In this document: positions 1 through 64,000 of the stretch, piece by piece
Layout: each line of letters starts with the position of its first letter
Numbering within the stretch: the stretch's first letter is position 1
DNA from: Physcia stellaris
Lineage: Eukaryota > Ascomycota > Lecanoromycetes > Caliciales > Physciaceae
DNA length: 64,000 nucleotides
Direction of reading: 5' to 3'
Assembly: GCA_018902385.1 (NCBI GenBank)
Contig: JABSSW010000057.1
Span: 124,001-188,000, forward strand
The notes under the pieces: model-generated
Database searches by the model: none
What the model was told of the DNA's origin: nothing
The model's input: only the letters and a program-made list of their open reading frames with translations
Translations under genes and position numbers: made by a program

Positions 1-316
1 TTGATAGTACATTACAAAGACACAAAGATAATATGTAAGGGTTCTCATAGATAGATATGTCATGAAGTTTCATTAGACAACATCTGATTACTAGATACTA
101 AAACCATCAAACTGTTTGCGCTGCCGCTTTCCATACAGTCTTTGTCATTCTTTGAAGCCTCTTCTCAACAAACATCTCTCATAACTCTCGCAAGCTCTAT
201 AAAACCCTCTGAAGGTTACTCCAAGACTTCTTCTGGTCCATAAAACTCAGATAAACGAAAGGTCAGGCGTGAATCCCCAAGCAATACAGCCAACAATCAG
301 CACAGAGAGTTCAATC
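1..316. other. 5' flank and leader of first gene
   Basis: No gene is seen here. A TATA-like run (ctataaaacc) lies near 197, followed by CT-rich and CAA-rich sequence typical of fungal leaders, so this is probably the promoter and 5' UTR of the gene starting at 317. Confidence 0.4.
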
Positions 317-1144
317 ATGAGCCAGCCACCCAACCCACAGACACAGGACCCACCGTCCGGGGGCCGGGAACATCCGACTACCTCAGTCGCTGTGTCGCCA
401 AACAATAACGACCAACCTCAGCCTCAACCTGCTGTCCAAGATGCCACCAAGCCCACACCTAGCGATGCCTCTCAAAACAAAAAACGAGTCCCCAGAAGAA
501 TTAAAACACGCTCAAGTAGCATGACCAGCGGATTCAAAGGCAGCAAAGACGACGCCATCCGCACCCTCGAAGACTACAGAAGCCTGTTCGAAGACATGAT
601 GGACAAGCAGGTAGAAATACTTGGGGAACTCTGCAGCACGTTCGACCACGACATCGAAAATTGGCAGAAGACACTTAGTGAAGCCCCGACCCCACTAAGC
701 ACGCACCCGAGACCAATAGCCGCGTGGCGAGAGGAAGTTCGATTTGGAGAGCCTGCAGCGCGTAATTTCCTATTCCAGGACCTTTGTAGCTTTGCCCGTT
801 ACTAACTAGCAGCAGCGTCCCCTATTCGTCCTGAAGCAAGGGCAGAGGTGGAGGTCCACTGGCCCGATTCTGGGGAGCTACAGCAGATGGGCGAGCAGAT
901 CATTGATTTGTTCTGTGCATATACCGGACAGAGCGACAGGGATGAAGTAAGAGCATGGCTAATGCAGGTGTGGCGCTATGTGCGAACGCAGCTCAAGCGG
1001 CATCAGGATGAGGCGCATGAAACGTGTGTTCATTTCAGCAATGAGCTTGGAGGCGAGTGTTTTAAGAAGCTACTTCTGCTCGATAAACGTTGCTTGGAAG
1101 AGGAGCAGACTGGTCAGGGGAAGGAGGCTGGTGAGGCGGAATGA
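317..1144 (+). CDS. Orphan hydrophilic protein, 258 aa, two exons
   Basis: I do not recognise a family. Exons 317-761 and 813-1144 are joined by a 51-nt intron with a CTAAC branch site near 802. Both exons are in the same frame, and removing the intron removes the TAA at 803-805. The acceptor region reads tag-cag-cag, so neighbouring acceptors (ending 809, 812 or 815) would add or drop one residue. The first ~55 residues are Pro/Gln/Ser-rich and probably disordered, followed by a basic patch (KKRVPRRIKTR) and then helical segments (for example RTLEDYRSLFEDMMDKQ and EQIIDLFCAYTGQ). The ATG at 317 is the first in frame. It is the first of four plus-strand orphan genes of similar character. No membrane segment or signal peptide is visible. 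Confidence 0.6.
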
Positions 1145-2963
1145 GGTAGCGGGGGATGTGGTTGATCGGAAATCAGAGGCTTGAGGCGAGTAGCTTGGAG
1201 ACTTTACTGGTTTAGACTGTAATTTGCGCTGTAAGAAGATGAGGGATGGTGAAATGACGGTAGCTCGGTTTGGGATTAGATCTCTAGGTTGGATGTACAC
1301 CTATTCATGTTAATTCCACGCTCAAGTTTGTCGTTCTTTGGAAATCACTTCTCAAGCCGCTCTCAAGTAGCTGGGGACATGGAGTTGACGTCGACAGAGA
1401 GTCAAGATGTCTGAGAAACCGCCAACAATCAAATCGTGAGAAAAGAAGTGGAGGATGTGCATTCAGAGGTGTGATCATGGGCTTTGTCTTACAATAGGAG
1501 TACCCCTTGCTGAAACCAAGACGAGATGAAGAAGTATATCATAGACGCATGAGCTTCTCTTATATACTCAATGAATTCTTCTCGTCGAAGGCTCTATCCA
1601 TTCCTTAACTTTCCAGACTAGCCTTTACATGAGAACAGGCGCCAATTGAGTCCCCATGAAACCCTCAAGTCCTTCCGAAGATTTTTGCTGTGAGAGTATC
1701 AGCGCTGAACATGACTGTGATAGAGATTCTGATAGAGGAGCTCATGCTGCGTACTTCCTTCATTTGTACAAAACCCTTGCTAATTATGGCCTGGCCGCCT
1801 CCTGCATGAGAGAAACATAGCAGCTTTCAGAGCTGAACTATACTCTCTCTATCTACCTCTGCGACCAATTGCTGCTGAGGTGGGTAAGAAAGGAAGTCAG
1901 AGAGGGCTGCAGGGGCATTATGAATGCTCATTTAGGCTGGAATGTATGATTGTGAACTCCGAGGTTGGAAAGTATTAAAGGTTACTAGCTAGAAATTCTA
2001 CATGGGCATAAAGAGTCTTAGCTAGTTTATCTGAAAGTTGTTGCAAGCACCCAAAACCCGTGTTGATTCAATGAATGATACCGACTTGGCGTGAGAATGA
2101 TATCTTTGATGAATTACGTTCAGAGCTACTGGATACGAAAGCAGAGCAGTGAATGCGATAAACCTAGAGTCGACCGTCATGAGTTTTCCGAAAAAGCAGG
2201 TTGCAAAAAAACAAGATATCAAGCAATGCTCGAAACCGATGAGCTGTAGAAACAACTTCTTCTTGGCCTCATGTGATATTTCACATATTTCCTGACTCAA
2301 GGCCAGTATGGACTCTCCTCGAGCAAGATCTGATGTCAGGGGCTGAGAATGAGCCCTACATCATTATTGTTGATACAATCTCATACTGCAAACTCTGCTC
2401 ATCATCAGATTCTGACAGCATCAATTTGAGTTATTAGATTTTTATAAACTTAAAGATATTAAATTCTTTCAATGTCAAGCAAGCATGAAACACTACTTGA
2501 ACCCTCAATAATTCACTCCTAATTGTCAGCCACGACCATCACTAAAGCTCGAAGAATGCCTTTAGCTAATCTTGTATATGATATTTTCTCCCAATTATGG
2601 TAACCTGATTGATATTGATATTTGTGTTTCTTCAATTTCATTCAACTGTTTCTCCCGTATATATATGTCAAATCATACAGTATGACTTTCTGTTCATTCA
2701 TCTTTGTGTATCTGTCCGAAAAGGAAAATAGTGCAAGATTAGAAAAATGTTGCAAGAACAGAGTATAACACTGAGCCAAGTGAATCCGTGAAGCTCAACA
2801 TGATACCTTCTTGAACAACACCCATACCGGAACCTATTCCGTTGTTTTTCTCTAGAAACAAGCACTTCCACCCTTATATCATGTCAGCGAATATATTCCG
2901 CAATCACCCATCAGTTTTCTTCGCCTCTCCAATTCCTCAACTCTCCAGCTCCCCCAATCAACC
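1145..2963. other. Intergenic, no supported gene
   Basis: About 1.8 kb with only short reading frames of ordinary chance length. The last 150 bp before 2964 are CT- and CCAA-rich, as expected for a leader. I see no RNA gene or repeat. Confidence 0.4.
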
Positions 2964-4246
2964 ATGCCCGATACCTCAGCAGTAAGCTCACCCACCAAAA
3001 CCGATTTAACCGATGAGAATGAGAATCCCCTCAACACACCCGAGGCGCTTTGGAGCGACTACGCCAAAGGCTGGCTCTCACTGTGCAAGAACCCGATACA
3101 GCTGCATCTGATCAACGAGCCTCGTCACGACGCCGTCTTCACCGCAGTCCATAAGCTCGGGCGCGCTGTAGACGCTCTCAAGGAGACGCACGAACAAGCT
3201 CTTGAACGCCTGGATAGATTGCGTAGCGCACGGATAGCGCGTGAAGAGCAACTGAAAGTGCTTCGGGAAGATATGGTGGAGGCTAGGGACACTGTCAAGG
3301 TAAGTCAGGCATTTTTTTGCTTCTATCCAAGCTTATAGGTGCTGATCAGGGGCTCAACAGATGAAAGTCAAAGACCAACGAGCTCTACAAGCTAACGCCG
3401 CACGAGCCATTAGCCAACACCGGAGTTCAGAGCAGGCTCTCGAGAAGGAAAAGTGGGAGTGGCAGGTCGCGGTAGGCACCCGAGCAGATATGCTCTTCAA
3501 AGCTGGGATCGATTACAGCGAGACGCGTGCGAGGTTGGAGCAGTGTATGAACTTCCAGAAACAGGCGGATAAAGACATTGTTGTTACAGATCAGGCGAGA
3601 AGGGTCTTGGAAAAGGACTTGAAGAATAAGAAGCCGCTGTTGGAGTTCTGTCTTCAGCGAGTTGGGAGTGCTGTGTATGGCATGAGGCAGCAGTGGAAAA
3701 AGGTCATGTGAGTCCCAAGTCCCTTGCGGCTTTGTTGTTTTGTTCCATGCTAAAGGTGTGCTGGGTGTTCTGATTGAGCTATGCTGATTTTGGTTTCTCA
3801 ACAGTACTTGGGGCCCAAATGCTAAGTCTGAAGAATGTCTTGGAATACTTGAGGAATTCCTTGAGATAAAGTCATCGCCTGAGGTGAGTGGCACAGGTTT
3901 AGCCAGCGACTCCACCAGCAGATAGAAAATAGGGTTGAAAGCCGACCTTTGATCTGATAACGTACAGCATTATGTGTGCTCTCAATGTCTTTCCAGAGGT
4001 AGTTCCAGGACTTGGTTTACATCGTCTGTTTGTAGCCTCTAGCTTCCAATTTTTGTGGTGATTGTGAGGTATAAAACTCGAATAAATGATAAGGCCTAGT
4101 CTATTTTCTCCTGACTTTGGGAACAGCAGATTACTAACCGGCGGGATCAAGTGAAGATCTCTATTATCAATTTACTTGATGATCCCGTCCGGAAAAGGGT
4201 TCCGTATAACAGTGCCATGCATCGGTTGAGAGCAGAACAATTCTGA
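2964..4246 (+). CDS. Orphan coiled-coil protein, about 292 aa, four exons
   Basis: Exons 2964-3299, 3361-3707, 3805-3883 and 4130-4246 keep phase throughout. Donors are GTAAGT, GTGAGT and GTGAGT. The first two introns are well supported. The third (246 nt) is less sure: without it exon 3 stops at 3925. Exon 4 gives a sensible basic, helical tail ending in RLRAEQF. The protein is rich in Glu, Lys, Arg, Ala and Gln with long heptad-like stretches (residues ~60-200, e.g. EQALERLDRLRSARIAREEQ), so a coiled coil is likely. No signal peptide or transmembrane segment. Family and function are unknown. It resembles the next gene downstream in composition and size, which may mean shared ancestry, but I see no clear identity. 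Confidence 0.6.
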
Positions 4247-5000
4247 AGATGCCACTCACATGGCCACTTGAAACGACTGTTACCAGCTGTGGATACGTCC
4301 TCAGTCATGGCGAACCACTCCAATTACGGATACCAATAGCTTTGTTCGCCACTATGACTCCATATCTAGGGACTGCGACTCCGATTTTGCTCTCCTAATA
4401 TCATCCTATTCTGAAAGCCATGGCGATGTAGACTGAGTTCGAGCGCAACCAGCGTTCATTTGTGCTAGCCAAAAGCTATGATGGCTGCTGACGAGCCTTC
4501 AGCGAAAATGGCTTGTGCTCCAATAGGGAGTTTACGGAGACCTTGTGATTGTTAGAGAACACTTTGAAGATCGAAAAGGCACGTGTGCCTAGATCTTCAA
4601 ATTAGAAGATGAACGTGATTAGAGTTCGGGGAGATCTGCCCTGGCAACGATCATTCAGGTTGCTGTTTCCTCATTATGAAGTGGACAAATTTTGATTTTC
4701 ATTCTCATCCTGCTTGGTAATTTTTACGTCTTCAGTGGTTGCTTGATCTCGAGTCTGGCGATGAATTTTATGTAAGTTTGCACCCCTCCAGTTCTCAAGC
4801 TAGAAAGCTTGGGATAACACTTTGAGGCTGAGCATTCCAGGAATTTCGGCATTTTCTATATTAGACCAACCAGAGTATCGTTAATATGAACGCTGAAGCT
4901 CTGGAAAAACTTCTGGCACCAGCATAAGCAATACAGCAAGCACCCAAGCCGTCATTCCAAATACACACCATTTCACGACTATAATTCGCTAGCATCCACA
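4247..5000. other. Intergenic, no supported gene
   Basis: About 750 bp. The final ~60 bp are CA-rich leader sequence before the ATG at 5001. Nothing else is recognised. Confidence 0.4.
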
Positions 5001-5672
5001 ATGGACTGGCACGAACAAACCAAGTTTGTAGAAGCCATGAAAGATATTTCTAGGACTCTCTTGTATCCCACCGAATACCACAGCCAATGCGGGACACTAC
5101 ATGACACTCTTGTGCGGCAACATAATGCAGTTGAGGAGGCCTTTACCCGACTTCCCGATTGCCCAGTAACGGCAGACAAGACCCTGCTAACGGAGGCTGT
5201 CAAAGTCCTGCGGGGCCAACTGCACCATTGTGAGATAGAACTGGAAGCAGGGGAAAAGAAACTTGCGGACATAAAGCTCCACGTCGAGCATTGCATGGTC
5301 CTACTCAGGGACGTAAAGGCGGATCACGCCGCAGGAAAGTTGGTCTTGGCCCCCCTCCTCATCCTACGAATGTTCCAAGTGGAAAACGCGGTCGGTGCCC
5401 AGCGCAAGCTCGAAAAGAGGGAGCAGCTGCTCCTCAGCCGTGTGAAGAGAATCAGAGATCGAATCCAGAACATGCACACAGAGCTCAACTCCCAACATGC
5501 AACGGAGAAGAAGAAGTGGACAGTGACATTTGCAAAGATCACAATAGAAGGTCTCAAGGAGCTGCCCGCATGGCACCCAATACCCCCAGACATCGCCATA
5601 GAATACGACAAAGGCTTGAAGGATTTTTACAAGGAGCTGCCCAACTCGATGGCACAAGGAGGCAGTACCTGA
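5001..5672 (+). CDS. Orphan helical protein, 223 aa, intronless
   Basis: A single exon from an ATG in a good context (acaATGg). The protein is charged and helical with heptad-like segments (e.g. LRGQLHHCEIELEAGEKKL and RKLEKREQLLLSRVKRI), so coiled coil is likely from residue ~75 to ~165. A Pro-containing tail follows (WHPIPPDIAIEYDKGLKDF). No signal peptide or transmembrane helix. I do not recognise a domain. It lies between two other plus-strand orphans. Confidence 0.6.
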   Translation: MDWHEQTKFVEAMKDISRTLLYPTEYHSQCGTLHDTLVRQHNAVEEAFTRLPDCPVTADKTLLTEAVKVLRGQLHHCEIELEAGEKKLADIKLHVEHCMVLLRDVKADHAAGKLVLAPLLILRMFQVENAVGAQRKLEKREQLLLSRVKRIRDRIQNMHTELNSQHATEKKKWTVTFAKITIEGLKELPAWHPIPPDIAIEYDKGLKDFYKELPNSMAQGGST

Positions 5673-6303
5673 GGGATGAGTAGAGAGACGTTGATTTAGA
5701 GAGAGACACCGGGGGCGGGATTGGCCGCCTTGGCAGCTACAGGGTCCAAATATCCCTACCTTACATATCCAGGCCTACGAATCAATAATTTTTGCATCCC
5801 TGCCTAAATTTCTAAATTATTCCTTCATGATCACGTTCCTTCTCTCGGTCTTGGAATCTCTCTGCAGGTTTGCTATCTGATCCCCCAACCTTCTGGCTTC
5901 CCCTCCACTTATGACTATTCCCAGTCTTCTATTCCACAGGCACAGGAAAAATTCCCTTCTTGTCCATCCCTTCGCATTGATAAAAATGCGTGAATGCATC
6001 TTCCAGTACGATGCAGTGATAACTTCCCCGCATGTCCTCAATGAAGCTGCTCTCTTTCGATCACGCCATTTCTAGAACAAAAGGGGCGCCCATATTCACC
6101 AGCCCGATCATGGTGAATGGCGCAGCAATGGATCTCTTTGCCGTTCACAAACTATTGGATAGAAGGTGAACCCAGTGAGAATGCCCACTGCGACCGAATG
6201 CAGTACTTGGATCTGTCCCCTCTCATCCTTATGTCCTTGTCTCATCCTCAGCGGTCCAAAAACTGCGTACTTGACCTCCTTTATAGTCTCGCATCAGGAA
6301 AAA
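5673..6303. other. Intergenic with upstream short reading frames
   Basis: No gene is supported. A 74-residue plus-strand frame (6117-6341) overlaps the start of the next gene in another frame. It has no domain and, if transcribed, would act only as an upstream frame. In-frame ATG 6181 could extend the next gene N-terminally, but the Cys/Ser/Pro-rich extension looks non-coding. Confidence 0.35.
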
Positions 6304-7206
6304 ATGTTCCGCCCCATCGCACCTCCAAGCAAATCGCCTAGCCTCCGACTGGACAGAGAAACCCGCCGAAAGGAAGCCCTAAAACTAGCCAACTACTGGC
6401 TCCAATTCGCCGCAAATCAAACCGCCATGGTGCAGCAAGCAATGAACCACGCTCGAACATACTTCGCAGAAGCGTCTCAGTGCCTCGAAAAGCCACATTC
6501 TGACCGCTCCCCTGTGGAGTTGCCGGCCGAGCATCACCAGGAGGTGAATAACGAGCGACTAGTTCCGAGCTCCATCGCAGGGCCCAATGGGGAGCCGCTG
6601 GCTTTCTCGGCGAAGGGCATGGCTGCGATTAATAAGTTGATGGGTGTTCACGATGCTGTGGCGGCGCCATCTGCAATTGCTCCTCAGGATTCTTCTTCGC
6701 GGCCGGCAAAGTCCGAAAATAAGTCAGCGACAACAGAACCGCTTCTCTACCCTGGCCAGCTGGACAGTCCCATCGACCTCACACCAGTCCATAACTCCGG
6801 AACCCAAAGATCCGATCCTCACAGCCCTCCCATCGTCTCCTCCAATAACCAAAAGCACCAACACAAATCCCCCATCCACCTGCACCCCAGCACGGACTCA
6901 TACACCTACCCTCGCACCAACCCCTTCAGCCGCGCCCTCCGAGCGCACGCCACAGAAGCAGCAAACATGCGCGCCGACCTCGAAGAGATCCAAGAGCAGA
7001 TCGACGAGATCATCGAAGGCCAAGGCCGCGCCGTCGACACGGACACCTTGCGCAGATTGGACTTTGATCGAATGGGGCTGTTCATTCCCGCTGCTGATGA
7101 TGACGAAGAAGAGGACCGGGAAGTGGAAGAGGAGGTATGGGGGGATCCGGAGGTGGAGAGGTTGAGGCGCGGGTGTAGGGTTTCGCGAAGGGGGGGGTGG
7201 ATATGA
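6304..7206 (+). CDS. Orphan protein with acidic tail, about 300 aa
   Basis: The start is set at ATG 6304 (aaaATGttc), where normal protein composition begins. The N-terminal ~70 residues are helical (RRKEALKLANYWLQFAAN and following). A long Ser/Pro/Thr/His-rich low-complexity middle follows, then a helix (ANMRADLEEIQEQIDEIIEG, residues ~220-240), an acidic run (DDDEEEDREVEEEV, ~265-280) and a basic end. This pattern suits a nuclear or scaffold protein, but that is inference. No family is recognised. The minus-strand Pro-rich frame at 6898-7356 is a shadow. Confidence 0.5.
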   Translation: MFRPIAPPSKSPSLRLDRETRRKEALKLANYWLQFAANQTAMVQQAMNHARTYFAEASQCLEKPHSDRSPVELPAEHHQEVNNERLVPSSIAGPNGEPLAFSAKGMAAINKLMGVHDAVAAPSAIAPQDSSSRPAKSENKSATTEPLLYPGQLDSPIDLTPVHNSGTQRSDPHSPPIVSSNNQKHQHKSPIHLHPSTDSYTYPRTNPFSRALRAHATEAANMRADLEEIQEQIDEIIEGQGRAVDTDTLRRLDFDRMGLFIPAADDDEEEDREVEEEVWGDPEVERLRRGCRVSRRGGWI

Positions 7207-7973
7207 AGATGGGGATTGGGGACTTTGAGGGGGCTGGTGGTATGGGAGAGTGTTAGGGATGTTTCGAACGGGATGAGAGACTGGAGGAAGGTGGGACGCG
7301 GACGGAGCGATTTTGCTCGGGGACGTTTCCGAGATCGGGGCGAGACTACGTGGCACCGTAGGTACAGCCCTTTTCAGGCAGCGAGCTGCAAAAGCCTCAC
7401 CCTTTCCTTAACTTATGGCATTGGCGGCCATAGATCCAGCTCCTCACAGCGGTTTTGGGTACTCTCAGACTCCGCGAGGGTTCATGACCTGATAATTTTA
7501 CAGAGATAGCGTTTGCTTCTGGTCACGGCTTTGCCGACTCCATTCGTTCGGATTTAAAAGAGTTTGGTTATTGATTACTCACCTTTAGCATGCCAGCTAT
7601 GGTGCTGCATTCAATGAAACTCTAGGACTATTCTTTAAACGATTGATTGTGAGTGAGGCTAGCTGTGGAAGAGGTGGTTGAATAGCTGTGGCTAGGTCAA
7701 GAGGCCTCAATGTTTCTGTAGGTCGGCATACTACAATAATTGATCAGACTCGACGTTAAGAAATCATTACCATCCTCGTGACACATTGTTTGGTGCGATA
7801 ATACTCCTCTCTAATCTCCGAGTATGCTTCTGGGGGTTGTCTGGGCTCAGCCCCTGTTGTAAAACAGAAAGCAAGTGCCACACTACACCGTATACTCCCA
7901 AAACATTTGCCTCAAGCGCAGCCTAATAAACATTTCGGCACCATGACGTCGTATCTAACTCCTCATTGTCACT
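7207..7973. other. Intergenic between convergent genes
   Basis: About 770 bp between the stop codons of convergent genes. It should hold both 3' UTRs. I see no RNA gene or repeat. Confidence 0.4.
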
Positions 7974-9003
7974 TCAATTTATGGTTGTCGCCGTTGGCGT
8001 CGCTGTTACAGCTCTCGGCGTCTTTCTCCCATGAGCGTGCCCGTGTTCGTGGTTACCTCGCTTCATTTTACGCAATGGCGGTCCCTCATGAGGACCCGAT
8101 CCTCTGCGCTTTGACGGAAATGCAGTAAAAGGATCAATACCCTGCTCGTTTCCGGCGTCACAGGTTGTCCAAGCCGGGTCGACTTCCGTCATCCAATCCG
8201 GAAAAGCGATCATTGGGGCATAGGTACCGGGTCTCGTCCAGTGCGCGGACTCTGGGGGACAAGGCAAATCCCCAAAATTGAAGCTGTAGGTTGCGCCGTC
8301 CCGGATGGAAGAGAGTTCGCCGGGGTGGTACGTGTGAGTGTAATCAACGTAAGTGTTGCCCAGTTTTCGGCAGCCGTCGGTGGCGTGAATGGAGGTAAAC
8401 ACGACTAGATGGTCGGGAGGATCGCTACAGAAAGAGGTTAGTGTCCAGTTTAGACCTGGCACATCTAGGGTGATTACGGGAGCTGCATTCCAGACGGAAT
8501 GATCTGAGAAGCGGCACCCTCGGTCGACAGACAAGCTGTATTCTGAACACTAGGAGGCCAGTAATATACACCAACGTACTGTACGAGATTAAATCCATAC
8601 CATCCATATTAACATGTGGGTAACCTACTTGGAATATAATCTTGCACGCAAATGGGATACAGTCCGCTGGTACCCCGGATTCTAGACCATGAGGCGAGCT
8701 CAGAGTGACGGGAGAAGGCGTGATCGAGAGGATAGGCGCCTCAATAGCACTGATACTGGCAGGCTTAATTGTTACTCCAGGCAGAATAGCTTGTAGCGAA
8801 GTAGTCGACAAATAAGGCGGTGTGACAATGGCGCCACTTGCTGGAGCTCCTTGTACAGAAGAAGATTTCGTATAAAATGTTGTTTGTGAAGGTGAACCGC
8901 CTACTGGATCGGTCCAATTGAGTGCAACTAAAGGTTCAAACGATGATAAGCCTATCTGGACCCACGCACATATACATAAAAGTAATAAGATTGAAGTAGA
9001 CAT
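7974..9003 (-). CDS. Secreted orphan protein, about 316 aa
   Basis: Exons on the minus strand: 9003-8629 and 8549-7974, joined in phase 0 by a 79-nt intron (donor GTAGGT, acceptor CTAG). The N-terminus is a clear signal peptide (MSTSILLLLCICAWVQIGLS). The mature part is Ser/Thr/Pro-rich, then Cys-containing (ACKIIFQ|CSEYS, WTLTSFCSDPP, TDGCRKLG, DLPCPPESA), with several N-glycosylation sequons, and it ends in a His/Arg-rich and Thr-rich tail. It is probably exported or on the cell surface. No catalytic motif is recognised. A second branch/acceptor-like signal near 8420-8440 was not used, because the frame reads well through it. Confidence 0.6.
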
Positions 9004-9994
9004 GATTGGTGTCTGACATTCGAGAATCGAAAACCAAAGACCCTACCAGCGACTCGTACTGCAAGTATCCGTGTTCCTGCTCCAGGAACAGACAGGCTGT
9101 ACATATATTGTGTTAAGATTAAAGACCAATAAAAATAGTAAAGCTTGCTCTGAAACGAGTCTTCAGAGCGGAGAAAACAGAGCTAGCGCAAGGCGGAGAG
9201 GACACCCTCACAGCCCCTCGACATATGGACCTTCAGGGACTTTGGGGACATCTGCTGCAGCATTTGCCGGGGTAAACAGCTAGTGCCTAATAGTAAACCT
9301 TAGCCGTGGCAAATATTTCTGCTAAATGAGCAAGGATGATGTCTGGAAACGAAGGTAACAGTCCGTGGATGCGCAACGGCGTCGGTCACTGTACGAAGAG
9401 AACGTCCATAAACAACACTCATTGCTGATTACCCCGCACAGTACTCCGTATAATATTGGCTAAGAGCTGGGGTTACCTACGGCGTGAGTTCGAGACCCCC
9501 ATTAGCCATACGCGAGGTCGCTGCGGATGATAGCGGTCGTGGAACCTTTAGCGACCCTCATTCGCTGAAGACTACGGAGTATGATGATATGCAGCTTAGT
9601 AAGCATAACTTTGAGTCGAATGCTCACTGATGGCACATCAGTAGTAAGGCTTGTACTCTGTACCAGCTCGAAGTATCGCAGTACGTGTCAACTGGCGTCT
9701 TGGAAATGCCTAAAATGGGCATGGTAGGGCATGTACCTTATGACTTTGAAGGCGTCAAGAACTTGAAACACTAAGACTCTTACCGCATGTTCTATGCGGA
9801 CACGAGACGATGTTGTGCTTCTTCAATCGAGGCACAGATACATGGTTCAAGGGGCCATAGCGACATCCGTGTGGCGATGCACCATTCCCAACCGTACCGC
9901 GAGGCAATAGAAGAACCTTGGGGGAGTTCCAGATAACGAAGAAAATAAGACTTCTTCCACAAATTATCATCTAAATCGTCCTTAGCAGTTATCA
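9004..9994. other. Intergenic; may contain first exon of next gene
   Basis: About 1 kb between the secreted orphan and the A1-like gene. The true start codon of the latter is not resolved and may lie in this stretch or just after it. A 7-bp inverted pair (tggctaa...ttagcca, about 9462-9515) encloses a T-loop-like motif but is too short for a tRNA. Confidence 0.3.
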
Positions 9995-12567
9995 TTGAAG
10001 AGAGGAGATGCTTTGAGTAGTACTGTCGGCTCACCTTCTGGCGGGGTAATTGGCATAGTTCTACTAGGCATTCGGCCCGATGGGACCGGCGCCTATATCC
10101 TGGCCGCCTTCGCAATATTGGTGAGAGCACTTCCAACGTCCTACAATCGCCTTCCGTCAGTATGGTATGTTGAAGCTTGAGTACCAAAGACTAAATCAGA
10201 TACAATCGGCAGGGACGGTGATGTTGGTTCCTGGTCTTCTTTCGCCCTTCGCGTAGGCAATCCTGCCCAAACAGTGCGTGTTATCCCATCAACCGCCGGC
10301 CAATCTACGTGGGTTATCGCTCCTTCGGGATGTCCTCCAGACGAGCCGGGTATCTCACCTTCTTTGCCATGTCCTCAATCCCGAGGCGGGCTCTTCGATC
10401 CTTCACGATCCAGCTCGTGGCACGCCTTGAGCAACAACTCGCTAGGGCTCGATGCCAATCTAGGTTACGGCGATCTTTCTGCGTTGTATGGACTGGATAC
10501 GATCCAATTGGGCTTCAGTGACTCTATCGGTGGGCCAAGACTCGACTCACAGATCCTGTCTGCACTTGCACCCGAACACTATTTCGTTGGACTTTTTGGA
10601 CTGAACCACCAAGCCACCAATCTTTCCAATTTCTCTATTCCGCATCCAAGCGCTTTAACAACACTGAAAGAGAATAGCTTGATACCGAGCCTATCCTGGG
10701 GATACACTGCTGGTGCTCAATATCGTAAGCCTTTCCATAATAATTGCTATTTCTACCTGGCGCAATTCTTGGCGACAATTCAGTCCGGTATTGAAGAATT
10801 GAGTGGTCTCATCGATTGTGAAATGTATGAAATCTTTAGATTGATGGCGACTCTAGCTTCATGAAAAATAACCACCGCCTTTTGGGGACCTTCCGAAATA
10901 CTGGCTAACCTCTACAGGTTCAAAGGGTGTTTTCGGAAGTTTAACATTCGGAGGATATGATGCTTCCCGTTTCTATGACAATGGGGTCTCGTTCAAGCTT
11001 GCTCCAGACGTCACGCGCGATCTTGTTGTTGGTTTGCAATCGATAATGTCCACTTTCGCCAATGGGTCAATTAGGTCATTGCTACCATCTCCAATACTTT
11101 CATTCATCGACTCAACCCAACCTTTCATATATCTGCCTGTCGAATCATGTCGATCTTTCGAAGAGGCGTTCGGCTTGGTGTGGAATGAGACATACGAGGT
11201 CTATTGGGTCGACTATGATCTACATCAGAAGTTGCTATCTGTAAATCCCAACATCACCTTCGGAATTGGGAATACGGAGAAGGGAGGCCCGACGGTTGAA
11301 ATCGTTTTACCCTATGCAAGTTTCGATCTTCAGGCCATGCCTCCAGCAGCACCGAACTCTACTCGCTTATTTCCGTTACGTCGAGCTGCGAACAGCTCTC
11401 AGTACACGTTGGGCCGGACTTTCATGCAAGAAGCGTAAGGAACCTAGATGGCCCCTTAAATTACCCTAAGTGCGCTAACCATTGCAAAGCTATGTCATCA
11501 CTGATTATGAGCGATCTAATTTTTCTGTCTCACAAGCAAGGTTCGCGGACGGAGTCCCCAACAATCTCGTGACAATCCACTCGGCAACTTTATCCCCTAG
11601 TAGTAATTCCACGAGTCTCAATCCTCCAGCTACCCCACCAGAGAGTCAAAGAAGTCATAAGACAATTAATGTTGCCAGTATCGCCACAGCGGTCGTGGTT
11701 TTCATATTGATCATAGCGGGTGCAATCTATGCTTACATTCGCAGAAGGTCTCGGAGGTTGAGAAAGCAGCGGGAGGGCAATGCCTCACAGCCTTCGAATG
11801 ACGCGCAAGAGGTAAGACCTTTGACTATTGACTCAGTCCGTGAAATAGACAATAACAGCATGGTCGGTCCATTCCGCGAGCTTCCTGATACGAGTTTGAC
11901 AGAGCTCCGAGGTACCCACTCTCTACAGGCTGCGCGAAACAGTATCTCGGAGACAGCTGTACCACCCAGTCCTATTTTACACGAATTGAGAACCCATCGG
12001 AGTTCGCAAGAGAAGGTCATTACAAGGAAAGCTCGCGGTCAGATACACAAGACCTCCACAACCACGCAGCCCAGAAGCCAAAGCCACATCAGCGCCAGTA
12101 CTCGTAACTCGACCCGTCGGCCCACCCGTTCCATCAGGACTGTGACAGCCGCCTCGACCCAGAAAAGCGATTCCCGCAGCTCTACCGACTCGATCAGCTT
12201 GAAGACAGCAATATACGCATCGTATATGCGCAAACCGCTCGATCTCAATCGATCCCTACCACCAACACCCATCTCCGAGAGTCCCATGGTTTCCCCTTTA
12301 GCGCAGAGGTTCACAAATACGGCCTCTTCTCGTCTGCGGTCGCAAAGCGTAGGAGTTGCTCCACCGGTGCCAATCTCGGCCGTCACTGCTCCGCCAAAGC
12401 TTGTATCAAGGTATTCGGTAATTAGGGCTGCGCACAGGGACCGGCCTCGTGGCTTGTCGCTGGCAGTCACTCGATCTGTGCCGTCTCATACATTGTCTGC
12501 TGCGGACTATTCGATCGTGTCCCCTCTGTTGGATAAAAGCGAAGCTGAAAGGACCTGCTGGATCTAA
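9995..12567 (+). CDS. Membrane-anchored pepsin-like (A1) aspartic-protease-like protein
   Basis: Exons: up to 10164, 10213-10724, 10918-11434 and 11490-12567, all phase-consistent. Pepsin-like landmarks in order: a hydrophobic leader before the PSVW|DGDVGSW junction; a first-lobe segment VRVIPSTAGQSTWV; GLFGLNHQ; FGGYDASRF; second-lobe IDSTQPFIYLP; GRTFMQEAYVITDYER. A single transmembrane helix follows (about INVASIATAVVVFILIIAG) with stop-transfer Arg/Lys (RRRSRRLRK) and a ~270-residue Ser/Thr/Arg-rich cytoplasmic tail. The first catalytic triplet, normally DTG or DSG, reads STA, so peptidase activity is doubtful. The second Asp (DST) is kept. The start codon is unresolved: 9995 is only where this frame opens, and no in-frame ATG lies before the first intron, so a short upstream exon is likely. 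Confidence 0.75.
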
Positions 12568-12834
12568 ATGGTAGATCGTGCTGTTTGGTGGGAAGGATTC
12601 ATGGAAACGCAAGACAATTGGAACGGAAAATAGATGGCTAGAATTTGCATGATATCAAGGAACCCAAACTCTTTCCACGAGCAAAACTACACATAAAAAG
12701 AGTTCACTATTATATAGATCTGTAAAATAAACACTCGGGTGCATACTGAGTATTAGATAGTCCAATAAGCAATTAGAGCTTGATCTTAGGCAGGAAAGAC
12801 CACAGTGATCCTATGCCTTTAATCACGACGAAAT
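12568..12834. other. 3' flank between A1-like gene and transposon block
   Basis: 267 bp of ordinary composition ending at the outer terminal inverted repeat. Nothing else is recognised. Confidence 0.4.
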
Positions 12835-12875
12835 CCTATCCCCTCCGCATCCAATTAGTGAAATTTAGCGTGTTT
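12835..12875 (+). repeat. Left terminal inverted repeat (41 bp)
   Basis: It begins cctatcccctccgcatcc and is the exact reverse complement of 24263-24303. CpC and CpT sites here are unmutated, unlike the interior. Confidence 0.9.
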
Positions 12876-13146
12876 TCACGCGATCCTTCCTCCCCACTTC
12901 AACCACCATTACTTCACCAAATTTACGTGTATATGTGTATAGTTCAGTGAAGAAATTCGATAGTATATAAACATTCAATAATTGAAATATGATTATATTC
13001 GAAATTCGTTTGAAATCACTAATTTATTCTCAAATGTTTCGAAACGTTTTCAAATTTTTTATTGATCAAAACATTCGTATGACATTTTTTCGATTCATGA
13101 TAAATTTTGAAACATTCAAATGACACGCATAAATTCATTTTACATG

Positions 13147-14044
13147 TTATACAATAATCAAACGTTTTACGATTCGAACGATGTTGTATATTGACATTTT
13201 TGAAAATAAATGTTTGACGTTTTCGAAATCTCGTGTGAAAATTGATCGAACAATCATTTCATTTACAATACGTCGATTTGACACACTTTGACGATTAATG
13301 TATGATATTTGAATTTCGTAAAAGTTTTTCAATCAATTGTTGAATAAATACACGTCGATTTCGATAATCGAATTTTTTTGTGATTGATGATGATTTCAAA
13401 CGATATATGCATTGATATTGATCGAATTTATCATGTATTCGATCATTCGTTTCGTTCATTTGCGTTGTTCGAATCGTGATATCGTTAATTCATTTCGAAA
13501 TTGATTTGCACGATTCGCATGATTTATATGAAAATTGTATTGCATTGCAATAATGAATTGTTTGACGACGATTTTATTGAAATCGTTTCGAAAAAATGCA
13601 TCGATCGTGAATCGAGTTTTTCGTGATGTTTGCTCGTTTGCTTGTGAAATATATGCAATAATAGCAAATGTGATCACGTGATCTCGTTCGAAATTTCTTC
13701 AAACGAAACAATTGATCAATTCATTCACAATTCGATGTATTCATTGCTTTAAATTCAATTGTGATTTGTTTGCAACAACTATTTTTTTCAATTTCAATGA
13801 TATATCAGATGCGTTGTCTCGTACAATGTCACAGATATCGACATTGAAAATCAGAAAAACTCTGACGAAATGAGAATTCGTGAAAAAGTTGTCGATGAAA
13901 CAGACGAAATGCTGATGACGAAAATCGCGTGTAACTCGTTCGCAAAAAATATATATTATTTTTTTCGTAAATACAAAATGAATTTTCATAACAATGATTT
14001 CAATAATGTTTTTTTTGCGTTTTCGAATCGTTTTTGAAAATATA
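13147..14044 (-). pseudogene. piggyBac-like transposase, C-terminal half (decayed)
   Basis: Minus-strand fragments at 13741-13989 and 13456-13677 carry piggyBac transposase landmarks: a FIDNFFTNS motif around the second catalytic Asp, a following TVR/IVRDNA-type segment, and further on a HINHANRANQFRN segment equivalent to the conserved Asp/Gln helix near the end of the catalytic domain. A further fragment (13147-13332) may be the C-terminal tail. Several stops and frame breaks come from C-to-T changes. This half was separated from the N-terminal half by the copia insertion at 14045/23367. Confidence 0.65.
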
Positions 14045-14049
14045 TTGAT
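14045..14049. repeat. Target-site duplication TTGAT, left copy
   Basis: The same five bases flank the other end of the copia element at 23363-23367. Confidence 0.75.
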
Positions 14050-14245
14050 TATTGAACGAATGTGAATGATTGTCGTTGCATTGCATGCAATATTATCGAA
14101 ATTACGTACAAAAGAAAATACAATTTGATTGCGCAGATGTTTTTAGTAATGATCGATTTTGACACGTTTCGTTTAATCGATCAATCAAAAGTTTTGATTT
14201 TATTCGTGTTCATATTTCAATTTTCTGTCATCGTATTTTTCAACA
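14050..14245 (-). repeat. copia LTR (3' LTR in element orientation)
   Basis: Direct repeat of 23169-23362 with about a dozen and a half differences, ending TTCAACA. Differences are mixed transitions, including some at TpG/CpA. Confidence 0.85.
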
Positions 14246-14269
14246 TTTTCACTCGATAACAATCATGTT

Positions 14270-14778
14270 CATTGCATTCGTGAATGCGACTTTCATTGAA
14301 TTTCAATTTTTGCATTGATTGTGATTTTCACTGAATGCTAATTCGTGCAGCGACGTAGCTTTCACTGAATTTCAATTTCTACATTCATTGATGAAAGAAA
14401 CACTGAATTTTTCTGATCAAAAAATCGAGCTCGAACGATCTCGAAAAAAATCATTTTAAATTATCATGCAATTCGAGTCTGAGCACGATCAACGAGTTTC
14501 TATTTTCAGTCATAATTTGTTAAATTCGTACAATCGAATCATCATCGCTTTAAAATGAAAAAAATGACGTGATTTCAATCAAATTCGAATTTTTTGACTA
14601 TTGACGAGAGAAACACTGATTTTTTTGATCAAAAATTAGATTCGAACGATTTCAAAAAAATCATTCTGAATTATCATGCAATTCAAATTTGAACACGATC
14701 AACGAATTTCTGTTTTCGATCATGATTCGTCAAATGTGTACGATTGAATCATCAACATTTTAACATGAAAAAAACAAT
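14270..14778. repeat. Tandem repeats in copia untranslated region
   Basis: A ~180-bp unit occurs twice in direct order (about 14387-14570 and 14600-14778), recognisable by aaacactgaN, gatcaaaaa and atcatgcaattc blocks. Two shorter copies (ttcaNtgaatttcaattt) lie just before at 14290-14385. They lie between the RNase H remnant and the LTR. Confidence 0.6.
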
Positions 14779-14797
14779 TCTGATTATTGAAAAAAAT

Positions 14798-15124
14798 CTA
14801 ATTGATTTTCGATTTTTTCAATTTCAATTGTTTCACGAATTTCTTGAATTTATTTTTTGACAATGATTTAGTCAAATCATCGATTATCATGTTTGCATTT
14901 GAAACGTAATTCAATTGAATCAAATTTTTCTGATGCAAGTTTTTGATGTTATGATAAATCACATCAATGTGTTTTGATCGTTCGTGAATATGTGCGTTTT
15001 TGATCAACAAATTAACGATTTGATTATTTTTCAAAAATTGCATTGATGAACAGATTTCATGCTTATCGTTTTGAATGATTGCTATTTGATTCAGTTCGAT
15101 TTCGAAATATTTGATGAAATTCAA
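14798..15124 (-). pseudogene. copia RNase H domain remnant
   Basis: The minus-strand frame carries the copia RNase H ending: HERSKHIDVIYHNIKNL followed by YVSNANMIIDDLTKSLSKNKF, matching the usual S-KHID-RYH and P---ADILTK-L elements. It is truncated and mutated. It follows the reverse transcriptase fragments, as expected in Ty1/copia. Confidence 0.8.
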
Positions 15125-15232
15125 ATTTCGAAAAAGCTGTGCTATTCATAATTTTTTTTTAGCGCATGTCGATAGAATCATATATTCGATTTCAATGATT
15201 GAAATAGCGATCGATTTTTGTTTACGATTCAT

Positions 15233-16252
15233 TCATGATATTGATTCTTCAGCGAACATGTAAACGTATTCGAGAATCGATTTTTTGTTCAGTTTATCGA
15301 CTGCGTAATCAAAATTCGAATAAGTTTTGATTTTGAAATTTTCATTATTGTTCAATTTCAAATCGTATACAAAATTTAAATCGATGATCGATCGAATGTA
15401 ACGAAACAAAATTTTCATTGTTTTGTCGTGATGTTTCGCAAAATCGCTGAAATATTGATTTAATCGTTTTAATGCGAAAACGATATTTGAACGAGTGTGT
15501 ATGACAACATACATGAACTTTTCGATTTTGTGTTGATAATTCTTTGAATCAATTCGTTCGTCGTTCGATTCAGTTGATCTGAATGAATCGTAATCGTTCA
15601 TGAATAATTTCGTACGTTCGTGTTTATCGATGTTCATATGCAATTCATTCAATATTTCGCTCAAATAATGAATTTGATTTAATCGAATAATTCGTCTTTT
15701 ACGATCGCGAATGATTTTAATGTCAAAAATTTTTTGCATTTTTTTCAAATTTTTGACTTTGAATATTTTTTTGAATTCATTTTTGAATCAATTGATTTGT
15801 TCGTTGAATTTGACGACAACAAAAATGTCATTCACGTAAAAAAATAATATGATTTTTCGTTTTTTATGACGAAACATACATGAATTAATCGAAATTTGTT
15901 CGAAATTTAATTTGTGCAATTTTTTTACGCAACGTTCGTGTCAATTTTTAATTGTTTGTTTCAATTCATAAAAATTTCGACGAATCAAAAATGTTTGTTC
16001 GAAAAATAAATTCATATCGAATAACGATTTCATGTAAATTATTTTTTTTAAAAATGATTTCGTGAAAACATTGTTGACGTTTATTTGATGACATTCGAAA
16101 TTTTTCAACGCGACGATGACGAAAAACAAACGAAAAATATCGAATTTGACAATTGAAACAAAAATATTTGTATAATTTATTTCATATATTTGCGAAAAAT
16201 TTTTTGCAACGAATTTGATTTTCAATTTGTTCAACGTATCATTCACATACAT
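15233..16252 (-). pseudogene. copia reverse transcriptase remnant
   Basis: Two frames, 16252-15941 and 15748-15233, cover the RT. The first has KIKFVAKNFSQIYEINYTN (family K-R-VA-GF-Q--GIDY-) and HQINVNNVFTKSFL (family Q-DV--AFL-G-L). The second holds IIRDRKRRIIRLNQIHYL and the YVVIHTRSNIVFAL block (family G-LMY---TRPDI-FAV). Between them, at 15827-15838, the catalytic YVDD now reads YVND, a G-to-A change at a GpG site. The enzyme is dead. Confidence 0.85.
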
Positions 16253-17605
16253 TTTGATTTTGAATATTCATTTATTGATGACGATATTGACGTTTTTCGA
16301 TAAAATGACGACGTTTCAAATTTCATTAATTATTAACGTCGTCAATTCGATTTGAATAGTTTCGAGTCAAAATTTATTTCAAATGAAATCATTGACAATT
16401 TTTTGATAATTTTCGAACACAAATATGATCAATTTTTCAACGAATTGTCGATTTGTATTTTTTGTTGTTGCAAACAGAATTCATTCATCGTGTTCGCACG
16501 TATCAAAATTTTCGATCAAAAATGTCATTATGACGCGTGCAATTTTGTTGCGATGTTCATTTCGTTTTTTTTCGTTCGTGATATTTCGTTTACGTTTAAA
16601 AATTGTCACGTGAAAAAATTGCTGCATCATGCGTGAAAATTTCGTGAAAAATGTTAATTTAACACGCGTTTGAATTGTTGATTTCGTCGTAAATTTGTTG
16701 ATTTCATTTTTTTCATTTGATGTATCGATGAATTCATCGTTTTTTTTCATGTGCATTGATTGAATTTTTTTCGTTTTTCGAAATCATAAACGCAACAAAA
16801 ATCGAAAATTTCGCAAAAACTGATGCAACAAAAATTGATGTAAACGTCGATATCATCGAAACGATTGCAAATGCAAAAATTATTTTGCGTGATTTTTCGA
16901 CAAATCGTTTTTCAAATAATTCGTTCATCGTAATCGTGAACAAATTCAATGATTCGTTTTTTCATTTTTCATGTTCAAAAAACATTATTTTGTGATGCTT
17001 GATGACATCACGACGATCGAAAATTCATATTTTGTATTGAATCGTGATGTTTTCGTCATAATTCATAAACACATTTGATTTTTTTGTATTGACGAATTTG
17101 TTTTTTTTATTTTTTTCAAACAATGATTTAATATCGACGAACGAATAGCATTTGCATTTTCAAACGCGTATGTGATTTATCGACGATTTAATATTTGTTC
17201 AAATTTCAATAAAATTTGTTGAATTGTCGTCGATTACTGATTTCGTGTTCATACGATTGCGAACGTATGCATTTGTTTTTTCTGTTTCAAATCAAAATTT
17301 TATGAAAAGTTCTGCGTTTTGAATCATTGTTCGAATTTGATTTTCGAACGTTTTTATGACACGTTCTATTACGTCGTTTTGAATGAAATTGTACGAAACG
17401 ATGTATTGTGAAACAATGTCGATAAATTCACATCAAAAATCGAATATAAACTTTAATTTTTTGACGTTGTCACAACGTACGATTTGTAATTTTCGTTGAA
17501 TTTTTAGTTTCATTTTCAGTTTTTATTTGTTGAAAACTTTTGATGCATCAAATCGTTTGCGATAAAATAGAATTTATGTTCGTCGAAAATGATTATTCAC
17601 GATTT

Positions 17606-17830
17606 TTAAAAATATTCGTAATCGAATTTTGAAGCGAATAAAAATTCACAAATATCGATAAATATCAATTTCAATATGTGAGTTTTGCGTTCGACTAAAC
17701 GACGATTATGTGCATTAATCATTTTCGTAATCGCACATATTTTAAATAAATCGTTGCGATTTTCGACGATGAGAATCGACTTGCGTAAAATTGTGATTTT
17801 GTGCAAATCTCGAAATTTTGCAAATCTCAT
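17606..17830 (-). pseudogene. copia integrase N-terminal remnant
   Basis: The minus-strand frame includes a zinc-binding-like region, now missing several ligands (ICAITKMINAHNRR), followed by RKTHILKLIFIDICEF, which matches the first catalytic Asp region of copia integrases (P-ELIH-D-CGP). The rest of the integrase down to ~17,000 is too degraded to call. Confidence 0.7.
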
Positions 17831-17875
17831 ATGATCAAAACGTCGATGTCATAACTCGTATAAATCACGTCTTTT

Positions 17876-17965
17876 TTGATCAACATTTGAATCAATACTT
17901 GAATCAACATTTGAATCAATATTTGAATCAACATCTGAATCAATATTTGAATCAACATTCGATGA
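17876..17965 (-). repeat. 12-nt minisatellite in copia polyprotein
   Basis: About seven tandem copies of a ttgaatcaaNaN unit. On the coding (minus) strand it gives alternating NVDS and NIDS tetrapeptides between the protease and integrase remnants. Confidence 0.7.
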
Positions 17966-18233
17966 TTGAAAATCGATCTCGATATCATTTCGAAAATTAG
18001 TATTTGCATCGAACAAAATTTCGTTCGAGTTCATTATTGTTGACGTTGCAAATGAAACAAACAAAACTTTAAAAATTCAATTGCAAACATCGTGTTGCTC
18101 GTTAACAATGCGTATTTTTTAAATTTTGATGTGATTTTGTTTATTATGTAAACATTTTTTTGAACGAATGTTCGAAATATTTCAACGTTTTGTTTATTGC
18201 GCATAAACAAATTATCGTCATTGAAATTTTTTA

Positions 18234-18443
18234 TCAATTTTTCTTGATAAAATGTTTGTCGAATAAAAAATTGACGTCGAAATCAAATACATAAAACATT
18301 TTCGTCAACGTGTTTTTATCGTTTTTGACGCGCATCGTCATTGAATCACATTGATTTGAATACAATTTTTTTTTTTCGATTTTAATCGTGCGTCTTTTAA
18401 TCGACTTGAAAAATTCATTAAAAAATCGAAAATCGTCAATCAT
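18234..18443 (-). pseudogene. copia protease/linker remnant
   Basis: The frame opens with MIDDFRFFNEF, corresponding to the segment just after the catalytic Asp of copia proteases, and ends with a VFDFDVNFLF-like block matching the usual LYVP-L--NLLS motif. The catalytic D-SG triplet, expected just upstream in this orientation, is not readable. Confidence 0.65.
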
Positions 18444-18890
18444 GTGAAACGAAACGTCAATGTTTGCAATTCAAACGAATTTGAAAAATTTATTGATCAA
18501 TTTTTTGAATAAAACGACGATTTTTTCATGTGTTTTTCATTGTTTGAATCGATGTCGATATCGAAATTTGAATTGTTGTTGAACGAAAAAAAAAATGAAC
18601 GACGTTGTACGTTTTGTGTTTTTTATTTTTACGTAAAAATTTTTTGATTTTCTTTTTTTTCGTTCATTTTTTTAATTTTTCAAAAATCACATTTTGCAAT
18701 TCGATATGAATCATCGCAAAAAAAAATATCTCGTTTTTTTCGTTTTAATTTTGAAACGACGAAAATTTTCGTCGAAATTGAAAAATCGTCGTTGAAATAT
18801 GCGATAAAATTGACGACAATTGTTTTTGATCATTAATGTCGATTCGACGATTTTGTTCGCAATGAATTGTGTTTTTTTTTTTTTTTTTGC

Positions 18891-18895
18891 AATTT
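18891..18895. repeat. Target-site duplication AATTT, left copy
   Basis: Matches 22339-22343 at the other end of the inner LTR element. Confidence 0.7.
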
Positions 18896-19116
18896 TGTTG
18901 AAAATACAGTCTTCGCGAATGTGTTGCAGTCAGAATTCAGTTGATATAATCTGACGAAAGACGTTTTGATTTGAACAAAGTACTAATGTTTGCGTTTTTG
19001 TTGAGATTAATGTCTTGGAAAATTCGCACACTTCTTGTGTTTTCATCTTGCATGTATGTTACAGAACAACGAGATTCAGAGCAATAAAATGGTAATCACT
19101 CATGATTCTTTCAATA
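18896..19116 (+). repeat. Inner element 5' LTR
   Basis: Direct repeat of 22143-22338. It retains CpT/CpC sites that are TpT in the other copy. A ~25-bp stretch near 18960 is absent from the right copy. Confidence 0.8.
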
Positions 19117-19563
19117 GATTATGAGAATCGGATTAGCAATTTTCGTTACATTTAATATCATCTACAGCATGAGCGCAGTAGTATCTAGCCGCCAAACAAT
19201 ACAGCAATAAATTTGCAATATTAACAGCAGTATTCAACTTCAGTTGAAAGTATTCAGTTTAGTCAGATCAGAACGATCTAATTGCAATAAAGCAATACTC
19301 AATATCTTGATACACGATCAGTACAATTCAATACGTTCTCAATTACATCGATAACATCTATTTATTTATTTACGAAGTTTTCGAAACAGTCAACTTTCGA
19401 TTTATTTATTCATTTTACGAATATTTCGCGAATTCGTTTACATATCACTCAGTCAGAATGATTATTTTTATTTTTGCGATCAAATTCGCGTTCGATTCAT
19501 TTTCGCATTTGATTTTTTATTTTTTCGTTTGTTCTTTGCGATCACGTATCTGAAGGTCATCTC

Positions 19564-20683
19564 ATGACGCAAAATCTCAAAACGCTTTATAACATGCATT
19601 TGATTGAAAATGTCAAGACTTTGCGATGCAATTGATTCACTCAAGCGAAAAAAACACAAGAAAATTATCATTTACGAAAGCATGAGTTGAAAATCAAAAA
19701 CAAACTCAAGAAAAAAATGAAGCAATTGACAAAACAAAAGAAAAAAGTTCGTCTGATCAAGAAACGAACTGAAAAATATACGTGCAAACGTTGCAAAATC
19801 AAATTCGATAACAACATCAAATTTCACGAACATATTCGCATTCGACACGCGAAAAAGTCGAAAACAATTGTTTCGTTCTTTGCGCAAATTTCAAAATCGA
19901 AATTTGTTCAACAGTTTGTTGAACATGTGATTTCATTTTCTGTTTCGTTTGTTTCGTTATTTCGATCGATAATTTCGTCATCTTTTTCGTCATCTTTTAC
20001 GTCGTCGAAATTAATAATCGAATTATCAGTTATTTTTTCAAAATTTTCATCAGAATTTTTGTCGATTGCAACATCAAAAAAATCGATATTTTGAACAGAA
20101 ATCGTTTCACGATCAATCATTGCATCGAAACTTTTTCGTTTTTCGATTGCGACATCGAAATCGACATACAGATTTTTGAAAAAATTCGCAATCAATTGTT
20201 CGTTTATTTCATCGTTTATTTCGTTTCGAATATTTATATCATCGAAATTTTATTTCATTGTGAACGATTTGATTCGCATGTTCGTTGAAAAGTCGAATTC
20301 ATTTGATTTGCAATCACGTCGATTCAAATCGTTTTCTTGTCGCGATTTTGACAAATGCAATTTCGAAAACAATAATTTCGTACAAATTTGTATTACGTCA
20401 TATTTTCATGCGACGATTTCATTTGTTTTCAAATCGATCAAATTCGAAACATTTGAATCAACACATGTTCGCGAATTCATTTCGCGTCAATTTTCGATTT
20501 CGTCACGTTCGATTTCATTTATTTTTTTTTCTTTTCGATTTGTTTCGATGCGTTTTCATTTTTCGACAGTTTTTCGCTCGTTTTTCGTTTGCAGACATTG
20601 TCAAAAACGTTTCGTCATTTATTGATTTATCGATTGAATCATGTCAAATGTTTTCAGAGTTGAAAACAATGAAATATTCATGA
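19564..20683 (+). pseudogene. Zinc-finger protein gene of the inner LTR element (decayed)
   Basis: Reading from ATG 19564, one stop interrupts before 19687. The frame then gives a Lys-rich coiled segment followed by one C2H2 finger: YTCKRCKIKFDNNIKF...HEHIRIRH, with Cys-x2-Cys-x12-His-x4-His spacing intact. Downstream, frames to 20625 end in a second partial finger (FVCRHCQKRF). The middle is Ser/Phe-rich from C-to-T decay. Such single-finger proteins accompany LTR repeats in some ascomycetes; a Gag-like nucleic-acid-binding role is a guess. Confidence 0.6.
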
Positions 20684-21059
20684 AACAGCGCTATTGAAGT
20701 TTTGCTTCTTTTCGTTTTACTTTGAAAAAGTATTGATCTTCTTGAAATCATTACTTTGAGAAAGTTAATATGATGTTGTTTGTTTGTTTGTTTGCTCGTT
20801 CATTTCATTCTATTAATCGTTGATCGATCATGATTTGAAAAAGCATAAAAGTTGTTGTTTTAATGAATTCGATATTTCGTCTTTCTCGTTCTATTTCGAC
20901 TTGGAAAAGTTTTAGAATTTGTATGCTTTGTTTTATTGTTTCACGAATTTGTAAAAACTTATTTCTGTTGTGACTTCGTCTTGATCTAACACGATTAATT
21001 ATCGAATTTCTTTTTTCTACTATTCTTGAGACTTAGTCGCCCGATAAATACGAAAAAAA

Positions 21060-21310
21060 AAGAGATACAGTGATGACAATACAGTCTCGAAAAAACGTAC
21101 GAAAAAACGTATTGATTTACTGTACAGTTGTTAAAAAAGAACGAACAGACTAGATAGTATCGTTTCGAGAAAACGTATTATTCAATCATATTCGACACTC
21201 GAAACTCGAGAAAATCAAACAATACAGTTTCGGAAGAGCGTATTATGCAGACATGACTAAAAGTCACATAATATCGCTTCGAAAAAACGTACTATGCAGT
21301 CATTACACAT
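21060..21310 (+). repeat. Degenerate tandem repeat in inner element
   Basis: Imperfect units of the type tttcgaaaaaacgta-tatgcagaca recur four to five times. Function is unknown. The mutation load here is lighter than in the zinc-finger region. Confidence 0.45.
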
Positions 21311-21904
21311 TCGACCTTGCAAAACAAAAACTCGATCAAAAAGAAAAACAATCAGTGTTGAAAATATCTGACTTTTTAACATACTAATCGATTTGATTCT
21401 CTGACAGATTTTAGTCAAATCAGAAAAGCTCGATTCTGCATTCTTTGCATCGACGTACAATTTGAACATGCTTTCGTCGCATTCGATGCATCATTTTTCT
21501 TGTCGATTTTTCGATCATTTTCAGCTTTTGACATTGCATCGACATATTTTATGAACTTTTTACAGTCAAATTACATAGAGATCGATTCATTGATGTCGCA
21601 AAAATACTTGAAAATTCTGAAATTCAAAATGATGTTATCAGATCAAAATGTGATTTTTGTTTCTCGTTCAACATCGCAGAATTCAGACAATTGGTACTTT
21701 TTTCATGATGTATTTTTAGCCAATTCTAGATATCAGATATCACATCGATGCGTTATTTCATGAAAATTCAAAACACGGTCGCAATTCTTCAGATGTTCGA
21801 TCGCACGTTTTACAATTCGATTTTACGTCATATCTGAAGCTAATAAATCATCGAATTTCGATTCGTTCGTTTTTGCAATTTTCGCATCGATGTATGATCT
21901 AACT

Positions 21905-22090
21905 CTACAGAATTTATTTCATTGAAGAAATTTGCTCGAAAACTTCAGACAATACATCGCTGAAAAAGTTTCAGAACTCATCGCTCTGAAAGAGTTTGCA
22001 CGGAAACTTCAGAACACGTATCGCTGAAAGAGTCGCATCGCTGAAAGAGTCACATCGTTGAGAAAGCTCGCACGAAAACTTCAGATCAAA
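21905..22090 (+). repeat. Degenerate tandem repeat before 3' LTR of inner element
   Basis: A short unit, atcgctgaaagagt with an aaaacttcaga spacer, recurs about five times just upstream of the 3' LTR. Confidence 0.5.
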
Positions 22091-22142
22091 TTGAACTCGT
22101 TAGAATACAGAGCAGAAAACACAAGCGATTGCTGTGAAAGAG

Positions 22143-22338
22143 TGTTGAAAATACAACTTTCGCGAATGTGTTGCAGTCAGAATTCAATTGATATAATCTG
22201 ACGAAAAATACTAGTGCGTTTTTGTTGAAACTAGTGTCTTGACATTCGCACATTTTTTGTGCTTTCATTCTGCATGTATGTTACAGAACAACGAGATTCA
22301 GAGCAATAAAATGATAATCATTCATGATTCTTTCAATA
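22143..22338 (+). repeat. Inner element 3' LTR
   Basis: Pairs with 18896-19116. The AATTT target duplication follows at 22339-22343. Confidence 0.8.
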
Positions 22339-22343
22339 AATTT

Positions 22344-23160
22344 CTGAATAAATTTATCGACATCGAAATTGTTTTGTGCGTCGATTGCATCACGAATGAC
22401 ATCGTATTCGACAAACAAAAATTGTAAAAATGTTTGAAAACGACGTTTTGATTTGAATAAACTCGTCATGTTTGATTGCATGTTTGCAACTTTGCGATTC
22501 TTTTTGATGATATCAATGTAAACGATTTCGATAATCATGTTTGAAAATTTTTTATAATTCATGAATTTTTGCAAATATTGTCTTTCAATTGTAACAAATT
22601 TTTGTTTGTATTTGTTGACAAAAACTTTTCAAATTTTTTTGACAATTTTCAATTTTGTCATCAGTTTTTGATCATCGTCATCGATACATTCGATAAATTG
22701 ATATTGTGTTTTGACATTGAATTTTTTTTCAATTTTTTTTCATCAAAATTTAAATCGACATTTCATTTTGATTTTCGAAAATCATTCGACAACAATTTTG
22801 ACACATAATTTGAATCAACGATATTTCAAATTTTTTCGTCGATAAATCATTGTTTCATTAACTTGAATCATTTTTCGCGATTTTGACGAATAAAAATATC
22901 GCAAACTCGACGCGCGTTGAATTTGTTGAATTCGAAATCGTTAATGATACGTGATGTGATATGTAAATATGTATTCGAATGTTTTTTTTTTTTTTATTGT
23001 CGTGTGCTTTTTCGTGAAATTGTCGATCGAATCGTGTAAATTCTTTTTATTGTTTTAACGCGATCGAACGATGAGTTTTTTTCACAGTTGTTTGATTTTC
23101 GTGATTTCGTGATCGAACGATTGACGCTGACAATCACAAAAAGTTTATGTTAATTCGAAT
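22344..23160 (-). pseudogene. copia gag remnant
   Basis: The minus-strand frame near 22344-22574 resembles copia Gag (UBN2-type): a KRRFQTFLQFLFVEYDVIRD segment corresponds to the usual L-SLP--Y- block, followed by a DVDKFIQKF helix like the L-LEE---RL block. The N-terminal half towards 23160 is too mutated to read. The gene is cut by the inner LTR element at 22338. Confidence 0.6.
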
Positions 23161-23168
23161 TCATAATT

Positions 23169-23362
23169 TATTGAACGAATGTAAATGATTGTCATTGCAT
23201 TGCATGCAATACTATCGAAATTACGTACAGAAAAAATACAATTTGATTGCGCAAATGTTTTTAATAATGATCGATTTTAACACGTTTCGTTTAATCGATC
23301 AATCAAAATTCTGATTCTATTCGTATTCATATTTCAGTTTTTTGTCATCGTATTTTTCAACA
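23169..23362 (-). repeat. copia LTR (5' LTR in element orientation)
   Basis: Direct repeat of 14050-14245, followed by the TTGAT target duplication at 23363-23367. Confidence 0.85.
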
Positions 23363-23367
23363 TTGAT

Positions 23368-24141
23368 CGTGATATTTTTTTTGTGATTTTCGAAATCATC
23401 GCGAAATTTCATTATTATGAAATTATGTAAAATGTTTTTATCATTGATCAAATTGTATAAAACGAAATTTTTTTCTGTTGATTTGTGTGAAAAATCAAAT
23501 TTGTTATTCATACAATCATGAAATTCGATTGTTGACTCGTCGATTGCAAAATGATTTTCAAAATTAATAAACGAAAATAATCGATTTTTGAAAACATTCA
23601 AAACGATTTCGATTTTTCAAAATCATAATGCGTTGTTGTATAACATATGTTGATTAAATTCAACGTTCAAATGACGTTCAATGTTTTGATATCGATCGCG
23701 ATTGAATGATAAATTATGAAAATTATTTTGAAATCAAAATGATTGAATTGTTGCGTTTGCAACAAAATGCTGAATCATAAAAATGCGTATAACAATTCAT
23801 TGACGTAATTTCATCATAGTGAGTGCATTTCAATTGATTTTTTTGATATAAATCGTCTGATTGATGTGATGTAACAATAAATCGAATATCGATTGCAAAA
23901 AAAACAAAAACAACTGAACGAGCTTTCAAGACGTCATACAAGCGTGATCCAATTGAAATGATCGATAAATAAATGTAATAAAAAATGTATAATCAAATTC
24001 ACGCGTTTGAATGACTTTCTTCTGCTCCAATACAGTGAAATGTCGTTTTTTCGATTTCGAAATGAAAACGTTTAAATCGACGCGTGTCTTTTTTTCTTCT
24101 TGAACGATGACTAGCTCTGATGTTGACTCAACAAATGACAT
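23368..24141 (-). pseudogene. piggyBac-like transposase, N-terminal half (decayed)
   Basis: A minus-strand fragment at 24141-23926 begins with an ATG and an acidic/basic N-terminus. The fragment at 23601-23368 contains HFAIDESTIEFHDCMNNKF, matching the conserved (S)-(I/V)-DE-M-PF-GR--(K) block around the first catalytic Asp of piggyBac transposases, then FVLYNLINDKNILHNF. It breaks at the copia insertion site. Confidence 0.65.
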
Positions 24142-24262
24142 GTTGTTTATATGATGTAATAGATTCGATTCAAACGATTCAAACGACGTCGCAATGACCA
24201 GAATAGACGTATTATTGATGAAGTAAATAATGATTGCAAATGAAAGAGAGAAATCACGAAAT

Positions 24263-24303
24263 AAACACGCTAAATTTCACTAATTGGATGCGGAGGGGAT
24301 AGG
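24263..24303 (-). repeat. Right terminal inverted repeat (41 bp)
   Basis: Exact reverse complement of 12835-12875. It ends 185 bp before the predicted start codon of the SLD7-like gene. Confidence 0.9.
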
Positions 24304-24488
24304 TTGGGCCACACATATTTTGAGAAGTTGTCCAAAGTCACGTGAGATTGTAGCGCGACGCGTTACACGCGCTTTTTCTTGCACGCGTTCCATATCTGGC
24401 AGACTAAGATAATTCAAGGATCGCTGATGGCATCGATTAAAGACCCCGCTAAAGCCTAGGTCTCAAGACTTCAACTGGTTCTCGCCTA

Positions 24489-26068
24489 ATGTCATCACCT
24501 GTAACCACTGAGGTCTGGGCTGGAGATATTGCGGTTGATGGGGGGCAGTCAATCATTCAAGGTTTTACAGACCATCCATCCGCAAACAAATTTCCAGCTG
24601 ATCGACGACAGACGTCCATTTCCATAGCGCCTTTCCTTCGCCAAATGTAGTATTGCCGAAAGACTGCAATCTGCGGGTCCTCGACGTGGTTTACGTCGCT
24701 GAAATACCATTCCACTTACTCGCTGGGCCAGCACTGACCCTCTCATCTGATGATCCAGCAACTGAAGAGTATTTCTCCAGGGTATTGCTGAAAGATGGGA
24801 CAGAAGAACTTCACGGAGATAGTACTAGTCTACCATGGTGGAGAAGGGAGTTGAAACAGTCTGATCATGGGATTCTACTGAAGATCGAGCATGCGTATTG
24901 GAGTGACACCATTGTGGCAACGGAGATACTGGTCTATGCAGCAGTGGATGCTTATTCTGATGGTTCGAATGGTACAAATGGCATGCTCACGCCACCGAGG
25001 TCTTCATCTCCAGTTCTTGGAGGACAAGGGCTCACTTCTACACTTGCAACCCTTCCCTGTCTGTCACTTAAGCTATACGCTCTGCCACTCGACAGCCGCC
25101 GTCTTGCATCAATCAATGTCTCTCACCACGAGGACTTTGCAGGTTCCACATCGTTGAGTAATGGCGAAGCTCGGTTTATCCTAAACCGCGACTACGACAC
25201 CATGAATACACAAACGGCCACTAACAAGCGTCGGAAACTGTCCCATGTCTTTGATGACGCTACCTACCAAAGACGAAAACTCAAGGGCCGCGGTGGGGAG
25301 TGTATCTCTCAAGCGGTAGCTAAGGTGATTTTGCAGCAGCAGGGGAAACCTCTAGAGAGCACCAAGCCAAGCCAAACCCCAGAGATACCTTCGCAGCCTG
25401 ATCGCGATCTCCATGGCGATCAGTCTGGGAGAATCTTTTCTCGAGCCTTAAGTGCAGCATCGCTTACGAGTCTAGACCCGTCGCGTCCACCTTCAAGAAG
25501 ATCAGCTTTCGTCGCAGGGAAAAGGTCCGCTCTAAGCCGCGTGGAGAGCGTGATGTCAAACGATTCAGTAAGCGGGGAAAGCGATAACGGCTTCGAGCAA
25601 CAGAACAAAGCCGCCCTCGCCAGGATCGTAATGGCAGGAATGAGGATGTACGGACTGCAGCAGCAGAAGAAACCGCACAAAGTCCTACCCTCGCACCATT
25701 CCCTCAGCCCAGACATAGTTATAGAAAGTCAGCAAGCGACTGCGAATGGTCATGCTGAGGATCCGGATGAGTACAAAGCCATCTACCATCAGACATTCAA
25801 GGCCGCTTGTTTCGCGTTCCGTGCACATCTGGCCGCGAAGATGGTTCCTCAGGAGGACATGCGCGAAGTCGTCGATCGCTTACTATCTTTGTTTTGTGTG
25901 AATCCCCTTCCGGGGCTAGAGAACGGCAAGATGGCCTCTGAAGTCTTCGGAAGCCAGGAGGAACGACCGCGGGACGTGTTTGATCAGCCTAGCTCGATAG
26001 CCGTTAAAGCCATCAGTGTCGAGACGCCCTCTTCAAGGAAAGGGAAATCAGTTGTTGAACCGGCGTAG
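24489..26068 (+). CDS. SLD7: Sld7-like replication-initiation protein
   Basis: Exons 24489-24561 and 24651-26068. The 89-nt intron restores phase (a weak donor gttttacag and acceptor atgtag), giving about 496 residues. The N-terminal piece (TEVWAGDI) fits the family start, followed by a conserved AEIPFHLLAGPALTLSSDDP segment. The middle is long, Ser-rich and disordered, with KRRKLSHVFDDATYQRRKLKGRGG. The end holds the Sld7 C-terminal helix region (EYKAIYHQTFKAACFAFRAH...VDRLLSLFC). In yeast, Sld7 partners Sld3 to load Cdc45 at replication origins. The assignment rests on remembered family motifs; the first exon is the least certain part. The outer transposon ends 185 bp upstream. Confidence 0.75.
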
Positions 26069-26965
26069 AAATAAGCAACTTTGTTGGGAAACCAGGGAGC
26101 GGATAGCATGCTGGGCTGGGAATGCCTTGGTCATCCTCAACTCTGCAGTGTTTGGTCTCAGTCTTTGCATCCACCCAGGTTCTGCGAATTGGCTGTGCTA
26201 TTTGAAGGATAGACGGCTTGCCTACGTAGCTCGGCGCCTGACATTTGGGAAACGCGGTTACAGCGATGGCTGTAGACTAGCAAGGTAAAAGAAATATACC
26301 TGACGTGTCGGACGAAGCAACGGAACGAGCGATTACGACCGTGTGAAAAGTCTTGGACGCTATGAAAGCCTATTGGAGCTGAGCGCGCACATTATGAGGT
26401 AAGATACTAAGGTTCCTTTACCCCCTAGACAAATATGAGTCCCGCAACCGGGTTAGAAACAAGACGGACTGCTGCCACTGCGTGGGAAAATCCGATGCTT
26501 ATCTCGTCGACAGCCATGTAAAGAGAAAGCATTATGCTGTACGCCCAAGATACACGGTCTCCAACAAGCAAAAACCAATGTTAGGGATTCTAACCTTTGC
26601 GCCCCTTTTGGAATTTGAAGAATTGGAAGAAGTAAGAGAAGTTGGGGTCATTTTAAAGAGGGATGGAAACAAGCAGCATTAACTCTAGTGAATCATACCT
26701 TCTTGCCCAATACACGCAAGATGACTTACTGAATAATATACGTATTACATCAGATCCAGCAACCATCAACCCGAAGCTCTCAGCATCTGTTGGGAATCCC
26801 ATTTGAACTTGGTGTGTAGTGATAGTTCCAATTACCGCAATGTCCACAGCGGCGGAACTCTGCCGTTCTTCAGATTCGATGAAGGGTAACATTGCATTCG
26901 CTTCTTATATATTAACAACATTCTTTCTGCCCGTGCCAACGCCCACCCCCCTCCCAAGATACATC
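26069..26965. other. Intergenic between convergent SLD7-like and VPS55
   Basis: About 900 bp. A 66-residue plus-strand frame (26482-26682) has no recognisable features. The stretch should contain the two 3' UTRs. Confidence 0.4.
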
Positions 26966-27513
26966 CTAGAAATCCTGCTCCTCCTGGAAGAAAAGCGTGA
27001 AGCTTATGATAGTCCCATAGATGAGCAGTCCCCCAATAATCGACATGACCATCGCCGGAACAGCAATATGCCCCGTATGCGCCAGTAGCACCGGCAGCGC
27101 TACACCAAATCCAAGTCAGCCATCTATCATGCCTCTGCATCACTTTCCCTTATCCCTTCCCGCTCACTCCTTCCCCAACACCGATTCCGGGGATCAACGT
27201 ACCAATACCCATCACCACCAAAAACGCGGTGCAGAACCTTCCGAAATCCACGACCGCGCTCCCCGCACTTTCCATGAAATCATCGGGATTCGAACACCGG
27301 CTGCATATCCAGTTGGGGAGGGGCGCGAGGATGTAGGTCGCCACGACCAGGAGTGGGAGGTATTCGTGCCATAGGGCGCACGAGAGGATGACGAGGAGGA
27401 AGCCTATTGCGAGTATCTGAGACCCATATATCAGCTCAAAGGTTTCTGCCAGTGATTGGAGTGGATAGACGCACGAAGGATAGGGCGATGATTGTTTTGA
27501 GACCTGCTGCCAT
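26966..27513 (-). CDS. VPS55: Vacuolar protein sorting protein Vps55
   Basis: Exons (minus): 27513-27475, 27416-27203 and 27099-26966, encoding 128 aa, the usual length. Introns of 58 and 103 nt have GTGCGT and GTACGT donors. Four hydrophobic segments are visible: the start (MAAGLKTIIALSF|ILAIG), PLLVVATYILAPLPNW, FLVVMGI|ALPVLLAH and MVMSIIGGLLIYGTIISF. The signature ICSRCSNPDDFMES loop and the QEEQDF C-terminus fit the family. Vps55 works with Vps68 in endosome-to-vacuole traffic as an integral endosomal membrane protein. It is divergent from PRE5 with 365 bp between start codons. Confidence 0.95.
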
Positions 27514-27878
27514 GGTTGGAGTGCGGTGGGTTGGGAGGCGGTTGGAGAGCTAGGATGGAGGTCGCATGCGCCCGAGGGAGAGAGCTTCTGGGGGTGATAA
27601 AGGGCGGCGATCTCGTAGTGTGCGCTGAAGTAAGGAGGCTAAAGGGAAGAGTCTGTACAGAATAATAGCAGACTTGAATTGAAGCTTGCTGACACGGAGG
27701 TTTCCTGAGGCTGGGCCACTCATCCAGGGTCCAGCGGCGCCAAGACCAGCATCACGTCGCCTTCTGACTGCCTGAGCTCTTCTTGAAGACAATTGACTAC
27801 CAGTCCACGAACCCGATCTCACTTAGACGAGAGCCTTGCTGTTGCCGACATATTTATTTGTAACCTCGACAACTCACC
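27514..27878. promoter_or_regulatory. Shared bidirectional promoter, VPS55/PRE5
   Basis: 365 bp between two divergent start codons, so both promoters must lie here or overlap. No specific motif is called. Confidence 0.5.
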
Positions 27879-28824
27879 ATGTTCAGGAACAACTACGACA
27901 ACGATGCAGTCACATTGTAAGCTACAGCTTCTGGTTGAGATCAAGACCAAGCTCACAGGCATGTAGCTCACCCCAAGGCCGCATCTTCCAAGTCGAATAT
28001 GCCCAAGAAGCCGTCAAGCAAGGGTCGGTAGTAGTAGGGATCGTCAGCAAGACACACGCAGTCCTGCTAGCTCTAAAGGTCCATCTCCAACACCCAACAC
28101 CTATCGCCTCGCACAAGCTGACCTCAGTATCCAGCGCAATGCAGAAGAGCTCTCCTCATACCAGAAAAAGATCATAGAACTCGACTCACATTTCGGTCTC
28201 GCTCTCGCCGGTCTAGCCTCCGACGCCCGTGTCCTCTCCAACTTCATGAAACAACAAGCTCTTGCCTCGAAGATGACCTACGGCCGAGCGATCCCCATCG
28301 AACGCGTCATCAACCAGATAGCAGACCGCGCGCAATGGAATACACAGATGGCGGGGAAGAGACCGTACGGGGTCGGGCTGCTAGTAGCTGGTGTGGATGA
28401 GACAGGACCACATCTATTTGAGTTCTCTCCCTCGGGGATGACGCAAGAGATGGCGGCTTGTGCGATAGGAGCCAGGAGTCAAATGGCTAGGACGTACCTC
28501 GAGAGACATCTAGCTGAGTTCGAGGGTGCGAGCAGAGAAGAGCTGGTCAAGCATGGATTGATGGCGCTGAAGGAGAGCTTGGCACAAGACAAAGAGTTGA
28601 CGGTTGAGAATACAAGCGTGGGCGTTGTTGGGAAGGCGACAGATGGGAAGAGGAAGCTCGAGAGCTTCAAGCTTTATGATGGACCGGAGGTTAGCTCGTT
28701 GCTGGATGCCAGCCTTGAGAGCACGGATGTGCCTGCAGATGGCGGTCATGCCGCGGAGACTGGAGCAGCGACACAAGGAGACCCTTCGACGGCACCAGGA
28801 GATTCCATGGACGTGGACTCTTAG
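27879..28824 (+). CDS. PRE5: 20S proteasome subunit alpha-6
   Basis: Exons 27879-27916, 27967-28078 and 28135-28824, encoding 279 aa. Introns of 50 and 56 nt keep phase. The alpha-type N-terminus is intact: [15 protein letters not shown] then [17 protein letters not shown], the signature of alpha subunits. Next come [38 protein letters not shown] and [16 protein letters not shown], which identify alpha-6 (Pre5/PSMA1). The tail is Ala/Gly/Asp-rich and ends MDVDS. It forms part of the alpha ring gating the 20S core in cytosol and nucleus. No catalytic Thr is expected. Confidence 0.97.
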
Positions 28825-28949
28825 ATCTGTATTAATAAAGCATGTTATTCTGCCTGCCTCAGATTTTTCATGACAGTCGTCCGTATGCCTTGACATACTC
28901 CACGCTATGCAAATTCATAGGCCAATACCTCGCTCTCGCCAAGTCTTCC

Positions 28950-29739
28950 CTAATTCTGGCTCCAATCCAGCTTCATCCTGTCCTCACTGACAATGTACTC
29001 CTGCAGACACTTGACACACTCCTCCGCCGACAGCGCCTCCACTAGAATCCCCGCGTTCCCGCCAGAGATAAACCCGGAGCTGACAGCAGTCCGTATCCAA
29101 GTAATCAGCCCATCATAATACCCATCCACATTAAACACCACAATCCCACACCCATGAATCCCCAACTGATTCCACGTAACCATCTCCATCAACTCCTCCA
29201 GCGTCCCAAACCCCCCGGACAGCGCCACGAACCCGCTCCCAGGCCCCCCCTCCATGACCTTCTTCGCCATCAGCCGCTTGCGGGTGTGCATATCCGCGAC
29301 AACGGTAGTGCGCCCGAAGATAGCCTCGTCGATCATGTCCTTCGCGTCCGTCTTGCCTTCGCGCCCCTCTTGCTCGAATTTTATCAGGGCCTCGGGGATG
29401 ATGCCGTGCACGGAGTCCGGGCCGGAGAGGGACACGAGGGTGCGTGCCAGTTCGCCCATTATGCCTACTGTGCCGCCGCCGTAGACGAGGGAGATGGAGT
29501 TGGAGTGCAGGGCGTGGGCTAGGGAGCGGGCGGCGGCGAGGTGGGCGGGGGAGGTGCCGGGGGAGGAACCGCAGCTGGGGAGGAGTTAGTAGGGGGTTTG
29601 GATGGATGAGGGAAGGGGGTTATGGGCCAGAGTACAAGACGCAGACTATAGTACCTTTGGCTGAGGGGTCATTGGCGGGGCTTGAGGGGCGGGAGATGGA
29701 ATTGGAGGAGGGAAGGGAGGGCGGGATGTTGGAAGCCAT
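28950..29739 (-). CDS. LOG-family (lysine-decarboxylase-like) phosphoribohydrolase
   Basis: Exons (minus): 29739-29636 and 29574-28950, 242 aa; the 61-nt intron has a CTAAC branch site. Family motifs: VCVF|CGSSPG nucleotide-binding start, SLVYGGGTVGIMG, DMHTRKRLM, and the catalytic region LSGGFGTLEELMEMVTWNQLGIH. LOG proteins release cytokinin-type bases from their riboside 5'-monophosphates; fungal members are often annotated that way without proof of substrate. The usual PGGxGTxxE motif has Ser in place of Pro here; the Arg, Thr and Glu of the active site are kept. Divergent from the CLPTM1 gene. Confidence 0.9.
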
Positions 29740-29980
29740 GATGGGAGTAGGGGGTTATCGAAGAGAAGAGCAAGATCGAGGAGATTCTATTCTGTAAGAA
29801 GAGATGTTGTTTGTGTAGCGAATAGATTACTCGAGTACATATGTACATACATGTAGGAGAGCGGAATCGGCTACATTTGCCTGCGTCATTCAGGGTCCGT
29901 GTACCTGTAATCTTCAACTTTCGCTTTGCTGGCCCAAACAGCTTCATCCTTCGCCAGCTGTCGAATAAACAGACGTGACC
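29740..29980. promoter_or_regulatory. Shared bidirectional promoter, LOG/CLPTM1
   Basis: 241 bp between divergent start codons. A CAT/ATG-rich stretch (gtacatatgtacatacatgtag, 29836-29857) contains short palindromes but has no assigned role. Confidence 0.45.
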
Positions 29981-32034
29981 ATGTCTCAAGTCGCCCCAAG
30001 AGGTGGCGCAGAAGGCCAGCAAGAATCAGCTCTAAGTGTGAGAATGTGGTCAATCCGCAAAGCAATCCCAGTTACCGAAAGCAATACTGATGCCTTCCAG
30101 TCCACCATCAAATCCGCTCTTCAAGGCGTCGCCATATTCGTCTTCGCCCAGTATATGGTTGGACAATTTGTCGGCAACAAAGCTGTAAAGACAGATTCCT
30201 CAACGCCCGCTGTTCCTTCTGTTGTTCCCTCGTTCGATGCTCGGCCAGACGGCAGGGCAATAGAAAATTACAGCGCCGTACCACGAAATATTGCTCCGAT
30301 ATGGCCTCTCAACAGCACGGTAGATATGGCTCTCTATGTCGCGCCTTCTCTGGTGATGCCACAATTGAGGTCGCTGGGAAAAGAGACATTGGTGTTGGAA
30401 GAGAAGGGTTTCACTATTGGCGACTGGAAGGAGAATAGGCAGATTGACACATCATTTAAAGTACCATCGGAAGTGCAGAATAACGGAACACTGTGGGCAC
30501 ATATCTACATCGGACTCCAAGGACACGTGCTTGACCCAGCCGCGAAGGGCTACGATCCGTCCAAGGCTCACCATTTTTTTCAACCTCTAAACCAGATCAT
30601 CCCAAAGAAAAAGGTTAAGAAGACCAAAAATCTACTCTCTAGCTCCAAGGACCAAGAACCAGAAGTAGAGATCGAGGAGGATACCGGGCCAACGTTTGCT
30701 TCATACTACCACCCAAACTTTACAATGTCGTTCATCCCCGACTCGGGAACACTGAGCTTTACAACGATGCACCCAGCTCTAAGGCAGTATGTGCATCTCG
30801 AAAGTACAGGAGCGCGCGATGAGTCAGGACAAAATGGCTGGTACTACCCCATTCTTTTCACCAACACCTTCTGGCAACTCAAAGACCACATGACGGAGCT
30901 CAACTCCACTGTCAAGACCTTACCTCTGCATATCAAGCTCAATAATCTGGCCAATTGGAAATTTAGTCTATACGCTAGTATCGACGACAGCGTGAAACAA
31001 AACCAAAAGAAGGCAGCCAGTGGTGGACCTACTCCCGCCGCTGGTGATGGCAGCGAGTTTGAAGAGTTCAAGAGAGTTATCGTTGACACTAATATCTATC
31101 TACTTGCTACCACGGCCTCTGTAAGCATTTTACATATGATCTTCGAGATGCTCGCGTTCAAAAGCGACATCTCACACTGGAGGCACAAGAAAGACAACGT
31201 CGGCATCTCCGTTCGCACAATTCTCGCAAATGTCTTTATGCAAACCATCATCTTCCTCTATCTTTTCGACAACAGCGATGGAACATCATGGATGATCCTC
31301 TTCGGCCAGGGTATGGGCATCGTCCTGGAAGCCTGGAAAATCACCAAAACCGTCGACGTGAGGGTGCGGCCAGCGGAAGCCAATTCTTGGCTGCCATACA
31401 AAGTCACGTTCGAGGATAAGCACAAGCTTTCCGAGACCGAAGAAAAGACCAAAGAGTATGATGAGATTGCGTTCAGGTATCTATACCTGATTGCCATCCC
31501 TCTGCTTGGCGCCTACGCCGTCTATAGCCTGGTCTACGACACGCACAAGAGCTGGTACAGCTTTGTCATCACCACCCTCGTTGGAAGCGTCTACGCCTAC
31601 GGGTTCCTAATGATGGTACCAAGCTTGTACATCAACTACCGCCTAAAGGTCTGCCCCTAACCCCCCGTCTATCTACCTCCCCAAACCAATCACTAACAAT
31701 CGCCCAGAGCGTAGCCCACATGCCCGCCAAAGCCATGACCTACAAGTTCCTCAACACCTTCATCGACGACCTGTTCGCCTTCACCATCAAGATGCCCACG
31801 CTCCACCGCCTCGCCACGCTGAGAGACGATGTCATTTTCTTCGTCTATCTCTACCAGAGCTGGGCGTACAAAGTCGACTACACGCGCGTGAACGAGTTCG
31901 GGCAGGGGGGAGATGATGAGCCGGTTGAGGAGAAGGTGGCGAACAAGCCGCTCGCGTCGCCGCCTGAAGCGGAGACGAAGACTGCGAAGAAGGCGACGGG
32001 GGCTGAGAAGGGGTCGGCGAAGAAGCGGAAGTGA
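29981..32034 (+). CDS. CLPTM1-family multi-pass membrane protein
   Basis: Exons 29981-30037, 30101-31648 and 31708-32034, about 643 aa. The first intron (63 nt, GTGAGA...CTGATG...TTCCAG) is in frame without a stop, so a reading that keeps it would add 21 residues. Family features: an N-terminal membrane anchor (ALQGVAIFVFAQYMV), a long luminal part with N-glycosylation sites and WPLNSTVDMALYVAP, PILFTNTFW, then FEMLAFKSDISHWRHKK, the FLYLFDNSDGTSWMIL segment, the last membrane helices (YLYLIAIPLLGAYAVY) and FLNTFIDDLFAFTIKMP. The tail is Lys-rich. Human CLPTM1/CLPTM1L are ER membrane proteins linked to receptor trafficking and GPI precursor scrambling; the fungal role is inferred only by family. 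Confidence 0.93.
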
Positions 32035-33529
32035 AGAGATTGGTGGAGTTTGTTGTTGTTGATTATACAGGCTACATAGGTTGACGTTCAATTGAATTAC
32101 AGGGATCTTTCAGCGGTTTCCCACTCCACTCTTCCGTGTCCTAAAAGCGCTCTCCAATAAACGCAACCCGTTCGTTATCCTGCTCTTCACAGCCCCTCTC
32201 CCCCCTTCCCAAGAATACCAATCCCAAGAGGGATATTTTATTGTGGACAACCATGGTTGGTAGCCCGGGTACTGAGACTTCGAGGGAATGGGAGAGGGGT
32301 TTGAGAGGTAGTTTGATATTGTATATTTACAGATGGTCATGAAAGCGCTACCGGTAATGGTGCGCTACGTTTAGAACTACCTGAGTTGAGATGAAATGAC
32401 TTCACGGCTATTAAATGCGTGGTAAGAAAAGAGCGAGATGGAGGGGGGGATAAAGTAACCTATTCCCTTATACTGACGATTTAGAATCAGAGAAGGAGTT
32501 TTGTTGGTGGGGTGATGAGGTTTTGCATGAATAGAGATTCCGCATTTCGTATCCACTTCTCTTGACTCTTTGCTTACTTGTTTTTGCCCCTTTTGTTGTT
32601 TTGTCTTTTTTCCTTGGCTTTTTTTTTCTCCGAGAATTCATTTTTAGCTTCCTTCTCGTTCTTTTTCAATGCGCAATCTCGCAATTCATCGCATTGCTAT
32701 AAATGCAAACTCTCATCACCCGTAGTTTCAGCATAACGGACGACGTCAGGATCAACCATCATCACAGACGGGAGAAGCGTCGATAAGATGGATTGGGTTA
32801 TGGATGGAGAGATTGATGTAGATAAGAGAAGGCTTGATGGGATTGAGGATATGTGGGGAAAAGAGAAGAGGGGAGGGGGATTGTGGACGAGGATACGTCA
32901 AAGAAAAGAAAGAAAAAGGAAGTTGATCGTACGATTGGAAAAATAAGCAGAGAAGAGAGAAGCTAGAAGTCAGAAGAATAAGATAATTCTTTTCACGACG
33001 CGTATAACTCTTCTCGACGTCTGAAAAAAAGGAGGGGGAGAGAATTTTACGTCAGAACGTGAATACATTTAGGCTATAGCTTAACTAATAAAGACCTAAG
33101 ATCTAGATCGAGGAGTACTCGATCGTCGTCCACCAACATGAGATCTTGATATATTAATTACACTTATACAGACCCATACGATATCAACCACAGCATGTAC
33201 AGCTCCCATAAAATCCACTTTCAAAAAGAACACAAATTCCAGAAGCAACCAGACACAATCTACCTAGTAAGACAAGTGTTCTTTTCAGTGGGCACTATGT
33301 TCACACAGCTTTCCATTTGATGAGTTGAGTTAGTGAGCCGAGCAATAGAGGTAGGTAGAATATCCACATCGTGATAATGGGGCACGTCTAGCCTACTAAG
33401 AATAGGCCGCTCACACGACACGAAATGATATTGTCTGCACATCCAAAGTGCATTTCGCAACCCCATAGCCACGACGGCCACCCAGCCCGGAGAAATCACG
33501 CCTCCTCACATCCGAGTCCCCTTCTCCTC
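32035..33529. other. Intergenic, no supported gene
   Basis: About 1.5 kb between convergent genes, containing purine-rich stretches (gagaagagag types, 32800-33050). Nothing coding or RNA-like is recognised. Confidence 0.4.
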
Positions 33530-34114
33530 TCAACAGCCCCCTCCCCCCGCTCCACCTCCCCCACCACCAGCACCCGCACTCCGCCTCCTCCTCTCCGCCT
33601 CCACCATCGCCAACGCACTAACAACAACCTCATCCACCACCCTCCCCTCCTCCCCACCCCCCTTCCCAACCATAACCTCCAAAACCGCCTGCTTCCTCAT
33701 CGCCAAAAAATGTCCCTGAAGCCTCGCCACGATCCTCCCCAACCCATCCACAAGACTCATCCCCCTCGTCCAGCGCTCGACCTTCCACACCAACGTCCCC
33801 AGCCCGCTCGCGCTCTCAAAGACACGGCTGCGCGAAAAGAGGTTTTTGCGGTGCAGCTCGAGAGGGGTGCCGTGCAGGAGGATGGTGATCCGGGAGGAGA
33901 AGCTGTGGAAGTCTATATCTGCGATTTTCGTGCCTGGCGAGGCGGATTGAGGGGAGGGGGAGGCGGAGGGGACGAAGATTTCGAGGTTCGCGCGCCCGGA
34001 GAGACCGGTGTGGCTGGATACGATGTAGAGTGGGGTTGTCTTGTCGCTGTCTTTGACTGTGATGTGGCGGTGTGAGAGGATGGTGTCGCGGTAGATGTGC
34101 AGCGTGCGGGTCAT
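33530..34114 (-). CDS. Possible tubby C-terminal-like (LOR-type) protein, 194 aa
   Basis: Single exon from ATG at 34112-34114. The sequence is a run of short beta-strand-like segments: TLHIYRDTILSHRHITVKD, PLYIVSSHTG, KIADIDFHSFSSRITILLHG, TLVWKVERWTRG, RIVARLQGHF. This matches the pattern of small fungal proteins with a tubby-like/LURP-one-related barrel, which may bind phospholipids at membranes. The C-terminus is Arg-rich then Gly-rich (GAGGGGGGAGGGG). The family call is by pattern and tentative. Confidence 0.6.
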   Translation of the reverse strand: MTRTLHIYRDTILSHRHITVKDSDKTTPLYIVSSHTGLSGRANLEIFVPSASPSPQSASPGTKIADIDFHSFSSRITILLHGTPLELHRKNLFSRSRVFESASGLGTLVWKVERWTRGMSLVDGLGRIVARLQGHFLAMRKQAVLEVMVGKGGGEEGRVVDEVVVSALAMVEAERRRRSAGAGGGGGGAGGGGC

Positions 34115-35028
34115 TGTGGTGGTGGACTTGGTGATGGTTAGGTTGTCGCCTAGCCTTGGGCGAAAGGATTTTGGGTCGTTGTCGTTATGTCTGTGGGCGG
34201 GAAGGAGTGTTGAAAGATCGTGGGGTAGACACCGCTGCTGCTGGTGAGATGGGCTTGGGGGTGTGATTGGGTTGGGAGGTGAGCTGTTTTATGCTCCTTA
34301 GCCGCCTGGGCTTCCGTGCTGCTGTAGGGTGGCGGTGGCCGGAGTAAGTGGTCTGATTGTACGTGTTTGATAATGCACTTTATAATGGTTGAGGTTGTAC
34401 GAGAAATATTGCTGTAAGTACCAAGAGAACATGGAGAGGGACGAAGAATGTCTTGATTGAGGAGGGGATGATTGAGAATTTTGGGAAGGAGCGGATGTTA
34501 TAAATAGTGGGCCTGCAGTGAATAAGACTGAAGTGAGAACCGCATGATATCATTGCGATTGCAAAAAACGGGAGTACTCTCTACTTCGCATTTTCTGGTC
34601 CTTCCCGGACCGTGGATTGCAATGTTACGCGTACATAACGCAGAAACGGGTTCAATCAGCCTTGCGAGACTTTGATGATCTCGTGGATGGTGAGCATAGC
34701 CACGCTTTGGGTACGAGTAAGTCAGACCGTCGTCGTCGATCTGAGTCAGCATCCTCAGCTTAGTAGACACTTCGTGAAGGATGGGGCAATCCATACACAC
34801 CATCAAATGCCGACAACCTCGATCATAAGATAAACTCGTACCGGAGCCAATAGAAGCATTCAGGAGAGGAAGAAATAGCCCGCAGAGCGCAAAGCAGAGA
34901 GGACTTGAATGTTGGTCCCTTACAAAGCTGCAAAGATCGTGATCACCGCTTACCTATGATCAGCTACCTGGGAAATAGCGTTCCTCCTTGTCAGCAAGGG
35001 TGGTACCCGCATGCCGAATGTGAGGAGA
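34115..35028. other. Intergenic, no supported gene
   Basis: About 910 bp upstream of the tubby-like gene and downstream of ELP5. A 102-residue minus-strand frame (34498-34806) has no recognisable features. Confidence 0.4.
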
Positions 35029-36462
35029 TCACATCTCATCCTCCTCCTCATCGAAATCATCCTCAATGCCCATGTCATACAATATTCGCCCTCCCTGTCC
35101 CACTCCGTCGCCCTTTTGCGCGTCAAAATACGGCAAGACGACACCTTCTCTCGCTCTCCGCTGTCTCTCTGTAAGCTCGAGATTGAACGTGCCTCCTTCG
35201 TCTTCAGCTGTCTGCCCCTCGACCGGTGTTTCAGACGGAGTTGCAATTGCGGCAGATTTGAAGAGCGGATGCTCACTTAGCATCATTGGCTTGTCGCCTG
35301 AGGCCGGTTGTGATGGCGAAAGGGACGGAATGTAAGGCATCCAAAAGCGAGCATTGGCTCCGACTCGACCAGACTTCCGACGGTGTTCCATATGTAGCAC
35401 AAATCCATCGTCCGCGCTTGACGTGAGAAGAGGGGTCATTACACCGTCTTTTTCTTCTTCAACCCCAAAGATTGGTGTTGGCAGACTTCGATGGTAGGCC
35501 ATATTCTGGGCGAGGGCTTGGCGGAAGGAATGGACGGTAAAGATCGTGGTAGAAAGATAGGTCAGGATGGTAAGAGGGGAGGGTTCGTAGGGATTGGGCG
35601 GGATTAAAGAGGCTTCATCTCGGTTGTTTGGTCTTGAACGAGCAGAGCCGAGAGAGTCTCTAAGCAAGGAAGGGTCATGGACAAGAAGCGGGATGTCGAG
35701 GTGGTAGATGGCAACCAGAGATAGTACGGGTGACAGCGAGAGGAGCGAAGATAGGTATGTTGCGAGCGAAAATGGCGCTGAAAGAGAGCAGAGAGGATGG
35801 AGTGTGTCAATTACCAGTAGAATCTCTGGGAAGATAGGCGTCAGTAAAACGGCCTATCGCAGGCGATTCCGGTGCAATGGATATGAGGGCATAAGCGATG
35901 AATGGTCGAATAAGGCGGTAATGGCACCTACGGACGAGCGGGCATACTTTTCGATTGCGACTTGCTGGCTGCAGCAATAATTTCTCGCCGAATATCGTCG
36001 GAGCTTTTTCGGCGGCCTTTGATGAAAGATGTCACCTCGAGAGGTAGAGAGTAGGTTTCGAAGGAAACAAAGATAGTTGTACTTTTCGAAGCCTACATCA
36101 AAATGTGTCAGCGTTGCAGTTTTTCGACGCAGCTTTCCAGTTCAGGTGTTTTCTCTTTGCCGTTTAGTGCGAATGGGGTTGACATAATGTTCCAATTAGC
36201 CATGCTCAGAAGAAGAGCAAGACGACAAGCGTTGCACACGACCCCGCCCATGAAGCTTTCATCTTACACAGCATAGTTAGATAGATCTCACCTCAGTATT
36301 CCTCAAATAATGCCAGAGCAACGGCCTTGCCGACTGGACGACAGAATCCTGAATCAACGTGAAAGGTGATGTCCCTGGTTGGCATGAAAGCAAATTTTGT
36401 AGCAGCAGCAAGTCGGCGCTGTGCTGTCGGTTCTTCTCCTTGGATCCAGAAGCCAGCCGCAT
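35029..36462 (-). CDS. ELP5: Elongator complex subunit Elp5 (Iki1)
   Basis: Exons (minus): 36462-36292, 36092-35948 and 35825-35029, encoding 370 aa; introns of 199 and 122 nt keep phase. The N-terminal part (LLLLQNLLSCQPGTSPFTLI, then SARPLLWHYLR) and the core strand TTIFVSFETY, followed by KILLVIDTLHPLCS, fit the RecA-like fold of Elp5. The C-terminus has the fungal signature REGVVLPYFDAQKG and GGRILYDMGIEDDFDEEEDE. Elp4-Elp5-Elp6 form the accessory ring of Elongator for wobble-uridine tRNA modification. ATG 36462 is 82 bp from the start of a gypsy LTR, so the promoter lies inside or across that element. Confidence 0.93.
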
Positions 36463-36538
36463 TACTCGCTCTCCACATAGATGCTTTTGAGGATAATTTG
36501 CGGGATGGATGATGTATCTGATACCAAGACGAGAAGCA

Positions 36539-36543
36539 TTTAG
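36539..36543. repeat. Target-site duplication TTTAG, left copy
   Basis: Matches 44531-44535 after the right LTR. Confidence 0.7.
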
Positions 36544-36766
36544 TGTTGGAGGGGAGTAACAGGAAATTGGTTGAAGGGCCAATTGGCAGGTTGCACGTGA
36601 CTAGCCTTAAATGCTTGGCATTCGGTCTTCTACATAACCATCTGTAGCACTCTTCTGTTTAGTCATAATTGAAGTCATCTTACATTTGCTTCATTGATTC
36701 TGATAATTGATTTCATTGAATTTCGATTTCGTACGATTTACATTTGTGCTAATTATTCTTTTTTTT
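36544..36766 (+). repeat. gypsy left LTR (mosaic)
   Basis: It starts TGTTGGAGGGGAGTAAC. The first ~140 bp are unmutated; from about 36682 onward CpT/CpC sites are converted. It pairs with 44309-44530. Confidence 0.9.
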
Positions 36767-37529
36767 TGATGTTCATTTTCGAAAAACGATTGATAATAAA
36801 ATCGTCGTTGATCGCTCATTGTTTACATTTTTTGAAAACGACAAAATCGAATTTTTTTTACACGACAATTATTTTATCGATTGTTTATTTTTTCGAACGA
36901 CGAAATTTTTTATATCATTATTATCGAATTTCGAAATTTCAATTGCATACGATTCGAAATGACGACGAAATTTCGATCAACACGTTGCATTTTTCGTTGT
37001 TGAATTTTTCGAATTTAAATTTGTATATTTTCGAATTGTTTTTTTGATTTGATATTTTGCATCGTTTGCAAACAAAACATCAAACATATTTTCAAATCGA
37101 TTGTTGAAATTTTCATTACGAATAGTGAAAAAAAACGATTACGAAAAACTGTTATTATTGAACAAAATAATTTCTGAAACGACTCAATCAAAACGCACAT
37201 TCATAAACGACATCAGCACGAACATTACGTATTGTTCAACGATCAAAGCATTTTTTTTTTTTTTTACGTTAATGATCAAGAAATTCAAAAATATCATATT
37301 GAAAATCACAACGAATTGTTCGAATTGCGAAATCTTTCGATCACACATATATTACGATTTCAAAATCTTTTGCAACGATTGTAAATTCTGAATCACATCA
37401 ACGAGAAATACAATCAGTGAAAATTATTTTCATTTCATTTCGAAAACATTTACGCAATTTGCAATCGATATTTTTTTTTTTTTCAAAATTTCAATCAACA
37501 ACGTTTGTTTATTTTACTCGCAAACTCTC

Positions 37530-38720
37530 ACGCAAAATGTTTAAAAAATTTGACGATTTCATGCAAGAATTTCAATGATTCGTGAATTTCAATCACGAAT
37601 TCAAACATGAAAATTTAACGTCTGAAAAATACATATTGCAACTTTGAATTTTGTTCGTTGAAACGTTCAAAGATGAATTGACAACGATAAAAAACTCAAA
37701 CATTGATTAACAAAAAAAAAATGTCATTGAAAATGACAAAAAAAGTTCAAAAAAATTATTTGCGATAAATATTTTGTCAAAAAAAAACTCATTTTTATTG
37801 ACGACGAACGCATCGATCGAATTTTGAATACAACTCAACGAACAAATGAGATTATTCGAAAATATTACGAACGATTCAACAAAATTTTTGTCGAAAACGA
37901 CGATCAAAATTACATCGTGATCAGCACGTTGACAAAAAATGAACGCATGTTTTTGATTTTTTTCATCAAGCAATTCATCAACGATATACGAAATTTGAAA
38001 TTACGACAGCGAATGTATGTTAAATATATCGAAAACATGATCGCAAAAATGAAAAACTTGACAAAAATTTGCGTTTTAACAAAAAAAATGCTCAACGTCA
38101 TGCAATTTGAAAAACGTCACGAATTTCAAATTCAAAAAGCAATAAAAAACGAACGATTTAAAATTTTCGAATTTTATTTTGAACAATTGAATTCAATCGA
38201 TTTCAACATCAAAACGAAAACAATCAAAATCGTACAAAATGTGTTGATCGAAAAAAAATTTTTTATCGACGTGATATACAACAACAATCGACGTTTTCAA
38301 CGACAATCAATCAAAATTTCAAATAACGAACGTATTCAAAAAATCAATTCAATCGAATACACAAAATCATTCATTTCAAATATTTCAAAATTGCAACAAT
38401 ATTCAAAATATTTTTCTCAAAATTTTCGAAATCAATCACAAATTGTCATATCATTTTTTCGTGACGAAATCAAATGAAAAAAACAACGTGAAAAAACAAA
38501 TCGAAAATTCAACGTTCAAATTTATTTCAATCGCTTTATCAACGAAAATGTGACGTACAACAAAATAAAACACGATATTTGCTGTCATACATGCGACGAA
38601 TGTGATCATATTTCGAAAAAATGCACATGTGACGAACATCAAAAATTTATTTCGATTGCACAACGTCGTTTACAACAAATCATTGCATACAAATCACGTG
38701 AAAAAAATTATTACAATTCG
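37530..38720 (+). pseudogene. gypsy Gag remnant with intact zinc knuckle
   Basis: A capsid-like helical frame runs from 37824 to 38477 (e.g. RKYYERFNKIFVENDD, a typical Gag helix), preceded by broken sequence from ~37530. Downstream, at about 38583-38624, is a CCHC knuckle with correct Cys-x2-Cys-x4-His-x4-Cys spacing (CHTCDECDHISKKC). The knuckle survives because TGT, TGC and CAT codons hold mostly TpG/CpA sites. Confidence 0.75.
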
Positions 38721-39512
38721 ATTTTTATATTATCAAAACAATTATTTTCAAACATATCATTTGTTTTTACATTATATCAATCAAAATTATACAAATCAAA
38801 CGAATTAACAATATCATTTTCGCAATCGAATGTATTTCAATTTTTTGCAAAATCGATCACATATTACATCGAAATATTCGAAAATCATTTTTTTGCAAAT
38901 TTCGTCGCATCATTTTTTCACATCGATTACATGTACGAAAACGACGATGATTTTATCAATTGTTGTGAATTTGCGTTTCGTTTTTTCACAATTGACATTT
39001 CAACGAATTACATTGCGAATGCAAATTCAAAAAATATTTTCTTTTTTTTTGCAATTCATTTTGTCACATTTCAATCAAACATTATCGATTCAATCGTTCG
39101 AATTCAATATTTTGCAATAAAAGTAATCAAAAAAAAAATCAAAAAAAATAATGATAAAAAGTCGAATGAGAATTCAATCAAATTTTTCGCGAAATTTTCA
39201 ACAACAATTTCAAATCGATCGAAAAAAAAAAAATGAAACAAAAAACGTCAAAAAATTTTGAAATTTATTGCGAACATGATTGACAAACAAAAAATTTCGA
39301 TTGAAAAATTGTTATTGATTCAAACGATTACATTGTCGACATTACATTTATTTCAATTATTTTTTCATTTTCGCGATGAAACGAAACGTTTTATTAATGC
39401 ATTTCGAAAATTTCGCAAGAAAAAAACAAAAAAAATCAATCAAATATCGACATCAATATTCAAAATCAATTTCACATTCGTTCGTTCGAACAAAAATAAA
39501 CGCGTGCAATGA

Positions 39513-39780
39513 ATGATCAAAAAATATTACGAAATCGTGAAAATCATCAATAATGCATATGAAATTTTTTGCATATTTTACAAAGATTCGAAATTTTCGC
39601 GTATCGATTTATCGTTTAAATCGATCAAAACAAATCAAAATTCGAATTTTATTATCATCGATGTTAAATTTGCGTCGAACATGAAATTGAATGTTTATTT
39701 ATCGAAATTGTTGAATTTTAATGAAATGCGCATGATAATAATCAATGAAAATCGTCATGAATTGAAATTTTGAATTATTT
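39513..39780 (+). pseudogene. gypsy protease/linker region remnant
   Basis: The frame contains FIIIDVKFASNMKLNVYLSK and a MRMIIINE segment. Its place between Gag and reverse transcriptase suggests the protease or the following linker, but the catalytic D-TG/D-SG is not identified. Confidence 0.4.
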
Positions 39781-41009
39781 TGAATATCGAAATTGAAAAC
39801 ATTAAACGTCAAATTTGAACATTCGTCAATTCAAATCACAATGACAACAATACGAAATTGTTATTCGATTTATTTTGATTTCAATCGATACATGCGCAAA
39901 TTGACATCAAAAACAAAAAAATTCAAATAAAAAATTTCGTTCAAAATGAAATGATCAAAAATATCAATTCGAAAATCAAAATTTTTGATTTGACAAAAAT
40001 GAAACACGTCAAAAATTCGAATACGTCGTTCGAACAAAAAAAATCAACGTACAAAAAACGTTCGAACGTATCATCAACAAAAAAATCGTTTTCAATGATT
40101 TCGAATTTGAAAAAAAATCGAAAAATTCAAACGAAAAATTTAACGAGTTTTTCATTTCGAATATTGATTCGAAAAATACGAATTTTCAATAAATTTCGTT
40201 GACGATTTTAAAAAAAACTCAATGATGAAAATGAAAAATAAAAAAAATTTCAATCGATTCAAAAAAATGATATATTAACATTTGAATTCATGCACGAATT
40301 ATTCGAATAAAAACGTCGATACATGTGAATCATCATTTCGTTGACACGAATCGAAAAATACAACATTCAAAATCAATTATGCAACATTACAATCGTCGAA
40401 AAATTTCGATATTGAATTCGAATGCAAATGCGATACGAAATTTGTTTGTATGTTTCATTGAAATTTTCAAAAAAAAATTCGCATTTACAAAGTTTTTGTC
40501 AATCAAACAAATGAATCAAAATGTCGTTGTACGTTCGAATACGTTTGCATATTTCATTGAAACGAACAACAAAATAAATGTGAATCAAAACGCTCGATAA
40601 TTTATTCAAGAAACGTTTTCATAAACGAAAATTTCGATTTTGAATTTTCTATCATTCGTCGCATAATTCGTCGCATCATTGACGATACAATGTCTTCAAA
40701 TTTTCTAAAAAAATGAATCAAAAGTGAAAAAATCACGTTGAATGATGTCATATCGAATGCAAATATGCGATTGAAAATTTTACAATTTGTTTGAATTTAT
40801 CGCGATGTGAATGCAAAAAAATTGAAAAATATATTTGTCATTGATTTTGTTGTACATCGAATTTGTTTTCGATTTGATTTGAAATTTTACAATGCGAAAC
40901 AACATCGATTCACGTTTGAAAAAAAATGATAATATCAAACAATCATACAAAAAAACATTGAAATCGACATGTACGAACGTATCGTCATCGTCAACGATCG
41001 TTCGTTTCA

Positions 41010-41499
41010 ATGAAATGTTGCATTTGTTTTAATATTCAAAATCGATCAAACAAAATCAAAATTAACGTTCAATTATCATTTCGTATACGAGAAATTCGAC
41101 GAAAATATGATGAAATTCGCACAACGTATTCACAATTTGTTAAAACGTTCAAATCATCGTTGTTATTTTTCAATCGATATGAAACACGATTATTGAAAAA
41201 TCATGATGCATTCAAAAAATCGTCATTATTTGATTTTTCATGTGTCAAATATCGATCAATTGCAATTTATTCGCATGTTTCAAAAAACGAAAATTTCGTC
41301 ATTTATTTTTATCGAATTAATGAATATCGTATTTGATTTTATATTCAATTCGAATGCAAAATCGTCATTATTACATGCATTGAAAAAAACGACGTTTTTT
41401 GACATATTTTTTTACATTGATGACATATTCGAAACACATCGTATTTTCGAAAAACAATACATTTTTTTGAATGATCATTTTTTTTTTCGAATTTTGTGA
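41010..41499 (+). pseudogene. gypsy reverse transcriptase remnant
   Basis: The region covers the central RT with a broken F-V-PFGL-NAP-type segment (about 41290-41370) and an intact catalytic YIDD at 41413-41424 (family YIDDILI). It is split across two frames and preceded by decayed palm sequence from ~40900. Confidence 0.75.
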
Positions 41500-41778
41500 T
41501 TTCAAATGCGAATTTTTTTATTCAAATTGAAAATCGAAATCATCGAATTCAAAACATTCGATCAATTACATCGAATCGATGAAATTTTGAACATCAAGCA
41601 AAAATTCATGAATAAAATACGCAATTGATCAATTTTTCAAAATGTCATTGCGATACGAAGTTTTTTAAAAACGATACAATTTATTAAACGTTAAATGTTC
41701 AATTTCGATGAAATCGCGAAATCATTACAACGTATTTGCGACAGTAAAATCGAATGACGATGATTCGAATTCGAAAAT

Positions 41779-42129
41779 TTGTTTTTTCAAATTTTGAAAA
41801 GAGTATGTTTCAACGTAATGAACATGTTTGATCATGATTTCACGTTGTTTTGTGAAATTTATATTGACGTTTCAATATACGATGATGACATCTACATCAA
41901 TCAATTGCAAAACGATGAAAACAAATCAATTTTGTATGATTGCGTTTCGTTCAATTCAATTCAGCGTAATTACGATACTTACAAGCGAAAGTTGTTCACG
42001 ATTGTTCATTTTACTAAAAAATATGAACACATTTTTGACTCGAAAAATCGAAACACAATTCACATCGATCACAAATCGTTCGTGAAATTCATGAATGCGC
42101 AAAAACACGAAAATATTTATGTTCGTTGA
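41779..42129 (+). pseudogene. gypsy RNase H remnant
   Basis: The frame matches gypsy RNase H landmarks: a YIDVSIYDDDIYI segment (family TDAS--G-GA-L-Q), ILYDCVSFNSIQRNYDTYKRKLF (family P-AY-S-SL---E-NY---E-E-LA-V) and NTIHIDHKSF (family -V-TDHK-L). The catalytic first Asp appears retained; the domain itself reads as one open frame. Confidence 0.8.
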
Positions 42130-42789
42130 ATCAACAAATTTCGAAATCACAATATTCAAATCAAATACATTGAAAACAAAAAAAATCAAATGATCGACGA
42201 TTTTTCACGCGTCATTTTCAACAAAAAAAATTGCGAATTCGATCAATTGATTAAAAATTTGCATCGTGAAATCATCAAACATAAAAACGATATTGAATGA
42301 TTTTGAAAAATCGACAAAAACGAATATCGCGATACGTTGAAAAGATTGTTTGCGAAAAACGAAAAACGAAAAATCGAAAAATACGATGAGCAAATCATTG
42401 CTCGAATAAATTGAACGTTTTATTGTGTAAAAAAACAATGTTTTCTGTTCGATTTTACGTCATATGATGCAAAGAACGACTCGAAATTACATGCGATAAT
42501 TCGAAATTTTCAAGTCGAAAATATAATCAATGAAAAAAAATCGAATTACATTCAAAAAATTTGATATTCAAATATTTATGCATATTACGCACAAAAAAAA
42601 TCATCGAAAAATTTAAACAAAACAACGATGATCGCATTCAAACGTAAAATCAACAATTATCGATGAAACGAATCAATAAATCGATTATTGCATATTTACG
42701 TTGAAAAATGATGTATTTGTATAACGAAAACAAAAGTTGCGTCGTTGTTGCAAAAAATTCATGACGAAATCGAACATTTCTCGTCAAAC

Positions 42790-43380
42790 ATCGTTTTTAA
42801 TCGCATCAAGAATCGAGTATATTGATTTTTCATGACCTCAAATGTGAAATCATACATACTGAACTGTTTGCAATGTGCTCAGTGAACCGTGACTGCACGT
42901 CAAGTTTTTTTGCATTCTGTTCAGACGTATCAATTTTATGACCTATTCGATATCGATTTCATCGATTGACCTGATCCTTTCGAGCACGAATACAAAAATA
43001 TTCTTAATATGATTGATTACTTCGCTGAAGCACTATTCGCGTATTCAACATTCGATATCTTCGCTCTTGACGTGAAACAAACTTTTGATTATCATCAAAA
43101 TAGTGAGCATTCTATGCTTGCAGCGATGTATTGAAACGCAGATTCGACATTCAAATCGATGAAAATGAAAGATATGTTTGATGATCGTGACATTATTTGT
43201 ATATTTGTTCCAAATCAGTCTCACAAGTTCGTCGATATGATTGAACGAAACAATAAAATATTCAAACATGTTATGAACAAAATGAAAAAATTAAACGAAA
43301 ATTTTTTTAATATTTTTCGACGAACAATTTTTGTTTGTAACGATCGTCATATAAAGCATTTAAAATATATTTTCAATTAA
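42790..43380 (+). pseudogene. gypsy integrase core remnant
   Basis: A zinc-finger CLQCAQ-like piece (about 42864), a catalytic DIDFID segment, the second catalytic region with W-to-stop and Asp-to-Asn changes (TGG-GAT/C now TGA-AAC), then FVPNQSHKFVDMIERNNKI carrying the catalytic Glu, and VCNDRHIKHLKYI. This stretch keeps more CC/CT/AG dinucleotides than its surroundings. Confidence 0.75.
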
Positions 43381-43499
43381 ATTTTGCATGATATCGAGTT
43401 TTTCAATTTCGTCGTCGTTCGATTTGTACAACTTTTACAATTGTTCGAAAAAATTATGTTTTTCAATTTCGACGAAATGTTATCGTTGATATAAAATCA

Positions 43500-44195
43500 T
43501 ATAATTAAACGCGAAAAAATTCATAAAAATGTGATAAAACGCATGACGAAAATCAAACAACGCATGAAAAAACGTTACGATCGTGAAATTAAATTCAAAT
43601 TATTCGTGTTCGATCAATACGTGTTTTTTCGTGATATCAATTTCATTTTTGACAAAAACGTATTTCGATGACGTGAATTATTCGTTATCGTTAATTCGAC
43701 AAACAAACACGAATTCAATTATCATTTTTTAAAATTCGATGACAAAAAAATTTCGAATCAATTTCACGATGATCATTTACGATTTTTTTTGTTCGCGAAA
43801 AATATTTGCGTTCGATCAATGAAAAAATTTTATCAATCATGAAAAATTTCAAAAAAACGAAAAAAAAAACGATGAAAAAAGCGAAACAAAAACGAAAAAT
43901 CAAAAAATCATTTGAACAATTTATTCAATACAATTCGATTTCGATCAAATATCGATAAAAAACTCATTTGATTGTTATACAAATCGAAATTACGTCATCG
44001 ATATGTTGCAAAATTTCGAATCGTTCAAAAACGAAATTTTTGAATCAATATACGATTTCGACATTTCGAGTTTGCGAAACGATATTTCGTATGCGAAATT
44101 TGTTGATCAAATTGAATTTTTGTTTATTATTTGATGTAAATTTTTTCGATAATTTTGATGTTTCGAAATTGTTGAACGATCATACATTTCACTAA
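43500..44195 (+). pseudogene. gypsy integrase C-terminal module remnant
   Basis: RMKKRYDREIKFKLFVFDQYV followed by a broken RELFVIVNSTNKH segment and a NQFHDDHLRFF end resemble the GPY/F-type module after the integrase core. Many Lys codons follow. No chromodomain can be read. Confidence 0.55.
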
Positions 44196-44308
44196 TTTGC
44201 TTGAAATTCAATGACAAAATAACGATGACGTATGAATATCGACGTTGTCGTTCAAAAAAAAATTAATAAATTGTCGCTGAAAACAACGATTTGTTGTGTA
44301 AAAAAATT

Positions 44309-44530
44309 GTTGAAAAAAAATAACAAAAAATTGATTGAAAAATCAATTGACAAATTGCACGTGATTAATTTTAAATGTTTGACATTCGATTTTTTACATA
44401 ATCATCTGTAACATTTTTTTGTTTAATCATAATTGAAGTCATTTTACATCTGCTCCATTGAATCTGATAATTAACCTTATTGGGCCTCGATTTCGTACGA
44501 TTTACATCTGTGCTAATTATCCTCTTTTCT
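44309..44530 (+). repeat. gypsy right LTR (mosaic)
   Basis: The first ~140 bp are mutated (TGTTGAAAAAAAATAAC) and the last ~85 bp are clean, the reverse of the left LTR. It is followed by TTTAG at 44531-44535. Confidence 0.9.
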
Positions 44531-44758
44531 TTTAGGGATGTCCAAATTTGGAAATTGAAAATTGGGAGCTTCTAGCCCGATCGGTCAGCCCGCTTAGTAA
44601 TCACGTCCGAAACTTGGAAAAGATAAGGTAACGAAATACTTTATGTTTGCCTCGTCTTCGAGGATGTAAAGCTTATAAAGTGATGCCTTGGGCTACCTAC
44701 CCCAAGTATACAGACTGACAATCCCACCAACTCGTCGCCGTGCAATAAATGTGCCCTC

Positions 44759-45688
44759 TCAGAAGACAAGATTGAGTCCGACCAAGCACCCACAAACCAC
44801 AGCCAGGGCGGTTGTTGACTTTGCGCTCAGGAGCCTTGGTTCAGCACTACTGACCAGTCCTTTGCAGTCCTTGAACAAGTCGCACTTCGCTGCAGCAGCG
44901 TCCGCCAAAGCAATCACTGCCCTCACACCGCCATTGACATTGGCCACTCCATAGCCACCCATGCGCGCACTCTGCCATATCGCGAAAACACTCCTGGCAG
45001 CTATAGGACCGATCGTGGACTGAACTTTGGCGGCGACAGATGCTATTACACGAAAAAGTTTCAGTATGTGACCCCATGAACAGCACATCTCGTTGAACTT
45101 ACCAGCGCGGACACCGGCAGCTCCAAAACCCAAGGCTTCTAGTGCCGGAATTGAGAAGATCTGAGGGGCGAAAAACCCCAGTGCACTGACTGCGTAGAAG
45201 CTTGCCTTCCACGGGTGCTTCTCGATCCATGCCTCGATATCCATTGCCACCTGCTTGAGGTCCATCTCGTTTGCTTTGATTTTGGCCAGTTCGAGCGCTT
45301 CTCCCAGGGGTTGGCCCCAGAAGTTCATGTCCCATAGCGTAGAGTCCAATAGTTCCGTTTCTTCGGGTTTTACCGCGGCTTGGCGGCCTTGGTATATGGC
45401 GAGCTCGGTGGGCATTGGTGTGATGGCATTGTGCCCTTGCACGAGTATCTCGGGGTGCTGGGGTAGGTTTGGGTGGTCCGTGAGCTCTTCGCTAGATGAT
45501 AGAACCTGCTGCGAGAGTCGCAAAGAGCTATCCAACTCTATTTTCGCCGTAGGTTGATTATTATGTGCCATTCGAAGGTAGGTGGGTATCATGATTGCAC
45601 CGTGGTCTTGGTCCTCGCCGTCAGCAGAAGTGCTGGCCATCAGACAGCCCATGGCTAACACGGCCACCGGGAAGACATATTGAATCAT
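44759..45688 (-). CDS. IFI6/ISG12-family (Ifi-6-16 domain) membrane protein
   Basis: Exons (minus): 45688-45103 and 45042-44759, about 289 aa; the 60-nt intron (GTAAGT...TAG) is in frame but clearly an intron. A signal peptide (MIQYVFPVAVLAMGCLMAS) leads a polar region of ~130 residues. A helix PLGEALELAKIKANEMDL precedes the Ifi-6-16 domain: FFAPQIFSIPALEALGFGAAGVRA, then AAKVQSTIGPIAARSVFAIWQSARMGGYGV. In animals this Gly/Ala-rich hydrophobic hairpin inserts in mitochondrial or ER membranes and affects apoptosis. Fungal copies are often secreted or multi-copy with unknown roles. The C-terminus ends hydrophobic (TALAVVCGCLVGLNLVF). Confidence 0.8.
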   Translation of the reverse strand: MIQYVFPVAVLAMGCLMASTSADGEDQDHGAIMIPTYLRMAHNNQPTAKIELDSSLRLSQQVLSSSEELTDHPNLPQHPEILVQGHNAITPMPTELAIYQGRQAAVKPEETELLDSTLWDMNFWGQPLGEALELAKIKANEMDLKQVAMDIEAWIEKHPWKASFYAVSALGFFAPQIFSIPALEALGFGAAGVRAGKFNEMCCSWGHILKLFRVIASVAAKVQSTIGPIAARSVFAIWQSARMGGYGVANVNGGVRAVIALADAAAAKCDLFKDCKGLVSSAEPRLLSAKSTTALAVVCGCLVGLNLVF

Positions 45689-46302
45689 TTTGTGTATTTC
45701 GTAGGTTAGTTTTGAATGCTGTGACGTTATCGAGAGTCCCTAGGCTTCCCTACTCTGGATAGAAGATTGGTAAAGACTCAAGATTAGAGGGCTATCGGTA
45801 GTAAGGCGGAGTTGTGAAGTTTATGAAGTGAGGGCAGAGGCCTTCTTGCTCTGACGGCTTCTTGCATACAGCCTTGCCGATTGGGCCAATGAACTTCTCC
45901 GTCAAGCGCTTCACATATTCAAAGAAAAAGCCTTCAGCTCTCTCGAGAGTCAGTCACCAGATTGCTAGACTAACCATATGATGGCAACGACAACACGATC
46001 TTTCAGCTCACTGCTGTGGTATTATGGCACTTGGATGTAATTGCTACTTAGGCAGTGCAGGGTGTTATGCTGGTGCCAAGACGCATAGGGTTTAAGCGAG
46101 ATAAGGTACCTACTCCAATGAACGAAGCTCGTGCCAAATGCACATGACACGTGGCGATACAATCCGTAACATTCTTGGCTAAGTAAATCTTGAGTCCAAG
46201 TCAAGAACCGGACTGTGATATAAAGGCATCATATATAAGAACTCATATCATTTGGATCCACTCCATTTGCAATCTGATATTTACTTGCCTCAAGGTCAAA
46301 CA
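45689..46302. other. Intergenic with one dispersed repeat copy
   Basis: About 610 bp upstream of the IFI6-like gene and downstream of the CmcJ-like gene. It holds one copy of a dispersed repeat (46060-46170). Confidence 0.45.
46060..46170 (+). repeat. Dispersed repeat copy A
   Basis: It shares several blocks in order (gccaagacgcatagg, aggtac, ctcgtgccaaatgcacatga) with 52112-52225. Identity is moderate and the spacing differs. No coding or termini are seen, so it may be an old non-autonomous element. Confidence 0.55.
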
Positions 46303-47404
46303 CTACGCACATCCATAAGACACAAGTGTCCGAACTTCAATACTTTCCCTCAGCGGCTCGTCCGGCCCCGCCAATGGATTTGGGAACGATGAATGTGGTA
46401 CACCTGCCTCGATCATGAGCTATAAGAAAGCCTAGGTAGGACAGGTCAAACATACAGACTTGCCCCTCAGAACGCGAGTCTGCTTGCTTAAAGACCAGAA
46501 GCTCCGAAGCCTGTTGGTCTTGTAGGTAGTACCATTTGTATGCCTCGTCGTGATGGACCTGTAGGTTCTCGGCGACGTTGGTCTCGAATACAAGGTCTGC
46601 TGCTACTAGATGATCAGGCTGGACGCTGGCTGGGTCGCAGAGTGCGAGTGGCCAGTCTCGCAAGGGGCCTCGCAGCGGTTTCCAGGCACTGGGACTGTAA
46701 GCTCTACATGTCCCTATCTTTCTAGAAGGACTGGTAGACGCGGGGAAGAAGGGGCTCACTTGACTATTTGAAACCGAATATTCGGATTTTTGGTCGGTGA
46801 GTCGCCATTTACTTGTTCGAAAATAGACAACGCTGCTTCCGGACTGGCGTCTAATATCCCGGTCAGTCTTTGTTTCGATCGCTTTCCAGTTGGAGTTCTC
46901 ATTATTAAGAGGCTAGCAAAGACAGACCGATATGAGCAACTGTGGACGGCTGATTGAACTCGTATACTTTCCCCTCTTCAGCGACCGGAAAGCCTAGATC
47001 CCGTTTCCTGATCTCCAGGTCGTAAGTATACCTTCGACTCTGATGAAATCCACGCACGGCATCGGACCTACAACGTATTGATATACTTGGACTTTGTCGG
47101 CGTTCAGAAGCACTCTGAGTCTGTCTGCGACCAAATTCATGTATCTTTGTATCCCCACTTCGTTGTCAAAGTCTTCGTATGGGACCTCTTGATCTAGGTT
47201 CAGCATGGTAAAGCCATTCTTCTCCAACGAAAATTCTTTTTCCCGCCCGCGAATGCTACTGATGTTGATGCGATCGTGCTTCTCGATGCGGAAGTTTGTC
47301 TTCGGTACCCCTTCGGGCGCTTTATACTGAAGCCGGTACGGCTTCTCGTGCTCGTAGAGCTTGTCTCTCGCCAAAAACTGCATAGACGTCTCGACGACTG
47401 CCAT
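46303..47404 (-). CDS. CmcJ/NvfI/AsaB-like oxidoreductase-family protein
   Basis: Minus-strand exons: 47404-47072; 47012-46928; a third of about 46880-46757 whose acceptor I could not fix; one containing WKPLRGPLRDWPLALCD; and a last one ending GVPHSSFPNPL...SIEVRTLV with stop 46303-46305. The start MAVVETSMQFLARDKLY and the motif NGFTMLNLD, then KRDLGFPVAEEGKVYEFNQPSTVAHI, HKWYYL-type YKWYYLQDQ and LLVFKQADS are characteristic of this fungal family, which includes 7-alpha-cephem-methoxylase-like and AsaB/NvfI proteins of secondary metabolism. The exact reaction is unknown. One end of a coherent gene model, so splice details need transcripts. Confidence 0.8.
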
Positions 47405-48834
47405 CACGACCAGGTATGATGAGAACAGGTCCAAAAGCTTTGAGTCTCCGGCGGAGAATGGATGACAAGAGGCAGCAGTAGTCCCTTTGCAACAAGTAAA
47501 AGCAAACACTTCTGTTAACTTTGGACCAGGTAAGCAAAATCCTTTGTGTACAGTGAGTTTGCACAGCGGGCGGTTAGTGTCGATTATCTTGGTCTAGCCA
47601 TTGAAAGTATGTCCGTATACAAGGATCGAATGGCCACCGAGCTAAAGGGTTTAAGCGCCCGCTGTGCGAACCCACTGTACAGCAATCACTGCACAGCGTC
47701 TCAAGCGGCTCTTCCCAGCATCCTTGCTGTACATAGTATCTCTCTATGGGATCGTGGACTGTCATTAGTCCACGCCATTCAACGGAAGCACGAAAGCACT
47801 GTAGGCATCCAGAGCGCCTTAGCGTGAAATGTTGCGAACATATCCGACGCTCATTGAATGGCGACAGACGTAAACATGCTCTGTCATCCGCCAATCAAGC
47901 TGTGAAGGCCTAACATCATTGGACCTCTTATAATTATGCAGATCCATGCAGAGATCTAATTTAATGCAAGCCCCCGCAAAGTCCAGTCATGCATTCGAGC
48001 CCCCACTAACCTCTTTCTAGAGCAAACAAGGATGTCCGACTCCCGAGAGAAACGACGATAAAATAGTGCAAGATAGATGGGTCAGAATACAGGTCTAATA
48101 GGGTGAATAGGCCAGCATCTAGTTCCTGGCGTAAGTGGTTGAGATTATATGACCATCGTCGAAGATTCAAAGGCCTCATGCCAAGCTTATGCAACTATTA
48201 CATAAGCAGACCCTGATTGGTTCTGTGCCATTTTCGTGTTTCCTCCCTCTAACATCAAGTGCGAATCTTGATCAGCTCAAGATACAAGATTTAAAACTGA
48301 ACGCTAGTTGCTCGACTTCGGCCGATGCCGTTTCCAGTGTCTACAACATGCCGCAGCTGAGCTACCTACCGTATCTTTTTGCATCGGCTGGACAGCGTCA
48401 TTGGCGGCGTCTCGTATATGCTTGCCCGACGCGATACTCTCATATGAGGCCTAGCACTTGGGGTCGATTGCCACTGATGCACGCTATCCAGCAGATGCAC
48501 GAAGGCATTGCTGAAAGTGCTCTTCATTCCAGCTATCGATGCTGGAACCGCTGCCGCATTGAACAAGGCGAAAAGACAGAGGGAAGGCTGTGGGAAAGGT
48601 CAAGATATGTACTCTGAGCAGACAAAGAGTCCAGACACACCTGCGTGTAACGAGCGATGATGGAGAGTTCTTTTCCCCTCCGATTGGTCGATCTCCTGCA
48701 TTTACTCCGCCGCCCAAGATCAGAGCCGTGCCTGCAGCTGTTCCAGCAAGACAGAAGACTTGCATCGTCGATCAACCGTACATGCCCGTGCCCTTTGGTA
48801 ATCAGGAAGATACCCTGTGGTGCCGATATTAATA
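47405..48834. other. Intergenic; one uncertain minus-strand signal-peptide frame
   Basis: No confident gene. A minus-strand frame from 48765 opens with a small Ala/Gly-rich hydrophobic start (LAGTAAGTALILGGG) and has a plausible GTGTGT donor, but none of the downstream frames joins convincingly. Two plus-strand frames (47546-47827 and 48189-48617) show no family features. Confidence 0.35.
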
Positions 48835-49486
48835 ATGGATTCCCACCCCCCTAGACCACCATTCATTCCAGCCTGCACAGATCCATTCCGTGCACCTTTA
48901 AAACAATCCGTGTCCCAAACCTCTGATTATCAACACTGTCCACTCAATAAAGAGTCAGGTGTGTAGTCTCATCTCTGATACCGACCCTCCCAAAGGAAAA
49001 GGGTATATGCTAACCAGGTTCAGCGAAAATGCCCGCCATGACCACCGAAGTCGCCAAAGCACAGCCATGGAAGACCCATTGGTCTCCCAACAGCAAGAGC
49101 ACATCTAGTACCGCAGGCCAAGAGTATCTTGCGAGTAGCATCGGAAATCTCATCGTTGACGGCATTGTTCAAGGCGGAAGCCCGAAGCGCTTTTCCGAGC
49201 TGGCTTGCTCTGGTAGGAACGAGAAAACGAAGCAATAGCTGAGGACGCCATATACTAAGCTGATCTAGAGAAAGAAGACTCCTCCACGGCTACCGAGGCT
49301 CCGAAAGCGCAGCCATGGAAGGCCCATTGGTCTCCCAACGACAACAAGAACGCATCTGATACTACAGGTCAACAGTATCTTGCTGGCAGCAACGGCAAAG
49401 TCATCGTTGACGGCATTGTTCAAGGCGGAAGTCCGGATCGCTTCTCCGAGTTGGCTTCCTCTAGCAAGAAAGAGGAGAAGAAGTAG
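48835..49486 (+). CDS. Orphan protein with two internal repeats, 178 aa
   Basis: Exons 48835-48958, 49018-49212 and 49269-49486. Introns of 59 nt (CTAAC branch) and 56 nt fit in phase. The protein has a Pro-rich first exon (HPPRPPFIPAC) and two ~60-residue repeats: repeat 1 runs AKAQPWKTHWSPN ... IVDGIVQGGSPKRFSELA, repeat 2 KAQPWKAHWSPN ... IVDGIVQGGSPDRFSELA, each with a QEYLA/QQYLA segment between. Each repeat mostly fills one exon, so the gene arose by exon duplication. The end is Lys/Glu-rich. No signal peptide. I do not know the family. Confidence 0.65.
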
Positions 49487-51213
49487 CAGTATGGAGTTGA
49501 TCCTGTGCCTATGCTATGTAGGTAAGTCTTCGTGGTAGAATCGCGTCGCTGTCCTGGCGCTAACAATGACAGTAGTTGGGTAAGACTGGACGCCTGTCGA
49601 GGACGTACATTTAATTGCAGGCGGCGACCATCTACCCCGATAGCGATCTGACGAGCGAGCCTTTGGCCCTACGAATTTGCCCCTGTCCTTACCCAGCTGA
49701 AATGAAATTATGAAGCATTCAACGCAGATCTTGTTCACTAGCCAGACCCAGTGCTGTTCAAGCCAAATGCTAGAATGCAGACAAATGTGACTAGTTGCTC
49801 CAATGACTGCCAGCTTTCTCCTTGCTCTGTTTTTATTTCATAATATTCACGTGCATCAAGTTAACAGCCCTTTTCGCTGCTCCGAGTTTGCCTCTCGACC
49901 GGGATTGACCATGTTGTACGTACTGAGGTTCTTGGGCCTTGCCACAATTATTCTTGTCCCTCCAGACGTTGAGACCATGCATACAAAAGCATCGAGCATA
50001 GCGAGATTTGCCGAAGAGCAACGACGCTCCTTCAAGGCTCTTTGAGCCAACCACCGCTTGCTTGTTAGCCGACAGCATCGTCCGCGGATTTCTGACGACG
50101 CCAGCATTGACTGCTCGTACAGGTTTTGAGACGTCATCAAGATCTGGGTAAGATCTTAAAGCTCGGGCTTGTTTATTGTAGTGTGCGCGATATCAATCCA
50201 AGAATTAGTGTGCCAGTGTCTCTCACTGGATCGAGATCACATGGGACCAACGAGATCCTACCATTGCATGTTGGCGCCTAAGTTCCACGACCTCTCGCGA
50301 TTCTTCCACTATAATGCGCCTTATTTCTGGACGATGTTATAGTCTCTCTCGTTAGTTGATATCTATCCAAGGAGCTAATGGGTCAGTGTTTTCCGTTAGC
50401 TAATATCTATTCAAGAAATCAATGTGGCAGTGTCTCTCGTTAGTTGACATCTTGGCGTGCTGCAGTAGTAAATGCATATGAGGAAGACCTGTCTGGGCTT
50501 GGATCTCAACCTTCTCGCTTGCAGAGTAGTCTCCTCAGAAGAACCAATCACTCAATTCTCCTTCCATACCGCCAATTTTTGAGCTCTACCCTTACGTTCC
50601 TGCGGACAGGTGATCTTCGCACGCGATGCGTATTGTGGGCGCTTAAAGTCTATGCTGCTGTATGGTCTGCCCCTAGTGCGTGCTGCCCCCAGATTTTAGA
50701 CAGGTGGGTGCATATTACCTAAAAGATCCTAGGATTCACTAAAAGCCAGAAGCAAAGTCTAAATGGCGATTCAGCGGGAGGCGGAAATCGGAGAACATCG
50801 GCCGTTCCTGACTTTGAAAAGGCGCTTGACGCTTGCTAGGTAGTGCTAACATCGCTCACGCCGAGAATCGAAGGAAAGCCATTCCATAGCCATTTCATCA
50901 TGTGTGAGCGCCACAGAATCACTTCGCGAGAGTCTCTTGCGGCCTGGATCTCTTAGACTGTTCTTGAATGCAAGAACCAGAGACTTGGTTGGTAGAACAG
51001 CGTCCAAGAGATGCATATGGCTTCAAGATCCTTACCGGCAAATCTGGAAGTTGAGCACTTGGCTCTGTTTGAGACGTTTGAGGAAGTCGAGTAAGAACCG
51101 CGTGCAAAGAGCCATGCTGTCCTATAAGTAGTCGCGTTGAGAACCTCTTCATCGTATCCCAAGGAATACGCAAACATCGACTTGACTCATCCCCTTACAT
51201 CACAGTCCTCACA
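49487..51213. other. Intergenic with a weak tandem repeat
   Basis: About 1.7 kb without a supported gene. Around 50335-50455 a ~55-60-bp unit (cagtgtctctcgttagttgaNatct) recurs two to three times. The several short frames have no protein-like features. Confidence 0.4.
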
Positions 51214-51921
51214 ATGCCGTCGCTCCACTTCCTCTTCAGCACCGCAGTGTGCGTCCTGACGGTGCTCAACACCCCATCAGTCTGGGCAAGATCCGTCGAC
51301 AGACGTACCTCCACTGGAAAGCTGGTGCACTTTCTCGATAACGTAAAGCCACCACCCACGCTCCGCCACCCATCTCATCTCAAACACTAACCCTATATCC
51401 AGTTCGACTCTCGCTTTGCTTCCCCAGTAGGCGTCGGCCCCACCAACGCCGCCGGCGTATTCGGGGCTCTCAACTACGCATCCTTCAGTCTCGCAGCAGC
51501 GACGGCCAACCTCCTGAACCCCCCTCCCTCAAAACCAAACTTCATATCCGCCGGCCCTGTCGGAGGGATCACCAACGGCGCCCACCAACTCCTCCCCGCC
51601 AATTCCACGGTCAAATACTTCAACCTCGAGAAGGTGCGGTACGCCTGCGCTGCGCAGAGTGGGTTGGCACCTGTCAGCTGCACGATCCTGGTCTCTGGCA
51701 AGCGGTTGCAGGCGTTGGGAGGGACGGAGGAACAGGTCGAGTTGGTCTTTAACAAGCCGGTGGTCTCGTCCAAGCTGGTCAGCGCTTATGCTGCGTTTTC
51801 GTTTCCCGCGGCGCAGTTTTCCATGCTGCAGAGCGTGACTGTGACTGTTATTGAACCGGCGGCGGCGCTTCCGTTGGCGCTTTTTGATAATTTCGAGTAT
51901 ACGGCTTACATACAGAAGTGA
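51214..51921 (+). CDS. Small secreted protein, 215 aa
   Basis: Exons 51214-51342 and 51403-51921, joined in phase 0 by a 60-nt intron with a CACTAAC branch site. A signal peptide is clear (LHFLFSTAVCVLTVLNTPSVWA). The mature part begins RSVDRRTSTGKLVHFLDN|FDSRFASPVG and is rich in Ala, Val, Pro and Ser with two Cys (YACAAQSG, VSCTILVSG) likely paired. The remainder looks like an all-beta domain (VTVTVIEPAAALPLALFDNFEYT). The shape matches many uncharacterised fungal secreted proteins; an effector or wall role is only a guess. Confidence 0.7.
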
Positions 51922-52425
51922 TTGGAGTCTGCCATCCTGTCAGAGATTATTGATGAAAGGGGGCGTCTTGCATTGTTAATCTCATGTTAGCTTTTTTTTT
52001 TTTTTTCTGTTTCGGCACCAAATTTGACGAATCCTACTTCTGGCATTCGACCTCCATGTACATTTTTACTCTCTGATCAAAAAACGTACACAAAGACAGG
52101 TGCAGGCTATTCATCCTAGTGCTAAGACGCATAGGATTTTAGTAAAAGAGGTACTTTAAGACTTTACTGCTGGCAAGGGCAGCCGTGAAAATTGAACAAA
52201 ACTCGTGCCAGATGCACATGACATGTAGCTGGCTCAATTTTCTGTGCTGATACTAGGGGTCTTAAAGTCATTGATGTAATATCCTGAAGAGTCTGTCTCC
52301 CTTCTCTGGAAGCCCGCCAATACAGCCATTTACACAATCTTGACCAGAGAAATGTGAGATTTCCCTCTCTATCCACCAGAAGTAGTTCCGTCGTGCTTCA
52401 TCCGGAGATCGAAGCTGGGTCGTGA
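51922..52425. other. Intergenic with second dispersed repeat copy
   Basis: About 500 bp between convergent genes, including a T-run (51990-52007) and a copy of the dispersed repeat at 52112-52225. Confidence 0.4.
52112..52225 (+). repeat. Dispersed repeat copy B
   Basis: It shares gctaagacgcatagg, gaggtact and ctcgtgccagatgcacatga with 46060-46170, in the same order and orientation, 6 kb away. Confidence 0.55.
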
Positions 52426-54856
52426 TCATCGGACTCGAGTATCCCAAGGAACGCGACCACCGAAATCCGATCTGTACAGGTGCTTGAACATGACTTGCTT
52501 TAATGCCTCCACTTCCGCAATTGTGAGGAGATTCTTGAGAAGATCCTCAAAAGAAAGCGCAATAGCACTCCGCGTCCATATCTCTTGTATCTGCTCTTCA
52601 GATAGAAATCGATAAAAGGTTCGTTCGCCGGCACCTTGTGGGTAGATCTGCTTGAAAGCCTGGTATTGTTGTGAACTGAATGCCAAAGCTTCTTCGAGAA
52701 CGGGGATACCTGTGCCATTTATTAGTGGGAATAGATCTGTGAGAGATATCGACTTACCGCAATCGCGAATGCTTCCTGTAGTCAATGTTAGCGTCAATGA
52801 TCAGGAAACAAGGGATCAATCGTTACTGACCAGGTCTATCGAACATGAGAGCTTTCTCTTCGAAGATGTCGGTCACCGATAATTCTCCATCATGAATGCC
52901 AAATCCCGGGTGTCTGTTTAAGAAGATCTCAATATCCACAACCCTGTACATGAGTCTACACAACGCAGACGGTCTGAAGATTGAGTGTGCTGTTCAAATC
53001 AGTGCTCAAAATCCCGCTGTGAAGACAAGGGGAATTCACCTTGCGCAAGAGCATCTTCAATTTCGTCAGAGTCAGTGAGACCTGCTTCTTCGAGACTAGA
53101 AGGCGACTCTCTGAATCTAGTCCAATTCCTCATAATTTTAACCAGCAGCCAAACCCGTTGGGGAGGTAGAGAGCATATCAGGTCTTCTCTATTTTTCCGA
53201 ATTGTGCCCTTTAGTGAGGCATCTGAGCAGTTTATGATACTGTCTGTGATTCCGATCAATCGCATCACGAGCTCTGCTTGCTGAAAATCGATGATGAATG
53301 ACGAAGGATATAAATTTCCAGCTACCTGATCAGCAAATCAGCGTGTCTTTGGGCAAACGAGTGGATTTACCGAGTTTGTTATAGAGCTGTTTGAAGTTTG
53401 AGTTACCCGGGTCCATTTCTTTCTCGTTTTTGTGGAGCTCTTTTAGCTTTGCAATGCCCGGGTTGTTGCGATTCATATCGTTAAGATCTATCATAGTGTA
53501 CTTTGCAGTAGTGGTACTTCCCAAAGTCCGAGCAATCTTTTCCAGTAAAAGGAGGTATGGAATTCTGTTCTCTTCGTGTCGAGTGTCCATTATTTCGCCG
53601 TTCAGCAGAGGCACGTGATCCGGGAGGTCGATGTTCGCTTTCTTGATGATTGTCTTGAACCCCAATCTCTCGGAGGAAAGGTAGAACTCCAGCGCGAGCC
53701 TTAGCGCAGCCGGTGACTTGTAGATAATTCCTACCGTTCCTAAAGCTTCTTCTAGCAGAACCATGTTAATAGTTTGCACATGATTCGCTTGAATTGGGAA
53801 AAACTTGAAATAGAAGACATGCTTGTCACGAGACATCTTCGTCGGTAATGGTACGAGCTTCCCGTCGACCAGCTTTGAATAATTGTTATGTGCTTTCGCA
53901 ACTGGGAGATCTTCGAGTATAGAATCCGCTGATGATGGGTCGATGTGCATGGATCTGCTCACTTCCAGCATTTGTAACCGAGCTTGTTCGCTGTCTTCTC
54001 CTTCTAGATTACCATTAGGTAGTAGTACGCTTCTCGTTACCATCATGAGTCTCGGCGAGATCGGCGCAAAAACGTGATAGTCTGTCCAAGCACCATTAGG
54101 ACTTTGAGGGCCCTCAAAAACGCTATAAGCGTCTTGAGTGAGAATGAATTCGTCCTCGGCAGTGCTAGGAGTACACAGTGCCAAAAACGACATCTGCATA
54201 TTTTTGAAAAACCACCTTGCGTCGCTGGGATATACCCGACGGTTGAGTTCGGAGTACCACTCATGCCATTCCCCACTCATGTCAATCTCCAGGAAAGCTC
54301 TAATGTTACTAAACCATACATCTCGTGGCGTATGAAAGCCATGCTCCCGGATATATTCGAGCATAGTCTCTTTATCATTTGCGTCGTATTCCTCGGTCGA
54401 CTTCTCGTACCGCCTTGCAAGTGTTCTGTTGCGGTAAAGCATAATGAACAGGAACCTGCGCAGCAAATCTTTGTCTTGTCGCTTCAGATGTACATCTCCC
54501 CGGCCGGAGTCATGCGCTCGTTTGATATCGCTGATTATCTTACTAGCATCGTTCTCAAGGCGTGAGAGTCTCTTCTCAAGGTCAAAGGGGTCTGATGTTG
54601 ACGAGGCCACATCCTTATACATATCCACGAAACCGAAGGTACGACCGACATCCTGTTGAGTCAGGGTACCTGTAGCAAAGTCGAGTAGATTGAGTCTTGA
54701 TGGTTTAGGGGCAGGTTTCTTCTTCCCTCGGTCCATCCTTGGCTTGATGTTCCCAGGGTTTTTGAAGACCGCAAAGTTTGTTAGCAGAAAGCGAGGGATA
54801 AAATGGTGATATTGTGAGGCTTGGTTCAACCCGTTTTCCGCCGACGAAGATGCCAT
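52426..54856 (-). CDS. DUF4238-family protein with extended C-terminus, about 716 aa
   Basis: Exons (minus): 54856-53371, 53276-53027, 52943-52831, 52775-52758 (18 nt) and 52709-52426. All junctions keep phase. The N-terminal QYHHFIPRFLLTNFA is the DUF4238 signature; SRLENDASKII and the following RQDKDLLRRFLFIMLYRNR helix also fit. DUF4238 proteins occur in bacteria and fungi and have no proven function; a nuclease-like role has been suggested only loosely. The second exon (RLIGITDSIINCSD...PPQRVWLLVKIMRNWTRF) fits the family end. The last three exons (VVDIEIFLNRHPGFG ... FRFLSEEQ-like) may be an additional helical domain or a separate gene; I join them because splice phases agree. The fourth intron (48 nt) is in frame and could be retained. 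Confidence 0.7.
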
Positions 54857-56251
54857 ATTGCAAGATATCAGTCTGGAGATGATAAGCTAATTTGAATGCA
54901 GCTTGCTCGTTGGTAAAACCATCAAAAATATAGATCGAGGTGTGAGGAATAAGACTTGCGTGACGCCTATCGTGTTCAGGGCCGCTCTCATAGAAGAATC
55001 AGGGTAAGCGGTCTGGCGCTTAGCAGTGACTCCCATTCGTGAATCTAGCAATCGCAGCTTTTCTTGATATCCAATGAGATTTTCACTCTCAGTTTGCTGT
55101 GCCATCGCGGCCCGTCGCTAGGTATGGTTGCACAGCATGAACTTCTGCAAGTCGCTACTTCGAGAGTGTTGCTTTATGCCCCTCGTTCCAACATCCCTAT
55201 TGGGATTGTATCATTACTGCGCTTTGCAGTCGAGAAGGCTACCGGAGAAAGCTATATCGCACTGTCAGCAGAATGGATGAACTATATCAAATAACCTGGA
55301 GCCCACGTCGTGGTTGAACAAGGTCTGTAGCTTTCAAAAAAAAATTCTGCTGCTAGATGACTCAGGGAGTTTGTGGGGATGCCCGATCTCAGGTGACCAC
55401 CATCACATGCTTCATGTGTGAAGGCTCCACGTAGTGATAGTTTCACCACCAAATTTTACATGAGTCATTCACTCTGTCTAAATGCGCTGTTTTACAAGTG
55501 ATCGTTTACCGAACTACTCGTTAGAAGCAATGCCTTGTGTGGATTCATTAAACCCTTACTGGGAAGAGGGATACTCATCTCTGCTAGATTGATGCAGGGA
55601 CTACCTTGTAGAATCAAAACGTCTGTTACGTTCTCCAGACGCGAGGTCAGCTACCGGTAGACTTGACTTTAATCAGACGTCGAAAGGAAACCCTCCTCAA
55701 CCTAGCGTAACAAGAATCGTAAATTCTCGCATTGCTAAATTTACTTTCGATCACTATCGTAGTGAAGCGAGGAGGCTATGGCTGGGTCGCAGCTCTTTAT
55801 TCAACAAATCAGAAGGATGATGAAACAGAAACTGGTGATTCATATCGTGAATACTGCAGTAATGAATAGAGTATTAGTGACGGCGACCCCAAGACGATGG
55901 TGAACATTTGGAAGCACGGCAATATATAAGAAGCCAAGTCCGCTTCAAATGGCCACAACGCTTGGTTTAGAGACCCGTCACCTATAAATTTTCCTAAAAC
56001 TTGCATCATTAGAGTTTGGGTCGAGTCTGGCGACAAGTGACTAATTAGATACTTTGAGTGATAAGGGAAAGGTGTGTTATTCACGTTGCAATTACCTTCT
56101 CCCTACATACTTCAGCCAGGTGTTCCTAATACATGAAGGGCAATCAAGCTAGGAGCTCACATACCTTGAGTGGCATTGAAACAACGACATCAATATGTCT
56201 CTTGCACCATCAGTTTGAAGTTGGAAGGAACCCCATCCATCTACCGGGATA
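54857..56251. other. Intergenic, no supported gene
   Basis: About 1.4 kb between divergent genes. A 72-residue minus-strand frame (54887-55105), 31 bp upstream of the DUF4238 start, could be an upstream frame but has no domain. Nothing else is recognised. Confidence 0.35.
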
Positions 56252-57013
56252 ATGCTGCGACAACCACAACGACAACGACGCAGACCCCGGAGGCCACCAC
56301 CTATTGAGCCACTTTATATAACTTTCGTCACCTTTTCCATTTACGAACCTATACGGGTTGAACATCCCAGGCTAGAGCTTATCGACTGTTCCGGACTCCC
56401 AGTTCCGCCATCGAGGTTGTGCGATCGATTTACAGGTCTGGATCCCGAAATACAAGATGCTTTTTTCTCTTCTGACCCCTGGAGCCAAGGAGAGTCCAAA
56501 AGCATGGAGGAGTTCCGCTACGTACGTGGGCTTCTGAAAAGGAGAATTCGTAGGTGGAGGTTCCGGGAGGAAGGTCATTTCCTCGTTGTACCGGTAGCTT
56601 GTACCGCGGGGATACATCGGAGTGTCTCCATGGCGGAAGAGCTCGCATACGAGGTCAATTTCTGGCGGTCAAAGAATATCCGTCTGAGTGTCCAAGTCGA
56701 GCATACCAAGCTTTGGCGGTCTGTTCGTTTAGTTGCAGAGGAGGCAGCAAGAGCGCTCTATGAGTATAATAAAGGAAGAGCGCGATATGAGGATCTGCGA
56801 TATGAGGATCATCGATATGAGGATCCGCGATATAAGGATCTACGATATGAGGATTATCGATATGAGGATCGGCGATATAAGGATCTACGATATGAGGAGT
56901 ATATGGCAAGAGTGCGTTTTGAGGATCTTTGCAGACAGGTCACTCCTGGAGGCGATGGTATTATTAGGAGAAAGTACAATCGAGGCTGTGTGCGGAATAT
57001 AGTATCGAAATAG
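56252..57013 (+). CDS. RapZ C-terminal-domain-like protein (paralogue 1), 253 aa
   Basis: Single exon from ATG 56252. After a basic Pro-rich start (RQPQRQRRRPRRPPP), landmarks of the RapZ C-terminal domain appear: LELIDCSGLPVPP, RFTGLDPEIQDAFF, VVPVACTAGIHRSVSMAEELA (family -GCTGG-HRSV--AE-L) and VQVEHTKLW (family V-V-HRD). Bacterial RapZ binds the GlmZ sRNA through this fold. The fungal substrate is unknown; the kinase-like N-terminal half of RapZ is absent. Residues 178-217 are eight RYED-type pentapeptides. A paralogue follows 306 bp downstream on the same strand. Confidence 0.7.
   Translation: MLRQPQRQRRRPRRPPPIEPLYITFVTFSIYEPIRVEHPRLELIDCSGLPVPPSRLCDRFTGLDPEIQDAFFSSDPWSQGESKSMEEFRYVRGLLKRRIRRWRFREEGHFLVVPVACTAGIHRSVSMAEELAYEVNFWRSKNIRLSVQVEHTKLWRSVRLVAEEAARALYEYNKGRARYEDLRYEDHRYEDPRYKDLRYEDYRYEDRRYKDLRYEEYMARVRFEDLCRQVTPGGDGIIRRKYNRGCVRNIVSK
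56783..56902 (+). repeat. Eight 15-nt in-frame repeats (RYEDx)
   Basis: Eight tandem copies of cgatatgaggatNNN encode RYED/RYKD/RYEE pentapeptides inside paralogue 1. Fifteen-nt units preserve frame when copy number changes. Confidence 0.95.
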
Positions 57014-57319
57014 GTTTATTTTGATAGACGCTCGACCTAATATGACACAACTCTTCAAGATTGGTCGAGTCATGGGACTATGTGCCATTTAGTTGACTGC
57101 TAGACAGTCAGCTTGAATGACGACATGAAAGGAAATCACCCAGATCTGTAACCTTTCTTTTTTTGCGTTTAACGGAGCTTGCAAACGCATGAGTTGATGA
57201 TACCCGCAGGCAAAACAAGCTACGGGCGCAGATATCTTAACCGGTTTTGCTTCTCCAACGATAATACCTCTTACTCCACGTAGTGAAGATCGAAACATCC
57301 AGATCTACACAGTCGCACG
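57014..57319. other. Spacer between RapZ-like paralogues
   Basis: 306 bp; should contain the 3' UTR of paralogue 1 and the promoter of paralogue 2. Nothing else is seen. Confidence 0.4.
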
Positions 57320-57871
57320 ATGCGACCACCTATACTCCGGCTGCGTATCATCACTTTCCCGAAAGATCGTCCACCACAAACTAGATTCCCCATGCTACCG
57401 CTCGTCGACTGCTCCATGTTACGACCTCCGCCGCCACCCATCTGCGACGAATTCACCGGTCTGAGCCCTGAAGTGCGCGAGTACTTCTTTTCCGAGCCCG
57501 AGAATCTGGCGCGGTTCGATGAAGCGTTTTTCGAATTGAAAGATGCAATTCGTCACTGGGACTTCGCGGATGGCAGAACCCTTATTGTCCCGGTGGCTTG
57601 CAAGGCAGGGATGCACCGGAGTGTCGCCATGGCGGAGAAGCTCGCAAAAAAGATCAGTCTTTGGAGAGCAGCTCCTTTTGAATTAGAGATCCATGTCGAG
57701 CATCGTACTCTTTGGCGATTTGTTGTACACCAGAGGGACTATTGCCAAGAGAACCGGGTGCGTTATCAAAACCTCAGGAGAAGAGTCCTTACAGACGACA
57801 GAATATTGGTAAAGGAGGACAACATACTTCGAAGGACTTTCGTGCAAGGCTCTGCCGTCAGCATGATTTAG
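57320..57871 (+). CDS. RapZ C-terminal-domain-like protein (paralogue 2), 183 aa
   Basis: Single exon from ATG 57320. It aligns with paralogue 1 over most of its length: LPLVDCSMLRPPPPPICDEFTG, LSPEVREYFFSE, LIVPVACKAGMHRSVAMAEKLA and IHVEHRTLW. The signature Cys, Gly, His-Arg-Ser and the second His (EH-TLW) are shared by both proteins. It lacks the RYED repeat, so that insertion is private to paralogue 1. It is shorter than bacterial RapZ and holds only the C-terminal module. Confidence 0.7.
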   Translation: MRPPILRLRIITFPKDRPPQTRFPMLPLVDCSMLRPPPPPICDEFTGLSPEVREYFFSEPENLARFDEAFFELKDAIRHWDFADGRTLIVPVACKAGMHRSVAMAEKLAKKISLWRAAPFELEIHVEHRTLWRFVVHQRDYCQENRVRYQNLRRRVLTDDRILVKEDNILRRTFVQGSAVSMI

Positions 57872-59704
57872 TGGACTTCCGACATTTGTCTAGACGTTCA
57901 AGGCAATGATAGAATGAGGTAGAGCGGAGGATGGCGGGAGAGGCGATCCTTGATAGGCGTCGGCTGGTCCCAACTCCAGAGAATGTGATTAGTATGCATA
58001 TTATGCTGTTCTCAACAAGTTCATGCCAGTCGATACTTATATAAGGCCGCTCTTTCGTCAATCGATGTCTGAGTGGAGATGTCTTACAAAGGGTTCTAAC
58101 TGCTATTCAGATGGGCCAAGCCGATTGATCTCCCATTCGAGCGATTCTCGATTTCAAAATGCATGCGACTCCTTGGCGTTTTCTTTTTTCACAATCTCTT
58201 CAACGTTCAGTTTTCAATTCTGTAACATTCAACAGCGATGTTTTCGAACTGTTCAAAAAGCAATGACAGTTGCTTTGTGATCATATGCGATCACAACGAT
58301 GTAACACAATATCTCATAACTCGATTTTCGATCGCGATGCTCAAATTCGCATCAATCTGTAGGGGCACAGCCTACTATTTTACAGTGGGTCAGGCTCCGT
58401 CAACATCGAGAAATATCCTGAAAACCTTTCGGCGATCTAGGTCATCCGACTGCTTATCTTTATCATATCTAAGGCCACTACAAGATACTGGTCGGACAAT
58501 ATCGAGGAGTCACGTGAGCGGATACTATATCAAGCGTCACATATTTGAAATTCTACCCCGAGCCTCACCGACGGCATATGGACATGGACAACCCTTGTCT
58601 TGGACGGCGAACCACAAGGAGCTCAAGTGTGCGAAGCTGCCAAGATCGATGTCTTCACTCTTGCAGGCGAGGGTACTAGCATTGCGGGAGTCATCTGATC
58701 TGGCTCAACCATTTCCGTGCTAAGCTTGTTGGGTAAAGAATTACTAGCATCCTTATTCGATTGTTATCACAAGGGTATGTGCCGATGATGAGGCTATTCC
58801 AGTCGTTGTGGCTGTAAGATATACTCGTACAATCGGCAGCCTCTGTGTTAGCAGCTATGGGGGTCGTCCTTGCAGTATGATGCCATCATTATAGCAGATA
58901 ACTCTGCTTTATAAGCTGGTGCCTCATGTACATCCCAGCAAGATCTTGACCACAGCTCTTACCGACAGTCCATCGGCTCAGCAAAATCCAGATCTGTCCT
59001 GTTGGCTCAACGAGGATAATTTTCCAGGGTTTGTTCGATTTGTTGTGTTCGCAAACGGAATTAGCGCCATCAAGAACGCGTTGGGGGTGGAGTCCGGAAG
59101 GCCCAACCTGGGTCGATGAATGGACGCATGCCCCAGCTCTCATAATCAGTTGTCTGGACGATTCATCAGGAAATGCGAGGTTACAAAGCTCAACGATCAA
59201 AACACAGGTCTGATATCTTGTGAAGAATTGAATCGTCTACATCTCCCTAGACCGGTCCGGGGGCATAATCGTAGGGGACGCTCATAATACGAGTAAAACC
59301 TACAGCAGTCGACATAGGTGCCTTCCCCAAGTTATGTGCCCCCTCAAGATTGTGTACCCCCCGGGAAGTCAACAAAGCTAAAATCGAATTGTTCAACTGA
59401 CGTGAATCATCCCCGAATATTCTTTTCGTGTTATATTTAAATACCATTGTCATCATCCTCACCCCCTTCACATCATCCTCCATCAATAGCGCCACTCTCA
59501 TCCTTGCACTACACTTAGAATTGATTTAGATTCTTACTGCTGACATTGAAATCACATCGTTGATACAGGTTGTTCCTAGTAAGTCTATCATGTTACATAC
59601 CTGCCATGTTAGCAGAACAGGTCTTGACAGCGGCCATCTAAAAATCGGGATACTGATAGCGGTTTCTTCACAGCTCTACCAACGAATCATCTACAGCAAT
59701 ATCT
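57872..59704. other. Intergenic with a possible eroded coding remnant
   Basis: About 1.8 kb. Near 58585-58730 one plus-strand frame reads smoothly (GEPQGAQVCEAAKIDVF, LAGEGTSIAGVI, then a stop, then SVLSLLGKELLASLF), suggesting a broken gene of unknown type. The rest shows nothing. Confidence 0.35.
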
Positions 59705-60747
59705 ATGGCTTCACAAAGCACTAAAGCCACTTCGAATGAGGCTTCAAAACACTACGTAATCGACCCTGACCAATATCCTATTTCCACTCTTTCTATGACA
59801 TACAGAGTACAGCAGCTCCAATGTGAGCCCTACATCGACTTTGAGGACGACAACAACGCAAAGCTTACCGTTCCGAATGCATCTCAGCCTCAGGCCCACT
59901 ATCTGACTGCCAGCAATGTGGGGAAAGACGATGAAAGGTACATAGAGAGTGAATGGCTGGTGCACGATCGGTGTCAGCGCATTGCTCGTAGGTTTCTTCT
60001 TCGCCGGAAGCGAAAGCAGACATCCACTGATGATATTCAGATGACCTACTTCGTCTTTGCCGGAAGACTCTCCACTGGCCGAATGCTCCTCCTTTTCAAC
60101 ATAACGGTGATCTCTGTGTCTGGTTGGCCAAACACCAGGCATCGCCAAACCCTGATGGCTCTGTGCGTTATCTTTATAAGGCGAAAGTATTCTACGTGGA
60201 AGGGGACAAGATAAGGACAGTCAGACAAGACGGATGGCCGACCGGATCGCAGGCCCTCGACGCGCTGGCCAGGGACATCCGCCTCAAGATCTATATGCTT
60301 GGGGTTGATCATTTGCGATTTCTCACCCTGGCGAACGGCTTTCTGGATCGTCCTATAAGCCACACTGAGGCGGACTTTGATGTTGCAGGAAGGCCGATCA
60401 TCTTACCTCGTCCATCGGATTTCACATTGGGCCATAGTCAAAGGCATCTGGCTTTCAGTCAAGGCCAGTCTTGGTATCCGGTTGCTGGGTTGCCGGCTTC
60501 TCAGGCCAAGTGGATGGTTCAATCAGAAAAGAATCAGCGTCCAATAGCCCCCTTGGGATGTCTACTACTCTATAGGGCTCATTCAATTAGATGTAAGTAG
60601 AAAACATCGATTTGAGGCATTCAATTTCGGTTAAGGCGGATGAAATTCAAAGCTTGTCCGATAGCTTGTGGGATGAACATAGCCAGAATACTCTGCTAAT
60701 ATGTAGGTGCTGTGGTGACCTTGTCAAGGTGGATAGAATATCTTTGA
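59705..60747 (+). CDS. Orphan protein, about 291 aa, three exons
   Basis: Exons 59705-59987, 60041-60592 and 60707-60747. Introns of 53 nt (GTAGGT, CTGATG branch) and 114 nt (GTAAGT, GCTAAT branch) fit in phase. If the last intron is retained, the frame simply ends at 60600. The N-terminal ~60 residues are polar; the remainder looks globular (e.g. LCVWLAKHQASPNPDG, YLYKAKVFYVEGDKIRTVRQDGWP, DIRLKIYMLGVDHLRFLTLANGF). Cys/His/Trp content is unremarkable. No signal peptide or membrane segment. No family is recognised. Confidence 0.6.
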
Positions 60748-62000
60748 TCGTTCAGACAATGACGGTTTGGTAATGTGTAATTAATTCTCCATGTTCTATC
60801 CTCGTTGATATGGTAAGTAGAATCCCTGCAGACAGTTGATGTCCTGTAGCCTTCTTCACACTCTCTATAGTCCTCAACCAGGACAAAAGCGGGATCCTCT
60901 CTGAAATGTTATTTCATCTTGTAAGTGCGAATTTGACGAAACCGCCATTCGCTACTGTGAACTGCCTCGGTCGCTGTGACTTTGGATGTCCAGGTCGCTT
61001 GGCACCTCCACAGTTCCTTATCGAATAACCATAGTAATCAAGAGGGGTGGGTGGACCTTTGTCGGCGAGGAAGAAGCGCTGTGGCAACAAAACTTGGATG
61101 ATGGTGTCCTGGGTGCTTACATTATGCAGGGATGGCACAACCATTTCTGGAAATGTTCGGACCTGTTGCTCGAGATCCATATATTGCGGACGTCCTCCCA
61201 CCCCTTTCAACAATCCATATGATGTTTTCCATTTTCCAATCCCGATTGTCGATCATCATTCCTCGGTCTTCACGATTCTCGGTTTTTTCAAAATTCCTCG
61301 TTTTGTGGACACCCTTTCCGGGGCGATCGTCTCATGTACACGTCAGCTCCATAATCTGGTCGTGCAGATTCGACGAATCAGCTGGCACTGCTACTACCCA
61401 GCAGAGCCTTTGATGGATGTTTTCTTGCATAGAGCATATGCGCTGACCAGGCTAACCACGAGAAGTCTCTATCCTATCGCCAGGTTATAATTGGTGACCT
61501 TTTTTATAGTCATCCGACCAGGGGAGGAATTTGGGGATGAAGTCTCTTTTGTGTAACACTCCTATGTCTCTTTCTAGGGTGTTATACATGTTTTCTACAG
61601 CTTGGAACCAGTTCAGGATGCTTGAATAGTATGATCGCCCGACACCAGGCCATGGGATACAGAAGCCTCGGAGGCATTGGCACGATGTCTTTTACTATCG
61701 AAGGAATAATTGGTTGCACGAGACGGTCTTAGAATCATCCCTACTTGGAGAGCAGCAACAAGCTATCCAGCCGCGGAATGGACTTCTCAGTCAGTGGATT
61801 TCGGAGTGGACTTCCGTCTACCTGGTAAAATCGATAAAGACCCGGGATGGTGATATCATCTTTCTACCATCAGTCTCTTTGATCAAGCTGCCTCGTTCGG
61901 GATTCTTCCGTTCCATCTGCTATTAATGTCATTATCTGACAGCCGTAAGTCCAGGCATCTCACGATCCACCTACAGGTACCTTACTCTCCTCTAATCGTT
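60748..62000. other. Intergenic before MFS gene, no supported gene
   Basis: About 1.25 kb. Frames at 60986-61222 (+), 60914-61213 (-) and 61714-61926 (+) have no clear protein features. An in-frame ATG at 61926 upstream of the MFS start could add 25 residues, but the family N-terminus begins at 62001. Confidence 0.35.
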
Positions 62001-64000
62001 ATGAAAGAACTCTTCCGAGACACAGTGATAGGACATTTCATCCGTTGGCTTACTCGAGGAAAATGGCTTCCCCACGCCGAAGACCTCGATCCCTCGCTTT
62101 GGCGCATGTACATCTCCCCCGAGAAATCATCCCAGTTCTCAAACATCGGTCCTCGGGGGTCTCTCAAGAAACCGAAGAACTTCAGTACAGATCATTCCTA
62201 CAACGTCACTCCTCAGAGCGAGAAGACCGAGCAGAGCCATTCTACCGGAGCCTGTGATGTTATGAGCAACGAAGCGGCACCTACGGCAGAAAACCCCAAA
62301 CTGTCTAATACTAGACAAATCAAGGGAGACGGACTTTTTAGCCGAGGAACATCAAAGGACGGAGACAGAGTACCACCCACAACCACCAAACCTTCACAAT
62401 CGGAAAGCCATGAGCAACGCTATGTTGGCGACGCGATTGGACAAGAAGGCATGGACGTCAGCATGAAAGAGGGTCAAGTGGATGGAGACCCACCACTCCA
62501 ATTGCAGTCATCGAAAAGCGAGGCTGCCTGGGACGACGTACAGCTGGAGGATGGGCGCGAAGGTGTGGCCCCTCAAGTTACGAAGGTGGATTCCACCAAG
62601 GATAGAGTCGTCAACGTGGTTGTCTGGTTTGGGCCTGACGATCCTGAAGTGAGTAAAATGGTTATCTGCATGCCCATGTGGTCGCAAAGCTAACGGTAAT
62701 GAATAGAATCCTGCCAACTGGTCGCACACCAAACGCGCCGTGGTCAGCGCCCAGATCTTTCTTCTGACCCTGTGTACCTACATCAGTACATCGATCTTTG
62801 CACCGGGCGCCACCAATGTGATGTCACACTTCGGGATCAGTTCGACCGTCGCGACCATGGGCACTTCAATCACTCTGTTGGGCTACGGTATCGGTGTCAT
62901 GTTCTGGTCGCCGTTGTCTGAGGCTATCCGTTTTGGCCGCAAGCCAATCTACATTGGAACTCTCTGCGTTTTCGTTGCTCTCCAGGTTCCTATCGTCTTG
63001 GCCAACAGCATAGGCATGCTTCTCGCATTCCGCTTCCTTAGTGGTATCTTCGGCGCACCCGTGTTGGCAATCGGTGGAGCCAGTATTAGCGACATGTATA
63101 CTGCTTCCGAGCGCGGCTATGCCATTGTCCTATGGGATGTTGTCTTCGCCGCCGCACCAGGTAGGTTTTGTATCTCGTATTGCAGCTTTACACTGAAACC
63201 GCATTAGTCCTGGGTCCTCTCATTGGTGGCTTCGCAGCGCAGCACAACGGCTGGCGCTGGACAATCTGGACAATGATGTGGCTATCAGGAGGCACCCTTG
63301 TCCTACTGCTTTTCCTCATGCCTGAGACCAATCCAGCCAATATCCTTTACCGTCGAAGTCGCCGGCTCAGAGTCCTCACCGGTAAGAAAACCTTAAGGTC
63401 CGAGCAAGAGGTACTGGGAGGACAAGTCAGCTGGCGCGAAACCGTGCACGGAATATTGATCCGACCGTTCGTCCTCGCCCTCACGGAGCCCATCCTGTTG
63501 GTGCTGAACACCTACATCGCCTTCCTCATCACGCTCCTTTTCTCCTCCCTGAGCTCCTTCCCCTTGGTATTCATGGATATCTACGGCTTTAACCTTGGTC
63601 AAAAAGGTCTCGCTTACTTAGGCCTCTTCCTCGGCGGCATCATCACGATCCCTCCAATGTTCCTCTACCTCCGCTGCCGCCAGGGACCGCAATTCAACGC
63701 CAACGGCGAGCTCACACCCGAAAAACGCCTGCCGCCGGCCATCGTCGGGTCTTTCCTTGTGCCTATCTCACTCCTCGTCTTCGGGTGGACCTCCCGAGTA
63801 GATATCCACTGGATTGTGCCCATCATCGGCTCCAGCTTTCTCGGCTCAGCATACGTATGCCTCTCCTACGCCATCCTAAACTACATCCCCGATACCTATC
63901 CCGAGAACAGCGCGTCCGCCTTCGCTGGCAACCAGTGTCTAGACTGTACTGCTGCGGCCGTCTTTCAGCTTTTTCTGACGCCGATGTTCGAGAACTTGGG
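62001..64000 (+). CDS. MFS drug:H+ antiporter (DHA1-type), 3' end outside window
   Basis: Exons 62001-62648, 62707-63160 and 63208 onward; introns of 58 and 47 nt keep phase. The start MKELFRDTVIGHFIRW is typical of the fungal DHA1 cycloheximide/benomyl-resistance group, followed by a ~200-residue hydrophilic, phosphorylatable cytoplasmic part. Membrane segments begin near KRAVVSAQIFLLTLCTY; motif A-like SPLSEAIRFGRKPIY lies between helices 2 and 3; FRFLSGIFGAPVLAIGGASISD and VLGPLIGGFAAQHNGWRW follow, then LVFMDIYGFNLGQKG and an SAFAGN helix near the edge. Proton-driven efflux of toxic compounds at the plasma membrane is expected; the substrate is unknown. About nine or ten of twelve helices are in view. 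Confidence 0.9.

Follow-up and report, generated by a model that had tools for sequence, protein, structure and literature searches.

A CpC/CpT-directed, RIP-like mutation pattern in repeats of the Physcia stellaris genome

Repeated DNA of Physcia stellaris carries dense C:G to T:A transitions, as expected of RIP in the broad sense, at cytosines followed by a pyrimidine (CpC and CpT, together CpY). This CpY rule holds in several repeat classes on many contigs; the mutations are burst-like in pattern, fade toward element edges and leave flanks of normal composition. They are best read as a variant of RIP-like defence in which the known target rule is reversed. The rule had been proposed in an initial annotation of the window, i.e., the 64,000-nt stretch at positions 124,001 to 188,000 of contig JABSSW010000057.1 (assembly GCA_018902385.1); it was confirmed by re-counting and recurs across the genome.

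AT-Rich Blocks of the Window

Due to the 5-bp target-site duplications TTTAG at 36539..36543 and 44531..44535, the LTR element is delimited to 36,544-44,530, with LTRs of 223 bp; its parts are given on the plus strand. The outer part of the 5' LTR (36544..36683) is unmutated and represents the starting state (GC 0.44, 13 CC+GG and 19 CT+AG in 36544-36680), whereas its inner part (36684..36766) is CpY-mutated (GC 0.24, no CC+GG and 4 CT+AG in 36681-36767). In the 3' LTR, the inner part (44308..44447) is CpY-mutated compared to the outer 5' LTR, and the outer part (44448..44530) is mostly clean, with two mutated CpA/TpG sites, the 5' LTR being the mutated partner there. The initial annotation had regarded one LTR as the clean copy. 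This applies at the outer ends, to ~140 bp in the 5' LTR and ~80 bp in the 3' LTR, which are clean or nearly so, but not to the inner parts, both of which are mutated.

Re-counting of 140 columns over the first ~140 bp returned the 32 transitions reported before (20 G-to-A and 12 C-to-T, thus on both strands), and the CpA/TpG and CpG sites described as unchanged are indeed intact. Compared to the clean outer 5' LTR, C-to-T changes in the inner 3' LTR amount to 15/15 CpC, 17/20 CpT, 0/24 CpA, and 0/4 CpG; chance is excluded for CpY 32/35 versus CpR 0/28 (Fisher p = 7e-15). For the inner 5' LTR compared to the outer 3' LTR, the counts are 5/5, 5/8, 0/6, and 0/6, respectively, the tallies of this LTR pair having included one base more than the 223-bp LTR. 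As annotated, the rest of the pair contains 12 reciprocal differences following the same rule and two at CpA/TpG, to which one transversion has to be added.

In the interior of the element (36767..44307), CpY transitions are near saturation, with dinucleotide odds over 36,900-44,000 of 0.02 for CC, 0.16 for CT, 1.36 for CA, and 3.30 for CG, compared to 0.82-1.09 for these dinucleotides in the three gene regions. Likewise, positions 40,021-40,380, for which absence of CC and GG had been stated, contain 0 CC, 0 GG, 1 CT, 1 AG, 24 CA, 13 TG, and 25 CG. A frame of 228 codons at 38550..39236, gag-like by eye and with a CCHC zinc-knuckle-like motif, has no Pfam match at E 0.001.

A second AT-rich block with the CpY signature was recognised by composition at approximately 12900..24300, and over 13100-24000 its odds are 0.04 for CC, 0.36 for CT, 1.33 for CA, and 2.74 for CG. 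Compared to genes, CC and CT are depleted and CG and CA raised in both blocks. A remnant of a copia reverse transcriptase (RVT_2; 15635..16327, minus strand; profile match C57:139635-140327) contains four in-frame stops, all TGA.

Target Context in Other Repeat Classes

Pooled over six comparisons, namely, the outer 5' LTR, three copia pairs, one DDE_1 pair, and rRNA, C-to-T changes were found at 445/519 CpC, 395/611 CpT, 32/638 CpA, and 33/596 CpG. The other LTR copies, a second DDE_1 family, and two further copia pairs, all outside the pool, agree with the CpY rule. CpA as the leading mutated dinucleotide, named beforehand as an outcome that would speak against the rule, is absent from the repeat comparisons examined, which cover selected families.

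In case of the DDE_1 pair L034>L040, 222/278 CpC, 185/304 CpT, 20/294 CpA, and 18/310 CpG are mutated, with 12/296 CpA and 13/306 CpG in the reverse direction. Both strands are affected (CpC 93/114 and 129/164, CpT 100/134 and 85/170). A rule set by the 5' neighbour was rejected, with CpC mutated in 42/63, 41/50, 76/89, and 63/76 cases after A, C, G, and T, respectively. The mutated fraction also varies somewhat with the second 3' base (CCA 74/80, CCT 71/85, CCC 36/50, CCG 41/63). Of the DDE_1 copies, L039 is partly mutated; it overlaps with L043, both coming from one and the same place.

Four copia pairs together show 215/230 CpC, 244/331 CpT, 28/362 CpA, and 28/308 CpG mutated, and 17/357 CpA and 23/308 CpG in the reverse direction. 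Copia copies were sampled from 8 of 137 RVT_2 places and supplemented by four copies identified through DNA matches; the majority of these four overlap RVT_2 places. The copia reference L068 has four in-frame stops. The rRNA unit compared to the Rfam consensus is mutated at 37/44 CpC, 24/50 CpT, 2/45 CpA, and 0/36 CpG, a tally of 13 of the 18 listed alignment blocks that covers LSU and SSU in part, five poorly aligned blocks (two LSU, three SSU) being omitted. In a search for 5.8S, one match, itself mutated, occurred among the 39 of 2,644 candidates that were scored. For a dispersed repeat of ~107 bp, no Rfam match was found.

The LTR tally comprised 19 copies, i.e., 24 copies except for four and the reference, which is not fully clean (reverse direction CpC 11/87, CpT 38/299). 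L018 and L020 as well as L027 and L031 are near-duplicates, and therefore not independent. CpA is not at zero, since the saturated copies L018 and L020 differ at 152/740 CpA and 52/736 CpG; CpA may thus be a slow secondary target.

Burst-Like Pattern, Edges, and Genome-Wide Spread

Mutation looks burst-like. Copia pair L068>L070 differs by 102 transitions, 99 of them at CpY, and no transversions, and L065>L072 by 109 CpY transitions and three transversions. Clustering in strand patches was not seen in three pairs. Judged by composition, element flanks are normal, and mutation fades toward the element edges. In seven 3' LTRs, mutated CpY sites number 203/227 in the inner part compared to 56/130 in the outer part, and in seven 5' LTRs 69/223 in the outer and 93/129 in the inner part. 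These 7 + 7 were retained from 24 LTR copies after exclusion of six unclassed by flank GC, three too divergent, and the reference.

Of 20 random 1-kb stretches, four are heavily and one is partly mutated with the CpY signature. In the mutated stretches, CA+TG remains at 109-132 per kb, compared to a gene level of 120-152, and CC+GG drops to as low as 0-10. Under the CpY rule, a stop codon can arise in a single step only from a tryptophan codon (TGG>TGA), and 695 of 838 in-frame stops are TGA, 137 TAA, and 6 TAG. TGA, TAA, and TAG number 401, 101, and 3 in 137 RVT_2 matches, 250, 33, and 3 in 150 RVT_1 matches, and 44, 3, and 0 in 10 DDE_1 matches, respectively. In 260 AT-rich bins, the CpG odds are about 3 and GC averages 27.6%, a value that is not lower because CpA and CpG survive.

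Two duplicates lack an excess of CpY changes, namely, a GC-normal 1.1-kb segment of C52 and C133 with 96% identity (CpC 2/121, CpT 5/127, CpA 6/146, CpG 7/129) and a segment of ~0.95 kb common to C1 and C68. Two copia copies with 99% identity and long frames are unmutated as well. With respect to a length and identity threshold for two-copy DNA, as in RIP, edge fading fits, but the unmutated 1.1-kb duplicate does not. Unmutated duplicates may be recent, below threshold, or allelic haplotigs.

Detection by RIP Indices

With the RIPper thresholds (product > 1.15, substrate <= 0.75, composite > 0; quoted in PMC7882544), none of 250 AT-rich windows passes any of the three, bearing out the expectation that standard indices read this DNA as unmutated. 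They miss it because C before C or T is changed and C before A or G is largely spared. A simple test ratio for mutation of the CpY type is (CpA+TpG)/(CpT+ApG), which exceeds 2 in 217/250 AT-rich windows and in 0/219 GC-normal windows.

According to the cited part of a survey covering 1,239 fungal genomes, RIP-like defences share a CpA preference (PMC12543289). Since scanners for CpA loss and TpA gain, at the thresholds applied, score the mutated DNA zero, surveys based on them may undercount RIP-like defence, but the k-mer screen described in that part of the survey is pattern-agnostic and might still flag a genome of the CpY type.

Candidate Methyltransferases and Possible Mutators

The genome contains two genes of the RID/Masc1 type, on C5 and C6, and a gene on C3 that resembles Dim-2. 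In motif VI, the Masc1/RID type has EQT or EET in place of ENV (as given in part of PMC6709928), and the C5 and C6 genes read LEQTSGL (EQT) and MEETFGL (EET), respectively. Both possess a short target-recognition part of 83 and 76 residues, respectively, measured from IAS after motif VIII to REFACLQ of motif IX, motifs to which we presume these residues belong. The corresponding domain of PaRid has 80 aa (same part of PMC6709928). Dim-2 is characterised by a methylase of the Dnmt1 type and a BAH region. The C3 product matches PDB chain 9bap (E 5e-188), an entry named DNA (cytosine-5-)-methyltransferase without the name Dim-2, and its BAH region scores weakly (18.7 bits, cut-off 30.8). Judged by sequence, it is presumably Dim-2-like.

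We consider it probable that the mutations result from a RIP-like, homology-directed process with an inverted, CpY-specific rule, exerted by an enzyme of the RID type. Duplicated sequence would be recognised and C converted to T on both strands where a pyrimidine follows, CpC more than CpT, C before A or G being largely left. The mutator would be a RID/Masc1-type cytosine methyltransferase, for which genes are present, and the short target-recognition part of one such enzyme would read the 3' pyrimidine. By analogy with Neurospora, homology is the presumed trigger and the action would precede meiosis. For enzymes of this type, a review states in the part cited that methylase activity was absent in vitro (PMC13297926). 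The genome offers a natural experiment on how their target preference is determined. It is tempting to speculate, with slightly less than even confidence, that the target code was inverted, one RID paralog, possibly the EET-type one, having become a 3'-pyrimidine-specific mutator. In that case, the dinucleotide rule of RIP would be an evolvable property of a short recognition part, and scans based on CpA would overlook an entire class of genomes with active RIP.

Differing from this explanation in the enzyme only, the Dim-2-like protein instead of RID could perform CpY-directed RIP triggered by homology and heterochromatin. In Neurospora, a RID-independent and DIM-2-linked RIP has been described for older repeats, but new constructs need RID (cited part of PMC11969663), and given two RID-type genes with intact motifs in the genome we regard this variant as unlikely, even though both mutators are inseparable from sequence alone. 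Somewhat less likely still is slow decay, in which the Dim-2-like enzyme would over long times methylate CpY in heterochromatin and 5-methylcytosine deaminate spontaneously. The presence of the gene is in agreement with this, as is the preference for CpT of Neurospora DIM-2 (2026 review, PMC13297926, in part), but according to the same source this enzyme methylates all CpN, while CpA and CpG are spared here. Furthermore, the near-absence of transversions in L068>L070 and L065>L072 indicates that the hits accumulated faster than ordinary substitutions.

Repeats are prone to misassembly, but assembly error, named from the outset as a possible objection, left no sign in the material examined. The context rule is the same from family to family and from contig to contig, and the identity of the stops fits it; under neutral AT drift without a directed process, CA+TG would not stay near gene level while CC+GG falls to 0-10. 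Both were rejected on these grounds as very improbable. The least probable origin, to a degree that it can be neglected, is an APOBEC-like deaminase hypermutating retroelement cDNA: CC is a favoured motif of APOBEC3G, but APOBEC enzymes read their motifs on the 5' side, whereas here the 3' neighbour matters and the 5' neighbour hardly does, both strands of the LTR are mutated, and the mutated DNA transposons and rRNA unit contradict such editing.

Comparison with Known Systems

A search of the open-access literature, with key subscription papers outside its scope, found no report of a CpY-type target rule. The systems below are compared as far as the cited parts of the sources describe them. 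Similar to RID-dependent, CpA-preferring RIP of Neurospora crassa (PMC12543289, PMC7862722), dense C:G to T:A changes affect both strands of repeats in a genome with RID- and Dim-2-type genes, and RIP-mutated rRNA units are known elsewhere (PMC5555474, PMC2621366). The canonical CpA preference is absent, however (32/638 compared to 445/519 at CpC). In contrast to Neurospora, the mutations are at CpC and CpT, with CpA largely intact and no rise in TpA; premature stops are mostly TGA, and the usual indices are negative.

In Botrytis, Sclerotinia, Magnaporthe, and Anisogramma (PMC4352252, PMC10998396), CpT is a target as well, and motif VI of B. cinerea Rid is EET (PMC6709928), as in the C6 gene. 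In these fungi CpA is also a leading target, whereas in P. stellaris this role falls to CpC, and CpA stays close to background; CpC is not mentioned in the main texts of PMC4352252 and PMC10998396. The signatures of the CpG type in Microbotryum and Tuber (PMC4352252) likewise represent a shifted dinucleotide preference in repeats, but CpG is spared and over-represented in the present genome.

For the RIP-like mutation of Rhizoctonia solani AG8, CpC is the most densely mutated dinucleotide in all four columns of Table 2, repeats included (PMC4014442). There, CpA, CpG, and CpT are all mutated, the authors report a CpG bias of about 40%, and SNPs occur across genes and repeats alike (PMC4014442), whereas in P. 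stellaris the mutations spare CpA and CpG and leave genes normal. Cladonia rangiformis, a lichen fungus, exhibits RIP in which genes and repeats differ strongly in GC and are sharply delimited from each other (PMC12542154, whose main text names no dinucleotide target), as observed here. Its mutated DNA peaks near 16% GC (PMC12542154), compared to the average of 27.6% in the AT-rich bins of P. stellaris.

Target rule in the LTR retrotransposon

The LTR retrotransposon at 36,544-44,530 is delimited by 223-bp LTRs and TTTAG target-site duplications. Genes in the window encode, among others, CLPTM1, an Sld7-domain protein, and a subunit of the proteasome; together with the Dim-2-like and two RID-type methyltransferases of the genome, this content suggests a filamentous ascomycete. 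A second AT-rich block (about 13-24 kb) contains a copia remnant. The transition counts given for the LTR pair in the initial annotation were reproduced on re-count, as was, for the first LTR stretch, the proposed rule of mutation at CpY (C before C or T) with CpA and CpG spared. The outer part of the 5' LTR is clean; with it as reference, the 3' LTR carries C-to-T changes (both strands) at 15/15 CpC and 17/20 CpT sites, and at 0/24 CpA and 0/4 CpG sites. When the 5' LTR is compared with the outer part of the 3' LTR, which is nearly clean, the corresponding values are 5/5, 5/8, 0/6, and 0/6. Two changes at CpA/TpG in this outer part are the 3' LTR's own, and one transversion also occurs. The dinucleotide odds of the element interior are 0.02 for CC, 0.16 for CT, 1.36 for CA, and 3.30 for CG. 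In the gag region (37824-39236), two frames, 217 and 228 codons long, have remained open although the sequence is saturated, which would be expected with stops forming mainly at tryptophan codons.

Occurrence in the genome

The mutation is real and widespread in the genome (43.97 Mb, 147 contigs). LTR matches occur in at least 41 places, and 24 LTR copies were identified by BLAST in the window and 20 fetched stretches. Relative to one relatively clean copy, 19 copies are changed at 343/454 CpC, 289/532 CpT, 44/627 CpA, and 6/190 CpG sites, and in the reverse direction at 11/87, 38/299, 5/597, and 10/206, respectively. A comparison of AT-rich DNA with the rest revealed a depletion of CC and CT only in AT-rich 500-bp bins: odds for CC, CT, CA, and CG are 0.06, 0.33, 1.27, and 3.01 in 260 such bins from the window and the fetched stretches, and 0.95, 1.05, 1.08, and 0.92 in 250 other bins. 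The fetched stretches had been picked because they contain LTRs, methyltransferase genes, or rRNA, so that random sampling gives a fairer picture. From 80 positions drawn on contigs 1-73, 1,000 bases were taken at each of the first 20. Four stretches are heavily mutated (GC 0.23-0.27, CC+GG 0-10, CT+AG 13-36, CA+TG 109-132), one is partly mutated (GC 0.35, CC+GG 52), and 15 are normal (GC 0.45-0.52, CC+GG 92-138, CA+TG 120-152). Compared to the normal stretches, CC+GG has nearly gone from the mutated ones and CA+TG is barely lower.

That standard RIP indices score such DNA as unmutated was borne out: none of 250 AT-rich 1-kb windows passed any of the three RIPper thresholds, taken as quoted in the consulted part of PMC7882544. 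Among 219 GC-normal windows the composite index was above 0 in 2, and none passed all three thresholds. A ratio (CpA+TpG)/(CpT+ApG) above 2 was found in 217/250 AT-rich and 0/219 GC-normal windows.

Other repeat classes and stop codons

For DDE_1 DNA transposons, a degenerate copy (L040) scored against an open-frame copy (L034) is changed at 222/278 CpC, 185/304 CpT, 20/294 CpA, and 18/310 CpG sites. Judged from the reverse rates at CpA (12/296) and CpG (13/306), much of the change at these sites is ordinary divergence. No strong effect of the 5' neighbour was observed in the DDE_1 comparison. In two comparisons of a second DDE_1 family with the already partly mutated reference L039, changes affect 39/40 and 43/43 CpC, 90/163 and 125/160 CpT, 9/303 and 25/303 CpA, and 5/298 and 11/298 CpG sites. 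Four copia pairs gave 215/230, 244/331, 28/362, and 28/308, respectively. The sole rRNA unit from the 5.8S search (39 of 2,644 candidates scored), on contig C41 (C41:41001-50000), is heavily CpY-mutated. Against the Rfam consensus, which is eukaryote-wide and thus only approximates the starting state, it is changed at 37/44 CpC, 24/50 CpT, 2/45 CpA, and 0/36 CpG sites (target and neighbour conserved; 13 of 18 alignment blocks). Functional rDNA may be absent from the assembly.

In one open transposase frame, single-step routes to stops are CAA>TAA, CAG>TAG, and TGG>TAG at CpA, TGG>TGA at CpC, and CGA>TGA at CpG. In-frame stops, which owing to common ancestry of the copies are not all independent events, are predominantly TGA: 401 TGA, 101 TAA, and 3 TAG in 137 RVT_2 matches (4 stop-free; 150 of 165 candidates scored), 250, 33, and 3 in 150 RVT_1 matches (10 stop-free; 150 of 527 candidates scored), and 44, 3, and 0 in 10 DDE_1 matches (1 stop-free). 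TGA alone would be compatible with CpG as the main route, but the dinucleotide tallies rule this out. The TAA share is not negligible and may have arisen via TAG>TAA, by some remaining mutation at CpA, or through a shift in frame.

Mode of mutation and unmutated duplicates

Slow decay as source of the mutations would bring other change types too, whereas the copia comparison of L070 with L068 shows 102 transitions, 99 of them at CpY, and zero transversions in 699 aligned bases. Mutation load of identical LTR sequence depends on its position in the element: in seven copies each, mutated CpY sites amount to 203/227 on the inner and 56/130 on the outer side of 3' LTRs, and to 69/223 on the outer and 93/129 on the inner side of 5' LTRs. 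The flanks of the window's element are normal in base composition. This edge pattern fits a process that senses a homology block and is weaker at block ends.

Unmutated duplicates count against strict homology dependence. CpY excess is absent from a 1.1-kb GC-normal segment common to contigs C52 and C133 (96% identity; L018:8899-10000, L020:8348-9442) and from a segment of ~0.95 kb common to C1 and C68 (about 98%; L027:6961-7906, L031:1-945). Both duplicated GC-normal flanks may be allelic haplotigs or recent segmental duplications, the former being possible for C52/C133 as C133 is a 16-kb contig. A dispersed repeat of ~107 bp (L018:8951-9057) has some 40 further matches with 78-94% identity over that stretch and no match in an Rfam search; this copy is located in GC-normal DNA, which would be compatible with a length threshold. 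Some copia copies also escaped mutation: those on C8 and C42 are 99% identical, unmutated, and have long open frames, and a third on C7, likewise with a long open frame, shows 89% identity and differences without CpY bias. Besides these three, 31 further copia matches occur; all three that were fetched are mutated. The saturated copies in L018 and L020 differ at 152/740 CpA and 52/736 CpG sites, and CpA may thus be a slow secondary target.

Methyltransferase genes and relation to known systems

A PF00145 profile search of the genome identified three genes. The C3 gene is open over 1,118 codons, has 9bap as nearest PDB entry (E 5e-188), and probably encodes Dim-2. The C5 and C6 proteins (934 and 508 aa; introns positioned by eye) share 40% identity in a 305-residue stretch of their methylase parts and keep the PCQ, QxRxR, and IGNA motifs. 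Motif VI is EQT in C5 and EET in C6, and the recognition stretches comprise 83 and 76 residues. According to the consulted part of PMC6709928, EQT or EET with a remarkably short recognition domain is peculiar to Masc1/RID enzymes, and B. cinerea Rid is of the EET type. Judged from sequence, putative RID/Masc1-type genes of both types thus occur together in one genome. For Botrytis, a CpT target alongside CpA is given in the consulted part of PMC4352252, an analogy which hints that EET-type enzymes may be tied to pyrimidine targets.

Among the open-access matches listed, no report of CpC and CpT targeting with CpA spared was found, and priority is not claimed. As far as the consulted parts of these papers go, RIP-like defences have CpA preference in common (PMC12543289), signatures are given as CpA, CpT, and CpG with CpC unmentioned (PMC4352252), and CpC>TpC is named as a possible class, dominant in no species, with CpT changes outweighing CpA in one Neurospora family (PMC2621366). 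Similarly partial views give CpT>TpT as dominant in alignment-based controls (PMC7882544) and CpA and CpT as targets (PMC10998396); for Rhizoctonia, the authors name a CpG bias, and CpC is the densest single class in their Table 2, in repeats and genes alike (PMC4014442). Canonical RIP prefers CpA, whereas the rule in this genome is inverted, with CpY hit and CpA spared. The mutation resembles RIP in its working and departs from the canonical form in lacking the preference for CpA; as RIP in the full sense also takes sexual timing and RID dependence, the present case would be termed RIP-like.
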